Below are positions 1 to 64,000 of a stretch of 64,000 nucleotides of DNA, piece after piece. The notes beneath the pieces are model-generated. The model was not told where the DNA came from, made no database searches, and saw only the letters and a list, made by a program, of their open reading frames with translations. Within the stretch, counting starts at the first letter, position 1. Every line of letters begins with the position of its first letter. A program made the translations under genes and the position numbers. This DNA is from Blastococcus colisei (lineage in GTDB: Bacteria > Actinomycetota > Actinomycetes > Mycobacteriales > Geodermatophilaceae), in NCBI RefSeq assembly GCF_006717095.1, contig NZ_VFQE01000001.1, positions 3,410,001 through 3,474,000 on the forward strand, read 5' to 3'.

Positions 1-2
1 CG

Positions 3-668
3 CAGGCCAGCTCACCCACCGCGCGCTACGGAACGGCGCAGGTGTGCTCCTGGGATCGCATGCATCCGCGGCTGGCTCACCGCGGCCCCTGGGCCGACCA
101 CGACGGCCCGCTGCCGATCGTGGAAGGCACCGTGATTCGGCTGCAGGTCGAGCACCTGCCCGGACAGCGCGAGGCCAAGCCGGTCTGGCTGTGGTCATCG
201 GTGACCGGCCCCGACGATGTCGACATCGACGACCTGGTCGAGGAGGTGGCCCGCTGCTGGCAGGCCTACCTGCGCCGCTTCGACCTGGAGCACACCTTCC
301 GCCTGTTCAAGCAGACCCTGGGCTGGACCGCCCCGAAGATCCGCTCACCGGAGGCCGGCGACCGCTGGACCTGGCTGGTCATCGCCGCCCACACCCAGCT
401 GCGCCTGGCCCGCCACCTCGCCGTCGATCTCCGGCGGCCCTGGGAGAAGCCGCTACCTCCCGAGCGGCTGACCCCGGCGCGGGTGCGCCGGGGGTTTCGC
501 CACCTGCGCGCGAAGACCGGCCACCCGGCCAGCGCGCCGAAACCCTCCCGCCCGGGACCGGGACGCCCTCCCGGAGTGAAAAACCGGCGCCAAGCCACCC
601 GTCATGACGTCGGCAAGACCGTCAGACGGGACACCACCAGCCCGGGCGACCACCAGATCAGGGGTTAA
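3..668 (+). CDS. IS transposase, C-terminal part (runs off left edge)
   Basis: The frame is already open at base 3, so the gene begins outside the window; the GTG at 42 is only an internal codon. The visible 221 residues carry the C-terminal part of a DDE-type transposase of actinobacterial insertion sequences. Recognisable features are the stretch around LRRFDLEHTFRLFKQTLGW, with the likely catalytic Glu in LEHTFR, and the following WTWLVIAAHTQLRLAR. A basic, proline-rich tail follows. It would cut and join the element's ends. The stop at 666-668 overlaps the end of the convergent gene at 665. Intactness cannot be judged because the N-terminus and left end are missing. Confidence 0.8.
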   Translation, partial: QASSPTARYGTAQVCSWDRMHPRLAHRGPWADHDGPLPIVEGTVIRLQVEHLPGQREAKPVWLWSSVTGPDDVDIDDLVEEVARCWQAYLRRFDLEHTFRLFKQTLGWTAPKIRSPEAGDRWTWLVIAAHTQLRLARHLAVDLRRPWEKPLPPERLTPARVRRGFRHLRAKTGHPASAPKPSRPGPGRPPGVKNRRQATRHDVGKTVRRDTTSPGDHQIRG

Positions 669-991
669 ACGACAAGCTTAGGCGGAGTGGCCGCTGGCCG
701 TTTGGTCGCCTTCGTCAGCCGCCGTACCTCGGCGGTGTCCATCTCCAGCAGCGCGGCCACCCGCTCGGCCGAGACATCCTCGGCCGAGAGTGCGCGCAGC
801 GTCTCAGCGAGGGTCGCCGTCGCCGCCTGCAGCCCCTGCTCGGCCTCACGTCGCGCCTCCAGCGCCACGAGCGCCTCGGCCGTCGCCTCCTCGACCCGGC
901 GGTCGTGCTCATCGCGAGCGGCGTCCAGCGCCCGTCGTCGCTCCCGCGCCTTCGTCAGCGCCGCCGCCTGCCGACTCACCGTTCTGACCAC
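665..991 (-). CDS. Small charged coiled-coil protein, unknown function
   Basis: A 108-residue protein rich in Ala, Arg and Glu, with long heptad-like stretches (residues about 10-75) that predict a coiled coil. A short tail, from about residue 72, could be a small DNA-binding segment (LLEMDTAEVRRLTKATKRPA). No signal peptide or membrane segment is visible. It lies end to end with the IS transposase, sharing 4 bases at the stops, so it may be cargo of the element or host DNA cut by it. I do not recognise a named family. The coding call rests on a full-length open frame with normal codon use. Confidence 0.5.
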   Translation of the reverse strand: MVRTVSRQAAALTKARERRRALDAARDEHDRRVEEATAEALVALEARREAEQGLQAATATLAETLRALSAEDVSAERVAALLEMDTAEVRRLTKATKRPAATPPKLVV

Positions 992-1229
992 CCCTACCTC
1001 CGCTCGCTCAGCTGACCGACCGCCGGATCGTCACACGCCCTCATGACACGGCTCAGACCGAGCGTCACCCCTCGCAGCAGACCGGAACTCGGAGCCGGCG
1101 TCACCCCACCCCTTCGACTTGACACACCTCCTGCTCGCTGGCCCGGTTCGGTCAGCGCGGGACGGGCAACGCGACGAGTCAGCAACCAATGATCCGAGTC
1201 CGCCTGGTCGACGGTGTGGCGCTTGCCCG

Positions 1230-1988
1230 CTACAGCTCACGGAGGCGGTCGCGGTTGCCTTGGGGGGCGACCGTGCCGTCGCGCAGCTGGATGTCGTAAC
1301 CCAGCGCTGTCAGGGCTGCGATGGCTTCGACGGGCGCGTCTCGCACAACAGCTGCGGTCTGCATGCGGCGCCACCGCTCGCGCCCATCCGCGAGCGCGTC
1401 TCGCCATGCATGCGCATGATCCACGCCGAGCTCCCGGACCAGCATGTCGAGGACGTCTTCCAAGCAGGGACGGAACCGGGTTCCGCCTACCGGGAAGTGC
1501 AGGTCCGACATCCGAGGTACCGCGGTGCCTTGGGCGACCCGTCCGGCCAGTTGCTGACCTCGAGGTGATCCACTACCGGCTCGTGTCATCACGAAAGCCA
1601 GAGCGTCCCGGTGCCCGTGGATCTGCACATGCGCTCGGGGAACATCGCCTGTCGTCCCACGGGTGTACTCGTACCGAAATAGCGGCTCGCCAGCGGCCTT
1701 CGCACCGGCATAGACCTTGACGGCGGACTCGTCGACAGCCAGGAACTGGCCCGGGCTGTCCCAGACGCAGTAGTACTCGGCCGTGAGGTTCAGCAGCGGA
1801 GCTCCATCGACGGTCAACGGGATCCCGGTGCGGGGTTCCTGGTGGACGCTGACGTGGTCGAGGCCGGGATGGTGCAGCGCCCGCGCACGAAACGCCTCGA
1901 CGTGGTCACCGACCACTGCCCGGACTGTGGCGGTCAGGTCAGTGGCGAAGCGCTGCGCTTCGACTACGAGGGCATCGCCGGTGGTCAC
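1230..1988 (-). CDS. Unknown 252-aa protein, second gene of an overlapping pair
   Basis: The frame is open to 2084, but the GTG at 1988 is the better start because it overlaps the stop of the 59-aa gene upstream as GTGA, giving translational coupling. The product has no signal peptide or membrane segment. It looks like a compact beta-rich N-terminal half (residues 35-150) followed by a helical C-terminal half. I do not recognise the family. The tight overlap with a very small upstream protein, in an island next to an integrase, resembles toxin-antitoxin or defence pairs, but no toxin active site can be identified. Confidence 0.65.
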   Translation of the reverse strand: MTTGDALVVEAQRFATDLTATVRAVVGDHVEAFRARALHHPGLDHVSVHQEPRTGIPLTVDGAPLLNLTAEYYCVWDSPGQFLAVDESAVKVYAGAKAAGEPLFRYEYTRGTTGDVPRAHVQIHGHRDALAFVMTRAGSGSPRGQQLAGRVAQGTAVPRMSDLHFPVGGTRFRPCLEDVLDMLVRELGVDHAHAWRDALADGRERWRRMQTAAVVRDAPVEAIAALTALGYDIQLRDGTVAPQGNRDRLREL

Positions 1989-2164
1989 TCCGACAGGAGG
2001 AAGTCGAGTTCGTCCAGCTCGGTCAGGGCGGCGAGCTCCTCGGCGTTGAGCATGTATCGGGCGGCGCGTTCGCGGAGGTCGCACTCGTCCCCACCCACCG
2101 AGCCGAGGACCTCGTCGCGGCGACGCCTCGCCTCTTCGACGGACAGCGTCTCAACCACTGGCAC
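1985..2164 (-). CDS. 59-aa small acidic protein, antitoxin-like partner
   Basis: This short gene starts with GTG at 2164, about five bases behind a good ribosome binding site (GGAAGGGAGG), and ends with a TGA overlapping the GTG of the next gene. The product begins VPVVETLSVEEARRRRDEVL and is helical and acidic, ending LTELDELDFLLSE. Size, charge and coupling to a larger downstream gene are typical of antitoxins or small regulatory partners. No DNA-binding motif is obvious. It is a real gene on the strength of the binding site, codon use and coupling; its function is unknown. Confidence 0.6.
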   Translation of the reverse strand: MPVVETLSVEEARRRRDEVLGSVGGDECDLRERAARYMLNAEELAALTELDELDFLLSE

Positions 2165-2432
2165 GCCGCCTCCCTTCCTAGTTCCTGGCTATCCCTTGCG
2201 GACACCGCCACTATGCCCATCGGCACCGACAGTTTCGACCTCAATCGGAACGGAGGCCTCCAACCCTCGATTGGGCCAGTCGACGCGGGACCGGGTCGGT
2301 GCGTGTCCACAGGCCCCATCGTTGTCCCCAGGCTTGGGCCGGGCGGGACAGCAGATCGCATACTGCGGCGGGAACGCCCAGGTTGCGATCGGATGGGCGG
2401 TCCCGCCCGCGCGCCGGAGCCGAAGGAGTCGT

Positions 2433-3578
2433 ATGGGAAGGCCGCCTCTGCCAGTCGGCACCTTCGGCAAGATCGATTTCCTGGTGCTCGGCAAGGACCG
2501 GGTTCGGGCACGCGCGAGCTTCCGGGACTACGACGGCCACCGTCGCCTGGTCACCCGCTACGGATCCAGCCGCGCACACGCCGAGCGGCGGCTCCGCGAG
2601 GCGCTGCGTGACCGCGGCACCGGGGACGATCCGGTCGCCAGCGCTACCAGCCGGCTCAGCGAGGTGGCGGCCCTCTGGCTCGCCGAGGTGGACGACAGCG
2701 ACCTGGCCTGGGGCACCAAACGGCTGTACCGGTTCACCGTCGAGTCCTACATCCTGCCCGGCCTGGGCGAGCTGCGACTGCGCGAGGTCACCGTCCCCGC
2801 CGTCAACCGGCTACTCGCCACGGTGAGCAGCCTCCACGGGCCCGCGGCGGCCAAGTCCACCCGCAGCGTCCTGTCCGGCATCCTCGGCCTGGCCGTGCGC
2901 CACGGGCTGCTGCCCGCCAACCCGGTCCGGGAAGCCGCAATCCGGCGCGGGTCCCGCACGTCCCGCGGCCCCCGGGCGCTGACCGTCGAGGAGACCCGCC
3001 AACTGCGGGCCCGACTGGCCGCCGACCCCGACGCGGTGCGCCGGGACCTGCCGGACCTGGTCGACTTCATGCTCGGCACCGGCGTGCGCATAGGCGAGGC
3101 CTGCGCTATTCAGCCCTCCGCGATCGACTTCGAAGCGGCCACCCTCACGGTCGATGCCACCGTCATCCGTATCCGCGGGCTGGGACTGGTTATCCAGGAC
3201 TCCCCCAAGTCCACCGCGGGCCGCCGCACCCTCGTGCTCCCGTCAGCCGTTGTCGACCTGCTCCGCCGCCGAATCGCCGTCCACCCGAGACCCGACGCGG
3301 ACGCTTTGGTCGTCTTTCCCAGCCCGCAGGGCCGACTGCGCGATTCGAGCAACACCAGCGGCGACCTGCGCTCGGCTCTCGACCGCGCCGAGTTCCCGTG
3401 GGTCACCTCGCACGTGTTCCGCAAGACGGTCGCGACCCGACTGGACGACGCCGGCCTGTCCGCTCGGCAGATCGCCGACCACCTCGGGCACAGCCGACCC
3501 AGCCTTACCCAGGACGTCTACCTCGGGCGCGGTCACGCCAGCCCCGAGGCCGCCGCAGCGCTCCAGCGGTCTCGGTAG
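2433..3578 (+). CDS. Tyrosine recombinase / phage-type integrase
   Basis: A 381-residue site-specific recombinase. The ATG at 2433 follows GAAGGAG by four bases; the frame stays open further upstream without coding sense. An N-terminal arm-binding region (about 1-70) and a SAM-like core-binding domain (75-170) precede the catalytic domain. Catalytic residues are visible: Arg219 (GTGVRIGEA), Lys259, His327 and Arg330 (SHVFRKT), His353 (LGHSR) and Tyr363 (DVYLGR). It would integrate and excise an element by recombination at short att sites. It ends 290 bases from the 3' end of a tRNA-Asn facing it, the classic arrangement for an element integrated in a tRNA. It ends with TAG. Confidence 0.9.
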   Translation: MGRPPLPVGTFGKIDFLVLGKDRVRARASFRDYDGHRRLVTRYGSSRAHAERRLREALRDRGTGDDPVASATSRLSEVAALWLAEVDDSDLAWGTKRLYRFTVESYILPGLGELRLREVTVPAVNRLLATVSSLHGPAAAKSTRSVLSGILGLAVRHGLLPANPVREAAIRRGSRTSRGPRALTVEETRQLRARLAADPDAVRRDLPDLVDFMLGTGVRIGEACAIQPSAIDFEAATLTVDATVIRIRGLGLVIQDSPKSTAGRRTLVLPSAVVDLLRRRIAVHPRPDADALVVFPSPQGRLRDSSNTSGDLRSALDRAEFPWVTSHVFRKTVATRLDDAGLSARQIADHLGHSRPSLTQDVYLGRGHASPEAAAALQRSR

Positions 3579-3868
3579 CAGCCCGCCCCCCGGGGCTCAC
3601 CCGAGCGCCTTCCGACAACCGGTCAGGCATTTCGCGCCACCTCACCCTGCTCGTGGTGAGAACACGTGCCTTCGTCCCGGGGGACCGTAGCGGTCCGGCG
3701 TGCCAGAGAAACGGTCCCCGTCTGCAAGCGCGCCCCGACACCGTCCCGGGGGTCCTGATCAAGGACCGACAGGAACCCGCCGGCAGGTCGTGGCAAACGT
3801 ATCTTGGTCGTTCATTGGACATTTTATCCGCACGGTTGACCAGACTTGCCACCTGAATTGGGCTTTTG
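3579..3868. other. Integrase-tRNA intergenic region, candidate attachment region
   Basis: No convincing gene lies here. From about 3785 to 3868 the sequence becomes clearly more A+T-rich than its surroundings, and it runs straight into the 3' end of the tRNA-Asn. A 7-base inverted repeat (GTGGCAA at 3790-3796, TTGCCAC at 3846-3852) could be part of integrase arm sites. The attachment core would be expected to include the tRNA 3' half (3869 to about 3900). The second att copy is not in the window. Confidence 0.35.
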
Positions 3869-3941
3869 CTCCCCCGACTGGACTTGAACCAGTAACCCTG
3901 CGATTAACAGTCGCATGCTCTGCCAATTGAGCTACGGGGGA
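3869..3941 (-). tRNA. tRNA-Asn (GTT)
   Basis: Read on the minus strand, the sequence folds as a standard cloverleaf: acceptor TCCCCCG pairs with CGGGGGA, the D-arm contains AGCTCAATTGGCAGAGC, the anticodon loop is CTGTTAA with anticodon GTT, and the T-arm holds GGTTCAAGTCC. The discriminator base is G and no CCA is encoded. It supplies asparagine for AAC and AAU codons. Its 3' end faces the integrase gene, so it is the probable chromosomal attachment site for the island on its left. Confidence 0.95.
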
Positions 3942-4080
3942 CGAGCGGGTGCGACCCGCTGGCCCGACGAGACTACCCCACGCCCGATGGCCCTCCGGGA
4001 CCGCCTCGCCCGCTTCTCGCGTTGCGCACAACACAGGTAGCGTGATCACCGATCTCGCCCGACCGTCTGCGGAGGTTCTC

Positions 4081-4290
4081 GTGGCCAAGCTGTCCTTCCT
4101 CGCCGGATTCGGCGCCGGCTACGTCCTGGGCTCGAAGGCCGGGCGTGAGCGGTACGAGCAGATCCGCCGCGGCTGGGAGCACGCCAAGGACGACCCGCGC
4201 CTGCAGAGCATCGCCGGCGTCGCGCAGGCCAAGGCCGACGACGCGCTCTCCTCGCTGCGCGCCCGCATGGGCAGCGAGCCGCCCCGCTGA
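4081..4290 (+). CDS. YtxH-like small protein with N-terminal membrane segment
   Basis: A 69-residue protein starting at GTG 4081 behind GCGGAGG; the longer open frame upstream overlaps the tRNA region and is not credible. Residues 3-18 (KLSFLAGFGAGYVLGS) form a short glycine-rich hydrophobic segment followed by KAGRERYEQI, the signature of YtxH-type stress-associated membrane proteins. The remainder is a charged amphipathic helix. Such proteins are small, common in actinobacteria and functionally unclear. It converges with the gene ending at 4304. Confidence 0.7.
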   Translation: MAKLSFLAGFGAGYVLGSKAGRERYEQIRRGWEHAKDDPRLQSIAGVAQAKADDALSSLRARMGSEPPR

Positions 4291-4303
4291 GTCGAGCGAC
4301 GGG

Positions 4304-4879
4304 TCAGTCGGGCTGGTCCGCCGCGACCAGCTCGGCCAGCTTCTTCCGCGCGGCCTCGCGGGCGACCGGGTCGCTGCGGCGCTCGTCGTCGTCGAAGACG
4401 ACGGTCCACTCCCGCACCGCCTGACCGGGGATCCGGCGGGCGACCAGCAGCACTCCTCCGCCACCGGGCAGCGGTGACCGCTGACTGGCCACGACGGTCT
4501 GGTCCACCCGCCGGCGGACGGTGGCCGGAAGGTCGCCGGCGTCGGCGAGCACGTACCGCCGCTGCGGCTGACGGGCCTGGACGCCGGGTTCCACCTCGAC
4601 CAGCGCGGTGACGGTGAAGCTGCCGCCGCCGTCGCTGGTAGCCGACCAGCGGGCCTCCGCGACCTCGTGCCAGCGCAGCACCGCGGAGTCCTCGACCGAG
4701 GTCACCACAGGTGGCACCACGCTCAGGCCGCGAGATGTGGCGACCAGCCACCCGCCCTCGCCCGTCAGCGTTCCCCAGGCCAGCACCCGCTCGTCGGGGT
4801 CGGTCGAGGCCAGGACGGCGACCCGGACGGGCTCCGGCGGCCGGGCGAACCGGCGCTTCACCTTGTCCAGCAGGGTCAC
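4304..4879 (-). CDS. Conserved hypothetical protein downstream of dnaG
   Basis: A 191-residue soluble protein with a basic start (LLDKVKRRFA) and a mostly beta-rich body (residues 20-160) ending in a charged helix. Its start overlaps the dnaG stop by four bases, so it is translationally coupled to primase. Proteins of this kind sit next to dnaG in many actinobacteria, but I know of no defined function. No catalytic motif, signal peptide or membrane segment is visible. Confidence 0.65.
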   Translation of the reverse strand: MTLLDKVKRRFARPPEPVRVAVLASTDPDERVLAWGTLTGEGGWLVATSRGLSVVPPVVTSVEDSAVLRWHEVAEARWSATSDGGGSFTVTALVEVEPGVQARQPQRRYVLADAGDLPATVRRRVDQTVVASQRSPLPGGGGVLLVARRIPGQAVREWTVVFDDDERRSDPVAREAARKKLAELVAADQPD

Positions 4880-6765
4880 GGGGTCAGCCCGCCCGTCGCC
4901 CGCTTGCGCAGCGAGATCGCCAGCTGTTCGAGGTCCATCAGCTGCTTGAACGCCTTCATGTACGCGTCGGAGGACTCGACCGGGTTCATCCGCTGCAGTT
5001 TCCCCTTCACCGCCGCGATCTGGCGGACGGTGTAGATCTCCTGGAGCCGGGCCATCAGGGCGTTCACGTAGTGGGCGTCGCCCTCCCCCACCGTCCGCAT
5101 GGGCTCGACGGCCAGCGCCGTCAGCTGCGCGCGGGCGGACTCCCGGGAGCAGTGGGCGGTGAGCTGCTCCAGCCAGGCCGCGCCGGTGACCGTCGTGCCC
5201 GCCGCGCCTCCGGCGGCCGCGACGGCGGCGGCCACCGCCGCGTAGTCGGGGTCGGTGTAGGCGTCGGGGGGGACGGCGTCGAACGACGGCCCGGCGATCT
5301 CCGGGACCTGGAGGGCCGCCTTCACCGCCTCCCGTTCGATCTCGACGGCGACGTCGTCCGGGCTCTTCTGCGGCATCCGCGCGCGGGGCCGGCCGCGGCC
5401 GGCGTCACCCCCCTCCCCGGTGAGCCGCCGCAGCCGCTCCATGACGTCGGACTCGTCGGGCAGGCCGAGCAGCCCCGCCAGCCGCCGGGCGTAGGCGGGA
5501 CGCAGGGCGTGGTCCTTGATCTGGGCCAGCAGCGGCGCGGTCTTCTCCAGCGCGGCGACGCGGCCCTCGACGGTGTCGAGGTCGTAGCCGGCCAGCGTCG
5601 TCTTCAGCACGAACTCGATCAGCGGGCTGCGCCGGGCGACGAGGTCGCGGACGGCGGCGTCGCCGTGTTCCTGACGCAGCTCGCACGGGTCGTGCCCGTT
5701 CGGCTCGACCGCGACGAACGTCTGCCCCACGAACCGCTGGTCCTCGGCGAAGGTCTTCATGGCCGCCGCCTGGCCCGCCGCGTCCCCGTCGAAGGTGTAG
5801 ACGACCTCGCCGCGGAACTCGTCCTGGTCCATCAGCAGGCGCCGCAGCACGCTGATGTGCTCGCCGCCGAACGCCGTGCCGCAGGAGGCGACCGCCGTCG
5901 TCACCCCGGCCAGGTGGCAGGCCATCACGTCGGTGTAGCCCTCGACGACGACGGCCTGGTGCCGCTTGGCGATGTCCCGCTTGGCCCGCTCGATGCCGTA
6001 GAGCACGGTGCTCTTCTTGTACAGCGGCGTCTCGGGAGTGTTGAGGTACTTCGGCCCCGGGTCGTCGTCCATCAGCTTGCGGGCGCCGAAGCCGATGACG
6101 TCGCCGGTGATGTCGCGGATCGGCCAGACCAGCCGCCGGTGGAAGCGGTCGATGAGCGTGCCGCGGGAGGACTCCTTGGCCAGCCCGCCGGTGACCAGCT
6201 CGGCCTGGGCGAACCCCTTGGCGCGCAGGTGCCGGGTAAGCGCGTCCCAGCCGCCGGGTGCGAAGCCGCAGCCGAAGTCGAGCGCCACCTGCCGGTCGAA
6301 CCCGCGCTCGGCGAGGAACTGCCGGGCGGGGGCCGCCTCCGGCGTCCCCAGCTGCTCGGCGAAGAATGCCGCGGCGGCGGTGTTGGCCGCGACAAGGCGG
6401 GCCCGCTGGCCGACGTTGGCACGGTCGGGAGCGCCGGTGGCCCGGCCGCTGTCGTCCTCGTAGTGCAGCTCGACGTTCGCCCGCCCGGCTAATAGCTCGA
6501 CGGCCTCGGAAAACGACAAATGGTCGATGTTCTGCACGAAAGAGATGACGTCGCCGCCTACTCCGCAGCCGAAACAATGGTAGAGATTTCGCGTTGGAGT
6601 CACCTGGAACGACGGCGACTTCTCGTCGTGGAACGGGCACAGACCCTTCAGGCTGCCGCCGCCCGCGCGCTTGAGCTGCAGGTGCTCACCGACGATCTCG
6701 TCGATCTTCGAGCGTTCGCGGACCAGTGCGATGTCCGCGGCCCGGATGCGTCCCCGGCCGGCCAT
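4876..6765 (-). CDS. dnaG: DNA primase DnaG
   Basis: A 629-residue primase that makes RNA primers for replication. ATG 6765 overlaps the stop of the upstream gene (TGATG); the longer open frame is not used. The CHC2 zinc finger is visible as Cys43-x2-His46 and Cys64-x2-Cys67. A TOPRIM core follows, with the VVVEGYTDV motif and acidic metal-binding residues (FDGDAAG), then a helical C-terminal domain that would contact the DnaB helicase. Residues about 54-95, around the second half of the zinc finger, are written in unusual A/T-ending codons, including a TTA (see the separate entry). Confidence 0.97.
   Translation of the reverse strand: MAGRGRIRAADIALVRERSKIDEIVGEHLQLKRAGGGSLKGLCPFHDEKSPSFQVTPTRNLYHCFGCGVGGDVISFVQNIDHLSFSEAVELLAGRANVELHYEDDSGRATGAPDRANVGQRARLVAANTAAAAFFAEQLGTPEAAPARQFLAERGFDRQVALDFGCGFAPGGWDALTRHLRAKGFAQAELVTGGLAKESSRGTLIDRFHRRLVWPIRDITGDVIGFGARKLMDDDPGPKYLNTPETPLYKKSTVLYGIERAKRDIAKRHQAVVVEGYTDVMACHLAGVTTAVASCGTAFGGEHISVLRRLLMDQDEFRGEVVYTFDGDAAGQAAAMKTFAEDQRFVGQTFVAVEPNGHDPCELRQEHGDAAVRDLVARRSPLIEFVLKTTLAGYDLDTVEGRVAALEKTAPLLAQIKDHALRPAYARRLAGLLGLPDESDVMERLRRLTGEGGDAGRGRPRARMPQKSPDDVAVEIEREAVKAALQVPEIAGPSFDAVPPDAYTDPDYAAVAAAVAAAGGAAGTTVTGAAWLEQLTAHCSRESARAQLTALAVEPMRTVGEGDAHYVNALMARLQEIYTVRQIAAVKGKLQRMNPVESSDAYMKAFKQLMDLEQLAISLRKRATGGLTP
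6481..6610 (-). other. A+T-rich rare-codon patch inside dnaG
   Basis: Within an otherwise very G+C-rich gene, about 40 consecutive codons shift to A/T-ending choices: ACT, CCA, CGA, AAT, CAT, TGT, GGA, GTA, TCT, TTG, TTT, CTA and a TTA at 6490-6492. The encoded protein (zinc-finger half and following helix) is fully conserved, so this is not decay. TTA is extremely rare in genomes of this composition. The cause is unknown. Confidence 0.6.
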
Positions 6766-7241
6766 CAGGCAGCCGCCGCCGCTGCGGCCCGCCGGCGGAC
6801 CACGTGCTCCCACCACAGCAGGAAGACCTGCTGGTCGACCGGCAGCGACCCGTCCATCGTGACCGTGGCCCGCGGGGTCCACCCCGGGGTGGTGCCGCTC
6901 TCGGCCACCGGCCTGCCGTGCATCAGGAATCGGTGCGTGGCCTTCCATCGGGAGGCGGGGCGCACGTCGATCGTCGTCCCCTCCAGCTCGATGGCCCAGG
7001 TGCCCTTCCAGGCCGACGTCTGCCGTGCCCGCAGCCGTGCCGCGCCCTCGGGGTCGCCCGACCGGCGCGCGACGAGCTCGCGCCTGTGCCTGGCGTACTC
7101 CCAGACGCGCCCGCCCACCGTCACCGTCGCCGCTTCCCTCCACCGCGCGCTCTGCACCGTGGCGACGACGGAGCCGTCGCACAGCACGGGGAGCACACCC
7201 TTCCCGGTGCCGGCGGTGCCGGCCTTGCCCAGTTCGAGCAC
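6765..7241 (-). CDS. Conserved hypothetical protein, possibly LURP-one/tubby-like fold
   Basis: A 158-residue soluble protein directly upstream of dnaG and sharing one base with its start. The pattern of short beta strands (VLPVLCDGSVVATVQ, GTWAIELEGTTIDVRP, ATVTMDGSLPVDQQVFLLW) followed by one C-terminal helix recalls the LURP-one/tubby beta-barrel families that are common and poorly characterised in actinobacteria. This assignment is by eye only. It ends in an alanine run. Confidence 0.55.
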   Translation of the reverse strand: MLELGKAGTAGTGKGVLPVLCDGSVVATVQSARWREAATVTVGGRVWEYARHRRELVARRSGDPEGAARLRARQTSAWKGTWAIELEGTTIDVRPASRWKATHRFLMHGRPVAESGTTPGWTPRATVTMDGSLPVDQQVFLLWWEHVVRRRAAAAAAA

Positions 7242-7251
7242 CGTGCCCTCC

Positions 7252-7881
7252 TCAGCCGATCCCGGGTGCCCCGGCGACGCTCTCGCCGGTCGCGCGGTAG
7301 AGCAGATAGGCAGCAGTCTCCCGCAGGATGTAGCGGAACTGGGTGGCGCGGGTCTGCACGGCCGGGCCCTGCCGGGTCGGCGAGCTCTCCGCCTCGATGC
7401 CGGAGTCCTCGGCCATCCGCTCGGCCCGCATCGCGTGCCACGGGTCGGTGACGACGACGGCGGTGTTCCAGCCGCGCTCGGCGAGGGCCGCCGCGACCAC
7501 GCGCATGCTCTGCAGGGTGTCGACGCCCTCCTCCACGGCGAGCAGGGCCTCCTCCGGGATCCCGGCCTGCGCCAGGTACTCCCGGCCGGCCACCGCCTCG
7601 GTGAACTGGTCGCCGGCGGCCCGGCCGCCGACGGTGACGATCACCGGTGCCACACCCTGCTCGTAGAGGGCGATCGCGTGCTCCAGGCGCGCCTCGAAGA
7701 TCGACGACGGGACGCCGTTGTACTGGGCCGAACCGAGCACCACGATCGCGTCGGAGACGGGGCGCGAGTCCTGCCGGGCGTTCCACCAGATGGCCAGCCC
7801 CGTCGAGGTGATCAGCAGCACGAGGGCGAGAACGGCGGCTCCAGCCACCCGGTTCAACAGGTTCCCGATGCGCACCCCCAC
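7252..7881 (-). CDS. YdcF/SanA-family DUF218 membrane-anchored protein
   Basis: A 209-residue protein with one N-terminal membrane helix (about residues 11-33) followed by an extracellular DUF218 domain. Landmarks are DAIVVLGSAQYNG near residue 44, the VTVGG strand, and a conserved TLQSMR segment. Family members such as E. coli SanA and YdcF act at the envelope and may bind nucleotide-like ligands, but the substrate is uncertain. It ends 11 bases before the next gene in the same direction, so it likely shares its transcript. Confidence 0.8.
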   Translation of the reverse strand: MGVRIGNLLNRVAGAAVLALVLLITSTGLAIWWNARQDSRPVSDAIVVLGSAQYNGVPSSIFEARLEHAIALYEQGVAPVIVTVGGRAAGDQFTEAVAGREYLAQAGIPEEALLAVEEGVDTLQSMRVVAAALAERGWNTAVVVTDPWHAMRAERMAEDSGIEAESSPTRQGPAVQTRATQFRYILRETAAYLLYRATGESVAGAPGIG

Positions 7882-7948
7882 GAGTCATGGGTACCACGAC
7901 GGGCTGACGGTCCGGGACGCCTGGGGACAGCGGTGTCCGCAACCCTCC

Positions 7949-10669
7949 TCAGGCGCCTGCGCGGTCGCCCTCCAGGGCGGCGCGGCCGGCCTCGAGCCGG
8001 GCGACCGGCACGCGGAACGGGGAGCAGGAGACGTAGTCGAGCCCGACCTCGTGGAAGAAGTGCACCGAGTCCGGGTCGCCGCCGTGCTCACCGCAGATGC
8101 CGAGCTTCAGGTCGGGGCGCGCGGCTCGGCCGGCCTCGGCGCCGATCTGCACGAGCCGGCCGACGCCGTCGCGGTCCAGGGACTCGAACGGGGAGATGCC
8201 GAAGATCCCCTTGTCCAGGTACTGGTGGAAGAACGCGGCCTCGACGTCGTCCCGGGAGAAGCCCCACGTCATCTGGGTGAGGTCGTTGGTGCCGAAGGAG
8301 AAGAACTCGGCGTACTCGGCGATCTCCCCGGCCGTGAGCGCGGCCCGCGGCACCTCGATCATCGTGCCGATCAGCGGCGTGACGTCGATGCCGCACTCCT
8401 CGCAGACCTGTGCGAGAACCCGTTCGGACTCCTCGCGGATGGCCTCGAGTTCCTGCACGGCGCCGACGAGCGGGATCATGATCTCCGGCCGCGGGTCGCC
8501 GCCGGCCCGCTTGCGCTCACAGGCCGCCTCGGCGATCGCCCGGACCTGCATGGCGAACAGCCCCGGGACGACGAGGCCGAGCCGCACCCCGCGCAGGCCC
8601 AGCATCGGGTTGGACTCGTGCATCCCCCGCACGGCGGCCAGCAGGCGCAGGCTGCCCTCGTCGGGCTCGCCCCGCTCTTCGGCCAGCGCGACGCGGACCG
8701 ACAGCTCGGTGAGGTCGGGCAGGAACTCGTGCAGCGGCGGGTCGAGCAGCCGGACGGTCACTGGCAGCCCGTCCATCGCCTCGAAGATCTCCAGGAAGTC
8801 CTGCTTCTGCAGCGGCTCCAGTGCGTCGAGCGCGGCCTGCCGCTCGTCGTCGCCGTCGGCCAGGATCAGCTTTTCCACCAGCTGCCGGCGATCGCCGAGG
8901 AACATGTGCTCGGTCCGGCACAGCCCGATGCCGCGAGCACCGAAGCGCCGGGCACGGGCGGAGTCCTCGGGGGTGTCGGCGTTGGTGCGGACGTCGAGCC
9001 GCCGCACCTCGTCGGCGTGGGTGAGGAGCCGGTGGACGCTGCGCACCAGGTCGTCGGCGTCGTCGGACTCCGGGTCGATCTCGCCCTCGAAGTAGCGGAC
9101 CACCGACGACGGCTCCACCGGCACCTCGCCCAGCCAGACCCGGCCGGTCGACCCGTCGATGGAGATCACGTCACCCTCGTTGACCTCGGTGCCGTCGGGG
9201 GCGGTGAACTTCCGGGCCTTCGTGTCGACCTGCAGCTCCTCGGCACCGCAGACGCAGGTCTTGCCCATCCCCCGGGCGACGACGGCCGCGTGCGAGGTCT
9301 TGCCGCCCCGGCTGGTCAGCACGCCCTGGGCGGCGATCATCCCGGAGAGGTCGTCGGGGTTGGTCTCCCGGCGCACCAGGACGACCTTCTCTCCGCGGTC
9401 GGCCCACTTCGCGGCCTCCTCCGACGAGAAGACCGCCTTGCCGACGGCGGCGCCCGGTGAGGCGTTCATGCCCTGGGTGAGCTGCGTGGCGTCCCCACCC
9501 GAGACGAAGCGCGGGAACATCAGCTGGGCCAGCTGGTCGCCGGTGACGCGGCGGACCGCCTCGTCCATGTCGATGAGGCCCTCGTCGACCAGCTGGGTGG
9601 CGATGACGAAGGCAGCCGCGGCGGTGCGCTTGCCGACGCGGGTCTGCAGCATCCAGAGCTTGTTGCGCTCGATCGTGAACTCGATGTCGCACAGGTCGCG
9701 GTAGTGCGACTCCAGGCGCGACATCGTCGTCATCAGCTCGTCGTAGGCGTCGGAGTCGATGTCCTGCAGGTCCGTCAGGGGAACCGTGTTCCGGATGCCG
9801 GCGACGACGTCCTCGCCCTGGGCGTTCTGCAGGTAGTCGCCGTAGACGCCCTGCGCGCCGCTGCCCGGGTCACGGGTGAAGGCCACCCCGGTGCCCGAGT
9901 CGGCCCCCAGGTTCCCGAACACCATCGAGCAGACGTTGACGGCGGTGCCGGCGTCACTGGGGATGCGCTCGCGGCGGCGGTAGATGATCGCCCGGTCGGC
10001 GTTCCACGAGTCGAAGACGGCGTTGATCGCCATGTCCATCTGCTCGCGCGGGTCCTGCGGGAAATCGGTGCCGGTGTGCTCCCGGACGATGGTCTTGAAC
10101 CGGTCGACGACGTCCTTCAGGTGCTCGGCGTCGAGGTCGAGGTCCAGATCGGTGCCCTGCTCGGCCTTGGCCTCGTCGAGGGCGTCGTCGAACAGTTCGC
10201 CGTCGATGCCGAGGACGGTCTTGCCGAACATCTGGATGAGCCGGCGGTAGGAGTCCCAGGCGAAGCGCTCGCTGCCCGACTGCTGCGCCAGGCCGTGCAC
10301 CGACTCGTCGTTGAGGCCGACGTTGAGGACGGTCTCCATCATCCCGGGCATGGAGGCCGCGGCGCCGGAGCGCACCGACACCAGGAGCGGGTCGGCGGGG
10401 TCGCCGAGCGTCTTGCCCATGGCCTTCTGCAGGGCATCCAGGTACTCGGTGACCTGCTCGTCGAGGTCGGGCGGGGTGCCGCCGTTCTCCAGGTAGTAGC
10501 GGCAGGCGTCCGTGGTGATCGTGAAGCCGGGCGGTACGGGCAGGCCCAGGTTCGTCATCTCGGCCAGGTTGGCGCCCTTGCCGCCCAGCAGGTACTTCTG
10601 GTCCTTGTTGCCCTCGCTGAAGTCGTAGACCCACTTCGTCCGCGTCGACTGATCCGTACCGCTGGTCAC
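7949..10669 (-). CDS. ppdK: Pyruvate, phosphate dikinase
   Basis: A 906-residue enzyme interconverting pyruvate, ATP and phosphate with PEP, AMP and pyrophosphate. GTG 10669 lies eight bases behind GGAGG; the open frame further upstream is not coding. The N-terminal ATP-grasp domain begins KWVYDFSEGNKDQKYLLGGKG. The swivelling phosphohistidine is His460, in GGKTSHAAVVARGMGK. The C-terminal PEP/pyruvate TIM barrel ends with GICGEHGGDP and the final Cys-containing segment DYVSCSPFRV. Length is normal for the family. No regulatory PDRP gene is visible beside it. Confidence 0.97.
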   Translation of the reverse strand: MTSGTDQSTRTKWVYDFSEGNKDQKYLLGGKGANLAEMTNLGLPVPPGFTITTDACRYYLENGGTPPDLDEQVTEYLDALQKAMGKTLGDPADPLLVSVRSGAAASMPGMMETVLNVGLNDESVHGLAQQSGSERFAWDSYRRLIQMFGKTVLGIDGELFDDALDEAKAEQGTDLDLDLDAEHLKDVVDRFKTIVREHTGTDFPQDPREQMDMAINAVFDSWNADRAIIYRRRERIPSDAGTAVNVCSMVFGNLGADSGTGVAFTRDPGSGAQGVYGDYLQNAQGEDVVAGIRNTVPLTDLQDIDSDAYDELMTTMSRLESHYRDLCDIEFTIERNKLWMLQTRVGKRTAAAAFVIATQLVDEGLIDMDEAVRRVTGDQLAQLMFPRFVSGGDATQLTQGMNASPGAAVGKAVFSSEEAAKWADRGEKVVLVRRETNPDDLSGMIAAQGVLTSRGGKTSHAAVVARGMGKTCVCGAEELQVDTKARKFTAPDGTEVNEGDVISIDGSTGRVWLGEVPVEPSSVVRYFEGEIDPESDDADDLVRSVHRLLTHADEVRRLDVRTNADTPEDSARARRFGARGIGLCRTEHMFLGDRRQLVEKLILADGDDERQAALDALEPLQKQDFLEIFEAMDGLPVTVRLLDPPLHEFLPDLTELSVRVALAEERGEPDEGSLRLLAAVRGMHESNPMLGLRGVRLGLVVPGLFAMQVRAIAEAACERKRAGGDPRPEIMIPLVGAVQELEAIREESERVLAQVCEECGIDVTPLIGTMIEVPRAALTAGEIAEYAEFFSFGTNDLTQMTWGFSRDDVEAAFFHQYLDKGIFGISPFESLDRDGVGRLVQIGAEAGRAARPDLKLGICGEHGGDPDSVHFFHEVGLDYVSCSPFRVPVARLEAGRAALEGDRAGA

Positions 10670-10839
10670 CGTTGACACCTCCGCGCTCGAGAGCCGACCT
10701 CTCGCATGACCGAGATGGTGCCGCACCGGAAGCCCCCGGTCTGCCCCGTCCCGGCCGGTGACGGCCGACCACCGGGGCCAGGCCTTACCGGCGAGTAGAT
10801 CGATCTTGGCCCAGGCGCAGCGACGGCGCGAACCGGGGC

Positions 10840-11274
10840 TCACCCGGCCGGGGTGACCCCGCAGATCTTCAGCCCGTCCTCGCCGATGACCGTCAGCTCG
10901 CTCGTTTCGCCGTCCGCCCACTCCACCGGCACGAGCCGCGCGTCGCCGTCCTCTGCGGGGGTGCCGAGCCGGCCGGCGCCCTCACCGAGGTAGGCGCCGG
11001 CGAGCTCCTCGGGGTCCAACCGGACGCGCTCGGCCTGGCACAGCAGGTCGTAGGCGGTCTCGGTGTCGTCCTGCGAGAGGGCGACGACGAAGACCCCGGC
11101 AACCTCCCGCGCCTGATCGGCGCCGGAGCCCCTCAGGACGAGCGTCAGCACCACCATGAGGACGGCGAAGGCCACGGTGCCGCCGAAGATCCAGAGCAGC
11201 GGGCCGTTGGCGCGCCGCGGCGTCCCGGTGTGCAGCGGAGCCGGACCGTCGTCGTACAGGAACGGGCCACTCAT
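10840..11274 (-). CDS. Single-pass membrane protein, unknown function
   Basis: A 144-residue protein with a short proline-rich cytoplasmic start, one membrane helix (about residues 26-48) and an extracellular domain of about 95 residues. That domain (GVFVVALSQDDTETAYDLLC) resembles DUF4878/lumazine-binding-like domains that fold as a small cone-shaped sheet. Several unlinked genes in this window share this plan (helix, acidic linker, small domain with a late Cys). Function unknown. Confidence 0.65.
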   Translation of the reverse strand: MSGPFLYDDGPAPLHTGTPRRANGPLLWIFGGTVAFAVLMVVLTLVLRGSGADQAREVAGVFVVALSQDDTETAYDLLCQAERVRLDPEELAGAYLGEGAGRLGTPAEDGDARLVPVEWADGETSELTVIGEDGLKICGVTPAG

Positions 11275-11356
11275 GGCTCGACTCCGGTCTCGATCCGCTC
11301 CTCGGTCGCTGGCGCTCCCTGCGATGCTCCCTCGACCGTCGTTTTCGCGAAGGCGG

Positions 11357-12499
11357 TCATCCGCCGCTGACCTCCAGCTCGGCTCCGGCCGGCGGCCGGG
11401 GGTCGTCGCGGTCGGCCAGCCAGCCCTCGGGCAGGGCGACCGCCCGCGGCGGGCTGGTGCGCCCGCGCGGGGCGCCGAGGACGGCGACCGGGTAGGGCTG
11501 GTCGGGGATCCTCGCGAGCAGCTCGGCGATCTCGTCGAGACCGCTCACCATGGCCAGCGCCCGGCGGACGTCGGAGCCCACCGAGAAGCCCTTGAGGTAC
11601 CAGGCGACGTGCTTGCGGAAGTCGGTGCAGCCGTGCACCTCGCCCTGCTCCTCCGACAGGAGGGTGGCGTGCCGGTGCATGATCGCGGCCACCTCGGCCA
11701 TGGTCGGCAGCGCGCGCCGGGGCGCGCCGGCGAAGGCGGCCGCGAGGTCGCCGAACAGCCAGGGCCGGCCCAGGCAACCGCGGCCGATGACCACGCCGGC
11801 GCAGCCGGTCTCGGCCACCATCCGCAACGCGTCGTCGGCCTCCCAGATGTCGCCGTTGCCCAGCACCGGGATGTCGACGGCCTCGACCAGCCGCGCGATG
11901 GGCGACCAGTCGGCGGTGCCGCTGTAGAGCTGGTCGGCGGTGCGCCCGTGCAGCGTGATGGCGGCGGCGCCCTCGTCCTGCGCCGTCCGGCCGGCGTCGA
12001 TGTAGGTGACGTGGTCGGCGTCGATGCCGATGCGGGTCTTGACGGTGACCGGCACGTCCTTCGCCGCCCGGACGGCGGACCGCACGATGTCGCGGAAGAG
12101 CACCCGCCGCCACGGCAGCGCCGATCCGCCGCCCTTGCGGGTCACCTTGGGCACGGGGCACCCGAAGTTGAGGTCGATGTGCGCGGGCCGGGTGCCGGCG
12201 ACGCCCTCGTCGACCAGCATCTCCACCGCGCGTCCGACCGTGGCCGGGTCGACGCCGTAGAGCTGGACCGAGAACGCGTCCTTCTCGTCGGCGGTGGCCC
12301 GCACCATCTGGAGGGTCTTCGCGCTGCGCTCGACCAGCGCCCGCGTCGTGATCATCTCGCAGACGTAGAGACCGGCCCCGAACTCCCGGCACAGCGTGCG
12401 GAAGGCCGGGTTGGTGATCCCGGCCATCGGCGCGAGCACCACCGCGGGGTCGACCGCCAGCGCACCCAGCTTCAAGGCAGGCAACGGCGAGGCGGTCAC
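11357..12499 (-). CDS. dusB: tRNA dihydrouridine synthase DusB
   Basis: A 380-residue FMN enzyme reducing uridines in tRNA D-loops. I place the start at GTG 12499 (VTASPLPALKLG), because the 20 residues further upstream are encoded by the intergenic repeat. Family landmarks: LAPMAGITNPAFRTLC at the N-terminus, FSVQLYGVDP, DLNFGCPVPKVTRKGGGSAL with the catalytic Cys, TVKTRIG, HGRTADQLYSG, and VLGNGDI / GVVIGRGCLGRPW for FMN phosphate binding. A C-terminal helical tRNA-binding domain follows. The gene runs co-directionally with ppdK. Confidence 0.93.
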   Translation of the reverse strand: MTASPLPALKLGALAVDPAVVLAPMAGITNPAFRTLCREFGAGLYVCEMITTRALVERSAKTLQMVRATADEKDAFSVQLYGVDPATVGRAVEMLVDEGVAGTRPAHIDLNFGCPVPKVTRKGGGSALPWRRVLFRDIVRSAVRAAKDVPVTVKTRIGIDADHVTYIDAGRTAQDEGAAAITLHGRTADQLYSGTADWSPIARLVEAVDIPVLGNGDIWEADDALRMVAETGCAGVVIGRGCLGRPWLFGDLAAAFAGAPRRALPTMAEVAAIMHRHATLLSEEQGEVHGCTDFRKHVAWYLKGFSVGSDVRRALAMVSGLDEIAELLARIPDQPYPVAVLGAPRGRTSPPRAVALPEGWLADRDDPRPPAGAELEVSGG

Positions 12500-12507
12500 C
12501 CCACCAG

Positions 12508-12590
12508 GGTAGGTGGAGCCGCTCGGGCGGACGTTCAGCCGGGCTGCATCGCGGCTCAACCCCGACCGGCGCGGCTCGAGCCGCGCCGTC
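12508..12590. repeat. Intergenic GAGCCGC-type palindromic repeat, left copy
   Basis: Between dusB and the AbiEi-like gene lies a cluster of GAGCCGC/GCGGCTC units, including GCGGCTCAAC at 12551-12560 and a perfect 20-base palindrome at 12568-12587 centred on CTCGAG. It shares units with segments at 13740-13825 and 47346-47411 and seems to be one copy of a dispersed family. Confidence 0.5.
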
Positions 12591-12650
12591 CCCAGGTACT
12601 ACTTCGTCCACAGATTCGTTCGCCGGCGGCTCGCCGCGGCCGTCGTGGCC

Positions 12651-12656
12651 CACCGT
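12651..12656 (+). promoter_or_regulatory. Candidate -10 element for a leaderless transcript
   Basis: CACCGT fits the actinobacterial -10 pattern NANNNT and lies seven bases before the GTG at 12664, which has no ribosome binding site. This is the geometry of leaderless mRNAs. Confidence 0.35.
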
Positions 12657-12663
12657 CGGGCCG

Positions 12664-13746
12664 GTGCGCACCCATCCCGCCGTCCCGCTGGCCGTCGCCG
12701 AACCAGCCCGCCGCAGGCTCGGCATCTTCACCACGGCTGATCTGGCCGAGCGTGGCGTCAGCAAGGAGGAGGTCCGGACGGCAACGCGTGCCGGAACATG
12801 GGTGCGACTCCGGACCGGGGTGTTCGTCAGCGCGGCCGACCTGGCCGAGGTGGAGCGGAGCGGGCGCCGTCCTGGCCTGGAAGCGCTCGCCGTCACCACC
12901 AGCCTCGGTCGCCCGTCCGCGGTGCTGAGCGGCGTGACTGCGGCGTGGGTGTGGGGACTCCCCCGTCCGCGGACGAGCCAGTCGATCGTGCAGCTCACCG
13001 ACCCGCATCGGTGGCGCCGTGGTCGCGGCTGGCTCATGACCCGCGCCGAACTGCCCGACGCCGAAGTGACGCAGCGGGGCGCCTACCGGGTGACGACCGC
13101 TGACCGCACCCTGGTCGATGTGGCCCGCACCTGGCCCGAGATCCACGCCGTCGCCGCCATCGACGCCGCGCTGCTGCGCCGGCTGACCACCGAGGAGGAC
13201 CTGCGCCGGGTGCTCGACCGCCAGGCGAACGTGCCGGGCATCCCGCGGGCGGTTCGGGCGGCCGCTCTCGCCGACGGCCGGGCCGAGTCGTGGCTGGAGA
13301 CCTGCGGTCGGTTGACCTTCGCTGCGCTCGGACTGCCACCGTTCGTGCCGCAGGTCGAGTTGTGGGCGGAGGGCCGGCTGCTGAAGGTCGTCGACGGCTG
13401 GTACCCCGAGGCCGCGCTGGCGGTGGAGTTCGACGGGCGGGTCAAGTACCTGCGTCCGAGGTACGGGCGCACGCCGGAGGAGGAACTCTGGCAGGAGAAG
13501 CGCTCCGAGGACCTGCTCCGCTCGCTCGGCGTGCGCTTCGTCCGCCTCGCCGCCGAGGATATGCCCGCGGCTCGCCGCACCCGGCTCGAGACCCTCGTGC
13601 GCCGGCAGCTGGCCGTCGACGGACCTCGCGAGCGCGAGTTCAGCGAGGTGCCACGGGAGGCCGGACGGTGGCGCGGCACCGACGCCGGGGACGATGGGTG
13701 GCTGTCCCGGGCGGATGACGGTGTGGGCACCCGTCGCCCGGGTTGA
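12664..13746 (+). CDS. AbiEi-like winged-helix protein fused to a DUF559-type nuclease-like domain
   Basis: A 360-residue protein. The N-terminal quarter (RRLGIFTTADLAERGVSKEEVRTATRAGTWVRLRTGVFV) is the winged-helix and motif typical of AbiEi-type antitoxins of type IV toxin-antitoxin systems. The C-terminal third (about residues 210-310) looks like a DUF559/Vsr-like PD-(D/E)xK nuclease fold: VVDGWYPEAALAVEFDGR followed by a Lys and EKRSEDLLRSLGVRFVRL. No AbiEii toxin gene is next to it, so it is an orphan; such orphans are numerous in this bacterial family. The gene is flanked on both sides by related palindromic repeats. The last 40 residues are low-complexity. Confidence 0.75.
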   Translation: MRTHPAVPLAVAEPARRRLGIFTTADLAERGVSKEEVRTATRAGTWVRLRTGVFVSAADLAEVERSGRRPGLEALAVTTSLGRPSAVLSGVTAAWVWGLPRPRTSQSIVQLTDPHRWRRGRGWLMTRAELPDAEVTQRGAYRVTTADRTLVDVARTWPEIHAVAAIDAALLRRLTTEEDLRRVLDRQANVPGIPRAVRAAALADGRAESWLETCGRLTFAALGLPPFVPQVELWAEGRLLKVVDGWYPEAALAVEFDGRVKYLRPRYGRTPEEELWQEKRSEDLLRSLGVRFVRLAAEDMPAARRTRLETLVRRQLAVDGPREREFSEVPREAGRWRGTDAGDDGWLSRADDGVGTRRPG

Positions 13747-13825
13747 GCCGCACGGGCCGGCGTGGAGCCGGGTCGTCGCACGGTCGAACGCCCCCCGGGC
13801 CGGGTTGAGCCGCACGAGCGCGAAC
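13740..13825. repeat. Intergenic GTTGAGCCGC repeat, right copy
   Basis: Just after the AbiEi-like gene, GTTGAGCCGCACG appears twice (13742 and 13804) with GTGGAGCCGG between them. The same unit occurs on the other side of the gene at 12508-12590 in inverted form and in the element at 47346-47411. Confidence 0.5.
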
Positions 13826-13845
13826 GCAGGTGGCGGCGGCGAGGA

Positions 13846-15264
<1,419 letters not shown>

Positions 15265-15366
15265 CCGGCTGGCGGTCGGCGGTTGACTCGCCCACGGTAG
15301 TTGCCGGCCCGGCGCTCCCCTCGGTCGGTGACCGGATCCAGGTCGGACTCGATCCGGTGCGGCAGT

Positions 15367-15795
15367 TCAGCCCGCGAGCGAAGCAGTGACGCCGGACGCG
15401 GGACGGCTGCCGGCCCCGACGAGGTCGGTGTCGGCGTCGATGGTCGCTCCGCGCAGCATCATGACCAGCAGGACGGCGCCCAGGACGAGGAGCGCGAGGA
15501 CGACCGCGGCGATCCACGGCCAGGTGCGATGCCTGCGCCTGGGCTTCTGGCGAGGGCCGACCGTCACGTGGACGGCGGCGGGTGAGCCGAACTCCAGGGT
15601 GCGGTGCGGTGGCCTCCGAGCGTCGTGGGTCACGGTCGGCTCGTCCGGGTGGATGGGGGGCGTCGCGAGGTTCCCGGCCGCGACGTCGGCCCGGACCGCG
15701 CGTCCCGGTGTCGGAGGCCGGGCGACCTTCATGGTCGGGTCCGCCGATGTCGGTGGCGCCGCCGTTCCCTGTTCGCCGGGCGTCGGTTCGGACAT
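15367..15795 (-). CDS. Small membrane protein, unknown function
   Basis: A 142-residue protein with a long disordered Pro/Thr-rich cytoplasmic region (1-85), a basic stretch (RQKPRRRHR) and a single membrane helix (about residues 92-114), ending in a short outside tail. Only orientation and topology can be stated. No catalytic motif is seen. Confidence 0.5.
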   Translation of the reverse strand: MSEPTPGEQGTAAPPTSADPTMKVARPPTPGRAVRADVAAGNLATPPIHPDEPTVTHDARRPPHRTLEFGSPAAVHVTVGPRQKPRRRHRTWPWIAAVVLALLVLGAVLLVMMLRGATIDADTDLVGAGSRPASGVTASLAG

Positions 15796-15938
15796 CGGGT
15801 CCTCCCTGATCGTCGGCCGAGCCGCTTCCTCGACCTGTTCCCGGCCCGACCTTGCCCACGGGACGCCGGATCACGCCTCCTGGCGGACCCCTGAGATCGT
15901 CGATCGGCAGGCGGGCGTCCGCGTCGGTCGACAGTCAC

Positions 15939-16487
15939 TCACGGAATCTGCGACGGGTGGCCGAATCCGCACACGGACATTCCCCACTCCTCGGAGACGA
16001 CCGACACCATGACCTCGACGTCCGCACCGGATTCGACGGTCCCGGACATCGTGACGTAGTACCGCCCGTCCACGACCACCGCATCGACGACCTCAGCGGA
16101 GACCAACCGGCCCCCGAGGAAGCCCTCGAACTCGGCCTGTAGCCGACCGTCGAATGCGCTCCCGTACTCCTCGTGCGCGGCGTCGCACATCTGCACCCAC
16201 GCGGGCAGTCCGCCGCCCTCCGCCATGGCCGACACCCACTCGAGGGCCCGGAAAGCGCTGTCCTCCACGAACGGCTCGAAGACCGCGTCGTCGGGCGAGG
16301 CGGCGCTGCGCTCGACCGGACCGTCCGGAGCCCGATCGTTCAGCAGGAGAACGACCGTGACGGTGACGAGCGCGATGAGCGCTCCTGCCCACAGCCCGCG
16401 CCGCCGCTTCCCACGGCCGCGAGGTCGAGCCCCCGGGTCGATCACGGCGGAGTCCGCCGCACCGTCGTCGTTCACCAGCACCGTCAT
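15939..16487 (-). CDS. Membrane-anchored protein with small extracellular domain, unknown function
   Basis: The ATG at 16487 follows GGAGGGG, so the product has 182 residues rather than the longer open frame. A basic cytoplasmic start (RPRGRGKRRRG) is followed by one membrane helix (about 32-50) and an extracellular domain with two cysteines (WVQMCDAAH and SVCGFGH) that could pair. The layout matches the proteins at 10840 and 17005. Function unknown. Confidence 0.6.
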   Translation of the reverse strand: MTVLVNDDGAADSAVIDPGARPRGRGKRRRGLWAGALIALVTVTVVLLLNDRAPDGPVERSAASPDDAVFEPFVEDSAFRALEWVSAMAEGGGLPAWVQMCDAAHEEYGSAFDGRLQAEFEGFLGGRLVSAEVVDAVVVDGRYYVTMSGTVESGADVEVMVSVVSEEWGMSVCGFGHPSQIP

Positions 16488-16622
16488 CGAAACCCCTCCA
16501 CCACGGTGACGGGGCCCAGTGCTGCACCCCGGAGGTCGGCTCATCGACCGTCCGCCGGATCCTCCGTCCTCGATGACGCGCGCTGCTGCGGTTGTCCACA
16601 GGCGCTCCGCCCGCGCGGGACG

Positions 16623-16898
16623 TCAGTCGGTGAGGTAGACACCGGGTTCGTCGAGGGCGTGCGCCCAGACCGGCGCACCGGCGATCTTCACCTCGGCGGC
16701 CGAGAGCCCGCGGCGGTAGGAGCCGACACCGTCCCAGCGGGTGACCAGCGCCCACAGCGAGGGGTCGTCGGCGGACCTCCCCAGCTCGCCGTGCAGGAAG
16801 CCGGGCCGTGTAGCCAGCGCCGCCAGCAACGGCTCGACGGCGGCCGCCAGAGCCTCGCCGTCGTCGCCTGCGGCCCGTAGCCGCGTCACTGCGAACAC
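16623..16898 (-). CDS. Antibiotic biosynthesis monooxygenase (ABM)-like protein
   Basis: A 91-residue protein starting at GTG 16898 behind GGGGAGG. The compact alpha+beta pattern (VFAVTRLRAAGD, PLLAALATRPGFLHGELGRSADDPSLWALVTRWDGVGSYRRGL) fits the ferredoxin-like ABM/dimeric alpha-beta barrel fold, which covers small monooxygenases and heme-degrading enzymes. The substrate cannot be told. It stands alone between membrane-protein genes. Confidence 0.65.
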   Translation of the reverse strand: MFAVTRLRAAGDDGEALAAAVEPLLAALATRPGFLHGELGRSADDPSLWALVTRWDGVGSYRRGLSAAEVKIAGAPVWAHALDEPGVYLTD

Positions 16899-17004
16899 CG
16901 TGGTCCTCCCCGTCCGTCGCCGTCGGCCCCAGACGTTGCCATGCGCCGCGGATGGACGCGGCACAGGCGGGCGCGCCGCCGGAGTGCGCGCCCACCTGGC
17001 CGGC

Positions 17005-17685
17005 TCAGAAGAAGTCGCAGACCGTCAGGTCGTCGGTCACGTAGACCAGCAACGTGAACGTCTCGCCGTTCTCCATGGCCAGCGTGAAGGTGCCGACGTC
17101 GGCGCCCGTGAGCTCGTCGTACCGGATGCTGTCGAACGTGCCCTCGGTGAAGCCCACACCGCCGAGCACCTGCGTGTAGAAGTAGCGCCCCAGCTCGTAG
17201 GCCGGGTCACCGCCGGCCGCGGCGCTGATCGAGGCGTCCTGCACCTCGGTGCACGAGAGGTCGAAGGCGGTCTGCCACTGCCCGTCGGCCAGGGCGTCGA
17301 CCCAGGCCAGCGCCACCTCGTCGGAGCCGGGGAACGCATTCGCCGCGACGGCGGTGGGCTCGGCCATCTGCGCCCCACCGGGCAGGTCGCCCCTGGCGGG
17401 CTCCTCGCTCGCGTCGGCCGGCGACGACGCCGCAGGTGCGCTCGACGACGACTGGGCGGCGGCCGGGTTCTCGTTGCCCGAGTCCCGACCGGTGAAGAGC
17501 AGGACCAGGGCGATCCCGATGCCGGACAGCAGCACCGCTCCGCCGATGATGAGCCACGGGAGCAGGTTCGTCCTCGGGGGCTGCGGGGGCGGACCGTAGG
17601 GGCCGGGCTGGTTCTGCGGAGTGGGCGGACCGTAGGGGACGGGCTGGCCGTACGGAGCGCCGTACGGTCCGGGCGGTGGGGTCAT
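17005..17685 (-). CDS. Membrane-anchored protein with Pro/Gly/Tyr-rich cytoplasmic tail
   Basis: A 226-residue protein from ATG 17685; the open frame upstream overlaps uppS and is not used. Residues 1-38 are a PYGxP-type repetitive cytoplasmic tail, residues about 42-64 a membrane helix, 65-105 a Ser/Ala-rich linker, and the rest an extracellular DUF4878/Mce-associated-like domain with two Cys (DLSCTEVQ and the C-terminal TVCDFF). Function unknown. Confidence 0.65.
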   Translation of the reverse strand: MTPPPGPYGAPYGQPVPYGPPTPQNQPGPYGPPPQPPRTNLLPWLIIGGAVLLSGIGIALVLLFTGRDSGNENPAAAQSSSSAPAASSPADASEEPARGDLPGGAQMAEPTAVAANAFPGSDEVALAWVDALADGQWQTAFDLSCTEVQDASISAAAGGDPAYELGRYFYTQVLGGVGFTEGTFDSIRYDELTGADVGTFTLAMENGETFTLLVYVTDDLTVCDFF

Positions 17686-17797
17686 GGTCTCTGGTGAGCT
17701 CTCTCGAACGGCGCAGGGGGCGGTGCTCGCCCGGAGGATGAGCACCGTAGTCAGGAGCCGACCGGTTCGGGACCGGATACAGCGCCGCTGCTGCTGT

Positions 17798-18562
17798 TCA
17801 GGCGCTCCCGAAGCGCCGCTGCCGCGACGCGTACTCCTCGCAGGCCGCCCACAGGTGCCGCCGGTCGAAGTCGGGCCACAGCGTGTCCAGGAAGACCAGT
17901 TCGGCGTAGGCCGACTGCCACAGCAGGAAGTTGCTGGTCCGGTTCTCGCCGGAGCTGCGCACGAACAGGTCGACGTCGGGCATGTCCGGCTCGTCGAGGA
18001 ACCGGGCGACCGTGGACTCGTCGACCTTGTCCGGGTCCAGCCGGCCGGCCGCCACCTCACGGGCGATCGCCGCCGCGGCATCGGCGATCTCCGCCCGGCC
18101 GCCGTAGTTGACGCACATGGTCAACGTGAGGACGTCGTTGTCGCGGGTGAGCTCCTCGGCGACCTCGAGCTCCCTGATGACGCTGCGCCACAGCCGCGGG
18201 CGGCGACCGGCCCAGCGCACCCGGACGCCGAGGTCGTGCATCTCGTCGCGCCGCCGGCGGATGACGTCACGGTTGAAGCCCATGAGGAAGCGGACCTCGT
18301 CGGGGCTGCGCCGCCAGTTCTCGGTGGAGAAGGCGTAGGCGCTGATCGCGGTGACGCCGAGTTCGATGGCGCCCTCGACGCAGTCGAACAGCGACGACTC
18401 CCCCGCCTCGTGGCCCGCCGTCCGCGGCAGGCCGCGCTGCTTGGCCCACCGCCCGTTGCCGTCCATGACGATCGCGACGTGCTTGGGGATCTTGTCCTTG
18501 GGCAGGTCCGGCGGCAGGGCGCCCGACGGGTGCGGGTCGGGCGCCTTCACCTCGCGCGTCAC
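17798..18562 (-). CDS. uppS: Undecaprenyl (isoprenyl) diphosphate synthase, cis-prenyltransferase
   Basis: A 254-residue cis-prenyltransferase making the polyprenyl diphosphate carrier for cell-wall synthesis. GTG 18562 overlaps the recO stop as GTGA. The catalytic motif [13 protein letters not shown], with Asp34, is clear, as are the [14 protein letters not shown] segment and the C-terminal [21 protein letters not shown] and DTLWPDF motifs. Its position behind era and recO matches the conserved actinobacterial order. Confidence 0.96.
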
Positions 18563-19344
18563 GGTGTCATCAGCTCGCTCCCGCGGGGCGCCGCCTGATC
18601 GGACCGGTCGACCAGCGGCAACGAGCGCAGGCCGCGCTCCAGGTGCCACTGCAGCAGGGCGGCGACCAGGCCGCTGCCCTCCCGGCGGTTGGTGCCCTGC
18701 GCCGCTTCGGCGCGGTCCCAGTCGCCGGTGAGCAGCGCGTCGAGCAAGTCGATGGTCACGGGGTTCGGCATCGCCGAACCGGTCGGCCGGCAGGCGGGGC
18801 ACACCGAGCCGCCCGCGGGCACGGAGAAGTGCCGGTGCGGACCGGGCTCGGCGCACCGGGCGCAGTCGGTGAGCGCCGGCTCCCACCCGGCCACCGACAT
18901 CGACCGCAGCAGGAACGCGTCGAGGACCAGCCCGGCGGGGTGCGTGCGGTCGGCCAGCGCCCGCAGCGCCCCGACGACCAGCAGGAACAGCCGGAGCGAC
19001 GGCTCCTTCTCCTCCGACGTCAGCCGGTCGGCGGTCTCCAGGACGGCGGTGCCGGCGGTGTAGGACGGGTAGTCGTCGACGACGTCGTTGCCGTAGGAGC
19101 GGATCGACTCCGCCTGGTTCACGATGTCGAGGTTGCGCCCGGTGTAGAACTGCAGGTCCACGTGGCTGAACGGCTCGAGCCGGGAGCCGAACTTGCTCTT
19201 GGTGCGCCGCACGCCCTTGGCCACCGCGCGCACCTTGCCGTGCCGGCGGGTGAGCACGGTGACGATCCGGTCGGCCTCGCCCAGCTTCTGGGTGCGCAGG
19301 ACGATGCCCTCGTCCCGGTACAGCGCCTTCGGCGTGTGCGCCAT
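18559..19344 (-). CDS. recO: DNA repair protein RecO
   Basis: A 261-residue recombination mediator that helps load RecA at gaps. ATG 19344 shares one base with the era stop, which fixes the start. The N-terminal OB-fold begins [25 protein letters not shown]; the zinc site of four cysteines is Cys161, Cys164, Cys182 and Cys185. It is translationally coupled to era upstream and uppS downstream. Confidence 0.95.
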
Positions 19345-20261
19345 CAGTACCCCAGGCGGTTCAGCTTCTTGGGGTCGTCCTGCCACTCCCCCAGCACCGT
19401 CACGTGCAGCTCGAGGTGCACCCGGGCACCGAGCAACGTCTCCATCCCGGCTCGCGACTCACTGCCGATCGCCTTGATGATCTGCCCGCCCTTGCCCAGC
19501 AGCATCGGCTTCTGGCTGTTCCGCTCGACGTGCAGCAGCGCGTGCACCTCGACCAGCTCGCTCCCGGCCTTCTTGGGGTCAGGACGGCGGACGATCTCCT
19601 CGATGCTGACCGCGAGCGAATGCGGCACCTCCTGGCGCACCTTCTCCAGGGCCGCCTCGCGGATGAGCTCGGCGAGCTGGCGCTCGACGTCCTCGTCGGT
19701 GGTCTGCTCCTCGGGGTAGAGCGGCGGGCCCTCGGGAAGCAGCCCGATGAGCAGGTTCTCCAGCAGCTCCACCTGGTCGCCGCTCACGGCGCTGACCGGT
19801 ACGACCTCGGCGGCCTCGACCAGCCGGCTGGCGGCCATCAGCTGCTCGGCGACCTGCTTCTTCGAGGCGGCGTCGGTCTTGGTGACCACGACGACGATCG
19901 GCGCCGTGACCTCGCCCAGTTGGCGGGCGATGAACGCGTCGCCGGTGCCGACGGGCTGGTCGGCGGGGATGCAGAAGACGATCACGTCGACGTCGGAGAG
20001 CGTGTCCCGGACGACGTCGTTGAGCCGCCTGCCCAGGAGGCTCTTGGGCTTGTGCAGGCCGGGGGTGTCGACGAGGACGATCTGACCGTTCGGCTTGTGC
20101 ACCACCCCGCGGATCGCGTGCCGCGTGGTCTGCGGGCGGTTGCTGACGATGCCGACCTTCTCGCCGACCAGCGCGTTGGTCAGCGTGGTCTTCCCGGCGT
20201 TGGGGCGGCCCACGAGGGCTGCGAAGCCGCTGCGGTGCGGCGGCTGGTCCGGGGTGCTCAC
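19344..20261 (-). CDS. era: GTPase Era
   Basis: A 305-residue GTPase needed for 16S rRNA maturation and 30S assembly. The start at GTG 20261 follows GGGAG. G1 is GRPNAGKT at residues 18-25, the switch region RPQTTRHAI follows, G3 is [10 protein letters not shown]4 TKTD and G5 SAVSG. The C-terminal KH domain contains the [11 protein letters not shown] signature. It is the first gene of the coupled era-recO-uppS set; upstream genes are on both strands. Confidence 0.97.
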
Positions 20262-20389
20262 CGCTCCAGTCTCCCACCGGGGTCCGACGGCGCCGATCTC
20301 GCTCCGGGAGTGTTCGTCCCGCTCCTGGGCTTCGGCACCACTCCAGGAGCAGGAGCACCACCCCGGGAGCGGGCTGGGATGATCGCGGC

Positions 20390-20980
20390 GTGGCAGGACG
20401 ACGGAGCGGCACACGACCACCGCAGGCGACCGTGGCCCGGGAGCGCCGGCTGCACGTCGAGCAGACCCGTGCCTTCCGCTTCGTCGTCGGCTGGGGCCCG
20501 AAGCGCTCGGCCACCGTCGTGCCGAGCCCGCTGCGCTACTGGCAGTACCGCCCGGCCGGACCGACGGCGATCGGCTTCGTCGTCCTCGTCGTCGGCCTCT
20601 GGCTGGGAGCCTTCGCCTGGGTCGGGGGCTGGCCGGAGGTCCGCGGCGAGCTGCCCCTGGCGCTCGCGGCGGGCATCACCGTCCTCGTGCTGAGCACCGG
20701 CCGGTTCACCGTCTCGGCCCACGGGATGTCCTTCGACGTCGCCGCGACGCGTCCCGATCCGACGCGCGTGCTCCCGCTGCTGCTGGTGCGGGAGGCGCGC
20801 GTCGGTCGTCCGCCGGAGGGCTGGCCCACACCGAAGCGCCGAGGCGGGTGGTGGCCGGGGCGGACCCGTGTCGCCGTCCGGCACCTGGCGGAGGGCGAAG
20901 GCGACGAGCAGGCGTTCACCCTGTGGGTGCGCGACCCCGAGGCGTTCTCGGCGGCCCTCGGGGTTCCCCTCGACCGCTAG
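20390..20980 (+). CDS. Two-helix membrane protein, PH-like/DUF3093-type
   Basis: A 196-residue protein with two closely spaced membrane helices (about 58-79 and 86-105) and a C-terminal soluble region resembling the bacterial PH-like/DUF3093 group. GTG 20390 lacks a ribosome binding site but follows GATGAT by six bases, suggesting a leaderless transcript. Its TAG stop overlaps the end of the convergent gene by four bases. Role unknown. Confidence 0.6.
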   Translation: MAGRRSGTRPPQATVARERRLHVEQTRAFRFVVGWGPKRSATVVPSPLRYWQYRPAGPTAIGFVVLVVGLWLGAFAWVGGWPEVRGELPLALAAGITVLVLSTGRFTVSAHGMSFDVAATRPDPTRVLPLLLVREARVGRPPEGWPTPKRRGGWWPGRTRVAVRHLAEGEGDEQAFTLWVRDPEAFSAALGVPLDR

Positions 20981-21312
20981 ACGGTGGTGCGCAGGCTCCC
21001 GTCCGGGGCGGCGAGGTGCACCGGTGCGGACGGCGTCAGGTCGTGGACGGCGGCCAGACCCTCCTGCTCCACGGCGTCGGCGGCCGAGACGATCGCGGCC
21101 GCCTCCAGGCCCTCGATACCGCTGGAGACGGCGGCGGCGACCGCGGCCTGCAGGGCCGACAGCTTCAGCGACGGCAGGTCGACGGTGGTGGCGAGGTAGG
21201 TGCGCCCGTCGGTGTCGCGGACGGCCGCCCCCTCGAGTGCACCGGTACGGCCGCGGGCGGAGCGGGCGAGGGTGACGAGCTTGGCGTCCTCGGGCTGCAA
21301 TTCATCGGCCAC
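20977..21312 (-). CDS. Cytidine deaminase-like protein lacking zinc ligands
   Basis: A 111-residue homologue of the cytidine deaminase fold (TGALEGAAVRDTDGRTYLATTVDLPSLKLSALQAAVAAAVSSG). The normal His/Cys-Ala-Glu motif and the Pro-Cys-x2-Cys zinc ligands are absent, so it is not expected to deaminate. The same degenerate gene lies between era and the CBS-domain gene in other actinobacteria, for example mycobacteria, which supports a conserved but non-catalytic role. It lies six bases before the CorC-like gene ends. Confidence 0.7.
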   Translation of the reverse strand: MADELQPEDAKLVTLARSARGRTGALEGAAVRDTDGRTYLATTVDLPSLKLSALQAAVAAAVSSGIEGLEAAAIVSAADAVEQEGLAAVHDLTPSAPVHLAAPDGSLRTTV

Positions 21313-21318
21313 GGGGCG

Positions 21319-22674
21319 TCAGCCTTCCACCGGGGCCGGCTCCTCGTAGCGGGTGGCCCCCTTGCCCGACGTCCCGCGCGACTTCTCCGCGTCCTCGTCC
21401 TCCGGTTCCTCGACCCGGCAGACCAGCATCGTGTCGATGCGGTTGCGGCGCCCGCCGGTGCTCTCGGCCACCAGCCGCAGCCCGCTGATCTCCGCCGACG
21501 CCCCCTCGATCGGCACCCGGCCCAGCTCGCGGGCCAGCAGGCCGCCGACGGTCTCGACGTCGTCGTCCTCCGGCAGCTCGACGCCGAACAGTCCGGCGAG
21601 GTCCCCGACCGGCAGCCGGGCGGTGACCCGCACCGAGCCGTCGGCCAGTTCCTCCACCGGCGGGCGCTGGAAGGCGTCGTGCTCGTCGGCGATCTCCCCG
21701 ACGATCTCCTCGAGGATGTCCTCGATGGTCAGCAGGCCGGCGAAGCCGCCGTACTCGTCGACCACGATCGCGATGTGCACGCGGGCCGCCTGCATGTCCC
21801 GCAGCAGCTCGTCGACCGGCTTCGACTCCGGGACGAACGTGGGCGGCCGCATCAGCTCCTCGACGCGCGGACCGCGGCTGTCGTTGCTGTTCTGCGACCG
21901 CCGGACCAGGTCCTTGAGGTAGACGACACCCACGACGTCGTCCACGTTCTCGCCGATCACCGGGATGCGGCTGAACCCGCTGCGCAGCGCGAGCGCGAGC
22001 GCCTGGCGCACCGTCTTGGTGCGCTCGATCCAGACGACGTCGGTGCGCGGAACCATGACCTCGCGGGCGATCGTGTCGCCCAGCTCGAACACCGAGTGGA
22101 TCATGTTGCGCTCGCCGGACTCCACGACGCCGCGCTCCTCGGCCATGTCGACCAGCTCGCGCAGCTCGACCTCGGAGGAGAACGGGCCGTCGCGGAAGCC
22201 GCGGCCGGGCGTGAGCGCGTTGCCGATGAGGATGAGCAGCGTCGCGACCGGTCCGAGGATCCGGCCGAGCAGCTTGACGACCCCGGCGGTGGCCAGCGCG
22301 ACGCCGTAGGAGTGCTGGCGGCCCAGGGTGCGGGGCCCGACGCCGACCAGCACGTAGCTGACCACGATCATGGTGCCCGCGGCCCCGAACACCGCCTGCC
22401 AGGTGCTGTCCCACAGGTCGAAGAAGAACAGCGCGACCAGCACCGCGGCGAACATCTCGCAGACGATCCGCAGCAGCAGCAGCAGCGCCACGTGCCGGGC
22501 GCGCTCGAGCACGACCTCCTCGAGGCCGTCCGCGCGCTTGACGCCGTCGCGTCGCATCTCCTCGACCCGGGCCTTGGAGACCCGCTGGAGGGCTGCCTCC
22601 ATGGCACCGAACAGGCCGGCCAGGGGGACCAGCAGGATCGCGATCACGAGCAGCGTGATCGCACCGGAACTCAT
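21319..22674 (-). CDS. CorC/HlyC-type CBS-domain membrane protein (CNNM family)
   Basis: A 451-residue protein with an N-terminal CNNM transmembrane domain (helices at roughly 5-27, 58-80, 92-110 and 125-145), a paired CBS domain (about 200-325, including the [15 protein letters not shown] and [24 protein letters not shown] segments) and a C-terminal CorC/HlyC transporter-associated domain. Relatives are involved in Mg2+/cobalt efflux. ATG 22674 overlaps the ybeY stop as ATGA, so the two are coupled. Confidence 0.9.
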
Positions 22675-23174
22675 CGGGGACCGGACTCCCGCGTCACGGG
22701 CGCACCGGTCACCGGCTCGCGCGGCGCCGTCCGCCACCCCTCGATGAGCTTCTGCTGGAGACCGAACATCTCCTTCTCCTCGTCGGGCTCCATGTGGTCG
22801 TACCCGAGCAGGTGCAGCACCCCGTGCGTGGCCAGCAGGATCAGCTCGTCGTCCATGGAGTGCCCGGCCGCACGAGCCTGCCGGACCGCCACCGCGGGGC
22901 AGAGCACGACGTCACCCAGCAGGGCCGGGCCGGGCTCGGGGTCGTCGGGACGGGCGGTGTCGAGCTCGTCCATCGGGAAGGCGAGGACGTCGGTCGGCCC
23001 CTTCTCCCCCATCCAGCGCTCGTGCAGGCTGCTCATGTACTCCACGTCGACGCAGAGCACCGACAGCTCGGCCATGGGGTTGACCTGCATCTCGCCCAGC
23101 ACGAACCGGCAGACCCCGGCCAGCTCGGCCTCGTCCACCGCGATCTCGGACTCGTTGGCCACCTCGACGGGCAC
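22671..23174 (-). CDS. ybeY: Endoribonuclease YbeY (16S rRNA maturation)
   Basis: A 167-residue metal-dependent endoribonuclease acting on the 3' end of 16S rRNA and in ribosome quality control. GTG 23174 follows GGGGAG by nine bases; codons further upstream that look like starts are GTC. The zinc motif [11 protein letters not shown] spans His117 to His127. It sits six bases downstream of phoH and overlaps the CorC-like gene, the usual phoH-ybeY-corC order. Confidence 0.95.
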
Positions 23175-23179
23175 GCCGG

Positions 23180-24289
23180 TCAGCTCCCCGATCGGCGCGG
23201 TCGGGACGTCCGGACCGGTGCGCCGGCACCCGGTCGGGTCGCGGTGGGCTGCCGGGTGGCGTCCCACCGCTCGTAGGCGTCGACGATGTTGCCCACCAGG
23301 CGGTGGCGGACGACGTCGGAGCTGGTCAGGTTGGCGAAGTGCACGTCCTCGAGCCCGTCGAGGATCTCCCGGACGATCTTCAGCCCGCTCTGCGCGCCGC
23401 CGGGCAGGTCCACCTGGGTGACGTCACCGGTGACCACGATCTTGGACCCGAAGCCGAGCCGGGTGAGGAACATCTTCATCTGCTCGGCGGTGGTGTTCTG
23501 CGCCTCGTCGAGAATGACAAAAGCATCATTAAGACTTCTACCCCGCATGTACGCCAATGGCGCTACTTCAATTGTTCCCGACGCCATCAGACGCGGAATC
23601 GACTCGGGGTCGACCATGTCGTGCAACGCGTCGTACAGCGGCCGCAGGTAGGGGTCGATCTTCTCCGACAGCGAGCCGGGCAGGTAGCCCAGCCGCTCCC
23701 CGGCCTCGACGGCCGGCCGGGTGAGGATGATCCGGTTGACCTGCTTGGTCTGCAGCGCCTGCACCGCCTTGGCCATGGCCAGGTAGGTCTTGCCGGTACC
23801 CGCCGGCCCGATGCCGAACACGATCGTGTGCTGGTCGATCGCGTCGACATAGTGCTTCTGGTTCAGCGTCTTGGGCCGGATCGTGCGGCCCCGACGGCTG
23901 ATGATGTCGAGGCTGAGGACGTCGGCCGGGCGTTCGGACCCGCCGCTCTTCAGCATCGCGATGACCCGGCGGACCGAGTCGGGACGCAGCTGCTGACCGG
24001 TGCCGAGCAGCGCGATCAGCTCGTCGAAGACACGGACGGCGAAGGCGTTGTCCGCCGGCAGCCCGGTGACGGCGATCTCGTTGCCGCGCACGTGCACGTC
24101 GGCGTCGACCTCGGCCTCGACCAGGCGCAGCAGCTCGTCGGCCGACCCCAGCAGGGCGACCATCGAGACGGACTCGGGGACGGTGATGGTGGCCCGGACC
24201 GGCGTCGCCGCCTGTCCGGGAAGCGGAGCAGGCGACGCGACTCGGGCGACGTCCGCGGCGGCGGCCTGCGCGGACGCCTCACGGGACAT
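23180..24289 (-). CDS. PhoH-family ATPase
   Basis: A 369-residue PhoH-like P-loop ATPase starting at ATG 24289. Walker A GPAGTGKT is at 161-168, Walker B VILDEAQ at 258-264, and the [17 protein letters not shown] segment at 190-206. The first 90 residues carry a KH-like N-terminal domain. Family members are linked to RNA metabolism; the exact role is unsettled. Codons 238-259 ([22 protein letters not shown]) are almost all A/T-ending (see the separate entry). Confidence 0.93.
23513..23578 (-). other. A+T-rich rare-codon patch inside phoH
   Basis: Twenty-two codons just before and into Walker B use GGA, ACA, ATT, GAA, GTA, CCA, TTG, GGT, AGA, AGT, CTT, AAT, GAT, GCT and TTT. These are rare in this genome, and the codons on both sides return abruptly to C/G-ending forms. 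The protein sequence is normal for the family, so selection or recent DNA exchange has acted at nucleotide level. Confidence 0.65.
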
Positions 24290-24440
24290 GTGGGCACCCG
24301 GCGCGGGGACGCCTGGGGAGGTGTCGGGCAAGAACCCTCGACCCTGCCTTCCTGAGAGGGGCAAAGCGGACCCGTCGAGTCTACCCGCGTCGGGCCACCG
24401 GAATCGCGGCTCCGCTCCTCAGGGGTAGCGCCGCGCCCGG

Positions 24441-25259
24441 TCACCGGCCGGAGTACGTCGCCTTCCCCGGGCCCTCCGTGAGGAACGAGGCGACGGCGCC
24501 GCGGAGGTCCGCGGTGGCGAAGAGGGCACCGGAGACCTCCGGCACGAGATCGTCGGCGGCGCGGGCGCCGTCGCGGACCGTCGCGGCCACCAGCTGCTTG
24601 GTCGCGGCGTGGGCGACGGTCGGCCCCGCGGCGACGCGGTGCGCGTACTCGCGGGCCGCTGCGGCGAAGCCCTCGTCGGGCAGCACGCGGTTGACCACGT
24701 TCCAGCGCTCCAGCACGGCGGCCGGGTAGCGCTCACCGGTGAAGACGAGCTCCCGCGCCCGAGCCGGCCCCGCCCGCTCGGCCAGCCGCTGCGGCCCGCC
24801 CATCGAGGGGGTCAGGCCGACGACGATCTCCACCAGGCCGAAGGACGCCTTCTCGGCGGCCAGCAGGATGTCGCAGGCCAGGGCGAGCTCGAAGGCCGCG
24901 GTGAGGGTGAGCCCGTGCGCGGCGAAGACGGTCGGCACCGGCAGGTCCTCGAAGGTCTGCGACACCTTCAGCAGCCGCGCCCAGAGTTCCGCGCCCCGCT
25001 TCGCCGGCTCGGGCCCTTCGGCGATGGCCTGGAACTCGGTCACGTCCACCCCGCCGGAGACCACCTTGCCGCGGGCCTCGACCAGCACCGCCCGCGCGCG
25101 GTCGGCGCGTGCGGGGTCGGTGAGGGTGACCAGCTCGCCCGCGACGGCCTCGAGCGCGTCGAAGGCCGCCCCGTCGAAGAGGTTCAGCGGCGGGTTGTCC
25201 AGGACGACGACGGCGACGTCGCCGTCCCGCTCGATCCGGAGGGGTGCGGTGTCGGTCAT
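24441..25259 (-). CDS. Enoyl-CoA hydratase/isomerase family protein
   Basis: A 272-residue crotonase-fold protein. The N-terminal start (IERDGDVAVVVLDNPPLNLFDGAAFDAL), the oxyanion-hole strand (RAVLVEARGKVVSGGVDVTEF) and the GLTLTAAFELALACDILLAAEKASFGLVEIVVGLTPSMGG core are all present. The usual second catalytic Glu position is not obvious, so the exact reaction on the acyl-CoA is uncertain. It stands alone between phoH and the HIT gene. Confidence 0.85.
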   Translation of the reverse strand: MTDTAPLRIERDGDVAVVVLDNPPLNLFDGAAFDALEAVAGELVTLTDPARADRARAVLVEARGKVVSGGVDVTEFQAIAEGPEPAKRGAELWARLLKVSQTFEDLPVPTVFAAHGLTLTAAFELALACDILLAAEKASFGLVEIVVGLTPSMGGPQRLAERAGPARARELVFTGERYPAAVLERWNVVNRVLPDEGFAAAAREYAHRVAAGPTVAHAATKQLVAATVRDGARAADDLVPEVSGALFATADLRGAVASFLTEGPGKATYSGR

Positions 25260-25291
25260 GAGCCGATCCTCGCAGGGCGCCTCGTCCTGGT

Positions 25292-25651
25292 TCAGCCGGG
25301 CGGCCAGCCGAGGCCGCGGCCGCCCAGCACGTGCAGGTGGAGGTGGTCGACGGACTGGCCGGCCTGCGGGCCGGTGTTGGTGACCACCCGGTAGCCGGGC
25401 TCCACACCGCCGTCGTCGACCAGGCCCTCCTGACGCGCCACGTCGCGGGCGGCCAGCACCACCTCGCTCAGCAGCCCGGCGTCGGCCGTGGCCAGGGCAC
25501 CGAGATTGCGGTGGTGCTCCTTCGGGATGACCAGCACGTGCGTCGGCGCCTGCGGGTTGATGTCGCGGAACGCGATAACGCGGTCGGTCTGGTGGACGAC
25601 GTCGGCGGGGATCTCACCGGCGACCATGCGGCAGAACAGGCAGTCGCTCAC
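25292..25651 (-). CDS. HIT-family nucleotide hydrolase
   Basis: A 119-residue histidine-triad protein. The triad is His103, His105 and His107 in VDHLHLHVLGGR, and the N-terminal CLFCRMVAGEIPADVV holds the two Cys of the zinc pair common in this HinT-like branch. Such enzymes hydrolyse nucleoside phosphoramidates such as AMP-lysine. Length is normal. Confidence 0.93.
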   Translation of the reverse strand: MSDCLFCRMVAGEIPADVVHQTDRVIAFRDINPQAPTHVLVIPKEHHRNLGALATADAGLLSEVVLAARDVARQEGLVDDGGVEPGYRVVTNTGPQAGQSVDHLHLHVLGGRGLGWPPG

Positions 25652-25660
25652 GGCCCGACC

Positions 25661-26419
25661 CTAGAGCCCACCGCGGTCGGTGGCACCGCCCCGCCGTCGG
25701 GAGTCGGTGTCGACCCCGAGGTAGGCCTCGACGATCCGCTCGTCGGCGAGCAGGTCGGCGGCCGGGCCGGAGTGGACCACCTCCCCGGTCTGCAGCACGT
25801 ACCCGTGGTCGGCGGCGCGCAGGGCCCGGCGGGCGTTCTGCTCGACCAGCACCACCGTGGTGCCCGACGCCCGGATCTGCTCGATGACGCGGAACACCTC
25901 GTCGACGATCTTCGGCGCGAGCCCCATCGACGGCTCGTCCATGAGCATCACGGTGGGCTCCGCGACGAGCGCCCGGGCGATCGCCAGCATCTGCTGCTCA
26001 CCGCCGGAGAGCGCCCCGGCGGGCAGCGCGCGACGCTCGGCCAGCACCGGGAAGCGCTCGTACATCGCCGCGATCGACTTCTGCGCCGTCCCGCTGGTGT
26101 GCCAGGCCCCCATCTGCAGGTTGTCCTCGATGGTCAGGGTGGCCAGGATCTGGCGCCCCTCGGGCACCTGCACCAACCCCCGCTTCACGAGCGTGTGCGC
26201 CGGGGTACGGGTGACGTCGTGCCCATCGAAGGTGATCCGTCCGCCGGACGGGCGAAGCATCCCGGAGACGGCATTGATCACCGAGGATTTCCCGGCACCG
26301 TTGGCCCCGACGAGCGTCACCAGGGAACCCTGCTCGGCCTGGAACGAGACATCACGGACGGCCTGGACCCGCCCGTAACTGACCCGCAGTCCCTCGACGC
26401 TGAGGATGGGGTCGCTCAC
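25661..26419 (-). CDS. livF: Branched-chain amino-acid ABC transporter ATPase LivF
   Basis: A 252-residue ABC ATPase. Walker A GANGAGKSS starts at residue 38, the Q-loop and signature ALSGGEQQM follow, and the Walker B VMLMDEPSMGL is typical of LivF. It powers uptake with LivH/LivM and the lipoprotein encoded at 29194. The start overlaps the upstream fusion gene by four bases (ATGA). It ends with TAG. Confidence 0.93.
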   Translation of the reverse strand: MSDPILSVEGLRVSYGRVQAVRDVSFQAEQGSLVTLVGANGAGKSSVINAVSGMLRPSGGRITFDGHDVTRTPAHTLVKRGLVQVPEGRQILATLTIEDNLQMGAWHTSGTAQKSIAAMYERFPVLAERRALPAGALSGGEQQMLAIARALVAEPTVMLMDEPSMGLAPKIVDEVFRVIEQIRASGTTVVLVEQNARRALRAADHGYVLQTGEVVHSGPAADLLADERIVEAYLGVDTDSRRRGGATDRGGL

Positions 26420-28242
26420 GTCGCATCCCTCGATGTCGTGTCCGGTGGTTCCAGCGTGCCGGCCGCACTCGGGTCCACGTTCGTGACGGCGCCGGCCGGA
26501 GCGTTCACTCCTGCGCCCCCGGTCGGGTCATCGGCGGTGCCCTCGGCGACCGCCCCGGTCAGCGGCTCGTCGTCCTGGGTGCCGAGGTAGGCCTCGATGA
26601 CCGCAGGGTTCGCGGCGATCTCGTCGGGGGTGCCGCTGGCGATGACCTCCCCGAAGTTCAGCACCACCACGCGCGTGCAGGTCTCCAGGACCATCCCGAC
26701 GTTGTGCTCGATGAACAGGATGGTCAGGCCGTCCGCGGCCAGCGATGTGATGAGGGCCGACAGCTTCGCCGCCTCGACGTGGTTCATGCCGGCGGCCGGC
26801 TCGTCGAGGATCAGCAGCGAAGGGTCGGAGGCCAGGGCGCGCGCGATCTCCAGTCGGCGCTGGTCGCCGTAGGAGAGGGACGACGCGCGCTTGCCGGCCA
26901 GGTCGCCCAGCCCCACGCGATGCAGGCACCGGGCGGCGTGCTCGAGGGCCGCCCGTTCGTCGCGACGCGCCGAGGGCAGCCACAACAGCCGCCGCAGGAA
27001 CGTGGGCCGGCTGACGAGGTGGCCGCCGACCAGCACGTTCTCCAGCGCCGAGAGGCGGTTGAACAGCTTGGAGTGCTGGAAGGTGCGGCTCACGCCCGCC
27101 CCGGCCAGCTTGTGCACCGGGGTGCGGCCGATGCTCACCCCGAGCACCGTGGCGCTCCCCGAGCTGGGCGGCACCAGCCCACTGATCATGTTCACCAGGG
27201 TCGTCTTGCCGGCCCCGTTGGGACCGATCAGCCCGACGACCTCGCCGCCGCGGATCTCCAGGTCGATGTCGCGGACGGCATGGACGCCGCCGTACTCCTT
27301 GCCCAGCCCCGCCAGCGTCGCGACCGTCTCGCCGGCGGCCGGGTGACGCCGTGTGGCCAGGCGTGCCCCGCGGTGGCCGCCGTCGCCGTCGGACGTCGGC
27401 ATCCGGCTGCGCCGCGGGATGAGGCTCGCCAGGCCGCCGGGCAGGAAGAGGATCACGACGAGCAGCAGCAGGCTGGCGATGAAGGGACGGATCCAGCCCG
27501 CCTCCACCCCGACGGCCCGCTGGATCTCGGGGATCATCGTCTGGAAGCCGCTGCCCAGCAGCGGGCCGAGGAACATCGTCGAGCCGCCGACCACCGCGGT
27601 GACCAGCCCCTCGACCGCGGCGACGAAGTCGAAGTCGCCGGGCGCGATGAGCCGGACGTAGTACGCGTACAGGACCCCGTAGAGCCCCGCCACCGCGCCG
27701 GCGGTGACGAACGCCGCGAGCCGGTGGCGGCCCACGTCGATGCCCATCGAGCGGGCGGCGAGCTCGTCCTCGCGGATCGCCTCCAGCGCCCGCCCGTAGC
27801 GCGACCGTCCCATCCGCCAGAACCAGTACGCGACGACGGCCAGCGCCGTCCACGCCATCCCGACGGTGAGGACCCGGGGCACGCCCAGCCCCTGCGCGCC
27901 ACCGGTCCACTCCTGATTGAGCAACACGATGCGCACGGCCTCGGCGAACCCGAGGGTGGCGATGGCGAGGAAGACCCCGCGCAGGTGCATGGTCGGCAGG
28001 CCGAGGACGACGGCCGCCACCGCACCGACCGTCATGCCGATCACGACCGCGATCAGCAGCGCCGGCACGTCGCCGACGTCGTCCGCACTGGGCGCCAGGC
28101 TGGCGCCGGTGAACGCGGCCAGGGAGGCGAAGCCGGCCTGGCCCAGGCTCAGCTGACCGGCGATCAGCACGGCGTAGAAGGAGTAGGCGAAGATCGCGCC
28201 CAGCGCGATGAAGGTCAGCGGGGTGGCGTACTCGAGCAGCAT
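26416..28242 (-). CDS. LivM-LivG fusion: branched-chain amino-acid ABC permease plus ATPase
   Basis: A 608-residue protein joining two usually separate subunits. Residues about 1-285 form a LivM-type permease with eight or more hydrophobic helices. Residues about 310-575 are a LivG-type ATPase with GLIGPNGAGKTTLVNMISG, SLSYGDQRRLEIARAL and LLILDEPAAGMNH. A charged linker separates them, and a Thr/Pro-rich tail of about 40 residues ends the protein. Fusions of this kind are known in actinobacteria. It shares one base with livH upstream and overlaps livF downstream. Confidence 0.92.
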   Translation of the reverse strand: MLLEYATPLTFIALGAIFAYSFYAVLIAGQLSLGQAGFASLAAFTGASLAPSADDVGDVPALLIAVVIGMTVGAVAAVVLGLPTMHLRGVFLAIATLGFAEAVRIVLLNQEWTGGAQGLGVPRVLTVGMAWTALAVVAYWFWRMGRSRYGRALEAIREDELAARSMGIDVGRHRLAAFVTAGAVAGLYGVLYAYYVRLIAPGDFDFVAAVEGLVTAVVGGSTMFLGPLLGSGFQTMIPEIQRAVGVEAGWIRPFIASLLLLVVILFLPGGLASLIPRRSRMPTSDGDGGHRGARLATRRHPAAGETVATLAGLGKEYGGVHAVRDIDLEIRGGEVVGLIGPNGAGKTTLVNMISGLVPPSSGSATVLGVSIGRTPVHKLAGAGVSRTFQHSKLFNRLSALENVLVGGHLVSRPTFLRRLLWLPSARRDERAALEHAARCLHRVGLGDLAGKRASSLSYGDQRRLEIARALASDPSLLILDEPAAGMNHVEAAKLSALITSLAADGLTILFIEHNVGMVLETCTRVVVLNFGEVIASGTPDEIAANPAVIEAYLGTQDDEPLTGAVAEGTADDPTGGAGVNAPAGAVTNVDPSAAGTLEPPDTTSRDAT

Positions 28243-29117
28243 CAGACCTCCCGCACCTTCCGGGCGCCGAGCAGCCCTTGCGGTCGCAGCAGCAGGATGA
28301 CGAACAGCAGGCCGAAGGCGATGACGTCACGCCACGACGAGCCGATGTACTGCACGGCGAAGACCTCGGCCAGCCCCAGGGCGAGCCCGCCGATGAGGGC
28401 ACCCGGCAGCGAGCCCATTCCCCCGACGATGATCACCGCCAGACCCTTGAGCTCGATGGCAGAGCCCATGCCCAGCTGCGCGGTGTTCACGTTGATGGCG
28501 AACAGCACGCCCGCGACGGCGCCCAGCGCCGAGGAGATGGCGAAGGTGACCGCGGTGATCCGGTCGACGTTCACGCCCAGCACACGCGCCGCCGTCGGGT
28601 TCTCGGCGACGGCACGCATTCCCCGGCCGAGCCGGGTCCGCGTGACCATGTAGGTCAGGCCGACCATCAGCGCGAGCGAGACGGCCAGGATGACCACCTG
28701 GACCAGGGTCACCTGCGCGCCGGCGACGTCGAACCGCGTGTCGGGGAACGAGCCCGCCGGAAAGCGGCGCGTGTCCGGTCCGTACCGCCACTGCAGCAGG
28801 GCGATCAGCATGCCGGCGAGCGCGATCGATGAGATGAGCCCGGCGAAGTGGGCGTCGGCCCGGCCCTTGAGCGGCCGGAACGCCAACCGCTCGATCACCA
28901 GCCCGAGGACCGCACCGAAGACGAACACGATCGGCAGCGCCGCCCACAGGGAGAGCCCGCCGCGCTCGACGAGCTCGATGCCCACGAATGCCGAGGCGGC
29001 GAACACCGCGGGGTGGGCGAGGTTCAGTCGGTCCAGGATGCCGAAGACCAGGGTGAACCCGATCGCGAACAGAGCGTAGATGGAGCCGATGAAGATGCCG
29101 TTGAGCAGTTGCTGCAC
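28242..29117 (-). CDS. livH: Branched-chain amino-acid ABC transporter permease LivH
   Basis: A 291-residue integral membrane protein starting at GTG 29117 with eight predicted helices. The N-terminal QLLNGIFIGSIYALFAIGFTLVFGILDRLNLAHP and the C-terminal GGMGSLPGALIGGLALGLAEV cytoplasmic loop that docks the ATPase are characteristic. First transport gene after the substrate-binding lipoprotein and coupled to the fusion gene. Confidence 0.93.
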   Translation of the reverse strand: MQQLLNGIFIGSIYALFAIGFTLVFGILDRLNLAHPAVFAASAFVGIELVERGGLSLWAALPIVFVFGAVLGLVIERLAFRPLKGRADAHFAGLISSIALAGMLIALLQWRYGPDTRRFPAGSFPDTRFDVAGAQVTLVQVVILAVSLALMVGLTYMVTRTRLGRGMRAVAENPTAARVLGVNVDRITAVTFAISSALGAVAGVLFAINVNTAQLGMGSAIELKGLAVIIVGGMGSLPGALIGGLALGLAEVFAVQYIGSSWRDVIAFGLLFVILLLRPQGLLGARKVREV

Positions 29118-29193
29118 AGCGGTCCTAACTGGTGGTGGATGCGGGCAGCGTCCTTGCCCGGCCGGTCTCCCGGCCGGGCAAGGATGCCCGGGA

Positions 29194-30369
29194 TCACTCG
29201 AGGACGGCGAACTGCCCGTCCTGGACGACCTGCACGACGGCCGGGTGGACGGCGTCGCGGTTCTCGTCGATGGAGAACTCGCCGAGCACGGTCGGGATGT
29301 TCTCCAGCTCGCCGAGCGCCTCCTTGATGCTCTCGCGGTCGGCCGAGCAGTTGGCCCGCACGGCCTGGTCGACGAGCATCAGACCGGTGTAGGCCTGCGC
29401 GGCGAACTGGTCCGGCTGCGCGTCGTACGCCGCCTGGAAGTCCTCGAGGAAGGCCTGGTTCTCCGGGTTGTCGGACGAGGAGTTCCACGCGGCGCCGACG
29501 ACGACGCCCTCGGCGGCCTCTCCGGCGTCGGCCATCAGCCGCGGGTTGTTGAACCCGTTGCCGCCGATGATCGGCACGTCGATGCCGAGCTCGCGGGCCT
29601 GGGTGACCAGCGGGATCGCCGCCTCGATGAGCGCCGAGACGATCAGCGCGTCGGGCTCGCTCTGCTGCGCCTGGGTGAGCAGGGCGCGGAAGTCGGTGTC
29701 GGACTTGGAGAAGGTGATGGTCTCGCTGACCTCGACGCCCTCCTCCTCCAGCGCCGCAGCGAACGCCTCGTAGCCGGACTCGGTGAACGCGTCGTCGTTG
29801 CTGTACATGACGACGACGTTCTCCAGGCCGTACTCCTCGGTGGCCTTGGCGATGGTCTGCGGGATGACCGCGGACTCGGTGAGCGAGTTCCGGTGGATGT
29901 AGTCACCGATCTCGGTGACCCCGGCGGCGGTGTTGGAGATGCCCAGGACCGGCACGCCGGCCTCCTGCGCGATCGGGTCGGACTGCACCGCCGCGTTGGA
30001 GAGCGTGGGTCCGATGATCAGGCTGACGTCCTGGGAGACGAACTCGTCGAAGAGCGTGATGCCCTGACGCGGGTCGGTCTGGTCGTCCTCGATCGTGAGG
30101 TCGTAGGTGACGCCCTCCTTCTCGTTGAGCTGCTCGAGGGCCAGCTCGAGACCGCGCTGCTGGGACTCCCCGTAGCTGGCGGCCGCACCGGTCAGGCTGA
30201 GGACGGCGCCGATCGGCACCTCGCCCTCGATGGAGCAGGAGTCACCGGTGCCCTCACCCGCGAGTTCGCCGGATGCTGCCGAGCCGCCCTCCCCGTCGTC
30301 GGAGGAGCAGGAGGCAAGGACGACGACGGCCGCGGCGGCCGCGGCGACGGTGCTGAGCTTGGTGCGCAT
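29194..30369 (-). CDS. Leu/Ile/Val-type ABC transporter substrate-binding lipoprotein
   Basis: A 391-residue lipoprotein starting at ATG 30369 behind GGAG. The signal peptide ends at the lipobox LASC (Cys21), and an acidic Ser/Gly linker follows. The mature part is a type I periplasmic-binding fold: VPIGAVLSLTGAAASYGESQQRGLELALEQ, IIGPTLSNAAVQSDPIAQEAGVPVLGISNTA, and DALIVSALIEAAIPLVTQAREL. It captures the ligand, probably an amino acid, for the LivHMGF complex encoded downstream. Confidence 0.93.
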   Translation of the reverse strand: MRTKLSTVAAAAAAVVVLASCSSDDGEGGSAASGELAGEGTGDSCSIEGEVPIGAVLSLTGAAASYGESQQRGLELALEQLNEKEGVTYDLTIEDDQTDPRQGITLFDEFVSQDVSLIIGPTLSNAAVQSDPIAQEAGVPVLGISNTAAGVTEIGDYIHRNSLTESAVIPQTIAKATEEYGLENVVVMYSNDDAFTESGYEAFAAALEEEGVEVSETITFSKSDTDFRALLTQAQQSEPDALIVSALIEAAIPLVTQARELGIDVPIIGGNGFNNPRLMADAGEAAEGVVVGAAWNSSSDNPENQAFLEDFQAAYDAQPDQFAAQAYTGLMLVDQAVRANCSADRESIKEALGELENIPTVLGEFSIDENRDAVHPAVVQVVQDGQFAVLE

Positions 30370-30958
30370 GTCTCTCCAGTTGTCGTGCGCTGCGACCGCA
30401 CCGGGCGCGGCATGATCCGCGTCCGGAGCCCTACGCGAGGGCGGCGTCCGGCTTCCGCCTTCCGGCGGAACGCTGCGGCCGACGTGTCCGGGCCGGCTTG
30501 CTGCAGGCGTCACAGTAGGCACAGACGGGCTGCCCTCGGCCGTGGTACGGGGCGACCGTTCCCAGAACGTGACCGGCCGCCGTCCCGGGACGCCAGGGGC
30601 ATGGTTGCGTCCGGCCCCGGGGAGCGATCGCGCCGCCGTCGGGGGGCGCTGATGCCGTCCAGAACTCGATCGAAGGGTTCGAACCCTTCCGGGAGCCGGA
30701 ACGGCGTCGGCTTCCTGTCCTCCCCACCGGGCACGCGCCGTCAGGGCGTCGACGGGAGTGCCGGGAGAGTTCGAGCGGCAGCGCCACCGATGCGGCGGAG
30801 AGGAACCCGGTCAGCCGCTGCTGCTGAGGAGTGCGGTGGCCGGCGCAGACCTCGGCTCGCTTCACGGCGTCCTACCTCACCGTTCAGGGACCTACCTCAC
30901 CATCGACGGTGAGGGAGGACCCCTGTTGACCAGGAGACCTGATCATGAGGGCGCTCGG
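30370..30958. other. Intergenic region of 589 bases without a convincing gene
   Basis: Open frames here on both strands have poor codon statistics and no family resemblance. The region must contain the promoter of the liv operon (minus strand). The only striking structure is a perfect 18-base palindrome at 30672-30689. Confidence 0.5.
30672..30689. repeat. Perfect 18-base palindrome GAAGGGTTCGAACCCTTC
   Basis: Its centre GGGTTCGAACCC looks like a tRNA T-arm, but no cloverleaf can be drawn around it. It lies about 300 bases upstream of the liv operon. It could be an operator, a tRNA relic or an attachment-site scar. Confidence 0.45.
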
Positions 30959-31726
30959 TCAGGCCCAGCGGGTGCGCATCGACAGGGCGGCGAGGGTGGC
31001 GGCTCCCGCCGTCGACGTCCGCAGCACCTCGGGGCCCAGGCGAACCGCCTCGGCGCCGGCCGCGCGGAAGGCGACCACCTCGCCGTCGGTGAGCCCGCCC
31101 TCGGGGCCCACGATGACCGCGATCGTGCCGCTCTGCGGGATCTGCAGCCCGGAGAGCGGCCGGCGGGCCTGCTCGTGCAGCACGACGGCGAGGTCGACGT
31201 CGGCGAGCATCCCGCACACCTCGCGGGTGGTCATCGGCTCGGTGACCTCCGGCACCCGCGGGCGCCGCGACTGCTTCGACGCCGCCCGGGCGGTCGACCG
31301 CCACTTGGCCACGCCCTTGGCGACCCGGTCCTCGCGCCAGCGCGTCACGCACCGCGCGGCCGTCCACGGCACGATGCGGTCCACCCCGAGCTCGGTCGCG
31401 AGGTCGACGGCCAGCGGGCCCCGGTCGCCCTTCGGCAGCGCCTGCACCAGGACGAACCCGGGGTCGGGCTCGGGCACCTCGAAGCGGGCGCGCACCGCCA
31501 CCCGCAGTCCCTCGGCTCCGGCCGACACGACGTCTCCCTCGGCCACCGTGCCCTGACCGTCGCCGACCCGCACCCGTTCCCCCGGCGCGAGCCGCAGCAC
31601 CTCGACCGCGTGCCGGCCCTCGGCACCGTCGACGAGCAGCTCTGCACCGTCATCGAGGGCCTCGGGCAGCGCGTCGAGCAGGAACAGCGGGGCGCCGTCG
31701 AGCTCCGGGGCGCCGACGTCGGTCAT
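30959..31726 (-). CDS. rsmE: 16S rRNA (uracil-1498-N3)-methyltransferase RsmE
   Basis: A 255-residue SPOUT methyltransferase modifying U1498 of 16S rRNA. The N-terminal PUA-like domain is followed by the knotted SPOUT domain, with LVQALPKGDRGPLAVDLATELGVDRIVPW, RWREDRVAKGVAKW, IAVIVGPEGGLTDGEV and LGPEVLRTSTAGAATLAAL. It begins one base after the dnaJ stop, so it belongs to the hrcA-dnaJ-rsmE operon. Confidence 0.95.
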   Translation of the reverse strand: MTDVGAPELDGAPLFLLDALPEALDDGAELLVDGAEGRHAVEVLRLAPGERVRVGDGQGTVAEGDVVSAGAEGLRVAVRARFEVPEPDPGFVLVQALPKGDRGPLAVDLATELGVDRIVPWTAARCVTRWREDRVAKGVAKWRSTARAASKQSRRPRVPEVTEPMTTREVCGMLADVDLAVVLHEQARRPLSGLQIPQSGTIAVIVGPEGGLTDGEVVAFRAAGAEAVRLGPEVLRTSTAGAATLAALSMRTRWA

Positions 31727-31727
31727 C

Positions 31728-32861
31728 TCAGCGGCCGTTGAACGCGTCGCGGACCCGGGAGAACAACCCGCCCTGCGCCTCGCGGTTGGCGTCGGCCCGG
31801 TCCTCTCCGCGCAGCGCCGCGAGCTCGCGCAGCAACTTCTCCTGCTCGGCGTCCAGACGGGTCGGGGTGGCGACCTCGACGTGCACGACCAGGTTGCCGC
31901 GGCCGGTCCCGCGCAGCCGGGGCGCCCCGTGCGCCCGGAGGGTCAGCACGCTGCCGGACTGGGTGCCGGGCCGGATGTCGAGATCCTCCTCGCCGTCCAG
32001 GGTCTTGAGGCTCAGCGTCGTCCCGAGGGCCGCCGAGGTCATCGGCAGCGTGACGCGGCAGTGCAGGTCCTCGCCGTCCCGGGTGAAGACGTCGTGCGGC
32101 CGCTCGTGGATCTCCACGTACAGGTCACCGGCCGGGCCGCCGCCGGGGCCGACCTCACCCTGGCCGGTGAGCCGGATGCGCATGCCGTCCTCGACGCCCG
32201 CGGGCACCTTGACCTGCAGCGTGCGCCGCGAGCGGACCCGACCGTCGCCGCCGCACTCCCGGCACGGGTCGGGGATGACCTGGCCGGTTCCTGCACACGT
32301 CGGGCAGACCCGGCTGGAGACGACCTGCCCGAGGAAGCCGCGCTGGACGCTCTGCACCTCTCCCCTGCCCGAGCAGGTGGTGCAGGTGGTCGGGTGGGTG
32401 CCCGGCGCGGTGCCGGCACCGGTGCACACGGTGCAGAGGACGGCGGTGTCGACGGTGATGTCCTTCGTGATGCCGAAGACCGTCTCGTCCAGTTCCAGCT
32501 CGACCGGGATCAGCGCGTCCCGCCCGGCCCGGGTGCGGCTGCGCGGTCCGCGCGTCGCCGCCCCGCCGAAGAAGGCGTCCATGATGTCGCCGAGCCCGCC
32601 GAACCCGGCGCCGCCGAAGCCGCTGGCGCCGCCGCCACCGCTCGGGTCGAACGGGTCGCCGCCGAGGTCGACGATGCGGCGCTTGTCGGGGTCGGTCAGC
32701 GCCTCGTAGGCGCGGGTGACCTGCTGGAAGCGCTCCTTGGCCCCCGGGTCGGGGTTGACGTCAGGGTGCAGGTCCCGCGCCATCTTCCGGTAGGCGCGCT
32801 TGATGTCGTTGTCACTGGCATCGCGGGCCACGCCCAGCACGCCGAAGTAGTCGGTCGCCAT
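31728..32861 (-). CDS. dnaJ: Chaperone DnaJ (DnaJ2 type)
   Basis: A 377-residue co-chaperone of DnaK. ATG 32861 starts the J-domain ([25 protein letters not shown]), with HPD at 32-34. A Gly/Phe-rich linker follows ([19 protein letters not shown]), then four CxxCxGxG zinc repeats ([32 protein letters not shown]) and the C-terminal substrate-binding domain. It lies 14 bases behind hrcA, an arrangement typical of the second dnaJ of actinobacteria. Confidence 0.96.
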
Positions 32862-32875
32862 CGGGTTTCTCAGCC

Positions 32876-33898
32876 TCAGCTCTCGGCCAGCAGGTGGCCG
32901 ACGTAGCGGGCCACGGCGCGAACCGCGGCCATGTTCATCGGATAGTCCATGCGCGTGGGCCCCACGACCCCGAGCCCGCCGAGGGCGCGATCTCCGGCGC
33001 CGTAGCCGACGGAGACGAACGATGCGCCGGTGAGCGCCTCGTGGGCGTTCTCCTCGCCGATCCGCACCAGCACCGTGCTCGCGTCCACCTGACTCATCAA
33101 CCGCAGGACGACCACCTGTTCTTCCAGCGCCTCCAGCAGCGGCCGGAAGGTGCCCGGGAAGTCGAGGGCGTTGCCGCGCGCCAGGTTCGCCGTCCCGCCG
33201 ATGACCAGCCGGTCCTCGCTGGGCTCGACGAGGGTCTCCAGGAGGGTCGCGCTGACCGTGGCGACCAGGCCCCGCAGGTGCGAGGGGGCGGTCTCGACCA
33301 GGTCGGGCACCTTGTCCCCGGCGTCCACCAGCTTCACGCCGACGAAGGCGGTGTTGAGCAGGGTGCGCAGCTCGGCCACGGCCTCGGCGTCGACGTCCAC
33401 GGGGATGTCGACGACCCGCTGCTCGACCCGGCCGGTGTCGGTGATCAGCACCAGCATCAGGCGGGCGGCCGCCAGCTGCACCACCTCGAGATGGCGCACG
33501 GCACTGCGCGACAGCGTCGGGTACTGGACGACGGCGACCTGGCGGGTGAGCTGTGCGAGCAGGCGGACGCTGCGGCTCAGGACGTCGTGCAGGTCGACGG
33601 CGCCGTCGAGGAAGCGTTCGATCGCCCGCCGCTCGGCCACCGACAGCGGCTTGACCGCCGACAGCCGGTCGACGAAGAGCCGATACCCCTTGTCCGTGGG
33701 CACCCGGCCGGCGCTGGTGTGCGGCTGGGTGATGTAGCCCTGCTCCTCCAGCACCGCCATGTCGTTGCGGATGGTGGCCGGGGAGACGCCGAGGTCGTGC
33801 CGCTCGGCGAGGGCCTTGCTGCCCACGGGGTCGTTGGTCGAGACGTAGTCCTGGACGATGGCCCGGAGCACTTCCAGGCGGCGTTCGTCGTGCGCCAC
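32876..33898 (-). CDS. hrcA: Heat-inducible transcription repressor HrcA
   Basis: A 340-residue repressor of heat-shock genes. GTG 33898 is preceded by GGGGAGG. The winged-helix DNA-binding domain occupies residues 1-75 ([46 protein letters not shown], with the [13 protein letters not shown] signature), followed by a GAF-like dimerisation core. A CIRCE operator lies 73 bases upstream, so the gene and the following dnaJ-rsmE are almost certainly autoregulated. Confidence 0.96.
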
Positions 33899-33970
33899 GG
33901 TGACACCTCCCCGTACCGGTCGACGTGCCGTGCGGCGCCATGTCTCCCGGTGCGGTGCCTGGGAGCGGTA

Positions 33971-33997
33971 CTGGCACTCGCACGGGCAGAGTGCCAG
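33971..33997. promoter_or_regulatory. CIRCE operator for HrcA
   Basis: CTGGCACTC, a 9-base spacer, then GAGTGCCAG: perfect 9-9-9 geometry. It differs from the consensus TTAGCACTC-N9-GAGTGCTAA only at the outer bases. HrcA bound here would block transcription of hrcA-dnaJ-rsmE until heat or misfolded protein releases it. Confidence 0.9.
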
Positions 33998-34089
33998 GCC
34001 AGCATACGTCCGACCGGGCGGCCCGTCGCGTGGCTCGCGGGTGTGCTCACCCACCCTGGTGGACGACGGCGCCGGCCCGGCCCGGCGAC

Positions 34090-34095
34090 TAGGGT
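34090..34095 (+). promoter_or_regulatory. -10 promoter element (TAGGGT)
   Basis: TAGGGT fits TANNNT and lies about 48 bases before the start of the next plus-strand gene, which has its own ribosome binding site. The promoter faces away from hrcA. Confidence 0.5.
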
Positions 34096-34142
34096 GGGCC
34101 CTTCGGCGTCCCCGCACGGGGCAGAGAGCGGAGGTCGGTTCC

Positions 34143-34520
34143 CTGATCTTCAAAGCGGTACGTGACGGCCGCCCGTACCCCGACCACGGCTTGTCCACCC
34201 GGGACTGGGCGATGATCCCGCCCCGGCAGGTGCGGATGGACACGCTGACGACGACGAAGAAGGAGCTGGCGCTCGACGCGCTCCTCGCCGACGACTCCAC
34301 GTTCTACGGCGACCTGTTCCCGCACGCGGTGCAGTGGCACGGCGACCTGTACCTGGAGGACGGTCTGCACCGCGCACTCCGGGCGGCCCTGCAGCAGCGC
34401 AACGTCATCCACGTCCGGGTGCTCGACCTCGACGCGCTCACCCCGGTGCAGGCGCCCTCGGGCCCCGCCACGGCCTCGATCCCCGCGCAGCCGCCGGTGC
34501 CCAACCCGCGCCGGGTCTAG
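34143..34520 (+). CDS. Conserved actinobacterial hypothetical protein, ParB/sulfiredoxin-like pattern
   Basis: A 125-residue protein beginning [15 protein letters not shown]. The only start in good register with the binding site GGAGG (eight bases away) is CTG at 34143; no ATG, GTG or TTG precedes the conserved sequence in frame. The middle ([47 protein letters not shown]) resembles the ParB/sulfiredoxin-like fold with its GLHRALRA turn. Biochemical role unknown. It ends with TAG, 46 bases before the convergent oxidase gene. Confidence 0.7.
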
Positions 34521-34566
34521 GAGCCTCCCCATCGCCCGGTGAGCTGGAGCAGGCCCGACGCCCGCC

Positions 34567-35844
34567 TCAGCGCAACGGGTCGAACGGGCGCAGCTCCTGC
34601 GGCGCCTTCCCCTCGAGCACGGTCCGGGCCAGGAGCATGCCGGTCACCGGCCCCAGGGCGATCCCCCACATCCCGTGCCCGCCGGCGACGAAGACCCGGG
34701 GCGAAGTGGTCCCACCCAGCAGCGGCAGGCCGTCGGGGGTGACCGGCCGGGAGCCGACCCACTCGTCTCGCCGGTCGTCGAGGTCGACGCCGGAGAGGAA
34801 CGGGCGGACGGCGTCCACGACCGCCTCGATCCGGCGGTGGTCGAGCGCGTCCTCCGGACGGCGGAACTCCATCATCCCGGCGATGCGCAGCCGGTCCCCG
34901 AGCGGCGTGCAGGCCACCCGTTCGACGGGGAAGTACAGCGGTCCGCCCGGCATCCGTGTCACCGGCACGCTGAAGCTGTAGCCCCGGCCCGCCTGCACCG
35001 GCTGCCGGACGCCGAACCGCTGGACGAGCGCGCCCAGCCAGGCACCGGTCGCGACGACGACGGCGTCGTGCCGCTGCTCCCCCGCGCCGGTGGCGACGAC
35101 CACGCCGTCCCCGGTGTCGGTGAGGTCGGTGACGCCCTCGCCCTCCACGATCGCGCCGCCCCGGGCCCGGACAGCGGCGGCGAGTGAGTCCACGAATTCC
35201 GGCGGGTTCAGGTAGCGCTGGCCGGAGATGCGCAGCGCCGAGCCTGCCTCGCCGGTCAGCACGGGTTCCATCGCCCGGGCCTCGGCACCGGAGACGAGGC
35301 TGAACCGGACGTCGCGCTGCCCGGCCTCCTGGACGCCCCGCAGCTCCGCGAGCAACCCCTCCCGCTGCCGCTCGGACCGGTAGACGGCGAGGAACGGCTC
35401 GCTGCGCCTCGTCCGCGCGGTCACTCCACCGACGGCCAGGGTGTCGAAGGTGCCGAGCGCCTGCTCGTTCAGCGGCACGAAGGCGGCCATCCCGCGGCGC
35501 CACTGCCCGTGCGTGCTGTGGCGGGCGAACGAGGCGAGGAAGCGCAGCAGCCCGGCGTCGGCGCGCAGCGGCAGGTAGACCGGTGAGCTCGGGTCGAGGA
35601 CGGCCTTCAGCCCGTAGCGGAGAACGGCCGGCTCCGGCAGCGGCGCGGCCAGGGTGGGGGTGAGCCAGCCGGCATTCCCCCACGAAGCGCCGGCCGCGAC
35701 CCGGTCGCGCTCGTAGACGGTGACCGACGCTCCGCCCTCCTGCAGGAACCAGGCGGTCGCGAGGCCGACCATCCCGGCGCCGACGACGGCGACGTCGCGG
35801 GGTCCGCCGCCCCTCGACGCCGTCCGCGGGCCTCCTCCGCCCAT
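34567..35844 (-). CDS. FAD-dependent D-amino-acid dehydrogenase (DadA-like)
   Basis: A 425-residue flavoprotein of the DAO family. The GxGxxG dinucleotide-binding motif VAVVGAGMVGLATAWFLQEGGASVTVYERD begins near residue 18, and the C-terminal PVTPDGLPLLGGTTSPRVFVAGGHGMWGIALGPVTGMLLA closes the FAD site. It probably oxidises D-amino acids to keto acids. ATG 35844 comes one base after the stop of the DksA-like gene, so they are likely cotranscribed. Confidence 0.85.
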   Translation of the reverse strand: MGGGGPRTASRGGGPRDVAVVGAGMVGLATAWFLQEGGASVTVYERDRVAAGASWGNAGWLTPTLAAPLPEPAVLRYGLKAVLDPSSPVYLPLRADAGLLRFLASFARHSTHGQWRRGMAAFVPLNEQALGTFDTLAVGGVTARTRRSEPFLAVYRSERQREGLLAELRGVQEAGQRDVRFSLVSGAEARAMEPVLTGEAGSALRISGQRYLNPPEFVDSLAAAVRARGGAIVEGEGVTDLTDTGDGVVVATGAGEQRHDAVVVATGAWLGALVQRFGVRQPVQAGRGYSFSVPVTRMPGGPLYFPVERVACTPLGDRLRIAGMMEFRRPEDALDHRRIEAVVDAVRPFLSGVDLDDRRDEWVGSRPVTPDGLPLLGGTTSPRVFVAGGHGMWGIALGPVTGMLLARTVLEGKAPQELRPFDPLR

Positions 35845-35845
35845 G

Positions 35846-36163
35846 TCAGCGCGCGGCGGTGCAGGCGACGCAGGTGCCCGCGAACGGGCGGAGCTCGAGG
35901 CGCTCCTCGGGAATCTCCGACCCGCAGCCGGTGCACCGGCCGTACGTGCCGGCCTCGATCCGGGCGAGCGCGGCGTCGATCTCACCGATGGTCACCAGCA
36001 GGTCGGCGCTGCGCCGCTGCGCGACCGGGTCGGGAACGGACTGGGCGCACTCGGCGAGGGCCTCCTCCCGCTGGCGGACGCTGTCGGCGCGGTGCTCGTC
36101 GAGCAGGGCGCGGAACCGGTCGTGCGAGCCGGCGGGGGTGGTGGTGTCGACGCTGGTGGACAT
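35846..36163 (-). CDS. DksA/TraR-type zinc-finger protein
   Basis: A 105-residue protein with a helical N-terminal half and the C4 zinc finger CTGCGSEIPEERLELRPFAGTCVAC. Relatives bind RNA polymerase through the secondary channel; short forms like this are common and mostly uncharacterised. It leads the oxidase gene at 34567. Confidence 0.85.
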   Translation of the reverse strand: MSTSVDTTTPAGSHDRFRALLDEHRADSVRQREEALAECAQSVPDPVAQRRSADLLVTIGEIDAALARIEAGTYGRCTGCGSEIPEERLELRPFAGTCVACTAAR

Positions 36164-36246
36164 GCGGAACTCCTTCGGGCAACACGGGAAGACGCGGTCA
36201 CCGGTGGTGGCGCGTCAGGACGGGCGGTTGCGACTCCGGGAGGGAG

Positions 36247-36423
36247 TCAGGAGCCCTGCGGCGGGGCCCTGTCCTGGCTGCGGCGGAGGACGTCGAGTCC
36301 TCGCAGTCCGCGCGCTCGCCGGTTCATCGCCAGGGCGAGCAGCATCCCGCCGGAGAGGGCGGGGACGGCGGCGGCGCGGGAGCCGTGCGGGGAGCCTGCA
36401 TCTCGGAACGCGTACGCGTCCAT
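36247..36423 (-). CDS. Possible small protein of 58 residues
   Basis: ATG 36423 to TGA 36247 gives MDAYAFRDAGSPHGSRAAAV and continues with a short hydrophobic stretch (ALSGGMLLALAM, residues 22-33) and a basic tail. AAGGGGG lies upstream of the ATG, and TAAGGT at 36471-36476 would serve as -10. It is weakly supported and could be a leader of the dksA-like gene's transcript. Confidence 0.35.
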   Translation of the reverse strand: MDAYAFRDAGSPHGSRAAAVPALSGGMLLALAMNRRARGLRGLDVLRRSQDRAPPQGS

Positions 36424-36470
36424 CGCCGACCACCCCCTTGCACAGTCCGGCGCCGTTGCCGGAACTTGGC

Positions 36471-36476
36471 ACCTTA
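36471..36476 (-). promoter_or_regulatory. -10 promoter element (TAAGGT)
   Basis: On the minus strand TAAGGT fits TANNNT and lies about 48 bases before the small open frame at 36423 and in front of the dksA-like gene. No clear -35 is visible. Confidence 0.45.
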
Positions 36477-36493
36477 GCCCAGAACGGCCCAGG

Positions 36494-37411
36494 CTACCCG
36501 GCCCTTTCGGGTGACGGGAGCGTCGCGACCGCCGGTCGAGGATGCGGGACCGGGCAGCCGTCCGGGAACGTGCCGAGGCGCGCCACGTCGTACCCGTGGG
36601 GGTAGCTGCGGATCTGCGGCAACTGGCGGGCGAAGAAGGGCGTCCGGCGGGGCGGGAGGAACCGCACGAAGCGGCCGCGCGCCACGAGCCCGCCGCGGAC
36701 CAGCGCGCGGAACACCGGGTGCGGGTGGGGGAAGCCGAAGGCGTCGAGCAGCGGTGCCTCCATCACGGCCAGCGAGATCCGCCGGACCAGCGCCGTCGGA
36801 AGGCGGTCGTTGGGCGGGAAGGTCGACAGCAGGGCGAGCGTCGACTCGGCGACGTCGCGGGCCCCGGCGTCGACACCGAAGTGCTCGCGCTCGTAGGCGT
36901 CCAGGCAGCGGGCGAACGACTGCCAGGTCTGCGGGATGTCGCGGATGCCCATGCGCCGGCCGAGGTCGCGGTAGTAGTTGGCGCTCGCGACCCGCTCGGT
37001 CTCGGTGAGCCGCCGCCACCCGTAGGCGTCGATCCACCGGATCGGCAGGACGACGAAGGTGGCCAGCACGTACCGCAGGTCGTCGTTGCCGATGTCGTAC
37101 GCGCGGTGCATCCGGTTCATCCGCCGGATCGCTGTGCGGCCCTCGTCGCTGGCCGGGCCGTGCTCCAGGACGGCATCGAGGATCAGGACTGTGTCGTCGT
37201 AGCGCTTCTGCGTCCGCTGGGTGAACTCCCCCGTGCGCGCCAGGAGCCCGCCGATGCTCGGGACGGCGTAGGTGCGGAAGAGCGCGAAGCTCAGCGCCTG
37301 GTTGAGGTCCCACGGGAACTCGTGGGTGCCCATCAGCCGGTAGATCTCGGCGAACTCCCGGGCCGGGTCGAGGGCCTCGATGCACCGGCGGATCTCGAAC
37401 CGTCGTCCCAT
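36494..37411 (-). CDS. MpaB-like (DUF2236) oxygenase-family protein
   Basis: A 305-residue protein beginning MGRRFEIRRCIEALDPAREFAEIYRL. The pattern of a central histidine-containing helical core (IRRMNRMHRAYDIGNDDLRYVLATFVVLPIRWIDAYGWR) and the C-terminal FRALVRGGLVARGRFVRFLPPRR fits the DUF2236/ER-bound oxygenase MpaB/latex-clearing-like family, which carries a b-type heme. The substrate is unknown. It stands alone. Confidence 0.7.
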   Translation of the reverse strand: MGRRFEIRRCIEALDPAREFAEIYRLMGTHEFPWDLNQALSFALFRTYAVPSIGGLLARTGEFTQRTQKRYDDTVLILDAVLEHGPASDEGRTAIRRMNRMHRAYDIGNDDLRYVLATFVVLPIRWIDAYGWRRLTETERVASANYYRDLGRRMGIRDIPQTWQSFARCLDAYEREHFGVDAGARDVAESTLALLSTFPPNDRLPTALVRRISLAVMEAPLLDAFGFPHPHPVFRALVRGGLVARGRFVRFLPPRRTPFFARQLPQIRSYPHGYDVARLGTFPDGCPVPHPRPAVATLPSPERAG

Positions 37412-37743
37412 GCCGGCGGAGCATGCTCGCCGGACGGGCGGAACGGTAGGCCACCGCCCGCCCGCCGGGCTCTCGCGGTGTCCCGCTGCATCCCCGCTGC
37501 TGCATGACCGCACGAGCAGACGGACGACGCAGGAGGAACGGCCCGCTCTCGAGGCAGTGCCGGCTCCGGCAATCGTTCGCCCTGAAGGCGGCCTATGGGA
37601 CAGGAACTGCCCGACTGCAGACCGACTCGTCGAGTGACGGCGGGGCTTCCCTCGTGACCTGCGAGGAGCGTCATGTCGTCGAAGATCACGTCGATAGGGA
37701 AACCCCTCGCGCCTGCGCAGCTGGTGCGGCACCATGCTGCCGC

Positions 37744-38598
37744 GTGTCCACACGGACTTCCGATCCAGGCCTGAGCCGAGGCCGCCGCATCTCCGTGCGA
37801 GTTCTCGCGGGGCTCGGCCTTGTCACGTACTCCCTGCTCTTCGCGTTCGTGGCGGCGGAGACCAGCGGCATCGTGACGTCCTCGCCGGTCGGCTCACCCG
37901 ATGATCCGCTGCCCTCCCCGGAGGCCCTGGCGGGGGCTGCGGCACCGGGAGAGGCCGTGCACCTCGTGGGCGCGCTGGGGGTTCTCGCCCTCGGCGCCTC
38001 CGGTCTGATCGCACTCCTGCTGGGGCCACATCGGTTGGGCGCATCACGGCAGGTTCTCGCGGCCGTCCTGGCCTTCCTCGTGGCGGTGCCCATAGTGGGG
38101 AACCCCGATAACGTCGGTGGACAGGCCGGAGCCGTGGATCCGGTCCTTCTCGTGCTGGGGGTGCCTCCGCTCTTGGCGGCCCTCGTTGCCGGTCCGTTCC
38201 GGGCCGTCGGATCTGATCCGCTTCGGCCTCTGCCGCTGATCCTCGCCGCGGTGGCCATTCCGATTGCTGCATCGTGGGGCGTCGGTCAGGCGCTGAATCA
38301 GCGCAACACCTTCCCGCCCACGGCGGACCCGCATCACCAAGCCCACTGGCAGGCCATGGCGGTTTTTGCGTTCGCAGTGGTCCTCGTCCTCGCTGCAGCC
38401 GCCTTCGCCGGCAGTGGCTGGCGCCTAGGCGCCACGATGGCCGGCATGTGCGCGATGGCCTTCGGGGTGACCACGATCGTCGCTCCGACTGCCGCGTCAG
38501 CGGCCGAGCCGATCTGGGCGGTGGCCGCCCTTGTCTGGGGTGTAGCCGTCTTGTATGCGGCCTGGAGTGACAAACCTCGTGCCGACGGCCGGCGCTAG
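37744..38598 (+). CDS. Polytopic membrane protein, unknown function
   Basis: A 284-residue protein from GTG 37744 with about seven hydrophobic helices, the first (VLAGLGLVTYSLLFAFVAAE) near residue 18. The frame is open further upstream but that part has poor codon bias. The extracellular loop after helix 1 is Pro/Ser-rich. No conserved transport motif is visible. Its third-position G+C is a little lower than neighbours, in keeping with an accessory islet. Confidence 0.6.
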   Translation: MSTRTSDPGLSRGRRISVRVLAGLGLVTYSLLFAFVAAETSGIVTSSPVGSPDDPLPSPEALAGAAAPGEAVHLVGALGVLALGASGLIALLLGPHRLGASRQVLAAVLAFLVAVPIVGNPDNVGGQAGAVDPVLLVLGVPPLLAALVAGPFRAVGSDPLRPLPLILAAVAIPIAASWGVGQALNQRNTFPPTADPHHQAHWQAMAVFAFAVVLVLAAAAFAGSGWRLGATMAGMCAMAFGVTTIVAPTAASAAEPIWAVAALVWGVAVLYAAWSDKPRADGRR

Positions 38599-38643
38599 GC
38601 GCTCTGATCCCCGCCCCGCAAGAGACAGGCTTTCCCTTAGCCT

Positions 38644-38678
38644 CAATCCACCGACGGGCCGGGGCGGTCGGTGGATTG
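38644..38678. terminator. Bidirectional hairpin terminator
   Basis: Arms CAATCCACCGAC (38644-38655) and GTCGGTGGATTG (38667-38678) are perfect over 12 bases, with an 11-base G-rich loop and imperfect pairing outside. It lies between convergent genes. No U-tract, as is common in actinobacteria. Confidence 0.7.
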
Positions 38679-38731
38679 ATGCTTAGGTCGCGGCTAGGGG
38701 GCCCGAGGGTGGCTCGTCGGATGGCTGGGTA

Positions 38732-39331
38732 TCAGGAGACTCTGCTGCATCCTCCCGTCCGGGAGCGGCGGCGTCGGGCTTGGACGGGGTGCCGAAGCCG
38801 AGGGTGAACCTCGACGTCTGCAAGCCGCAGCGGTATCAACCGCCCGTCTTTGTCTCGCTTCCACAGCCGTCCGGCTGCGTCCCGGAACTCCACCTCGGGA
38901 AGTGGTCCACCGCTGACCTCATAGCCGGTGGCGACGTTGCCGGTTGCGAACTTGATCAGCATTCCCGCCCGCTCCCGAGGCAGCTCCCGCTCGGAAGTTG
39001 CCTTTGCCGGCACCTGATCCAGCCGGTACGGCAGGGCGGTTCCAGGTACCCGGACATTCACCTCGGATACCGGAGAGTCGCTGCCGTTGTGGACCAGCAA
39101 GACGCGGTCCGTCGTGCCCGTGGCCCGGTGCTGCGTCCGGTCCTCGCCCGACCGTCGCGCAATCCAGGCGGCGACCGTGCTCGCCTGAGCGCGTTCCCTG
39201 TCGAGGACGCTTCGCCGGTAGGACAGTGCGGCAACCGTGAAGAAGCTGCTGGTCACGATGGTCCCGATCCACGTCGGCACGTTGCCCCAGTCGAGCCCCA
39301 GCCAGCCGCTGACCATGAGCACCACCGCCAT
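38732..39331 (-). CDS. Hypothetical protein with two N-terminal membrane helices
   Basis: The open frame reaches 39442, but the ATG at 39331 (MAVVLMVSGWLGLDWGNVPTW) is a more natural start, giving 199 residues. Two hydrophobic helices (about 2-14 and 20-40) precede a basic region and a soluble beta-rich C-terminal domain. No family recognised. Neighbouring genes also look accessory. Confidence 0.5.
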   Translation of the reverse strand: MAVVLMVSGWLGLDWGNVPTWIGTIVTSSFFTVAALSYRRSVLDRERAQASTVAAWIARRSGEDRTQHRATGTTDRVLLVHNGSDSPVSEVNVRVPGTALPYRLDQVPAKATSERELPRERAGMLIKFATGNVATGYEVSGGPLPEVEFRDAAGRLWKRDKDGRLIPLRLADVEVHPRLRHPVQARRRRSRTGGCSRVS

Positions 39332-39443
39332 TGCCGATCGTGTTGGCGGACGGTACAGCTGATCAGCCCCGCCACGCGGGATGCGCGGCGGCGCCGATCC
39401 GCCTTCTTGACCCCTCCGCGGGATGCCGCCGAGGTATCCCATA

Positions 39444-40058
39444 GTGGGCCGCTCGGGGTCACGGAGTCATGGGATATAGGGCGTGTTTACCTGCGAGCGC
39501 CGGACCCGAGCCGCTCGGCGTGCTGGAAAGCCGTGTGGTGCTAGGGCCGGCTCCGCCGGCGCGTCACGCCGCCACGGGGCCGGGGCCGGGCACGGTCAGA
39601 TGTACAGCGACATACCCGCCACCGCCGTCATCGTCGTCGGGATCTCCGCAGCCGACCAGTCCCATGGTGATGAGGGCCAGCACGGCCACCAACGAGATGC
39701 GCCGGCGCACAGCACGGCGACGGGCAGCATCAGGGTTCGACGGGTTCGCCAATGTCCCGACCACGGGTTCCTCCTCTGGCAAGCTGCGCTCCCCGGAGGC
39801 ACAGCATCCTCCACGCGGGCAGCGCGCGCAGATGTGACGCAGCTCCGGTGTGCCGGCTGCCCCTGCCAGGGCCAGTTGACGAGATGACCTCGCAACGGCC
39901 GTCGGTGTCCCTCGATCGGCCGCTCGGGACACGTGTCGCAGCGACTCAGACGTTCCCGCGGGGATCGTCGACAGTCGTCACCCCGCTCACCTTGACCACG
40001 CTTTCGCGGGAACGGCTCGGCGACCCCAGCCTGTCCTCACGTGGGCCGCTCGGGGACA
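39444..40058. repeat. Direct repeats GTGGGCCGCTCGGGG-A/T-CA bounding a 0.6-kb segment
   Basis: An 18-base sequence at 39444-39461 recurs at 40041-40058 with a single mismatch, and a shortened copy is at 39917-39931. The pair brackets the small lipoprotein gene, suggesting a short inserted or duplicated segment. No transposase is present. Confidence 0.4.
39564..39764 (-). CDS. Small lipoprotein
   Basis: A 66-residue product from GTG 39764, six bases behind AGGAGG; the longer open frame ignores this strong site. The basic start (ARRRAVRRR) is followed by a hydrophobic stretch ending in the lipobox LVGC, then an acidic run (GDPDDDD) and a glycine spacer. The short mature peptide would be tethered outside the membrane. 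Function unknown. Confidence 0.55.
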   Translation of the reverse strand: MVGTLANPSNPDAARRRAVRRRISLVAVLALITMGLVGCGDPDDDDGGGGYVAVHLTVPGPGPVAA

Positions 40059-40108
40059 AACTCCCGCCGCCCCGCTGCGCCGGCAGGGGGAACGTCGGTG
40101 ACGCAGGA
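39765..40108. other. Intergenic region of 344 bases without a convincing gene
   Basis: Open frames here lack binding sites and codon bias. Apart from two of the direct-repeat copies described for 39444-40058, I see nothing functional. It separates the accessory islet from hemW. Confidence 0.45.
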
Positions 40109-41362
40109 CTAGTCCGTGAGGTCGCGGACGACGGCGTCGGCCAGCAACCGCCCGCGGTCGGTGAGGACGGCGCGGCCGGCTGCGTGCGCCTCCGGGTCCA
40201 GCAGCCCGCGCGCGACCGAGTCCACTGCCCGAGCCCGGCCGACATCGGACAGGTTCCCGAGCGGCAGGCCCTCACGGAGCCGTAGCCCCAGCATGATCGT
40301 CTCGAGCGCGCGGTCCGCGTCGCCGAGCAGTTCGGCGTCCTGGGCCGGGCTCATCCCGGCCGTGAGCCGGTCGGCGTAGGCCGCCGGGTGCTTGACGTTC
40401 CACCAGCGCAGGCCGCCGACGTGGCTGTGCGCGCCCGGCCCGATCCCCCACCAGTTGGCGTTGGCCCAGTACAGCTCGTTGTGCCGGCAGCGGGCGGCGT
40501 CCGACGTCGCCCAGTTCGACACCTCGTACCACTCGAACCCCGCCGTCCGGAGGGTCGTGTCCGCCTGCTCGTAGCGGTCGGCGAGGACGTCGTCGTCGGG
40601 CATGGGCAGCTCGCCGCGGCTGATCCGGCGGGCCAGCCGGGTGCCCTCCTCGACGATCAGCGCGTAGGCGCTCACGTGGTCGACCGGGCCGGACAGGACG
40701 GCGTCGAGGGAGGCCGCCCAGTCCGCGTCGGTCTCCCCCGGGGTGCCGTAGATGAGGTCGAGGTTGACGTGCTCGAAGCCGGCGGCCCGCGCCTCGTGCG
40801 CCGCCTCCACCGCCCGGCCCGGGGTGTGCCTGCGATCGAGCACCGCGAGCACGTGCTCGGCGGCCGACTGCATGCCCAGGCTGACGCGCGTGAAGCCGGC
40901 CTCGCGCAACCGGGCGAGGTAGTCGCGGTCGACCGTCTCGGGATTGGCCTCGGTGGTGACCTCGACGTCGCGCGACACCGGGAACAGGCGGTGGATCTCG
41001 GCGAGGACGGCGGCGAGGTCGCCGGCCGGCAGCAGGGTGGGCGTCCCTCCCCCGACGAAGACGGTGGAGACGGTCGGCAGGTCCGGGCCCAGCGTCTCGG
41101 CGGCGCGGCGCAGCTCGGCGATCGCTGTCCCGGCGTACTCGGCGCGGTTCGCGCCCGGGCCGAGCTCGTCGGAGGTGTAGGTGTTGAAGTCGCAGTAGCC
41201 GCAGCGGGTCGCGCAGAACGGCACGTGCACGTACAGGCCGAACGACGTGGTGGCCAGGTACTCACGCGCGCTCTGCGGAAGTGCGTCGGGGCCGGGCGAC
41301 CCGGCCAGCGGCGCAGAGTCGGGGAGTGTCGCGGCCGGCAGCAGCGGCAGGACGGTGTTCAT
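40109..41362 (-). CDS. hemW: Radical SAM heme chaperone HemW
   Basis: A 417-residue radical SAM protein from ATG 41362. The cluster motif CATRCGYCDF is preceded by LYVHVPFC, and the GGGTPTLLP and TTEANPETV motifs of the HemN/HemW family follow. HemW inserts heme into target proteins and is often misannotated as coproporphyrinogen oxidase. It ends with TAG and starts 49 bases from a divergent crotonase gene. In many actinobacteria hemW sits beside hrcA-dnaJ; here about 6 kb intervenes. Confidence 0.93.
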   Translation of the reverse strand: MNTVLPLLPAATLPDSAPLAGSPGPDALPQSAREYLATTSFGLYVHVPFCATRCGYCDFNTYTSDELGPGANRAEYAGTAIAELRRAAETLGPDLPTVSTVFVGGGTPTLLPAGDLAAVLAEIHRLFPVSRDVEVTTEANPETVDRDYLARLREAGFTRVSLGMQSAAEHVLAVLDRRHTPGRAVEAAHEARAAGFEHVNLDLIYGTPGETDADWAASLDAVLSGPVDHVSAYALIVEEGTRLARRISRGELPMPDDDVLADRYEQADTTLRTAGFEWYEVSNWATSDAARCRHNELYWANANWWGIGPGAHSHVGGLRWWNVKHPAAYADRLTAGMSPAQDAELLGDADRALETIMLGLRLREGLPLGNLSDVGRARAVDSVARGLLDPEAHAAGRAVLTDRGRLLADAVVRDLTD

Positions 41363-41411
41363 CTGCTCCCAGTGTGCCGCGCGGAGGCCATGGCCCGGCA
41401 GGATGACGGGT

Positions 41412-42179
41412 GTGACTTCCGATCGTGTGGTGCAGGTCGACGTGTTGCGCGGGGTCGCGACGCTGACCCTCGACTCCCCCGCCAACCGCAACGCCCTGTC
41501 CCGCGCGATGCGGGCGCAACTGCGGGCGGAGCTGTCCGAGGCGCTCGCCGACGACGCGGTACGGGCGGTCGTGCTCGACCACACCGGGCGGGTGTTCTGC
41601 TCGGGCATGGACCTGGCCGAAGCCGCGGGTGGCAGCGTGCAGGACCAGGGAGTCCGCGAGTTCCCCGACCTGCTGGAGCTGATCTGGTCGTCGCCGAAGC
41701 CGGTGGTCGCCGTGGTCCGCGGCCCGGCGCGGGCGGGCGGTGTGGGGCTCCTGGCCGCCTGCGACATCGTCGTCGCGGGTGCCTCGGCCACGTTCGCGTT
41801 CTCCGAGGTGCGGCTGGGCCTGGTCCCGGCCGTGATCTCCGCCGTCGTCCGGCCCCGGATGGTGCCGCACGTGGCGCACCGACTGATGCTCACCGGCCAG
41901 GTGTTCGACGCGGACACCGCAGTGGTCGGTGGCCTGGTCGACCTGGTCGTGCCCGACGCCGACGTCGACGCCGAGGTGCGCGCCCAGCTGGTGCACCTCA
42001 CCGCCGGCGCTCCGGCTGCGCTGGCCGAGACCAAGCGCCTGCTCCGGGCCGGCACCGCCCTGGAGTTCGACGAGCTGCTCGACCTCTCGGCGCGCTTCTT
42101 CGCGAGCGAGGAGGGCCAGGAGGGCATCGCGTCGTTCCGCGAGAAGCGCCCCGCCCGCTGGGTGCCGACGACCGACTGA
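41412..42179 (+). CDS. Enoyl-CoA hydratase/isomerase family protein
   Basis: A 255-residue crotonase. GTG 41412 has no binding site but lies seven bases after CAGGAT, a possible -10, suggesting leaderless translation; ATG 41403 is the alternative. Landmarks: VDVLRGVATLTLDSPANRNALSRAM, VVLDHTGRVFCSGMDLAEA and the PKPVVAVVRGPARAGGVGLLAACDIVVA core with AFSEVRLGLVPAVIS. It probably hydrates or isomerises an acyl-CoA; the substrate is unknown. Confidence 0.88.
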   Translation: MTSDRVVQVDVLRGVATLTLDSPANRNALSRAMRAQLRAELSEALADDAVRAVVLDHTGRVFCSGMDLAEAAGGSVQDQGVREFPDLLELIWSSPKPVVAVVRGPARAGGVGLLAACDIVVAGASATFAFSEVRLGLVPAVISAVVRPRMVPHVAHRLMLTGQVFDADTAVVGGLVDLVVPDADVDAEVRAQLVHLTAGAPAALAETKRLLRAGTALEFDELLDLSARFFASEEGQEGIASFREKRPARWVPTTD

Positions 42180-42190
42180 GTCGGTCGAGA

Positions 42191-42226
42191 GTCGTGCTCT
42201 GCCCACCACCGTGGGCAGAGCACGAC
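42191..42226. terminator. Strong bidirectional hairpin terminator
   Basis: A perfect 16-base stem (42191-42206 with 42211-42226) closes a 4-base loop CACC between two convergent genes, the crotonase and selB. Outer bases CGGTCG/CGACCG can extend it. Confidence 0.8.
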
Positions 42227-42248
42227 TGCCCCCCGACCGATGTCGGGG

Positions 42249-44033
42249 TCAGCGCAGGCGGCGGGTGTTGTCCGGCAGCCGGACGGTGACCCCCTGGGCG
42301 TCGAGCCACTCGGCCAGCGGGACGGCGACCCGGCGACTGGTGCCCCACGCCTGCCGGGCCTGGCTCAGCGTGAACGGCTGCGCGACGGTCGCGAGGCGGG
42401 CGCGGGCGACCTCGGCGATACCGGGGGCGAGGTAGACGCCGTCGGCGATCCGCACGAGGCGGCCGCTGCGGACGGCCGCGGCCAGCTCCCGCACCCCGAG
42501 CCCGGCCGCGACCAGGTCCGGCGCCTCCGGAGCCGCGAAGGGGTCCCGCTCGAGCCGGGCCCGGATCTCGTCCACCGCCCGTTGCACCTCCGGCGGGAGC
42601 GCGGAGGCGCCGTCGACCACCCGCCCCTCGCGCAGCTCCAGGGGCGGCCGGACCACCGCGGTCACCAGGTCGACGTCGGGCAGATCGAGGGCCCGGCGCA
42701 CCACCTCGACCGGCGGGCCGGGCTCCAGCGGCCGCAGGGTCCGATAGCGGACCACGACGCCGGGCACGCGCTCAGCGAGATCGTCCTGCAGCCCGGCCGC
42801 CATCAGCCACCGTCCGTGGACGGTGGCACCGTCCGGCACCGGCCAGCCCATGGCCGTGAAGTCGTCGACCCGCACGATCCGGCGGCGCGCCAGGTCGACC
42901 GCGGCACCCGCCGTCCCTCCAGGCTGGGCGGCCAGTTCCGCGGCGCGCGCGCTGGCCGCCCCCCGACGGCGGAGCTCCGGCGGGTCGACGTCGCGGACGT
43001 CGGCACCGAGCACCCGCCGGGTGCCCGGATCGCGCAACAGCAACCGGTCGCCCACGCGCAGCGGCAGGGCGGCGGCCAGCCGCAGCCGGACCACCGATCC
43101 CTCCAGGGGCCGCAGCCGGGCGCCGACGGTCGCGGAGCCGATGTGCACCACCGGTTCGGCCGGCAGCCGCTCCCCCGGCTCGCCCTGGAGCGTCACGTCG
43201 ACGACGTCGGTCGAGCGGAAGGCGCCCGGGCTGAGCAGGACGTCGCCGCGGGAGAGGTCCTCGACCGCGACGTCCCGGAGATTGAGCGCCACGCGGGCGG
43301 TGGCGGTCGCGCGCTCGACCGGCGCCCCCAGCGACTGCACCCTGCGGACCACGACCTCCCGGCCGCCGAGCACCAGCCGGTCGCCGGCCGCCACGCTGCC
43401 GGCGGCCAGGGTGCCGGTCACCACGGTGCCGGCGCCCCGGATGGTGAAGGCGCGGTCGATCCACAGCCGCACGGGCGCGGACGGATCGGCCGGCGGCAGA
43501 CCCGCAAGCAGGCTCTCGAGAGCGGTCCCGAGGTCGCGGACCCCCTCACCGGTCACCGAGCTGACGGCGACGGCGGGCACGTCACCCAGGGAGGTCGTCG
43601 CCAGCCGCGCGCGGACGTCGGCCGCCACGGGCGCCGGGTCGGCGAGATCGGACTTGGTCACCGCCAGCAGGCCGTGCCGCACCCCGAGCGCGTGGAGCAC
43701 GTCGACGTGCTCGGCGGTCTGGGCCGACCAGCCGTCGTCTGCCGCCACCACGATCAGCACGGCCGGCACCGGGCCGACCCCGGCGAGCATGTTGCCCACG
43801 AACTTCTCGTGACCGGGCACGTCGACGACCGCCACCCGGCGTCCGGAGCGCAGCGTCGTCCAGGCGAAACCGAGGTCGATGGTCAGGCCGCGGCGCCGCT
43901 CCTCCGCCCAGCGGTCGGGCTCCATGCCGGTGAGCGCCCGGACGAGAGCGGACTTGCCGTGGTCGACGTGCCCGGCCGTGGCGACGACGTCCATGTGGTT
44001 GACGTCCGACTGGTCGACCGAGGGGGGTGTCAT
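42249..44033 (-). CDS. selB: Selenocysteine-specific elongation factor SelB
   Basis: A 594-residue translation factor bringing Sec-tRNA to recoded codons. G1 GHVDHGKS is at 21-28 and DVPGHEKFVGNMLAG and TKSDLAD follow. EF-Tu-like domains II and III occupy about 180-350. The C-terminal winged-helix repeats that bind the SECIS hairpin occupy about 390-594. ATG 44033 overlaps the selA stop (ATGA). In this genome SelB must work with a tRNA that reads UAG, but it recognises the tRNA body and the SECIS, not the codon. Confidence 0.97.
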   Translation of the reverse strand: MTPPSVDQSDVNHMDVVATAGHVDHGKSALVRALTGMEPDRWAEERRRGLTIDLGFAWTTLRSGRRVAVVDVPGHEKFVGNMLAGVGPVPAVLIVVAADDGWSAQTAEHVDVLHALGVRHGLLAVTKSDLADPAPVAADVRARLATTSLGDVPAVAVSSVTGEGVRDLGTALESLLAGLPPADPSAPVRLWIDRAFTIRGAGTVVTGTLAAGSVAAGDRLVLGGREVVVRRVQSLGAPVERATATARVALNLRDVAVEDLSRGDVLLSPGAFRSTDVVDVTLQGEPGERLPAEPVVHIGSATVGARLRPLEGSVVRLRLAAALPLRVGDRLLLRDPGTRRVLGADVRDVDPPELRRRGAASARAAELAAQPGGTAGAAVDLARRRIVRVDDFTAMGWPVPDGATVHGRWLMAAGLQDDLAERVPGVVVRYRTLRPLEPGPPVEVVRRALDLPDVDLVTAVVRPPLELREGRVVDGASALPPEVQRAVDEIRARLERDPFAAPEAPDLVAAGLGVRELAAAVRSGRLVRIADGVYLAPGIAEVARARLATVAQPFTLSQARQAWGTSRRVAVPLAEWLDAQGVTVRLPDNTRRLR

Positions 44034-45340
44034 CGCGCGGCGGCCGCCAGCACGGCGCCGGCGAGCTCCTCGTCGGCCGACGGCGGAACGCTGCGCAGGT
44101 TCAGCAGCGTGCGGTCGCCCTCGACGTAGCCGACCACCGGCGGGCTGCCCCGGCGCAGCAGCGCCGCGAAGGGCTCCGGCAGCGAGACCGCCGCACTGGC
44201 CAGCGGGTGCTCGGGGGCTCCTCCCCCGCCCACGCGGGCGTCGGCGTCGACGGCTCGGGCATCGAGGCCGGCGCCGGTGAACCGCGCGGCCAGCGAGTGG
44301 GCCCGCGCCCGCAGCCCGTCGAGGTCCGCGGCGAGCATCTCCTGCACCGGCGGCAGCGGACCACGCAGCGTCGCCTCCAGCGCCGCGAGGGTCGTCTTGT
44401 CCACCCGCAGGGCCCGGTACAACGGGTGCCGCCGCAGCCGCTGCACCAGGTCGGCGCGGCCCAGCACGAGCCCGGCCTGCGGGCCGCCCAGCAGCTTGTC
44501 CCCGCTGGCCAGGACGACGTCGGCGCCGGCGGCCAGAGTGCTCTGCAGGTCCGGCTCGTCGGGCAGGAGCGGATGCGGGCGCAGCAGGCCGGAGCCGACG
44601 TCGGCCACCAGCGGCGTGCCCGTCCCCGCCAGGGCGGCGGCCAGTTCGGCGACCTCGACCTGCCGGGTGAACCCGCGCACGACGAAGTTCGACGGGTGCA
44701 CCTTGAGCACGGCTCCGGTGTCGGGACCGAGAGCGCCTCGGTAGTCGGCGAGCGTCACGCGGTTCGTCGTCCCGACCTCCCGCAGCCGGGCGCCGGTGGC
44801 GGTCAGCAGCTCCGGGATCCGGAAGCCGTCACCGATCTCGACCAGCTCGCCCCGGGCCAGGACGAGCTCGCGGCCCTGGCCGACGGCGTTCGCGACCAGG
44901 GCCAGCGCGGCGGCGCAGTTGTTGACGACGATCGCGGCCTCGGCGGCCGGGACCGCGGCGAGCAGGGCCCCGATGGCCGCCTCGCCCCGCGGACCGCGAC
45001 GACCGGTGGTCAGGTCCAGCTCGACGTCGGTGGTGCCTGCGGCCGCGGTGATCGCCTCGACGGCGGCCGGCGACAGCGGCGAGCGACCCAGGTTGGTGTG
45101 CACCAGCACCCCGGTCGCGTTCAGCACCGGCTGCAGGCTGCTCGCGGTCCCCGGCAGCGACGCCAGCACCGCGTCGACCGCTGCCGTCGGGGCGACCTCG
45201 CCGTCGCGGATGCGCTGCTGCACCTGCTGGACGGCGCCCTTGACCAGGCCGCGACCGAGCCGCTCGCCGGCGGCGGACAGCCGAGGGTCGGCGAGCAGCG
45301 TGTCGGTGCGCGGCACGTGACGACGGGGGTCGGCGCTCAT
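44030..45340 (-). CDS. selA: L-seryl-tRNA(Sec) selenium transferase SelA
   Basis: A 436-residue PLP enzyme converting Ser-tRNA(Sec) to Sec-tRNA(Sec) with selenophosphate. The PLP lysine is Lys282 in VVLASGDKLLGGPQAG. The N-terminal domain that reads the tRNA D-arm and the ATGVLVHTNLGRSPLS segment are present. It lies between the tRNA-Sec gene (77 bases away) and selB in a selC-selA-selB order. Confidence 0.97.
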   Translation of the reverse strand: MSADPRRHVPRTDTLLADPRLSAAGERLGRGLVKGAVQQVQQRIRDGEVAPTAAVDAVLASLPGTASSLQPVLNATGVLVHTNLGRSPLSPAAVEAITAAAGTTDVELDLTTGRRGPRGEAAIGALLAAVPAAEAAIVVNNCAAALALVANAVGQGRELVLARGELVEIGDGFRIPELLTATGARLREVGTTNRVTLADYRGALGPDTGAVLKVHPSNFVVRGFTRQVEVAELAAALAGTGTPLVADVGSGLLRPHPLLPDEPDLQSTLAAGADVVLASGDKLLGGPQAGLVLGRADLVQRLRRHPLYRALRVDKTTLAALEATLRGPLPPVQEMLAADLDGLRARAHSLAARFTGAGLDARAVDADARVGGGGAPEHPLASAAVSLPEPFAALLRRGSPPVVGYVEGDRTLLNLRSVPPSADEELAGAVLAAAAR

Positions 45341-45417
45341 CGCCCGCAGCCTAGGGGGAACCGGAACGTCCCCACCGGCTGGTCGACCCGGGCCCTCAGC
45401 GGACCCATGAGAAGTTC

Positions 45418-45513
45418 TGGCGGAGGCGGACGGGAATCGAACCCGCCTGACCGAGATGCTCGGCCACGTCGGCTTTAGAGGCCGCGGGGGTCACCAGACA
45501 CCCTGACGCCTCC
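45418..45513 (-). tRNA. selC: tRNA-Sec with CUA anticodon (reads UAG)
   Basis: On the minus strand: acceptor GGAGGCG pairs with CGCCTCC; a long D-arm; anticodon stem CGGC/GCCG closing the 7-base loop CTCTAAA; a long variable arm TGGCCGAG-CAT-CTCGGTCA (8 pairs, one G-U); T-arm GCGGG-TTCGATT-CCCGT; discriminator G and an encoded CCA. The 8-base extra arm and selA next door identify tRNA-Sec. The loop puts CTA, not TCA, at positions 34-36, so it decodes UAG instead of UGA. The eighth acceptor position is a T-C mismatch and the outermost anticodon pair is G-A. Confidence 0.95.
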
Positions 45514-45520
45514 AGCGGCC

Positions 45521-45526
45521 ACCTTA
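45521..45526 (-). promoter_or_regulatory. -10 promoter element (TAAGGT) of selC
   Basis: TAAGGT ends seven bases before the first base of the tRNA, so transcription should begin at or next to the mature 5' end. A poor -35 (GTTTTC) lies 17 bases upstream. Confidence 0.65.
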
Positions 45527-45577
45527 CGTGCCGACGATCATCGGAAAACTGTCGGTGGGCAGTGCCAGCATCCGCGC

Positions 45578-46162
45578 ATGACCCGCTCCGAGCACCGCAC
45601 CGCCGCGACACTGCCTCCGGTCACCCTGACGCCCGAGGAGGCCGCGGCCGTCGCCGTCGCCCTCGCGGCTCGGCCCGACGGGCCTTACAGCGACGCCGGT
45701 CGCGGCGCTCTGGAGAAGGTGCTCGACGTGCTCGAGCCCGATCCGGCCCGGCGGGCCCAGTTGCTCGCCACGAGCCTGTGGGTGTCGGCCGAGGCGGGGC
45801 ACTCCGCCGACGTGCGAGCCGTCGTCGAGGAGTCGGTCGCACGGCGTCGCGTGGTGTCGCTGCGCTACCGCGACGGCAAGGGTCTGGCGTCCCGGCGCGA
45901 GGTGGAGCCGCAGCTGCTGGTCCAGAGCAGCGATCACCTGTTCCTGGTGGCGTGGTGCCGCGAGCGCGACGCACTCCGCTGGTTCCGCATCGACCGCATC
46001 GAGGCCGCCGAGGTCACCGGCGAGGCCGCACCCCGGCGCGACCTCGCCGGACTGGGTGCTCCGCCGTCCTCCGGCCACCCCGCGGGCCGGCGGCTGGGCC
46101 GGACGCCGCCGGTCACGACCGAGCCGCCCCGGCTCACGGTGCTGCCGGGTGGCCGCCGTTGA
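45578..46162 (+). CDS. WYL-domain protein
   Basis: A 194-residue protein carrying a WYL-type ligand-binding domain (about residues 75-150: VVEESVARRRVVSLRYRDGKGLASRREVEPQLLVQSSDHLFLVAWCRERDALRWFRIDRIEAAEV) but no N-terminal winged helix, so it is not a complete classical regulator. It is divergent from selC and just upstream of selD, so a link to selenium metabolism is possible but unproven. Confidence 0.75.
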   Translation: MTRSEHRTAATLPPVTLTPEEAAAVAVALAARPDGPYSDAGRGALEKVLDVLEPDPARRAQLLATSLWVSAEAGHSADVRAVVEESVARRRVVSLRYRDGKGLASRREVEPQLLVQSSDHLFLVAWCRERDALRWFRIDRIEAAEVTGEAAPRRDLAGLGAPPSSGHPAGRRLGRTPPVTTEPPRLTVLPGGRR

Positions 46163-46213
46163 CCGGGCGACCTCCGACGACCGGCGCATGATCACGCCGT
46201 CGATCGCCGGGGC

Positions 46214-46219
46214 TACCGT
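46214..46219 (+). promoter_or_regulatory. -10 promoter element (TACCGT) of selD
   Basis: TACCGT fits TANNNT and lies seven bases before the GTG of selD, which lacks a ribosome binding site. The mRNA is probably leaderless. Confidence 0.55.
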
Positions 46220-46226
46220 CGGACGC

Positions 46227-47220
<994 letters not shown>

Positions 47221-47234
<14 letters not shown>

Positions 47235-47482
47235 GTTCGGCAGCAAGGTGACTCCCGGGTGGGAAAATCCCCGCCCGTCATGACATGTCCGCTTCCGGGG
47301 CCGGGATCACCGTCCCGAGTCCCGCAGCGCCCTGTTTGCATACGTGTTGAGCCGCAACAGCGGACGTTGAGCCGCGTCAGGGCGCGGCTCAACGTCCGCT
47401 GGAGCGGCTCGACCTGCCCTTCGGGACTCGAGGGCATTTCCCACCCCGAGGTCACCCTGCTGCCGAACTCATCGTCCGCTGA
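47221..47482. mobile_element. MITE-like palindromic element inserted at the selD stop codon
   Basis: A 14-base direct repeat TCATCGTCCGCTGA flanks the segment (47221-47234 and 47469-47482). Inside are terminal inverted repeats starting GAGTTCGGCAGCA (47233-47245 and, inverted, 47458-47470) that continue imperfectly for about 38 bases each. The centre holds a large hairpin with perfect 18-base arms (47359-47376 and 47383-47400). No transposase is encoded. Confidence 0.6.
47346..47411. repeat. Large hairpin made of GTTGAGCCGC units
   Basis: Perfect arms AGCGGACGTTGAGCCGCG and its complement surround the 6-base loop TCAGGG; outer pairs (GAGCCGC.../...GCGGCTC) extend the stem to about 33 bases with few mismatches. 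GTTGAGCCGC units link it to the repeats at 12.5 and 13.8 kb. Confidence 0.7.
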
Positions 47483-47719
47483 CGGCCCCGGGAGCATCGC
47501 AGCGAGCGCTGGCGAGCGAGGAGCGGACCGGCTCGCGGAAGCGGACCGGAGCCGTCGTCCGCTGAGCCTCCGGGGGTGCTGCTCCGGCATGTCGCCGGGA
47601 ACACGCCGCCGTCTGCGCGCCCCCGCGCGCGGAACGCTCGCCTGCCGAGTCACCGCGCTGCCACGCTGCCGCCCGCGACGGATCCAGAGAGCCCGCGGTC
47701 CGGCACCGAGGAGGACGGG
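47483..47719. other. Intergenic region without a convincing gene
   Basis: With the MITE-like element, the gap between selD and the secreted protein is 485 bases. The part after the element has no open frame with acceptable codon use and should contain the promoter for the gene at 47720. I see no clear -10. Confidence 0.4.
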
Positions 47720-48304
47720 ATGGGAACGCGGACGGCCGGGAGGGTGCTCGGAGCGGCATTGCTGACGGCCATCACGGTGGGGGCAGCCGTGCCCGCGGCG
47801 GCCGCCACCGAGGAGCGGATCGGCTTCGCCAGCACCGGGCTCGACGGCACCGATCAGCGGACCGGACGGACCCTGCACAGCGCCTTCGAGATCTTCGACC
47901 CGCCGGCCGAGCAGCCGTTCGGGGTGACCGACTTCTTCGTCGGCGGTGCGGTGGCCGGGGGCGGCGAGGGCATCGTCTACGAGTGCACGACCGAGGACCG
48001 AGTGCCGGCGCAACTGGACGGGTTGGACTCCGCCTTCGCGGTGGGCGTACTGCGTGTCGACTGCGCGTCCCCCGTGGGGCTGCCGGACCGGAGCGGTTAC
48101 GCGCTCGTGGGTCTGTTCTGGCGCGGCAGGGGGCCGGTCGAGCACCACGTCTTCGAGCGCGAGACCTGCACCGAGTACCTGGACGTGCGCCGCGCCCGGG
48201 TGACCGGTCGGGTGGTGCTCGTCGTGCCGGGTGTGGCCCTGGCACCGCTGGCCAATGAGGACCCCGCCGAGAACGACCTCCGTCAGCAGCGGATCGTGTG
48301 CTGA
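47720..48304 (+). CDS. Secreted protein, unknown function
   Basis: A 194-residue protein from ATG 47720 behind GAGGAGGA. A classic signal peptide (MGTRTAGRVLGAALLTAITV, cleavage after about AVPAAAA) precedes a beta-rich mature domain with several Cys (YECTTED, VDCASP, RETCTEY, and a terminal Cys) that could form disulfides. No family recognised. Confidence 0.65.
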   Translation: MGTRTAGRVLGAALLTAITVGAAVPAAAATEERIGFASTGLDGTDQRTGRTLHSAFEIFDPPAEQPFGVTDFFVGGAVAGGGEGIVYECTTEDRVPAQLDGLDSAFAVGVLRVDCASPVGLPDRSGYALVGLFWRGRGPVEHHVFERETCTEYLDVRRARVTGRVVLVVPGVALAPLANEDPAENDLRQQRIVC

Positions 48305-48351
48305 ACCTGCCTGCAGAGACGGGTGGTGTCGCCTGCGGCCCGGCCGTGCCA

Positions 48352-48357
48352 TAGCGT
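48352..48357 (+). promoter_or_regulatory. -10 promoter element (TAGCGT)
   Basis: TAGCGT fits TANNNT and ends seven bases before the ATG at 48365, which has no ribosome binding site: probable leaderless mRNA. Confidence 0.5.
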
Positions 48358-48364
48358 CCGGATC

Positions 48365-49330
48365 ATGCTGGCTGCCTTCGTCTCCGCCCCTGCCCCGAAG
48401 GACCCGCTCTCCGTGCTGGAGGTCGGCGACCGGCCGGAGCCGGAGACGCTCGACGGCTGGACGACGATCCAGGTGAAGGCCGTCTCGCTCAACCACCACG
48501 ACCTGTTCAGCCTGCAGGGCATCGGGCTGCCCGCCGAGCGGATGCCGATGATCCTCGGCACCGATGCGGCCGGCATCGACGAGGACGGCAACGAGGTCGT
48601 GGTGCACGGCGTCATCTCCACGCCCGGCTGGACGGGCGACGAGACGCTGGACCCGAAGCGGTCGCTGCTGTCGGAGGTGCACCAGGGCTCGATGGCGGAG
48701 AAGGTCGCCGTCCCCAGGCGCAACCTGCTGCCCAAGCCCTCCGAGCTCTCCTTCGGCGAGGCCGCCTGCCTGCCGACCGCGTGGCTGACCGCCTACCGGA
48801 TGCTCTTCGTGAAGTCCGGCCTGAGGCCGGGCCAGACCGTCCTGGTGCAGGGCGCCAGCGGTGGTGTGGCGACGGCGCTGATCACGCTCGGCCGCGCCGC
48901 CGGATACCGGATCTGGGTGACCGGGCGCAGCGAGGAGAAGCGGGCCGCGGCGCTCGCCCTCGGCGCGGACCAGGCCTTCGAGTCCGGTGCCCGGCTGCCC
49001 GAGCGCGTCGACGGCGTCATGGAGACCGTGGGAGAGGCGACCTGGTCGCACAGCGTCAAGTCGCTCAAGCCCGGCGGCGTGCTGGTCACCTCCGGCGCCA
49101 CGACCGGCTTCAACCCGGGCGCCGAGCTCAACCGGGTCTTCTTCACCCAGCTGTCGGTGATCGGCTCGACGATGGGCACCAAGCCCGAGCTCGAGGCGCT
49201 GATCGAGATGTGCCGGGTGACCGGGATCCGCCCGCAGATCGACGTCGAGCTGCCGCTCACCCAGGCGCGTGAGGGCTTCGAGCGGATGCTCGAGGGCCGC
49301 ACGGCCGGGAAGATCGTCTTCACCGTCTGA
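48365..49330 (+). CDS. Zinc-independent MDR-family oxidoreductase (quinone-reductase-like)
   Basis: A 321-residue medium-chain dehydrogenase/reductase. The catalytic N-terminal domain has VKAVSLNHHDLFSLQGIG and ILGTDAAGI, and the NAD(P)-binding motif is VLVQGASGGVATALITLGRAAGYRIWVTGRS. The structural-zinc Cys cluster and the catalytic zinc Cys are absent, as in quinone reductases and zinc-lacking members. Substrate unknown. Confidence 0.85.
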   Translation: MLAAFVSAPAPKDPLSVLEVGDRPEPETLDGWTTIQVKAVSLNHHDLFSLQGIGLPAERMPMILGTDAAGIDEDGNEVVVHGVISTPGWTGDETLDPKRSLLSEVHQGSMAEKVAVPRRNLLPKPSELSFGEAACLPTAWLTAYRMLFVKSGLRPGQTVLVQGASGGVATALITLGRAAGYRIWVTGRSEEKRAAALALGADQAFESGARLPERVDGVMETVGEATWSHSVKSLKPGGVLVTSGATTGFNPGAELNRVFFTQLSVIGSTMGTKPELEALIEMCRVTGIRPQIDVELPLTQAREGFERMLEGRTAGKIVFTV

Positions 49331-49356
49331 CCCGACGAGCGGCCTTCCGTTCGTCC

Positions 49357-49420
49357 AGTGAGGAGTTGTGGTCGCCTCGCCCGGCGCGTCCGCGCGTGTC
49401 GGCGACCACAACTCCTCACT
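49357..49420. terminator. Hairpin with perfect 20-base arms
   Basis: Arms 49357-49376 and 49401-49420 (starting AGTGAGGAGTTG) are perfect complements with a 24-base G+C-rich loop. It directly follows the MDR gene, so a terminator role is likely, but the length suggests a mobile repeat reused as terminator. Confidence 0.55.
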
Positions 49421-49430
49421 CGGCCTCCCA

Positions 49431-49480
49431 CTGTCAACCAGCATTGACAACGCGCGTCGACGCAACCTAGGTTGACAGGC
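49431..49480 (+). promoter_or_regulatory. Promoter and operator repeats for the HTH-Clp-N operon
   Basis: TTGACA (49444-49449) and TAGGTT (49468-49473), 18 bases apart, form a good -35/-10 pair ending seven bases before the ATG. An inverted repeat CTGTCAACC (49431-49439) / GGTTGACAG (49470-49478) brackets the promoter, with the TTGACA as a third copy of the half site. This fits binding by a regulator, most likely the first gene's product. Confidence 0.6.
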
Positions 49481-49729
49481 ATGGCGGACACAGCGCAGGT
49501 GGCATCGGCCGCCGGCAGCCGGGATCCCGCGATCGGCCTCAAGGCCGTGCGTTCCCTCCGGACGCTCGTCGAGCGGCTGGAGGCCCTCCAGGTGGGCAAC
49601 GCGCGCGACCAGGGCTGGACGTGGGAGCAGATCGCCCAGCTCCTGGGCGTGACCCGGCAGGCGGTGCACAAGAAGTACGCGAGCGGCAGGTCCATCAGCG
49701 GCAGGGCGCCGCTCCGGCGGAAGGACTGA
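49481..49729 (+). CDS. Small helix-turn-helix regulator
   Basis: An 82-residue protein with a helix (AIGLKAVRSLRTLVERLEALQVGNAR) and a clear helix-turn-helix (WTWEQIAQLLGVTRQAVHKKYASGR, residues about 46-70). ATG 49481 is chosen over the TTG at 49472, because the promoter -10 ends seven bases before it and the mRNA is probably leaderless. Three bases later the Clp-N gene begins. Such HTH/Clp-N pairs recur in actinobacteria; I infer that it controls its own operon. Confidence 0.85.
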   Translation: MADTAQVASAAGSRDPAIGLKAVRSLRTLVERLEALQVGNARDQGWTWEQIAQLLGVTRQAVHKKYASGRSISGRAPLRRKD

Positions 49730-49732
49730 CCC

Positions 49733-50275
49733 ATGTTCGAGCGGTTCACCACCGAGGCCCGGCAGACCGTCGTCGGGGCGCAGACCGAGGCCCGACGGCT
49801 CAGGCACGGCTGGATCGGGACCGAGCACCTGCTCTTGGCGCTGCTCGCGCAGGAGACCCCGAGCACCGCCGTCCTGGTCCGGTACGGCCTGACGCACGAC
49901 ACGGTGGCCGAGTCGGTCTCGGCGCATCGCGGCGACGACCTCGACGCCGACGCCCTCAGCGCGCTGGGCATCGATCTCGACGCCGTCCGGGACAGCGTGG
50001 AGGCGAGCTTCGGGCCGGGCGCGCTCGACGCTCCGGCACGGAAGCCCGGGTGCGCGGAGCCGGGAAAGCACATCCCGTTCAGCCCGCGGGCGAAGAAGGT
50101 CCTGGAGCTGTCCCTGCGCGAGGCCCTCGCGATGAAGTCCAGGAGCATCCGCGACGGGCACATCGCCCTCGGCCTGCTCCGCGAGGGGGACGGCATGGCC
50201 ATGACGGTGCTGGCCGACCGCGGCGTCGACACCGCGGAGCTTCGTCGCGAACTGACGGTCGCCCTGCGCTCCTGA
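49733..50275 (+). CDS. Clp N-terminal (Clp-R) domain protein
   Basis: A 180-residue protein made of two Clp-N repeats (MFERFTTEARQTVVGAQTEARRLRHGWIGTEHLLLALLAQE and, from about residue 105, FSPRAKKVLELSLREALAMKSRSIRDGHIALGLLREG) without any ATPase domain. In ClpA/ClpC this domain binds adaptors and substrates; free-standing copies may act as adaptors or decoys. Cotranscribed with the HTH regulator. Confidence 0.9.
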   Translation: MFERFTTEARQTVVGAQTEARRLRHGWIGTEHLLLALLAQETPSTAVLVRYGLTHDTVAESVSAHRGDDLDADALSALGIDLDAVRDSVEASFGPGALDAPARKPGCAEPGKHIPFSPRAKKVLELSLREALAMKSRSIRDGHIALGLLREGDGMAMTVLADRGVDTAELRRELTVALRS

Positions 50276-50286
50276 CCGCGTGATGA

Positions 50287-50317
50287 TGCCCGGACGCAGA
50301 TGCTCTGCGTCCGGGCA
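50287..50317. terminator. Bidirectional hairpin terminator
   Basis: A perfect 14-base stem (TGCCCGGACGCAGA with its complement) and a 3-base loop TGC, located between the convergent Clp-N and FAD-oxidase genes. Confidence 0.8.
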
Positions 50318-50330
50318 CCGGTGCGACGGG

Positions 50331-51734
50331 TCAGGCCACCGCTCGGGTGTAGGCGCCGGCCTGCAGGACGCCCTGCGGGTCGTAGGTGTCGACGACCTCG
50401 CGGAGCCGGGCCAGCGTCGGCTCGTCGTAGGACCGGCGGGCGGAGACGGCGTCGTGCGGGATCCCGAAGTTCGGCCACACGCCTCCGGTGTCCCAGTCGC
50501 CCAGAGCCGCGAACACCGACTGTGCGTGCGCCATCGCACCCGCCGCCATCTCCTCGTCGATCGCCATCCCGACGGTCAGCACGCTGAACCGTGCAGCACG
50601 GTGGGCGAACGCGCTCGGGTGCGCGCCCTCGCGGGCGTAGGCGCCGCCGAGGTGCCGCACCTCGACGATCACCTGCGGGGACCTTGATCCGTGCCCGGCC
50701 ACGGCGAGCAGCCGCTCGGCCGCCTCGGCGGGGAACCCGTTCAGCAGGATCGCCGGGTCGACGACGGGCATCGGGTCGACCGGGTCGGCGTGCACCGAGT
50801 CGATCTCGGTGTAGGGCCGCAGCCGGGCGTCGTCCAGGATCACCGGCGCCACCTCCCGGAGCTCGTTCAGCAGCCGGGCGCCCTCCGACGGCTCCCCGGC
50901 CCACAGGAACCGGACGGCCAGGGTCATCCGGCCGGCGAGCGGCGGCGGGATCTCGGGCAGCGGCGGCAGCTGGAAGATCGCGAAGGACGTCGTCCCCAGT
51001 TCGGGCAGGTCGTCCGCCCAGCCCCGCCACCGGTCGATGACCTCCGCGGCGTCCTCGGCGGCGAAGTAGATCGCCCCGCCGTAGAACTCCGGCATGCGGA
51101 TCAGGTCGAACTCCATCGCGGTCACGATGCCGGCGGCCCCCTTGCCACCGCGGAGCGCGAAGAACAGGTCCGGGTGCTCGGTCGCGGTGACCCGGCGGAA
51201 GACGCCGTCGCCGGTGACCACCTCGAAGGCGCGCACGCGGTCGGCGTTGATGCCGTAGGTGCGGGCCAGCGGGCCGACGCCGCCGCCGGTCGTGTAGCCG
51301 ACGATGCTGACGTCGGTGGTCGAGCCGTTGACGCCGGCCAGCCCGTAGGGAGCCGCCTTCGGGACCAGCGCGGACCACTTCACACCGGACCCGATACGGG
51401 CCCAGCCCTCGGGGTGCACGGTCACCTCGTCGAGGCCGCGGGTGAGGACGAGCAGGTGCCCCGCGAGCGACCGCTCCGCGCCGTGGCCGGTGGCCTGGAC
51501 GCCGGCGGTGTAGCCGTGGGCGCCGGCGAAGCGCACGGCGGCGACGACGTCCTCGGCGGTGCGGACGGCGACGACGGCGGCCGGCCGCATCGGGACGGCC
51601 AGGTTCCAGGGCGAGACGAGCTGGTCGTACTCCGGCTCGTCCGGGGTGTGCAGGGAGCCGGTCAGCTCGGCGCGCAGGGCGTCGATCGCGGTCCGGGTGT
51701 CGACGGCGACGGGGGCGTCGAGGATGGCGGTCAC
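50331..51734 (-). CDS. FAD-linked oxidase (PCMH/BBE type), copy 1
   Basis: A 467-residue flavoprotein of the VAO/PCMH superfamily. GTG 51734 follows GGAGGACCCC. The FAD-binding half (about 50-215) contains the VQATGHGAERSLAGHLLVLTRGLDEVTVHP and STTDVSIVGYTTGGGVGPLARTYG segments; the C-terminal half carries the substrate domain. The BBE-type C-terminus is degenerate (YDPQGVLQAGAY instead of DPxNLF). It is a tandem paralogue of the next gene, with a nearly identical start region. Likely oxidises a small alcohol or lactone; the substrate is unknown. Confidence 0.85.
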   Translation of the reverse strand: MTAILDAPVAVDTRTAIDALRAELTGSLHTPDEPEYDQLVSPWNLAVPMRPAAVVAVRTAEDVVAAVRFAGAHGYTAGVQATGHGAERSLAGHLLVLTRGLDEVTVHPEGWARIGSGVKWSALVPKAAPYGLAGVNGSTTDVSIVGYTTGGGVGPLARTYGINADRVRAFEVVTGDGVFRRVTATEHPDLFFALRGGKGAAGIVTAMEFDLIRMPEFYGGAIYFAAEDAAEVIDRWRGWADDLPELGTTSFAIFQLPPLPEIPPPLAGRMTLAVRFLWAGEPSEGARLLNELREVAPVILDDARLRPYTEIDSVHADPVDPMPVVDPAILLNGFPAEAAERLLAVAGHGSRSPQVIVEVRHLGGAYAREGAHPSAFAHRAARFSVLTVGMAIDEEMAAGAMAHAQSVFAALGDWDTGGVWPNFGIPHDAVSARRSYDEPTLARLREVVDTYDPQGVLQAGAYTRAVA

Positions 51735-51832
51735 GGGGTCCTCCAGGTCGGTGAGAACTGATGGAGGAACGGTGGCGCGCTGCCCTTGACGGCCGATTGC
51801 GACGACCTTGAGGCCGGGCTTGAGACGCGGCC

Positions 51833-53239
51833 TCAAGCCTGCGGACGGGAGTCCACGTGGTGGGCCGCCAGGAAGAGGTTGCCCGGGTCGACGGCCCGGC
51901 GGACGGCGGACAGCCGGGCGTGCACCCCGGGCGGGAACACCTTCCGGGTGTCGGTGCGCTCGTCGAGCATCGGCAGGTAGTGGCGGCCGGTGGCCCACGG
52001 CTCGACCGCGGCCAGGAAGCGGGCGGCGTCCTCCCGCTGCCGCTCCCAGTCGTGGTCGTCCCCTCCGCCGAGACCCAGGCCCAGCGCCAGGAACCGGCCG
52101 TCGAGGGCGGACAGGGCGCCACCGGCGGGGTCCGGGCGGGCCAGCGCGCCCCCGAGCTGCCGCAGCTCGGCCGCGGCCAGCCGGGTCCCCGAACCCGGGC
52201 CGACGGCGTCGACGATCCCGGCGATGGCGGCGTCCGGCAAGTCGGAGACGAGGGTGCTGCTGGCGTACGCGGGCGTCGGCCCCTCCGGGTCCAGGTGCAG
52301 CCTGACCAGCGAGGCCGCGGGCATCCGGACCACCGTGTCGAACTCCGGCCGGAGGGCGCGCAGCGGCGCGAGCACCTCGGCGGCGTAGCCGTCCTCCCCC
52401 AGGACGGCGCCGTCGATCATGGCGATCCGCCGTCCGCGCAGCTCGGCGGGGACCAGTTCGTCGGCCGGCACGTCGAGCAGCCGGAACGCCGTCGTCGCCT
52501 CCTCCGGGGCGTCCGCGCACCAGGCCACCCAGGCCGGCAGGACCCGCTCGACCTCGGTCCAGTCCCACGTCAACGTGCCCGCGACGACGGTCTCCAGCGG
52601 GAACAACCCGAACTCCAGCGCGGTGACGACGCCCAGGGGCGCCGCCCCACCGCGGAGCGCCCAGAACAGGTCGGCGTCCCGGTCGGCGGTGGCCCGCACG
52701 GACGTGCAGTCGGCCAGCACCAGCTCGACCGCCGTCACCGCGTTGCACTGCAGCCCGAGCTTCCGGGCGTACCAGCCGATGCCGCCGCCCAGGCTGTAGC
52801 CGACCACGCCCACGTCCGGGGACGACGGATGCCGGCCGGCCAGTCCGTGCCGCCCGGCGGCGTCGGCCAGGTCGCCCCACAGCACTCCGGCACCCGCCCG
52901 GACAGTGCGGCGGACGGGGTCGATCGCCAGCTCGGTCATCGCCGAGGTGCGCAGCAGCACCGCGCCGGACAGCCGGCCCTCCAGCGGCGGGGCTCCGTGG
53001 CCGGTCCCCTGTGCGGCCACCTGCAGTCCGGCGGCCGCCGCCGCCCGCAGCACCTCGGCCACCTCGTCCGGGAAGGCCGGATAGGCCACCGCAGCCGGGT
53101 AGTCGCGCATCTGCAGGTTCCACGGTGAGCGGGCCATGTCGTAGGCCGGGTCGCCGGGGAGCTGCACCGAACCACCGCACAGTCCGCGCAGCCCCTCGGC
53201 CCGGGACGGCGCGGCCGTCGCGATCTGCTGCTGCGTCAC
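51833..53239 (-). CDS. FAD-linked oxidase (PCMH/BBE type), copy 2
   Basis: A 468-residue paralogue of copy 1 with VAAQGTGHGAPPLEGRLSGAVLLRTSAMTELAIDP, the HPSSPDVGVVGYSLGGGIGWYARKLG segment and a typical BBE end (RRAVDPGNLFLAAHHV). GTG 53239 overlaps the stop of the SARP regulator (GTGA), so it is translationally coupled to it, which suggests that the oxidases are that regulator's targets. Both oxidase genes share the start GGAGGACCCCGTGAC, evidence of tandem duplication. Confidence 0.87.
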   Translation of the reverse strand: MTQQQIATAAPSRAEGLRGLCGGSVQLPGDPAYDMARSPWNLQMRDYPAAVAYPAFPDEVAEVLRAAAAAGLQVAAQGTGHGAPPLEGRLSGAVLLRTSAMTELAIDPVRRTVRAGAGVLWGDLADAAGRHGLAGRHPSSPDVGVVGYSLGGGIGWYARKLGLQCNAVTAVELVLADCTSVRATADRDADLFWALRGGAAPLGVVTALEFGLFPLETVVAGTLTWDWTEVERVLPAWVAWCADAPEEATTAFRLLDVPADELVPAELRGRRIAMIDGAVLGEDGYAAEVLAPLRALRPEFDTVVRMPAASLVRLHLDPEGPTPAYASSTLVSDLPDAAIAGIVDAVGPGSGTRLAAAELRQLGGALARPDPAGGALSALDGRFLALGLGLGGGDDHDWERQREDAARFLAAVEPWATGRHYLPMLDERTDTRKVFPPGVHARLSAVRRAVDPGNLFLAAHHVDSRPQA

Positions 53240-56200
53240 GGGGTCCTCCCGGTTGCCAGTGTCCGAGCCTCGCCGGTCGGACTTGAGAGGAACTTGAGGC
53301 CGTCGGCGGACGCCCGCTCGAGCACCGACCGGACCGTCCCGGGGGTCAGGAACAGCTCCTGGGCGACCTCCCGGATGCCGAGGCCGGCCGCCGACAGCTC
53401 GAGGACCCGGCGTTCGGTCGCCGTCGCCGAGCGGACCGTCGGCCGGCAGACCGCGTCGGCGAAGCCGCGGGACCGCAGCGCGGCGCGCGCCCGTTCGCGG
53501 ACTCCGAGCGCCCCCCGGGCGTGCGCCTCCTCCATCGCGGCCTGCAGCAGCGGCACCGCCTCGTCGTCGGCCACCTCGGGGCGGGCGCCCAGGGCACACC
53601 GCGCGCGGGCGAGATCCACGGCGGACGACGTCGTGGCCAGCAGGGCGGCCGACTCGCGCAGGTCGGCCAGCCCGTCCGGCGCGCGGAGCTCGCCGAGCAG
53701 CCGCAGCGTCGCGCCCAGGTGGCTCGGGGCTCCCCAGCGATGCAGCAGCCGAGCCTCCTCCTCTACGAGAGCGATCGCCTCGCCGGTCCGGCCCAGTCCG
53801 CGCAACGCCAGGGCCGCGCTGCTGCGCCAGGGGTTCCACACGGGGTTGGGCACCGGCACCGGCGTCGGGATCGCGTCCAGCAGGCCGAGCGCGCTCTCGT
53901 GGCGCCCCTCGGCGGTGAGCAGCCGGGCCAGCGCGTGCTGCAGGAGCCGGCCGCCGTCCCCGATCCCGGGACCGGTGCCGGCGGCGTCGGCCGTGGCGCG
54001 GGCGGCGGCGAGGTCGCCGCGGTCGAGGTGGCAGCCGATCAGGAACGCGTACGCGAAGGGGGGAGCCACCCCCGCACCGCCCCACATCCGGCTCTCGTCG
54101 AGCGCGTTCGTCAGGGACGAGTCGGCCTCGGCGAGCTCGCCGCGGCGCCAGTGCCAGAACCCCTGCCACAGGTTCGTCGAGAGGACGGCGAACAGCGACC
54201 CGCGCGCGTGGGCCTCGGCACGGGCGCGGGCCCAGAAGTCGCCCAGGTCGTCATCGGCCAGCATCCGGATGATCGCGGCGATGACCCAGAAGAGCCCGTG
54301 GTCCACGGCCCAGAGCCGGTTCCCCTCCAGCGCGAAGCGGGCCAGCCGCACCGCCCGCTCGCGGTCGCAGCCCTCGATCGTGACGTCGTAGGCCAGTGCC
54401 GCGGCCAGCATCTGTGCGCCGTGGCCCTCGCCGTCCGGCTCGGGCACGGGCCGGCGCCAGCGGACCGGGTCGAGCGCGTGCATGTATCCGCTCACCAGCT
54501 CGATCGCCAGCAGGGCCTGCCGGTGGTCGGCGAGCTCGTCGGGCAGGGCGTCCGCGGCCCGCCGGGCGAACGCGGTGGCCTGGCCCGGCGGGCTGGCGAA
54601 GACCTGCGTCCGGGCGATCGCCACCGCGAGGTCGGCACGGTCCCGCGGATCGGCCATCCCCTCGTAGGCCTGGAGCAGGTGCTCGGTGCTCGCCGCGCCG
54701 TCCACGAGCGACTCGAGCAGACCCAGCTCGCGCAGCACGTCGCACCGCGGCGCACCGGCGGGCAGCTCCGCCAGGGCACGGCGCAGGTAGGTGACCGCGC
54801 TGTCCGGCGCGCCGCGCTCGGCCGCCGTCCGGGCCGCCCGGCGCAGCGCCTCGGTCGCCTCGCCGTCGCCGCGGACCGGAGCGAGCAGGAGGTGCGCGGC
54901 CACCTGCTCGTCGCTGGCCCCGGTCGCGCGGAGCAGCCGGGCGGCACGCTCGTGCCGCAGGGCACGCTCCGCGGCGGGGAGGTCGCGGTACACGGCCTCC
55001 CGGACCAGCGGGTGGACGAACGCCAGCGGCTGTTCGTCCTTCACGATCTCCGCGCGGGCGAGTGCGGCCAGGGCCGCGGCGGTGTCGGGCTCGGACAGCT
55101 CGGCGAGCGCGGCGACCACCGGGAGCGGCGCCCCGTCGCCCAGGATCCCGGCGGCGCGGGCCACGACCGGGGCCGCTCCGCCGAGCCGGCGCAGCCGCAT
55201 CAGGACCATGCTCGAGACCGCGCGGGACCCGACGGCCACGACCATGTCGGCGTGCGCGGCGTCCGGCCGGACGCCGTCGGCCTCCAGGGCACGCAGCAGC
55301 TGGCGCAGCAGGAGGGGGTTGCCCGAGGTCGTGCGATGGCAGGCGAGCGCGAACAGCGGGGAGACCGGCTCGCCGAGCCGCCGCCCGACCAGGGCGCCGA
55401 CGGCGTCGGCGGAGAGGGTGGCCGGCCGGAGGACGACCGCCACCGGCTCCAGCGCCAGCTCGCCCAGCAGCTCCTCGTCCTCGTGCGGTTCACCCGTCCG
55501 CACCGTGCCGACGACGAGCACCGGCACCGCCTCCAGGCGGCGGACCAGGAAGGCCAGCGACCGCAGGGATGCGCCGTCGCACCACTGCACGTCGTCGACG
55601 GCGAGCACGAGCGGCCCGTCGGCGGTGAGGTTGACCGCCAGCCAGTAGAGCCCGTGCAGGGCGGCGAACGAGCCATCGGGAGACTCCCCGCCCATGGGGT
55701 CGAAGACGCCTCGCGCGCTGGCCGCCGCCCCCGCGAGCAACTCGTCCCGGCGCCGGGGATCGGTCAGCCGGGGCTCGAACAGCTGCCGGACGACGCCGAA
55801 ACCGAACGCCTTCTCGAGCTGGCTCCCCCGCGCTGCCAGCACCCCCACCGACCGCTCCGCGGCCAGCCGCCGGATCTCGGTGAGCAACCGGGTCTTGCCG
55901 ATTCCCGCGGGCCCTTCGATGAGCAGCAGCCGCGGCTCGCCGGCGACCAGGTCGTCGAGGGCGGCGCGGACCGCGGCCAGTTCGGCGTCGCGGTCGAGCA
56001 GGTCGTCCGGCGCCGGCGCGGCGGCAGGCACGGACGGTTCGGTGCGGCGGGAGCGCTGGGTGGGGACGGCGAGTTCCGGCGCCTGGGCGAGCACCTGCCG
56101 CTCGAGTTCGCGGAGCGCCGGACCCGGGTCGACGCCCAGCTCGTCGGCGAGGGTCGTGCGCGCGCGGCGGAACGCGCCCAGCGCGTCCGCCTGCCGGTGC

Positions 56201-56838
56201 GCCCGGTAGAGGGCGAGGGCCAGCAGCCGCCACCGCTCCTCCCGCATCGGCGCCTCGGCGACCATGACCTCGAGGTCGGGTACGAGCAGGGCCGCCTCCC
56301 CCAGCGCGAGCTGGGCGGCCACCAGCCGTTCGCGCGCGACCGCGCGCAGCTCCTCCAGGCGCGCGATCTCCGGTGTCGCCCACGGCTCGTCGGTCCACTC
56401 GGCCAGCGGCGGCCCCCGCCACAGCGCGAGCGCCCGGGACAGCAGTTCCGCGACCTCCGCCGGCTCCTGCGCGGCCCCGCTCCGGTCGAGCAGGTGCTCG
56501 AACCGCCAGACGTCGACGGCATCCGGTGGCAGCCGGACGGCGTAGCCGCGCCCTTCGCTGACGATGACGGCCGAGCGGGTGCGGGCGGCGCTGCCGGGCT
56601 GCAGGCGCCGGCGCAGGTGCGAGACGTAGGCCTGCAGCGCACCCGCGGGGTCCGCCGGGGCGTGCTCGCCCCAGACGGACTCGGTCAGTCGATCGACCGG
56701 CACGACCTCGCCCCGGGCGAGGACCAGGGCGACGAGCACGGCCCGCTGGCGGGGCCCGCCGAGGTCGAGCGGCTCCCCTCCGGTGGAGGCCGCGCACGGG
56801 CCCAGCAGGCTGATCCGCAGCTGCCCGGTGCCCTCCAC
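53236..56838 (-). CDS. SARP-type regulator with AAA/TPR region and degenerate LuxR C-terminus
   Basis: A 1,200-residue regulator. An OmpR-like DNA-binding domain (residues 1-102) and a BTAD domain (about 110-255) define the SARP class. Walker A GPAGIGKT is at 309-316, with a STAND/AAA module followed by a long TPR-like helical region. The C-terminus (ERRVLELSAAGLGIREVAQELFLTPGTVRSVLERASADGLKFL) starts as a LuxR helix-turn-helix, but the recognition helix is followed by an atypical tail, so DNA binding there is doubtful. Probably activates the oxidase genes downstream. Confidence 0.9.
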   Translation of the reverse strand: MEGTGQLRISLLGPCAASTGGEPLDLGGPRQRAVLVALVLARGEVVPVDRLTESVWGEHAPADPAGALQAYVSHLRRRLQPGSAARTRSAVIVSEGRGYAVRLPPDAVDVWRFEHLLDRSGAAQEPAEVAELLSRALALWRGPPLAEWTDEPWATPEIARLEELRAVARERLVAAQLALGEAALLVPDLEVMVAEAPMREERWRLLALALYRAHRQADALGAFRRARTTLADELGVDPGPALRELERQVLAQAPELAVPTQRSRRTEPSVPAAAPAPDDLLDRDAELAAVRAALDDLVAGEPRLLLIEGPAGIGKTRLLTEIRRLAAERSVGVLAARGSQLEKAFGFGVVRQLFEPRLTDPRRRDELLAGAAASARGVFDPMGGESPDGSFAALHGLYWLAVNLTADGPLVLAVDDVQWCDGASLRSLAFLVRRLEAVPVLVVGTVRTGEPHEDEELLGELALEPVAVVLRPATLSADAVGALVGRRLGEPVSPLFALACHRTTSGNPLLLRQLLRALEADGVRPDAAHADMVVAVGSRAVSSMVLMRLRRLGGAAPVVARAAGILGDGAPLPVVAALAELSEPDTAAALAALARAEIVKDEQPLAFVHPLVREAVYRDLPAAERALRHERAARLLRATGASDEQVAAHLLLAPVRGDGEATEALRRAARTAAERGAPDSAVTYLRRALAELPAGAPRCDVLRELGLLESLVDGAASTEHLLQAYEGMADPRDRADLAVAIARTQVFASPPGQATAFARRAADALPDELADHRQALLAIELVSGYMHALDPVRWRRPVPEPDGEGHGAQMLAAALAYDVTIEGCDRERAVRLARFALEGNRLWAVDHGLFWVIAAIIRMLADDDLGDFWARARAEAHARGSLFAVLSTNLWQGFWHWRRGELAEADSSLTNALDESRMWGGAGVAPPFAYAFLIGCHLDRGDLAAARATADAAGTGPGIGDGGRLLQHALARLLTAEGRHESALGLLDAIPTPVPVPNPVWNPWRSSAALALRGLGRTGEAIALVEEEARLLHRWGAPSHLGATLRLLGELRAPDGLADLRESAALLATTSSAVDLARARCALGARPEVADDEAVPLLQAAMEEAHARGALGVRERARAALRSRGFADAVCRPTVRSATATERRVLELSAAGLGIREVAQELFLTPGTVRSVLERASADGLKFLSSPTGEARTLATGRTP

Positions 56839-56912
56839 AGCGCCTCCTCGCGGGAGAAGCTAGACGAGCGGGCGCGCCGTGAGGAGCGGTTGCGTCCTGA
56901 GCGCCTCGCCCG

Positions 56913-57227
56913 TCAGTGGACGAGCTTGAGCCCGACGACGCAGCCGATGAGCCCGACGATCAGCAGCACCTTCGCCAGCGACACCGCCTCGGTACCGGTC
57001 ACCATCGCGTAGACCACGGTGAGCGAGGCGCCGATGCCCACCCAGACCGCGTAGGAGGTGCCGACGGGCAGCTCACGCATCGCGTAGGCCAGTCCGGCCA
57101 TGCTGAGCACGAGCGCCACCACGAACACGACCGACGGGACCAGCCGGCTGAACCCCTCCGAGCGGCCGAGGGCCGTGGCCCAGACCGCCTCCAGCACGCC
57201 GGACACGACGAGCACCAACCACGCCAC
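56913..57227 (-). CDS. SMR-family transporter, likely guanidinium exporter (Gdx/SugE type)
   Basis: A 104-residue four-helix small multidrug resistance protein. The start is GTG 57227, because GGAGG lies five bases before it; four codons further up would overlap the riboswitch end. The binding-site Glu13 is in VAWLVLVVSGVLEAVWATAL, and VWVGIGASLTVVYAMVTGTE is Gdx-like. A guanidine-III riboswitch lies directly upstream, which argues for guanidinium export. It faces the same way as the SARP gene but has its own control. Confidence 0.93.
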   Translation of the reverse strand: MAWLVLVVSGVLEAVWATALGRSEGFSRLVPSVVFVVALVLSMAGLAYAMRELPVGTSYAVWVGIGASLTVVYAMVTGTEAVSLAKVLLIVGLIGCVVGLKLVH

Positions 57228-57240
57228 GACGGCCTCCACA

Positions 57241-57282
57241 GCACCGTCTTGTCGCCCACCGGGTACGGCACCCCTCGTCCGG
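57241..57282 (-). ncRNA. Guanidine-III (ykkC-III) riboswitch
   Basis: The RNA starts CCGGACGAGGGG, continues GUGCCGUACCCGG and ends GACAAGACGGUGC, matching the guanidine-III class closely as I remember it. Helix P1 pairs CCGG with CCGG. A 7-base pseudoknot pairs GUGCCGU with ACGGUGC, keeping all pairs through two G-U wobbles. The conserved ACGAGG and GACAAGACGG blocks are intact. The 3' end is four bases before the GGAGG of the SMR gene. Ligand binding would free the site and induce export. Confidence 0.9.
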
Positions 57283-57303
57283 GAGCCGGATCGCGGCTCC
57301 GGT

Positions 57304-59067
57304 TCAGCTTCGCACGATCGCGGGTGCGGCCGCCCGGCCCTCGCGCAGCAACAGCAGCGAGGCCAGCGCCGCGAGGCCGGCCGCGATCGCCGCCCCGGCG
57401 AAGACGGTGTGCAACTGGGTGAGCACGGCCGCCTCCACAGCGGCGTCGTAGACGGCGCAGTCGGTAGGTGTCTCGGGGCAGAGCTCGAACGGGGTGCCGA
57501 TGGCATCCACCTCGGCGGTGAACCGGCGCAGCGCCACGGCGGTCAGGAGCGACAGCCCCGCGAGCATGCCCACGGTGCGGGCCACGACGGCGAGCGCGCT
57601 GGCGCTGCCGTGGACCTCGGCGCGGGTCACCGCCAGCAGGACGGCGTTGACCGGCGCGATCGCCAGGCCGAACCCGAGGCCGGCCGCGACCAGGACGACG
57701 GTCGAGGCGACGCCGTCCAGTGAGCGGGCGTCCCAGAGGGTCATGAGCACGAAGGCGACCGCGGTCAGCGCCATCCCCCCGGCGGCGACGAAGCGCGCGG
57801 GGACCGCGCGGCACAGCCAGCCGCCCGCCACCGCACCGACGGGGACGGCGACCAGCAGCCGGAGGAGCACGAGGGCGGCACCGAGCTGGTCGCCCGGCGT
57901 CGTGGTGGCGCGCGCGAAGAGCGGGATGTCGACGAGCGCCGCGACCAGCGCAGCCCCCACGAGCAGGTTGACCAGCAGGGCGCCCCACGCGCCGACCGGC
58001 CGCAGCGCCCGCAGCGGCAGCACCGGCTCGGCCGTCCGGCGCTCGTGCCACACGAAGGCCACCGTGGCCGCCAGCGCCACCGGGAGGAGCACCGGGCCGT
58101 GCGCCACGATCTGGGTCGCCGGGTCCGCGGCGGCGAACGCCCACACGAGGCTGCCCAGGGCGACGACGGCCAGCGCCGAGCCGACGACGTCGACCTCGCC
58201 GGCCAGCCGGCGCAGACCCCGCAGTGGCAGGACGGCGCCGTCCGGGGCCTTGAGGCTTCGCACCACGAGCGCCGCCCCGGCGGCCAGCGAGACCAGGACG
58301 AGGGGCGTCGTCCACTCCAGGGATTCGACGACGGGCACGTACAGCAGGCCGAGCGTCACGTCCTCCGCGAGCGCCACCGGAGCCGCCAGCTGGAGGCCGA
58401 GGGCGAGCGCGGTGACCGCCGCGAGGGCCAGCCCGAGGGCATCGGGGCGGCGCACCCCGCCGGTGACCACGGCGCCGACCGCGAGGGCCAGCCCGAGCAG
58501 CAGGTTCAGCCAGAAGATGGCCCGCCAGTCCGCGAACGCGAGCACCGCCGCTCCGGCCAGGGGGCCGAGCACCGCGCCGGCCTCCTGGACCGCGCCCACG
58601 ACGCCGAGGGGCAGCGCGCGACGCTCGGGGGGCCAGCGGTCGGCGACCAGGGCGAGGGTCGCCGGCACCAGGCCACCGGCGCCGATGCCCTGCAGCCCCC
58701 GGCCGAGGACGGCGGGGCCCAGGGCGTCGGCGGTGGCGGTGAGCAGCGAGCCGAGGGCGAACAGCAGCAGGCAGCCGACCAGGACGGGCACCCGCCCGCG
58801 CAGGTCGGCCAACCGGCCCAGCAGCGGGAGCGTGGCGGTGTAGCCGAGCAGGAAGCCGCCGACGATCGGCGTGGCCCGCTGCAGCTCGTCGAGCCCGACG
58901 CCGACCCCGGCGAGGATGTCGGGCAGGGCGAGGACGACGACGTAGGTGTCGGCCGCGGTGACCAGGACGGCCAGTGTGGCGAGGACCACGAGCGGGAGTC
59001 CGGGCGCCGGGTGCCGCTGGGCGCCGGGGACCTGCTCAGCCGGTGGGCGGTGCGGTGATCTCGACAT
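57304..59067 (-). CDS. MFS transporter (DHA2 family, Rv1410c-like)
   Basis: A 587-residue membrane protein with about 14 helices, of the DHA2 drug:H+ antiporter kind. Motif A-like GRLADLRGRVPVLVG lies after helix 2, and GLVPATLALVADRWPPERRALPLG follows helix 4. Its start overlaps the end of lprG by 32 bases. The lprG-MFS pair parallels Rv1411c-Rv1410c of mycobacteria, where the two export lipids or glycolipids to the outer envelope. Specificity here is unproven. Confidence 0.9.
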   Translation of the reverse strand: MSRSPHRPPAEQVPGAQRHPAPGLPLVVLATLAVLVTAADTYVVVLALPDILAGVGVGLDELQRATPIVGGFLLGYTATLPLLGRLADLRGRVPVLVGCLLLFALGSLLTATADALGPAVLGRGLQGIGAGGLVPATLALVADRWPPERRALPLGVVGAVQEAGAVLGPLAGAAVLAFADWRAIFWLNLLLGLALAVGAVVTGGVRRPDALGLALAAVTALALGLQLAAPVALAEDVTLGLLYVPVVESLEWTTPLVLVSLAAGAALVVRSLKAPDGAVLPLRGLRRLAGEVDVVGSALAVVALGSLVWAFAAADPATQIVAHGPVLLPVALAATVAFVWHERRTAEPVLPLRALRPVGAWGALLVNLLVGAALVAALVDIPLFARATTTPGDQLGAALVLLRLLVAVPVGAVAGGWLCRAVPARFVAAGGMALTAVAFVLMTLWDARSLDGVASTVVLVAAGLGFGLAIAPVNAVLLAVTRAEVHGSASALAVVARTVGMLAGLSLLTAVALRRFTAEVDAIGTPFELCPETPTDCAVYDAAVEAAVLTQLHTVFAGAAIAAGLAALASLLLLREGRAAAPAIVRS

Positions 59068-59740
59068 CGGCGCCGAAGTCGGTCAGGTCCACGGTGAACG
59101 TCGCGTTCTCGCCCGCGGTGTAGAAGGGCCCGGTGAGCTCGGCCCGCCGCAGCTCTCCGCTCTCGGTCGCGATGGAGAAGCGGGCCTGCACCGGCGTGCT
59201 GGGGTCCTCGCTGGTGAGGATCTGCTCCACCAGCTCCCCGGGCAGCTCTGCGGTCACCTCGCGCACCACCTCGCCGTCCACCCGGCGCTCCTCCCCCAGC
59301 TCGGCCGACTCCGCCTCGGCGAGCAGCTGCGAGATGCCGGTCTCCGGATCGAGCAGCGCACCCGGATCGCCGAAGCCGAAATCGGCGGGGTCGACGACGC
59401 TGAACCCGGTGGTGAAGGGCAGCTGCGCGTAGACGGTGCCGTCGACGGAGACCACCTCCAGGTCGAGGGTGGAGCCGAGGGCGCGCACGTCGAGCGTGCC
59501 CTCGAAGGACGACGGGCGGGCGATGTCGCCCTCGCCACCCAGCAGGAGAGTGCCCGTCTCCGGTGCCCCCTCGCTGGTCAGCACGAAGTGCGCGCTGCTC
59601 GCCTCGTCCAGGGTCGTCTTGGCGCGCGCCAGGAGGTCGCCCGCGGACTCCTCGGGCTCACCACCCCCGCAGCCGGTGAGAGCCGGGATGCCCATGACGG
59701 CCAGCGCGAGCAGCGACGTGACCGTGCGGCGCAGCTGCAT
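59036..59740 (-). CDS. lprG: LprG-type lipoprotein
   Basis: A 234-residue lipoprotein from ATG 59740, six bases behind GGGGAGG. The lipobox LTGC ends the signal peptide (Cys24). The mature part (SAGDLLARAKTTLDEASSAHFVLTSEG..., DGTVYAQLPFTTGFSVVDPADFGFGDPGALLDP) is the LprG/LppX fold, which holds lipids in a hydrophobic cavity. Overlaps the MFS gene downstream and probably hands substrate to or from it. Confidence 0.92.
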   Translation of the reverse strand: MQLRRTVTSLLALAVMGIPALTGCGGGEPEESAGDLLARAKTTLDEASSAHFVLTSEGAPETGTLLLGGEGDIARPSSFEGTLDVRALGSTLDLEVVSVDGTVYAQLPFTTGFSVVDPADFGFGDPGALLDPETGISQLLAEAESAELGEERRVDGEVVREVTAELPGELVEQILTSEDPSTPVQARFSIATESGELRRAELTGPFYTAGENATFTVDLTDFGADVEITAPPTG

Positions 59741-59807
59741 GGCGACCTCCCCGTCGACCGGGCGGCCCCGGCGTACCGCGGCGGACAGTAGCGCGCCGCC
59801 GCGCCGC

Positions 59808-60368
59808 TCAGGCGCCGGCCGCGGTCCGCGCGTCGATGCGCGTCCGGACCTTGGGCTGGTCCTTGAGCGGCAGGTGGTGCAGGGCCGGGGCGAGCTCCGC
59901 GACCCGGGCCTTCTGCGTCGTGAAGATCCGGAACGCCCGGCCCGTCGTGACGCCGTGCCCGGGACGGTGGACGACGCGGACGCCGTCCCCCGCGCCGATC
60001 CTGCCGGTCTCCAGGACGCGGAGGTAAGCCCCGGTCGCGCCGTACGCGGTGAAGCGCTTGACCAGCTGCGGCTCGTCCCAGAACCGGGCGAAGTTCGCGC
60101 AGGGGATGCGCGGCGCGGTCACCTCGAACATCGCCGTCCCGATCCGCCACCGCTCGCCGAGCAGGGCCCCGGTCAGGTCCAGACCGCTGGTCCGGAGGTT
60201 CTCGCCGAACCGCCCCGGCGGCAGTTCACGACCGAGCTCGGCGATCCAGAAGTCGGCGTCCTCCTGGGCGTAGGCGTAGACCGCCTGCCCCTCCCCACCG
60301 TGGTACTTGCGGTTGACCTGCACGTCGCCGTCCAGGCCGAGCTCGTGGACGGCGACCCGACCCGTCAC
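59808..60368 (-). CDS. MOSC-domain protein with frameshifted start
   Basis: The GTG at 60368 gives 186 residues of a MOSC-domain protein (MTGRVAVHELGLDGDVQVNRKYHGGEGQAVYAYAQ..., with the sulfur-carrying Cys in RIPCANFARFWDEPQL). The missing N-terminus, RLDAVCVSGADLLPLPGRKPDRSGIDKKA, lies just upstream in the same frame but has no start codon. An ATG at 60460-60462 with a good binding site is out of frame by one base at a run of five Gs; four Gs would restore MGRLDAV and a full protein. So the start is frameshifted, by mutation, slippage or sequencing error. Confidence 0.8.
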   Translation of the reverse strand: MTGRVAVHELGLDGDVQVNRKYHGGEGQAVYAYAQEDADFWIAELGRELPPGRFGENLRTSGLDLTGALLGERWRIGTAMFEVTAPRIPCANFARFWDEPQLVKRFTAYGATGAYLRVLETGRIGAGDGVRVVHRPGHGVTTGRAFRIFTTQKARVAELAPALHHLPLKDQPKVRTRIDARTAAGA

Positions 60369-60462
60369 CGCCTTCTTGTCGATGCCGCTGCGGTCGGGCT
60401 TGCGACCGGGCAGCGGCAGCAGGTCCGCGCCCGAGACGCAGACCGCGTCGAGCCTCCCCCAT

Positions 60463-60834
60463 CACGCACTCTCCGCCGCTCGCCCTCGTCGACCGCGTTC
60501 TCGAGATGCTCTGCTCCCCGGTCAGCTCGCTCACTCCTGCGCGACCCCTCCTGCCCATCCCAGCTTCGACGTGATGTCCACCGCCCCCACACGGTGAGAA
60601 CGACCGTCGCGGAACGCGCGGATCGTCCCGGAACATCGGGCGAGGGACGCCGGAGCACGAGCCGCGGCCATACTGCCCGGGCACGCCGGAGGTCACGAGG
60701 TCGGACCCTGCCACTCGCGCGCCCTACCTTGCGAGTGCACGCCTCACCCTTTCCAGCCCTCTTTGTGTCACGAGGAAGGCACCCAGCGGGGATTTGTATA
60801 CAGTCCTCTGTTCAGCATCGAGAGGAGGGCCACT
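60463..60834. other. Intergenic region of 372 bases with regulator promoter
   Basis: No convincing gene. It holds the upstream regions of the MOSC gene (minus strand) and the GntR regulator (plus strand). The notable site is TTGTATACAGTCC at 60794-60806, repeated with one change before the binding-protein gene at 61608. Confidence 0.5.
60794..60806. promoter_or_regulatory. Putative GntR operator upstream of the regulator gene
   Basis: TTGTATACAGTCC contains the 8-base palindrome TGTATACA, typical of FadR/VanR-type operators, 28 bases before the start of the gntR gene. A near-identical site precedes the gene at 61608. Confidence 0.55.
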
Positions 60835-61503
60835 GTGACGCCTGGAACAGCGCACCAGCCGTTGCGCTCGCTGGTCTCTGACGAACTCCGCCACATGGTC
60901 ATCACCGGCGAGTTCCCGCCCGGCACGCGCCTGGTCGAGGATCGACTGGCGTCCCGGCTCGGGGTCTCGCGCAACCCTGTGCGGGAAGCCCTGCAGACGC
61001 TGGCGAGCGAAGGATTCGTCGACCTCCACCCACGGCGCGGTGCCGTCGTCGCACAGATGACCCCCGAGCAGGCGGACGAGCTGTTCGACGTACGCATGGC
61101 CCTGGAATCGCTGGGCGCCCGATTGGCGGCGCGCCGGGCCGGGCCACCCGAGATCGCCCGGTTGCGCGCCACCCTCGAGCGCGCTCGGCAGGCCACCGAT
61201 GCCGGTGAACTCGGCGTGGTCGCCGACTGCAACACCGAGTTCCACCAGTTGGTCGTCGAGATCGCCGGCAACGACTACCTCCGGCTGCTCGTAGCGCCCA
61301 TGGCGCAACGCGTGCAGTGGGTGTTCCGGGCGAACGCCGAGACGCGGGCCCCGCACTCGTGGAAGGAGCACGAGGAACTGCTGCATGCCATCGCCGACGG
61401 CGACGAGGAGTACGCCGAGGCGGTCGCGCGCGCCCACGTCGCCGCGGCGCGCGCGTCCTACCGCCGGGGCGCCACCTCGGGGCGGTCGCAGCCGCCTCCC
61501 TGA
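60835..61503 (+). CDS. GntR-family transcription regulator (FadR/FCD subfamily)
   Basis: A 222-residue regulator starting at GTG 60835 behind AGGAGG. Winged-helix domain at about 8-70 (RSLVSDELRHMVITGEFPPGTRLVEDRLASRLGVSRNPVREALQTLASEGFVDLHPRRGAVV), then an FCD ligand-binding domain with the metal-type Asp/His positions (DELFDVRMALESLGARLAA, ... NTEFHQLVVEIAGNDYL, ... WKEHEELLHAIADGD). It is placed beside an ABC transporter with a matching operator, so it likely senses the transported substrate or a derivative. Confidence 0.93.
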   Translation: MTPGTAHQPLRSLVSDELRHMVITGEFPPGTRLVEDRLASRLGVSRNPVREALQTLASEGFVDLHPRRGAVVAQMTPEQADELFDVRMALESLGARLAARRAGPPEIARLRATLERARQATDAGELGVVADCNTEFHQLVVEIAGNDYLRLLVAPMAQRVQWVFRANAETRAPHSWKEHEELLHAIADGDEEYAEAVARAHVAAARASYRRGATSGRSQPPP

Positions 61504-61544
61504 GCGGGGGCCGGGACGAATCTGAAGCTTCTTTCGCCAAAATC

Positions 61545-61557
61545 TTGCATACAGTCC
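61545..61557. promoter_or_regulatory. Putative GntR operator upstream of the ABC transporter
   Basis: TTGCATACAGTCC differs from the site at 60794 by one base. It lies 51 bases before the GTG of the binding-protein gene, where a repressor would cover the promoter. Confidence 0.5.
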
Positions 61558-61607
61558 ACCGTGATGTGAGTCTCAGCGCCGAGCTTCATTCACCCCGAGG
61601 AGGGCCC

Positions 61608-63209
61608 GTGCTCGGTCACCGCCGTTTCACCCACCTGTCGGTCGCTGTCGCGGCCGCAACCCTGGTCAGCGCCTGCGGTAGCGGATCGACCGACACCGGT
61701 GACGACGCCTCCGCGGACAACCGGGAGGCCCAGGCGGGGGGCACCCTCGTCCTCGCGCTCGCAGAGGACCCGGACGCACTCGATCCCACCCTCGCCCGGA
61801 CGCTGGTCGGGCGCGAGGTCTTCGTCAACATGTGCGAGAAGCTCTACGACGTCAACGAGGAGCTGGAGCTCATCCCGCAGCTGGCCGAGGAGCTCCCGGA
61901 GGTCTCGGAGGACGGCACGGTCGTCACGATCAAGGTGCGCCAGGGCATCACCTTCAACGACGGGACGCCGTTCGACGCAGCGGCGGTGAAGACCTCGCTC
62001 GACCGGCATCGCACGCTCGAGGGCTCGGCGCGCACCGGCGACCTGGCCCAGGTCGAGTCGGTCGAGGTCCTCGATCCCACCACCGTCCAGCTCACCCTGT
62101 CCTCAGCGTTCGCCCCGCTTACCGCCCAGCTCGCCGACCGGGCAGGGATGATCATGTCGCCGGCCCAGCTGGAGACGCTCGGGGACGCGTTCGGCAGCGA
62201 CCCCGTCTGCGTCGGGCCGTTCGAGTTCGAGAGCCGGACGCCGGGCAACGAGATCGTGCTGACGAAGGCGACCGACTACTACGACGCCGACAACGTGAAG
62301 CTCGACGGCGTCACCTACCGGGTCATCACCGACGGCAACGTCCGACTGGCCAACGTCAACTCCGGCGACGTGCACGTCGCCGAGCGCATCGCCGCCACCG
62401 ACGTCGCCAAGGTGGAGGGCGACACCTCGGTCAAGCTCATCGGCCAGGAGTCGCTGGGCTACCAGGGCATCAGCATCAACATCGGCAACGTCAACGGGAT
62501 CGGCCAGCCGGTCGGCCCGGTCGACACTCCACTCGGCAGTTCACCGGAACTGCGTGAGGCCTTCGAGCTGTCGCTGGACCGCGACGTCATCAACGAGGTC
62601 GTCTTCGCCGGCAAGTACACCCCCGGGTGCACTCCCCTGCCGCCGGCCAGCCCCTACCACGACGAGTCGTTCGAGTGCAGCCAGCGGGACGTCGAGCGGG
62701 CCAAGGAACTCATCGCCGACGCGGGCGTCTCCACGCCCGTCCCGGTCACCCTCGTCGTCAACACCAGCCCTGAGAACCTCCGCCTGGGACAGGTGATCCA
62801 GTCACAGGCCAAGGAGGCCGGTTTCGACGTGACGGTGGCCCCCACCGAGTTCGCCTCCGCGCTGGACGCCAGCGACGCCGGGAACTTCGACACGTTCCAG
62901 GTCGGCTGGTCGGGCCGGGTGGACCCGGACGGCAACATCTACAACTTCCTCCACACCGGCGCACCGCTGAACATCACCGGTGAATCCAACCCGGAGCTCG
63001 ACCAGCGCCTCGAGCAGGCCCGGTTGACCAGCGACCAGGAGGAGCGCAAGCAGCTCTACGCCGAGGCGCTGCAGATCGCGGCGGAGGACCGGCCGATCCT
63101 GTACCTCTACCACCCGGTCAACTACCTCGTGACCGGACCCGACGTCGTCGGCCTGGAGTACTACGCCGACGGCCTACCGCGCCTCGCGACCGCCGGCTTC
63201 GCCCAGTAA
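61608..63209 (+). CDS. Peptide/nickel-type ABC transporter substrate-binding lipoprotein (family 5)
   Basis: A 533-residue lipoprotein. GTG 61608 follows GAGGAGG. The lipobox LVSAC ends the signal peptide (Cys23). The mature part is an SBP_bac_5 fold: GGTLVLALAEDPDALDPTLARTLVGREVFVNMCEKLYDVNEELELIPQLAEEL, TFNDGTPFDAAAVKTSLDR, and a C-terminal DTFQVGWSGRVDPDGNIYNFLHTGAP. Carries peptides or other solutes to the permease that follows 25 bases later. Confidence 0.93.
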   Translation: MLGHRRFTHLSVAVAAATLVSACGSGSTDTGDDASADNREAQAGGTLVLALAEDPDALDPTLARTLVGREVFVNMCEKLYDVNEELELIPQLAEELPEVSEDGTVVTIKVRQGITFNDGTPFDAAAVKTSLDRHRTLEGSARTGDLAQVESVEVLDPTTVQLTLSSAFAPLTAQLADRAGMIMSPAQLETLGDAFGSDPVCVGPFEFESRTPGNEIVLTKATDYYDADNVKLDGVTYRVITDGNVRLANVNSGDVHVAERIAATDVAKVEGDTSVKLIGQESLGYQGISINIGNVNGIGQPVGPVDTPLGSSPELREAFELSLDRDVINEVVFAGKYTPGCTPLPPASPYHDESFECSQRDVERAKELIADAGVSTPVPVTLVVNTSPENLRLGQVIQSQAKEAGFDVTVAPTEFASALDASDAGNFDTFQVGWSGRVDPDGNIYNFLHTGAPLNITGESNPELDQRLEQARLTSDQEERKQLYAEALQIAAEDRPILYLYHPVNYLVTGPDVVGLEYYADGLPRLATAGFAQ

Positions 63210-63234
63210 CCGCCGCGGACGACAGGACAGCAGG

Positions 63235-64000
63235 ATGGGCTCATACCTGCTGCGCCGGCTCGGCACGTCTGCGCTCGTGCTGCTGCTCGCCAGCATCGTC
63301 GTCTTCGTCGGGGTGCGCGCGCTGCCGGGGGATGCCGCCCTGGCCCTCGCAGGAGAGGAGCGCGATCCCGCCGCACTGGAGGAGATCAGGGAGAAGTACG
63401 GACTCAACGACCCGGTCCCCGTGCAGTACCTGCGCTACATCGGGAACTCCCTCCAGGGCGACCTCGGCTCCTCCACCCGGACCGGGGCCGACGTCAGCGA
63501 GGTGATCCTCGACCGCCTGCCGGTCACGCTGGAGCTCGCGCTCCTGTCCCTGCTCGTCGCCCTGCTCATCGGGATCCCGGCGGGGATCCTCGCCGCGCTG
63601 CGACGCGGCTCGTGGATCGACAACGTGAGCAACGGCTTCGGGTTGCTCGGGCTGTCCATACCGAACTTCTGGCTCGGTCTGGTGCTGATCCTGGTCGTGT
63701 CCGTACAGCTCGACCTGCTCCCGGCCTCGGGCTACGTACCCTTCCTGGAGGACCCGATCGAGAACCTGAAACGCATGATCCTGCCGGCGATCGTCCTCGG
63801 GACCGGGCTGTCAGCAGTGCTGATGCGCCAGATGCGCTCGGCCATGCTCGAGACCATCTCCGCCGACTACGTCCGCACCGCCCGGTCGAAGGGACTGTCC
63901 GAGCGTCAGGTGGTGCTCGTGCACGCCCTGCGCAACAGCCTGATCACGGTGGTCACGGTGCTCGGACTGCAACTGGGCGCCCTCATCTCCGGCGCCGTGA
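63235..64000 (+). CDS. ABC transporter permease DppB-type (runs off right edge)
   Basis: Starts at ATG 63235 (MGSYLLRRLGTSALVLLLAS) and continues beyond the window. About 255 residues are seen, with an N-terminal helix, an extracytoplasmic loop (GLNDPVPVQYLRYIGNSLQGDLGSSTRTGADVSEVI) and the EAA-type loop DYVRTARSKGLSERQVVLVHALRNSL that contacts the ATPase. Second gene of the transporter operon. Its ATPases and second permease must lie to the right. Confidence 0.93.
   Translation, partial: MGSYLLRRLGTSALVLLLASIVVFVGVRALPGDAALALAGEERDPAALEEIREKYGLNDPVPVQYLRYIGNSLQGDLGSSTRTGADVSEVILDRLPVTLELALLSLLVALLIGIPAGILAALRRGSWIDNVSNGFGLLGLSIPNFWLGLVLILVVSVQLDLLPASGYVPFLEDPIENLKRMILPAIVLGTGLSAVLMRQMRSAMLETISADYVRTARSKGLSERQVVLVHALRNSLITVVTVLGLQLGALISGAV

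Follow-up and report, generated by a model that had tools for sequence, protein, structure and literature searches.

Insertion of selenocysteine (Sec) at UAG instead of UGA is said to have been shown by labelling in Geodermatophilus and Blastococcus by Mukai and colleagues in 2016. For the same bacterial family, a later survey (Santesmasses 2017, PMC5330540) describes tRNA-Sec genes with anticodon CUA in three Geodermatophilaceae genomes, together with TAG codons in the genes for formate dehydrogenase (FDH), UGSC proteins and, in Blastococcus saxobsidens, AhpC. This source credits UAG-Sec in Geodermatophilaceae to Mukai 2016 (its reference 56), so the precedent named in the initial annotation of the locus studied here is a real one. 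The use of UAG or Cys codons for Sec by some bacteria is also mentioned in two other papers (PMC8124441, PMC10778597). Some years before, in 2013, Geodermatophilus obscurus had been listed as carrying a candidate pyrrolysine (Pyl) tRNA without a synthetase, with the note 'No UAG-anticodon' (PMC3639795), and we infer that this candidate was the CUA tRNA-Sec.

The locus described here lies in a window of 64,000 nt of the soil bacterium Blastococcus colisei, the window being the whole stretch of DNA that was analysed. Judging from sequence, the Sec machinery of this bacterium almost certainly decodes UAG as a Sec codon, as a Blastococcus-like Geodermatophilaceae system. UAG-for-Sec in this family is already published, and B. 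colisei is a further genome with no difference in kind; the side findings, on family members that keep UCA, on Geodermatophilus marinus and on a Coriobacteriia MAG, matter more than the B. colisei locus itself.

The sel locus and the TAG genes of Blastococcus colisei

The tRNA gene at the centre of this work, selC, had been placed exactly by the initial annotation, in coordinates as well as in strand (Table 1), and its description there as a tRNA-Sec body with a CUA anticodon is confirmed: ARAGORN, one of the programs proposed for checking it, reads the anticodon as cta, and the RF01852 covariance model identifies the gene as tRNA-Sec with 66.4 bits (gathering score 47, E 2.4e-11). The anticodon loop is CUCUAAA, the acceptor of 7 bp and the T stem of 6 bp add up to 13 bp, and the variable arm of eight bases and the encoded CCA claimed before correspond to a variable stem of 8 bp and a 3′ end GCCA, in which a G precedes the CCA. 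The fold has a z of -3.41, with equally good folding in 1 of 200 shuffles. Canonical UGA-decoding tRNA-Sec carries the anticodon UCA; selC has CUA instead and is therefore classed with the UAG-decoding set. The label 'tRNA-Pyl' given by ARAGORN we take as a consequence of the CUA anticodon.

As was also claimed at the outset, selA and then selB follow directly downstream of selC on the same strand, both with family matches above cut-off and with a gap of 77 nt between selC and selA. A selD gene, absent from the initial annotation, lies nearby in divergent orientation, and all four sel genes are found inside 5 kb. The selD frame is open from 46056 and its family match starts at residue 66 of this longer ORF, the GTG start at 46227 being our own choice. 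Between selC and selD there is a 194-aa ORF (45578-46162, plus strand) with no NCBIfam match, which by eye resembles what we presume to be a WYL-type regulator. Elsewhere in the window, a guanidine-III riboswitch (57238-57303, minus strand, 62.8 bits) has an MFS-transporter-like ORF (57304-59067, minus strand) on its upstream side.

Table 1. Location of the sel genes of B. colisei (window positions) and of the features described in G. marinus and the Coriobacteriia MAG (positions within loci L155 and L198)
Feature	Coordinates	Strand	Evidence	Remarks
selC, tRNA-Sec	45418..45513	-	ARAGORN, RF01852, fold	anticodon CUA at 45476-45478; CCA encoded
selA, L-seryl-tRNA(Sec) selenium transferase	44030..45340	-	TIGR00474, 417.9 bits (cut-off 267.9)	436 aa
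selB, Sec-specific elongation factor	42249..44033	-	TIGR00475, 280.5 bits (cut-off 242.25)	594 aa
selD, selenide water dikinase	about 46227..47234	+	TIGR00476, 387.1 bits (cut-off 125)	
G. marinus UCA tRNA-Sec	L155:1169-1263 (contig C17)	-	81.8 bits	body unlike that of its CUA tRNA
G. marinus AhpD-like gene	L155:1579-2157	+	TIGR01926, 112.6 bits (cut-off 81.8)	
Coriobacteriia MAG GrdB	L198:4895-6205		TIGR01917, 672 bits	one TAG, TST-TAG-GTCTRC
Coriobacteriia MAG GrdA	L198:10319-10792		NF040748, 274.6 bits	one TAG, ECFV-TAG-TSAG

The whole genome of B. colisei (5.16 Mb in four contigs) was searched for the partners of this tRNA. The RF01852 model gave seven matches including selC, the other six being three tRNA-Ser and one each of tRNA-Tyr, tRNA-Leu and tRNA-Met; a match of 48.2 bits, considered as a second tRNA-Sec, was rejected because it is a tRNA-Ser (tga). 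No second tRNA-Sec, with anticodon UCA or any other, was thus found in the genome by this model. Two of the 13 matches to the FDH model are genes with a single in-frame TAG, which falls in both at the Sec site (ENQARI-TAG-HSSTVPGL), and the remaining matches are stop-free, while the two matches of the UGSC family each have a single TAG at D-TAG-GSC. No TGA occurs within any of the FDH and UGSC matches of the whole genome. The search for selenoproteins covered the matches of these two families and of one hairpin model, among whose matches in the B. colisei genome there was no AhpC gene with TAG of the kind known from B. saxobsidens. Neither of the two results that the initial annotation had named as refuting it was thus found in the whole genome. 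The genome-wide pattern anticipated there is present, in the form of a TAG interruption followed by a hairpin in two genes each of FDH and UGSC, and the central claim of the annotation, that UAG encodes Sec here, is supported by a sole tRNA-Sec with anticodon CUA and by TAG at the Sec site of four genes.

In all four genes a predicted hairpin of 7-8 bp starts 11 nt past the TAG, with five apical bases of the form RGUNU (GGUCU in FDH and AGUGU in the B. colisei UGSC genes, AGUCU appearing in some relatives). An alignment of 17 FDH genes of the family, two of them from B. colisei, comprised 16 distinct hairpins, where standard pairs fill 112 of 112 base-pair cells and both sides have changed in a compensatory way at three of the seven pairs, a level reached by 4 of 500 shuffles. 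The covariation score was 0.361 versus 0.127 in shuffles, none of 500 scoring as high. Part of this constraint could be coding, but controls with slid partners, which share that coding, score at most 0.056. The UGSC hairpin is less uniform, with the two outermost pairs unformed in three of eight distinct sequences, a count that comes from 15 of 17 TAG genes (L222 and L226 left out; loci L233-L236 had no match to the motif used).

A covariance model of the hairpin was built from 17 sequences, including the UGSC pair of B. colisei and close kin of its FDH pair in place of the pair itself, and scored 150 of 16935 first-look candidates. In the B. colisei genome the four TAG sites obtained 46.8-54.3 bits and the next match 22.7 bits. 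Among the 30 matches inspected out of 35, 11 start with TAG, namely the four genes and seven weaker matches (22.7 bits or less); the frames of the latter look antisense by eye, and one of the seven, L293, is antisense to a gene.

These elements would fit together as follows. SerRS would charge the CUA tRNA-Sec with serine, which SelA would turn into Sec using selenophosphate from SelD; at a UAG with the hairpin behind it, and at no other, SelB would then deliver the Sec-tRNA, competing with RF1, and a UAG without hairpin would stay a stop. Such a use of UAG would mislead automatic gene calls throughout the family, with FDH and UGSC genes that look truncated and a tRNA that ARAGORN names Pyl.

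Sec codons in the family and rival readings of selC

A tRNA-Sec match was present in 108 of 112 Geodermatophilaceae genomes, and the best 30 matches of the family have anticodon CUA in 22 cases and UCA in eight. Seven of these eight belong to as many genomes, which fall into three genera (g5, g6 and g7) and are all fragmented drafts, probably MAGs, and the eighth is a second tRNA of G. marinus. When genome contigs were scanned with a pattern for CUA tRNAs of selC shape, 105 loci were obtained, of which 90 are tRNA-Sec-like, and 89 of these belong to Geodermatophilaceae by record name or by a near-identical tRNA, the exception being L145 of the Coriobacteriia MAG. The other 15 matches were rejected as tRNA-Sec: one on a Modestobacter contig (L141) and 14 under other titles, consisting of three tmRNAs, one group I intron, five ordinary tRNAs and a rest below the gathering score. 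A phage origin of the CUA tRNA-Sec was considered and also rejected; 16 viral contigs match the pattern, and the seven bodies printed by ARAGORN (contigs L268, L270, L272, L277, L279, L281 and L282) are by eye unlike tRNA-Sec, these CUA tRNAs being probably amber suppressors.

Some records of the survey are peculiar. In Blastococcus endophyticus CPCC 205247 (NZ_JABGCI010000003.1; L140, L154), a distance of about 59 kb separates two CUA tRNA-Sec genes whose bodies differ somewhat. MAG RYN_169 (G036; L097, L138) also has two, and is probably a mixed bin since the variable arm of L138 resembles that of Klenkia loci. CUA tRNA-Sec genes of Geodermatophilaceae type were seen as well under 'Bacillus sp. 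AZ43' (L064, unverified), a Jatrophihabitans MAG (L074) and a Frankiales MAG (L106), records that are likely misnamed or unplaced.

FDH of the B. colisei type was matched 121 times, in 97 of 108 genomes, and exactly one TAG is present in 115 of these matches. The remaining six are pieces, four in G079 and one each in G098 and G033, these last two not reaching the Sec codon. In G079 the gene is broken into frames (C12:814461-815448 and C4:1859-2882), one piece spanning the Sec residue stop-free and one having two TGA, as either a decaying gene or assembly errors would produce. Two incomplete genomes, G097 and G098, have a TAG FDH with no tRNA-Sec found, and this FDH was not matched in 11 genomes, nine of which belong to g5, g6 and g7. 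For the UGSC family there were 90 matches, spread over 52 of the 108 genomes; of these matches 69 contain one TAG, 21 are stop-free and none contains TGA. UGSC was matched in two UCA genomes, in both of them stop-free, so this family offers no TGA comparison. Four UCA genomes from two genera (G070, G072, G073 and G074) show one TGA within their FDH match, and in G072 and G070 the TGA was read in the sequence, followed by GGUCU at the distance found in TAG genes. The UCA genera have a different type of FDH from the CUA genera, with no match to the latter at E 1e-60, so codon and anticodon agree by lineage, and not as one gene seen in both states.

In a tree of SelA the four UCA rows fall on one branch (100/100 support), with one change. 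Of the usable SelA rows with CUA, about one in three entered this tree, and its 28 CUA rows included L145, which is identical to the outgroup row L198. The closest SelA to that of B. colisei in the tree is from Blastococcus tunisiensis (93%). The branch of the outgroup is very long, so it is from UCA being the general state, and not from the tree, that the direction of the switch is taken. That the family has members with UCA and members with CUA makes the order of events testable.

With these data other readings of selC can be weighed. Its CUA anticodon is common to tRNA-Pyl, and ARAGORN applies that very name; nevertheless, for selC to be a pyrrolysine tRNA and UAG to encode pyrrolysine seems to us extremely improbable, as the body, the neighbours and the target genes are of Sec type instead. 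Pyl tRNAs have a very short variable loop, whereas selC has a variable stem of 8 bp and an acceptor plus T branch of 13 bp, fits the tRNA-Sec covariance model and adjoins selA, selB and selD, and in both FDH and UGSC it is the Sec site that TAG occupies. We would give just as little credit to selC being a pseudogene or a sequencing error, with a Sec trait either dead or still based on UGA: nothing was found in favour of this, and against it stand the recurrence of CUA in 22 of the 30 best family loci and 90 of the 105 pattern matches, the four genes of B. colisei with TAG and hairpin, and the covariation of the FDH hairpin throughout the family.

A general amber suppressor, inserting Sec (or Ser) at UAG everywhere with no need of a hairpin, is highly unlikely too. 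The stop codons of the 45 coding-like ORFs of the window, chosen through third-position GC, are TGA in 37, TAG in seven and TAA in one, and such rarity of UAG would ease a full reassignment. However, a hemW-like ORF is among those ending in TAG, no match of the hairpin model lies inside the window, all four TAG sites of the genome are followed by the hairpin, and selB is present. UAG thus still terminates ordinary genes, which makes decoding of UAG as Sec in B. colisei look like a SECIS-gated recoding and not like a full reassignment.

Two anticodons in Geodermatophilus marinus and a CUA tRNA-Sec in Coriobacteriia

Like its relatives, G. marinus LHW52908 (G058) has a CUA tRNA-Sec (NZ_QVQH01000019.1), a TAG FDH and a TAG UGSC gene. 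On another contig its UCA tRNA-Sec stands divergent from an AhpD-like gene (Table 1), with 315 bp between them. This gene has a single in-frame TGA at RCFY-TGA-MESH, past which there is a hairpin of 7 bp that starts one base earlier than that of FDH and has the apex AGUUU. The pairing of a UCA tRNA-Sec with a TGA gene followed by a SECIS-like hairpin suggests that G. marinus may use two Sec codons. At E 1e-25 the AhpD-like gene has matches in six of 396 genomes of the phylum, each with one TGA, and no match in the B. colisei genome. In three of the six the TGA was read in the sequence (CHY-TGA, then a GGUCU hairpin), and a fourth (L284) has a UCA tRNA-Sec nearby, with what we read as a selB-like frame upstream.

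The contig also carries a single-copy gene, taken by eye as hemQ, with 91% identity to that of another Geodermatophilus, which argues against the whole contig being a contaminant. Its UCA tRNA end is, in our reading, rich in transposases, and GC is 0.62-0.66 over the initial 6 kb, then 0.70-0.73 up to 18 kb and 0.71-0.79 in most of the rest; given the transposases and low GC of that end, it may derive from a misjoin. Most likely, G. marinus would have acquired a UGA unit that is served by its native SelA and SelB. If it does use two Sec codons, this bacterium would represent a codon switch caught midway, as a living intermediate, or else a re-acquisition, and two anticodons would be shown to work simultaneously with a single SelA and SelB.

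The exception in the pattern scan, the Coriobacteriia MAG JAUNNF010000009.1, has a CUA tRNA-Sec (L145:7597-7693, 64.2 bits) with a body unlike that of Geodermatophilaceae, located directly after selA-selB (genes named by eye), and no other RF01852 match over the cut-off occurs in this MAG. The GrdA and GrdB genes of its grd operon have one TAG each, at what we take to be the Sec position of either family; its FDH match has no stop. The hairpin past the GrdA TAG is weak (-7.6 kcal/mol), and TAG also serves as an ordinary stop, for example after a frame that we read as GrdE-like. Among 60 genomes around this MAG, itself included, 31 have a tRNA-Sec match, and 27 of the 28 loci with a tRNA-Sec-like body by ARAGORN have UCA (two other loci and five further matches left aside), the one with CUA being that of JAUNNF010000009.1. 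The switch to UAG in Coriobacteriia would thus apparently be independent of that in Geodermatophilaceae, and a second origin would show that it is repeatable. We consider it reasonably likely, from these genomic comparisons, that the Sec codon would be unfixed even within one cell, with UAG and UGA under one SelA and SelB in G. marinus, and that a Coriobacteriia lineage switched independently to UAG for GrdA and GrdB.

Comparison with known systems

The available passages of PMC13188914, PMC7609411, PMC8318568 and PMC8762117 contain nothing on double Sec codons or on Coriobacteriia. In the open literature searched we did not meet UCA genera with TGA FDH, a dual code in G. marinus or a switch in Coriobacteriia, some of which Mukai 2016 may hold.

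The closest system is the published UAG-Sec of Geodermatophilaceae, which belongs to the same family and likewise has a CUA tRNA-Sec, TAG in FDH and UGSC genes and a bacterial SECIS hairpin, B. colisei differing in having two FDH and two UGSC genes. A UGA-based counterpart is found on plasmids, where UCA tRNA-Sec cassettes with FDH occur in Arthrobacter sp. YA7-1 (pYA7-1a, typed as conjugative) and in Tsukamurella tyrosinosolvens (plasmid 17, typed as non-mobilizable; L319, L320). Such plasmid-borne UGA-Sec units provide a precedent for the acquisition proposed for G. marinus. The cassettes keep the order of B. colisei, selB-selA-selC and then a divergent selD, and in their N-terminal part their FDH proteins have 68.5% (Arthrobacter) and 72.4% (Tsukamurella) identity to that of B. 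colisei. In contrast to the B. colisei locus, both have anticodon UCA and FDH genes attached, a TGA Sec codon having been read in Arthrobacter only. In a Nonomuraea FDH, 70.8% identical, there is TGC at the Sec site and no such hairpin. The Arthrobacter gene reads ENQARI-TGA-HSSTVP, with TGA at the same residue and the hairpin at the same place and of the same geometry (loop AGUUU); with respect to its UGA-using kin, B. colisei would therefore have changed the codon-anticodon pair while keeping the hairpin and its spacing.
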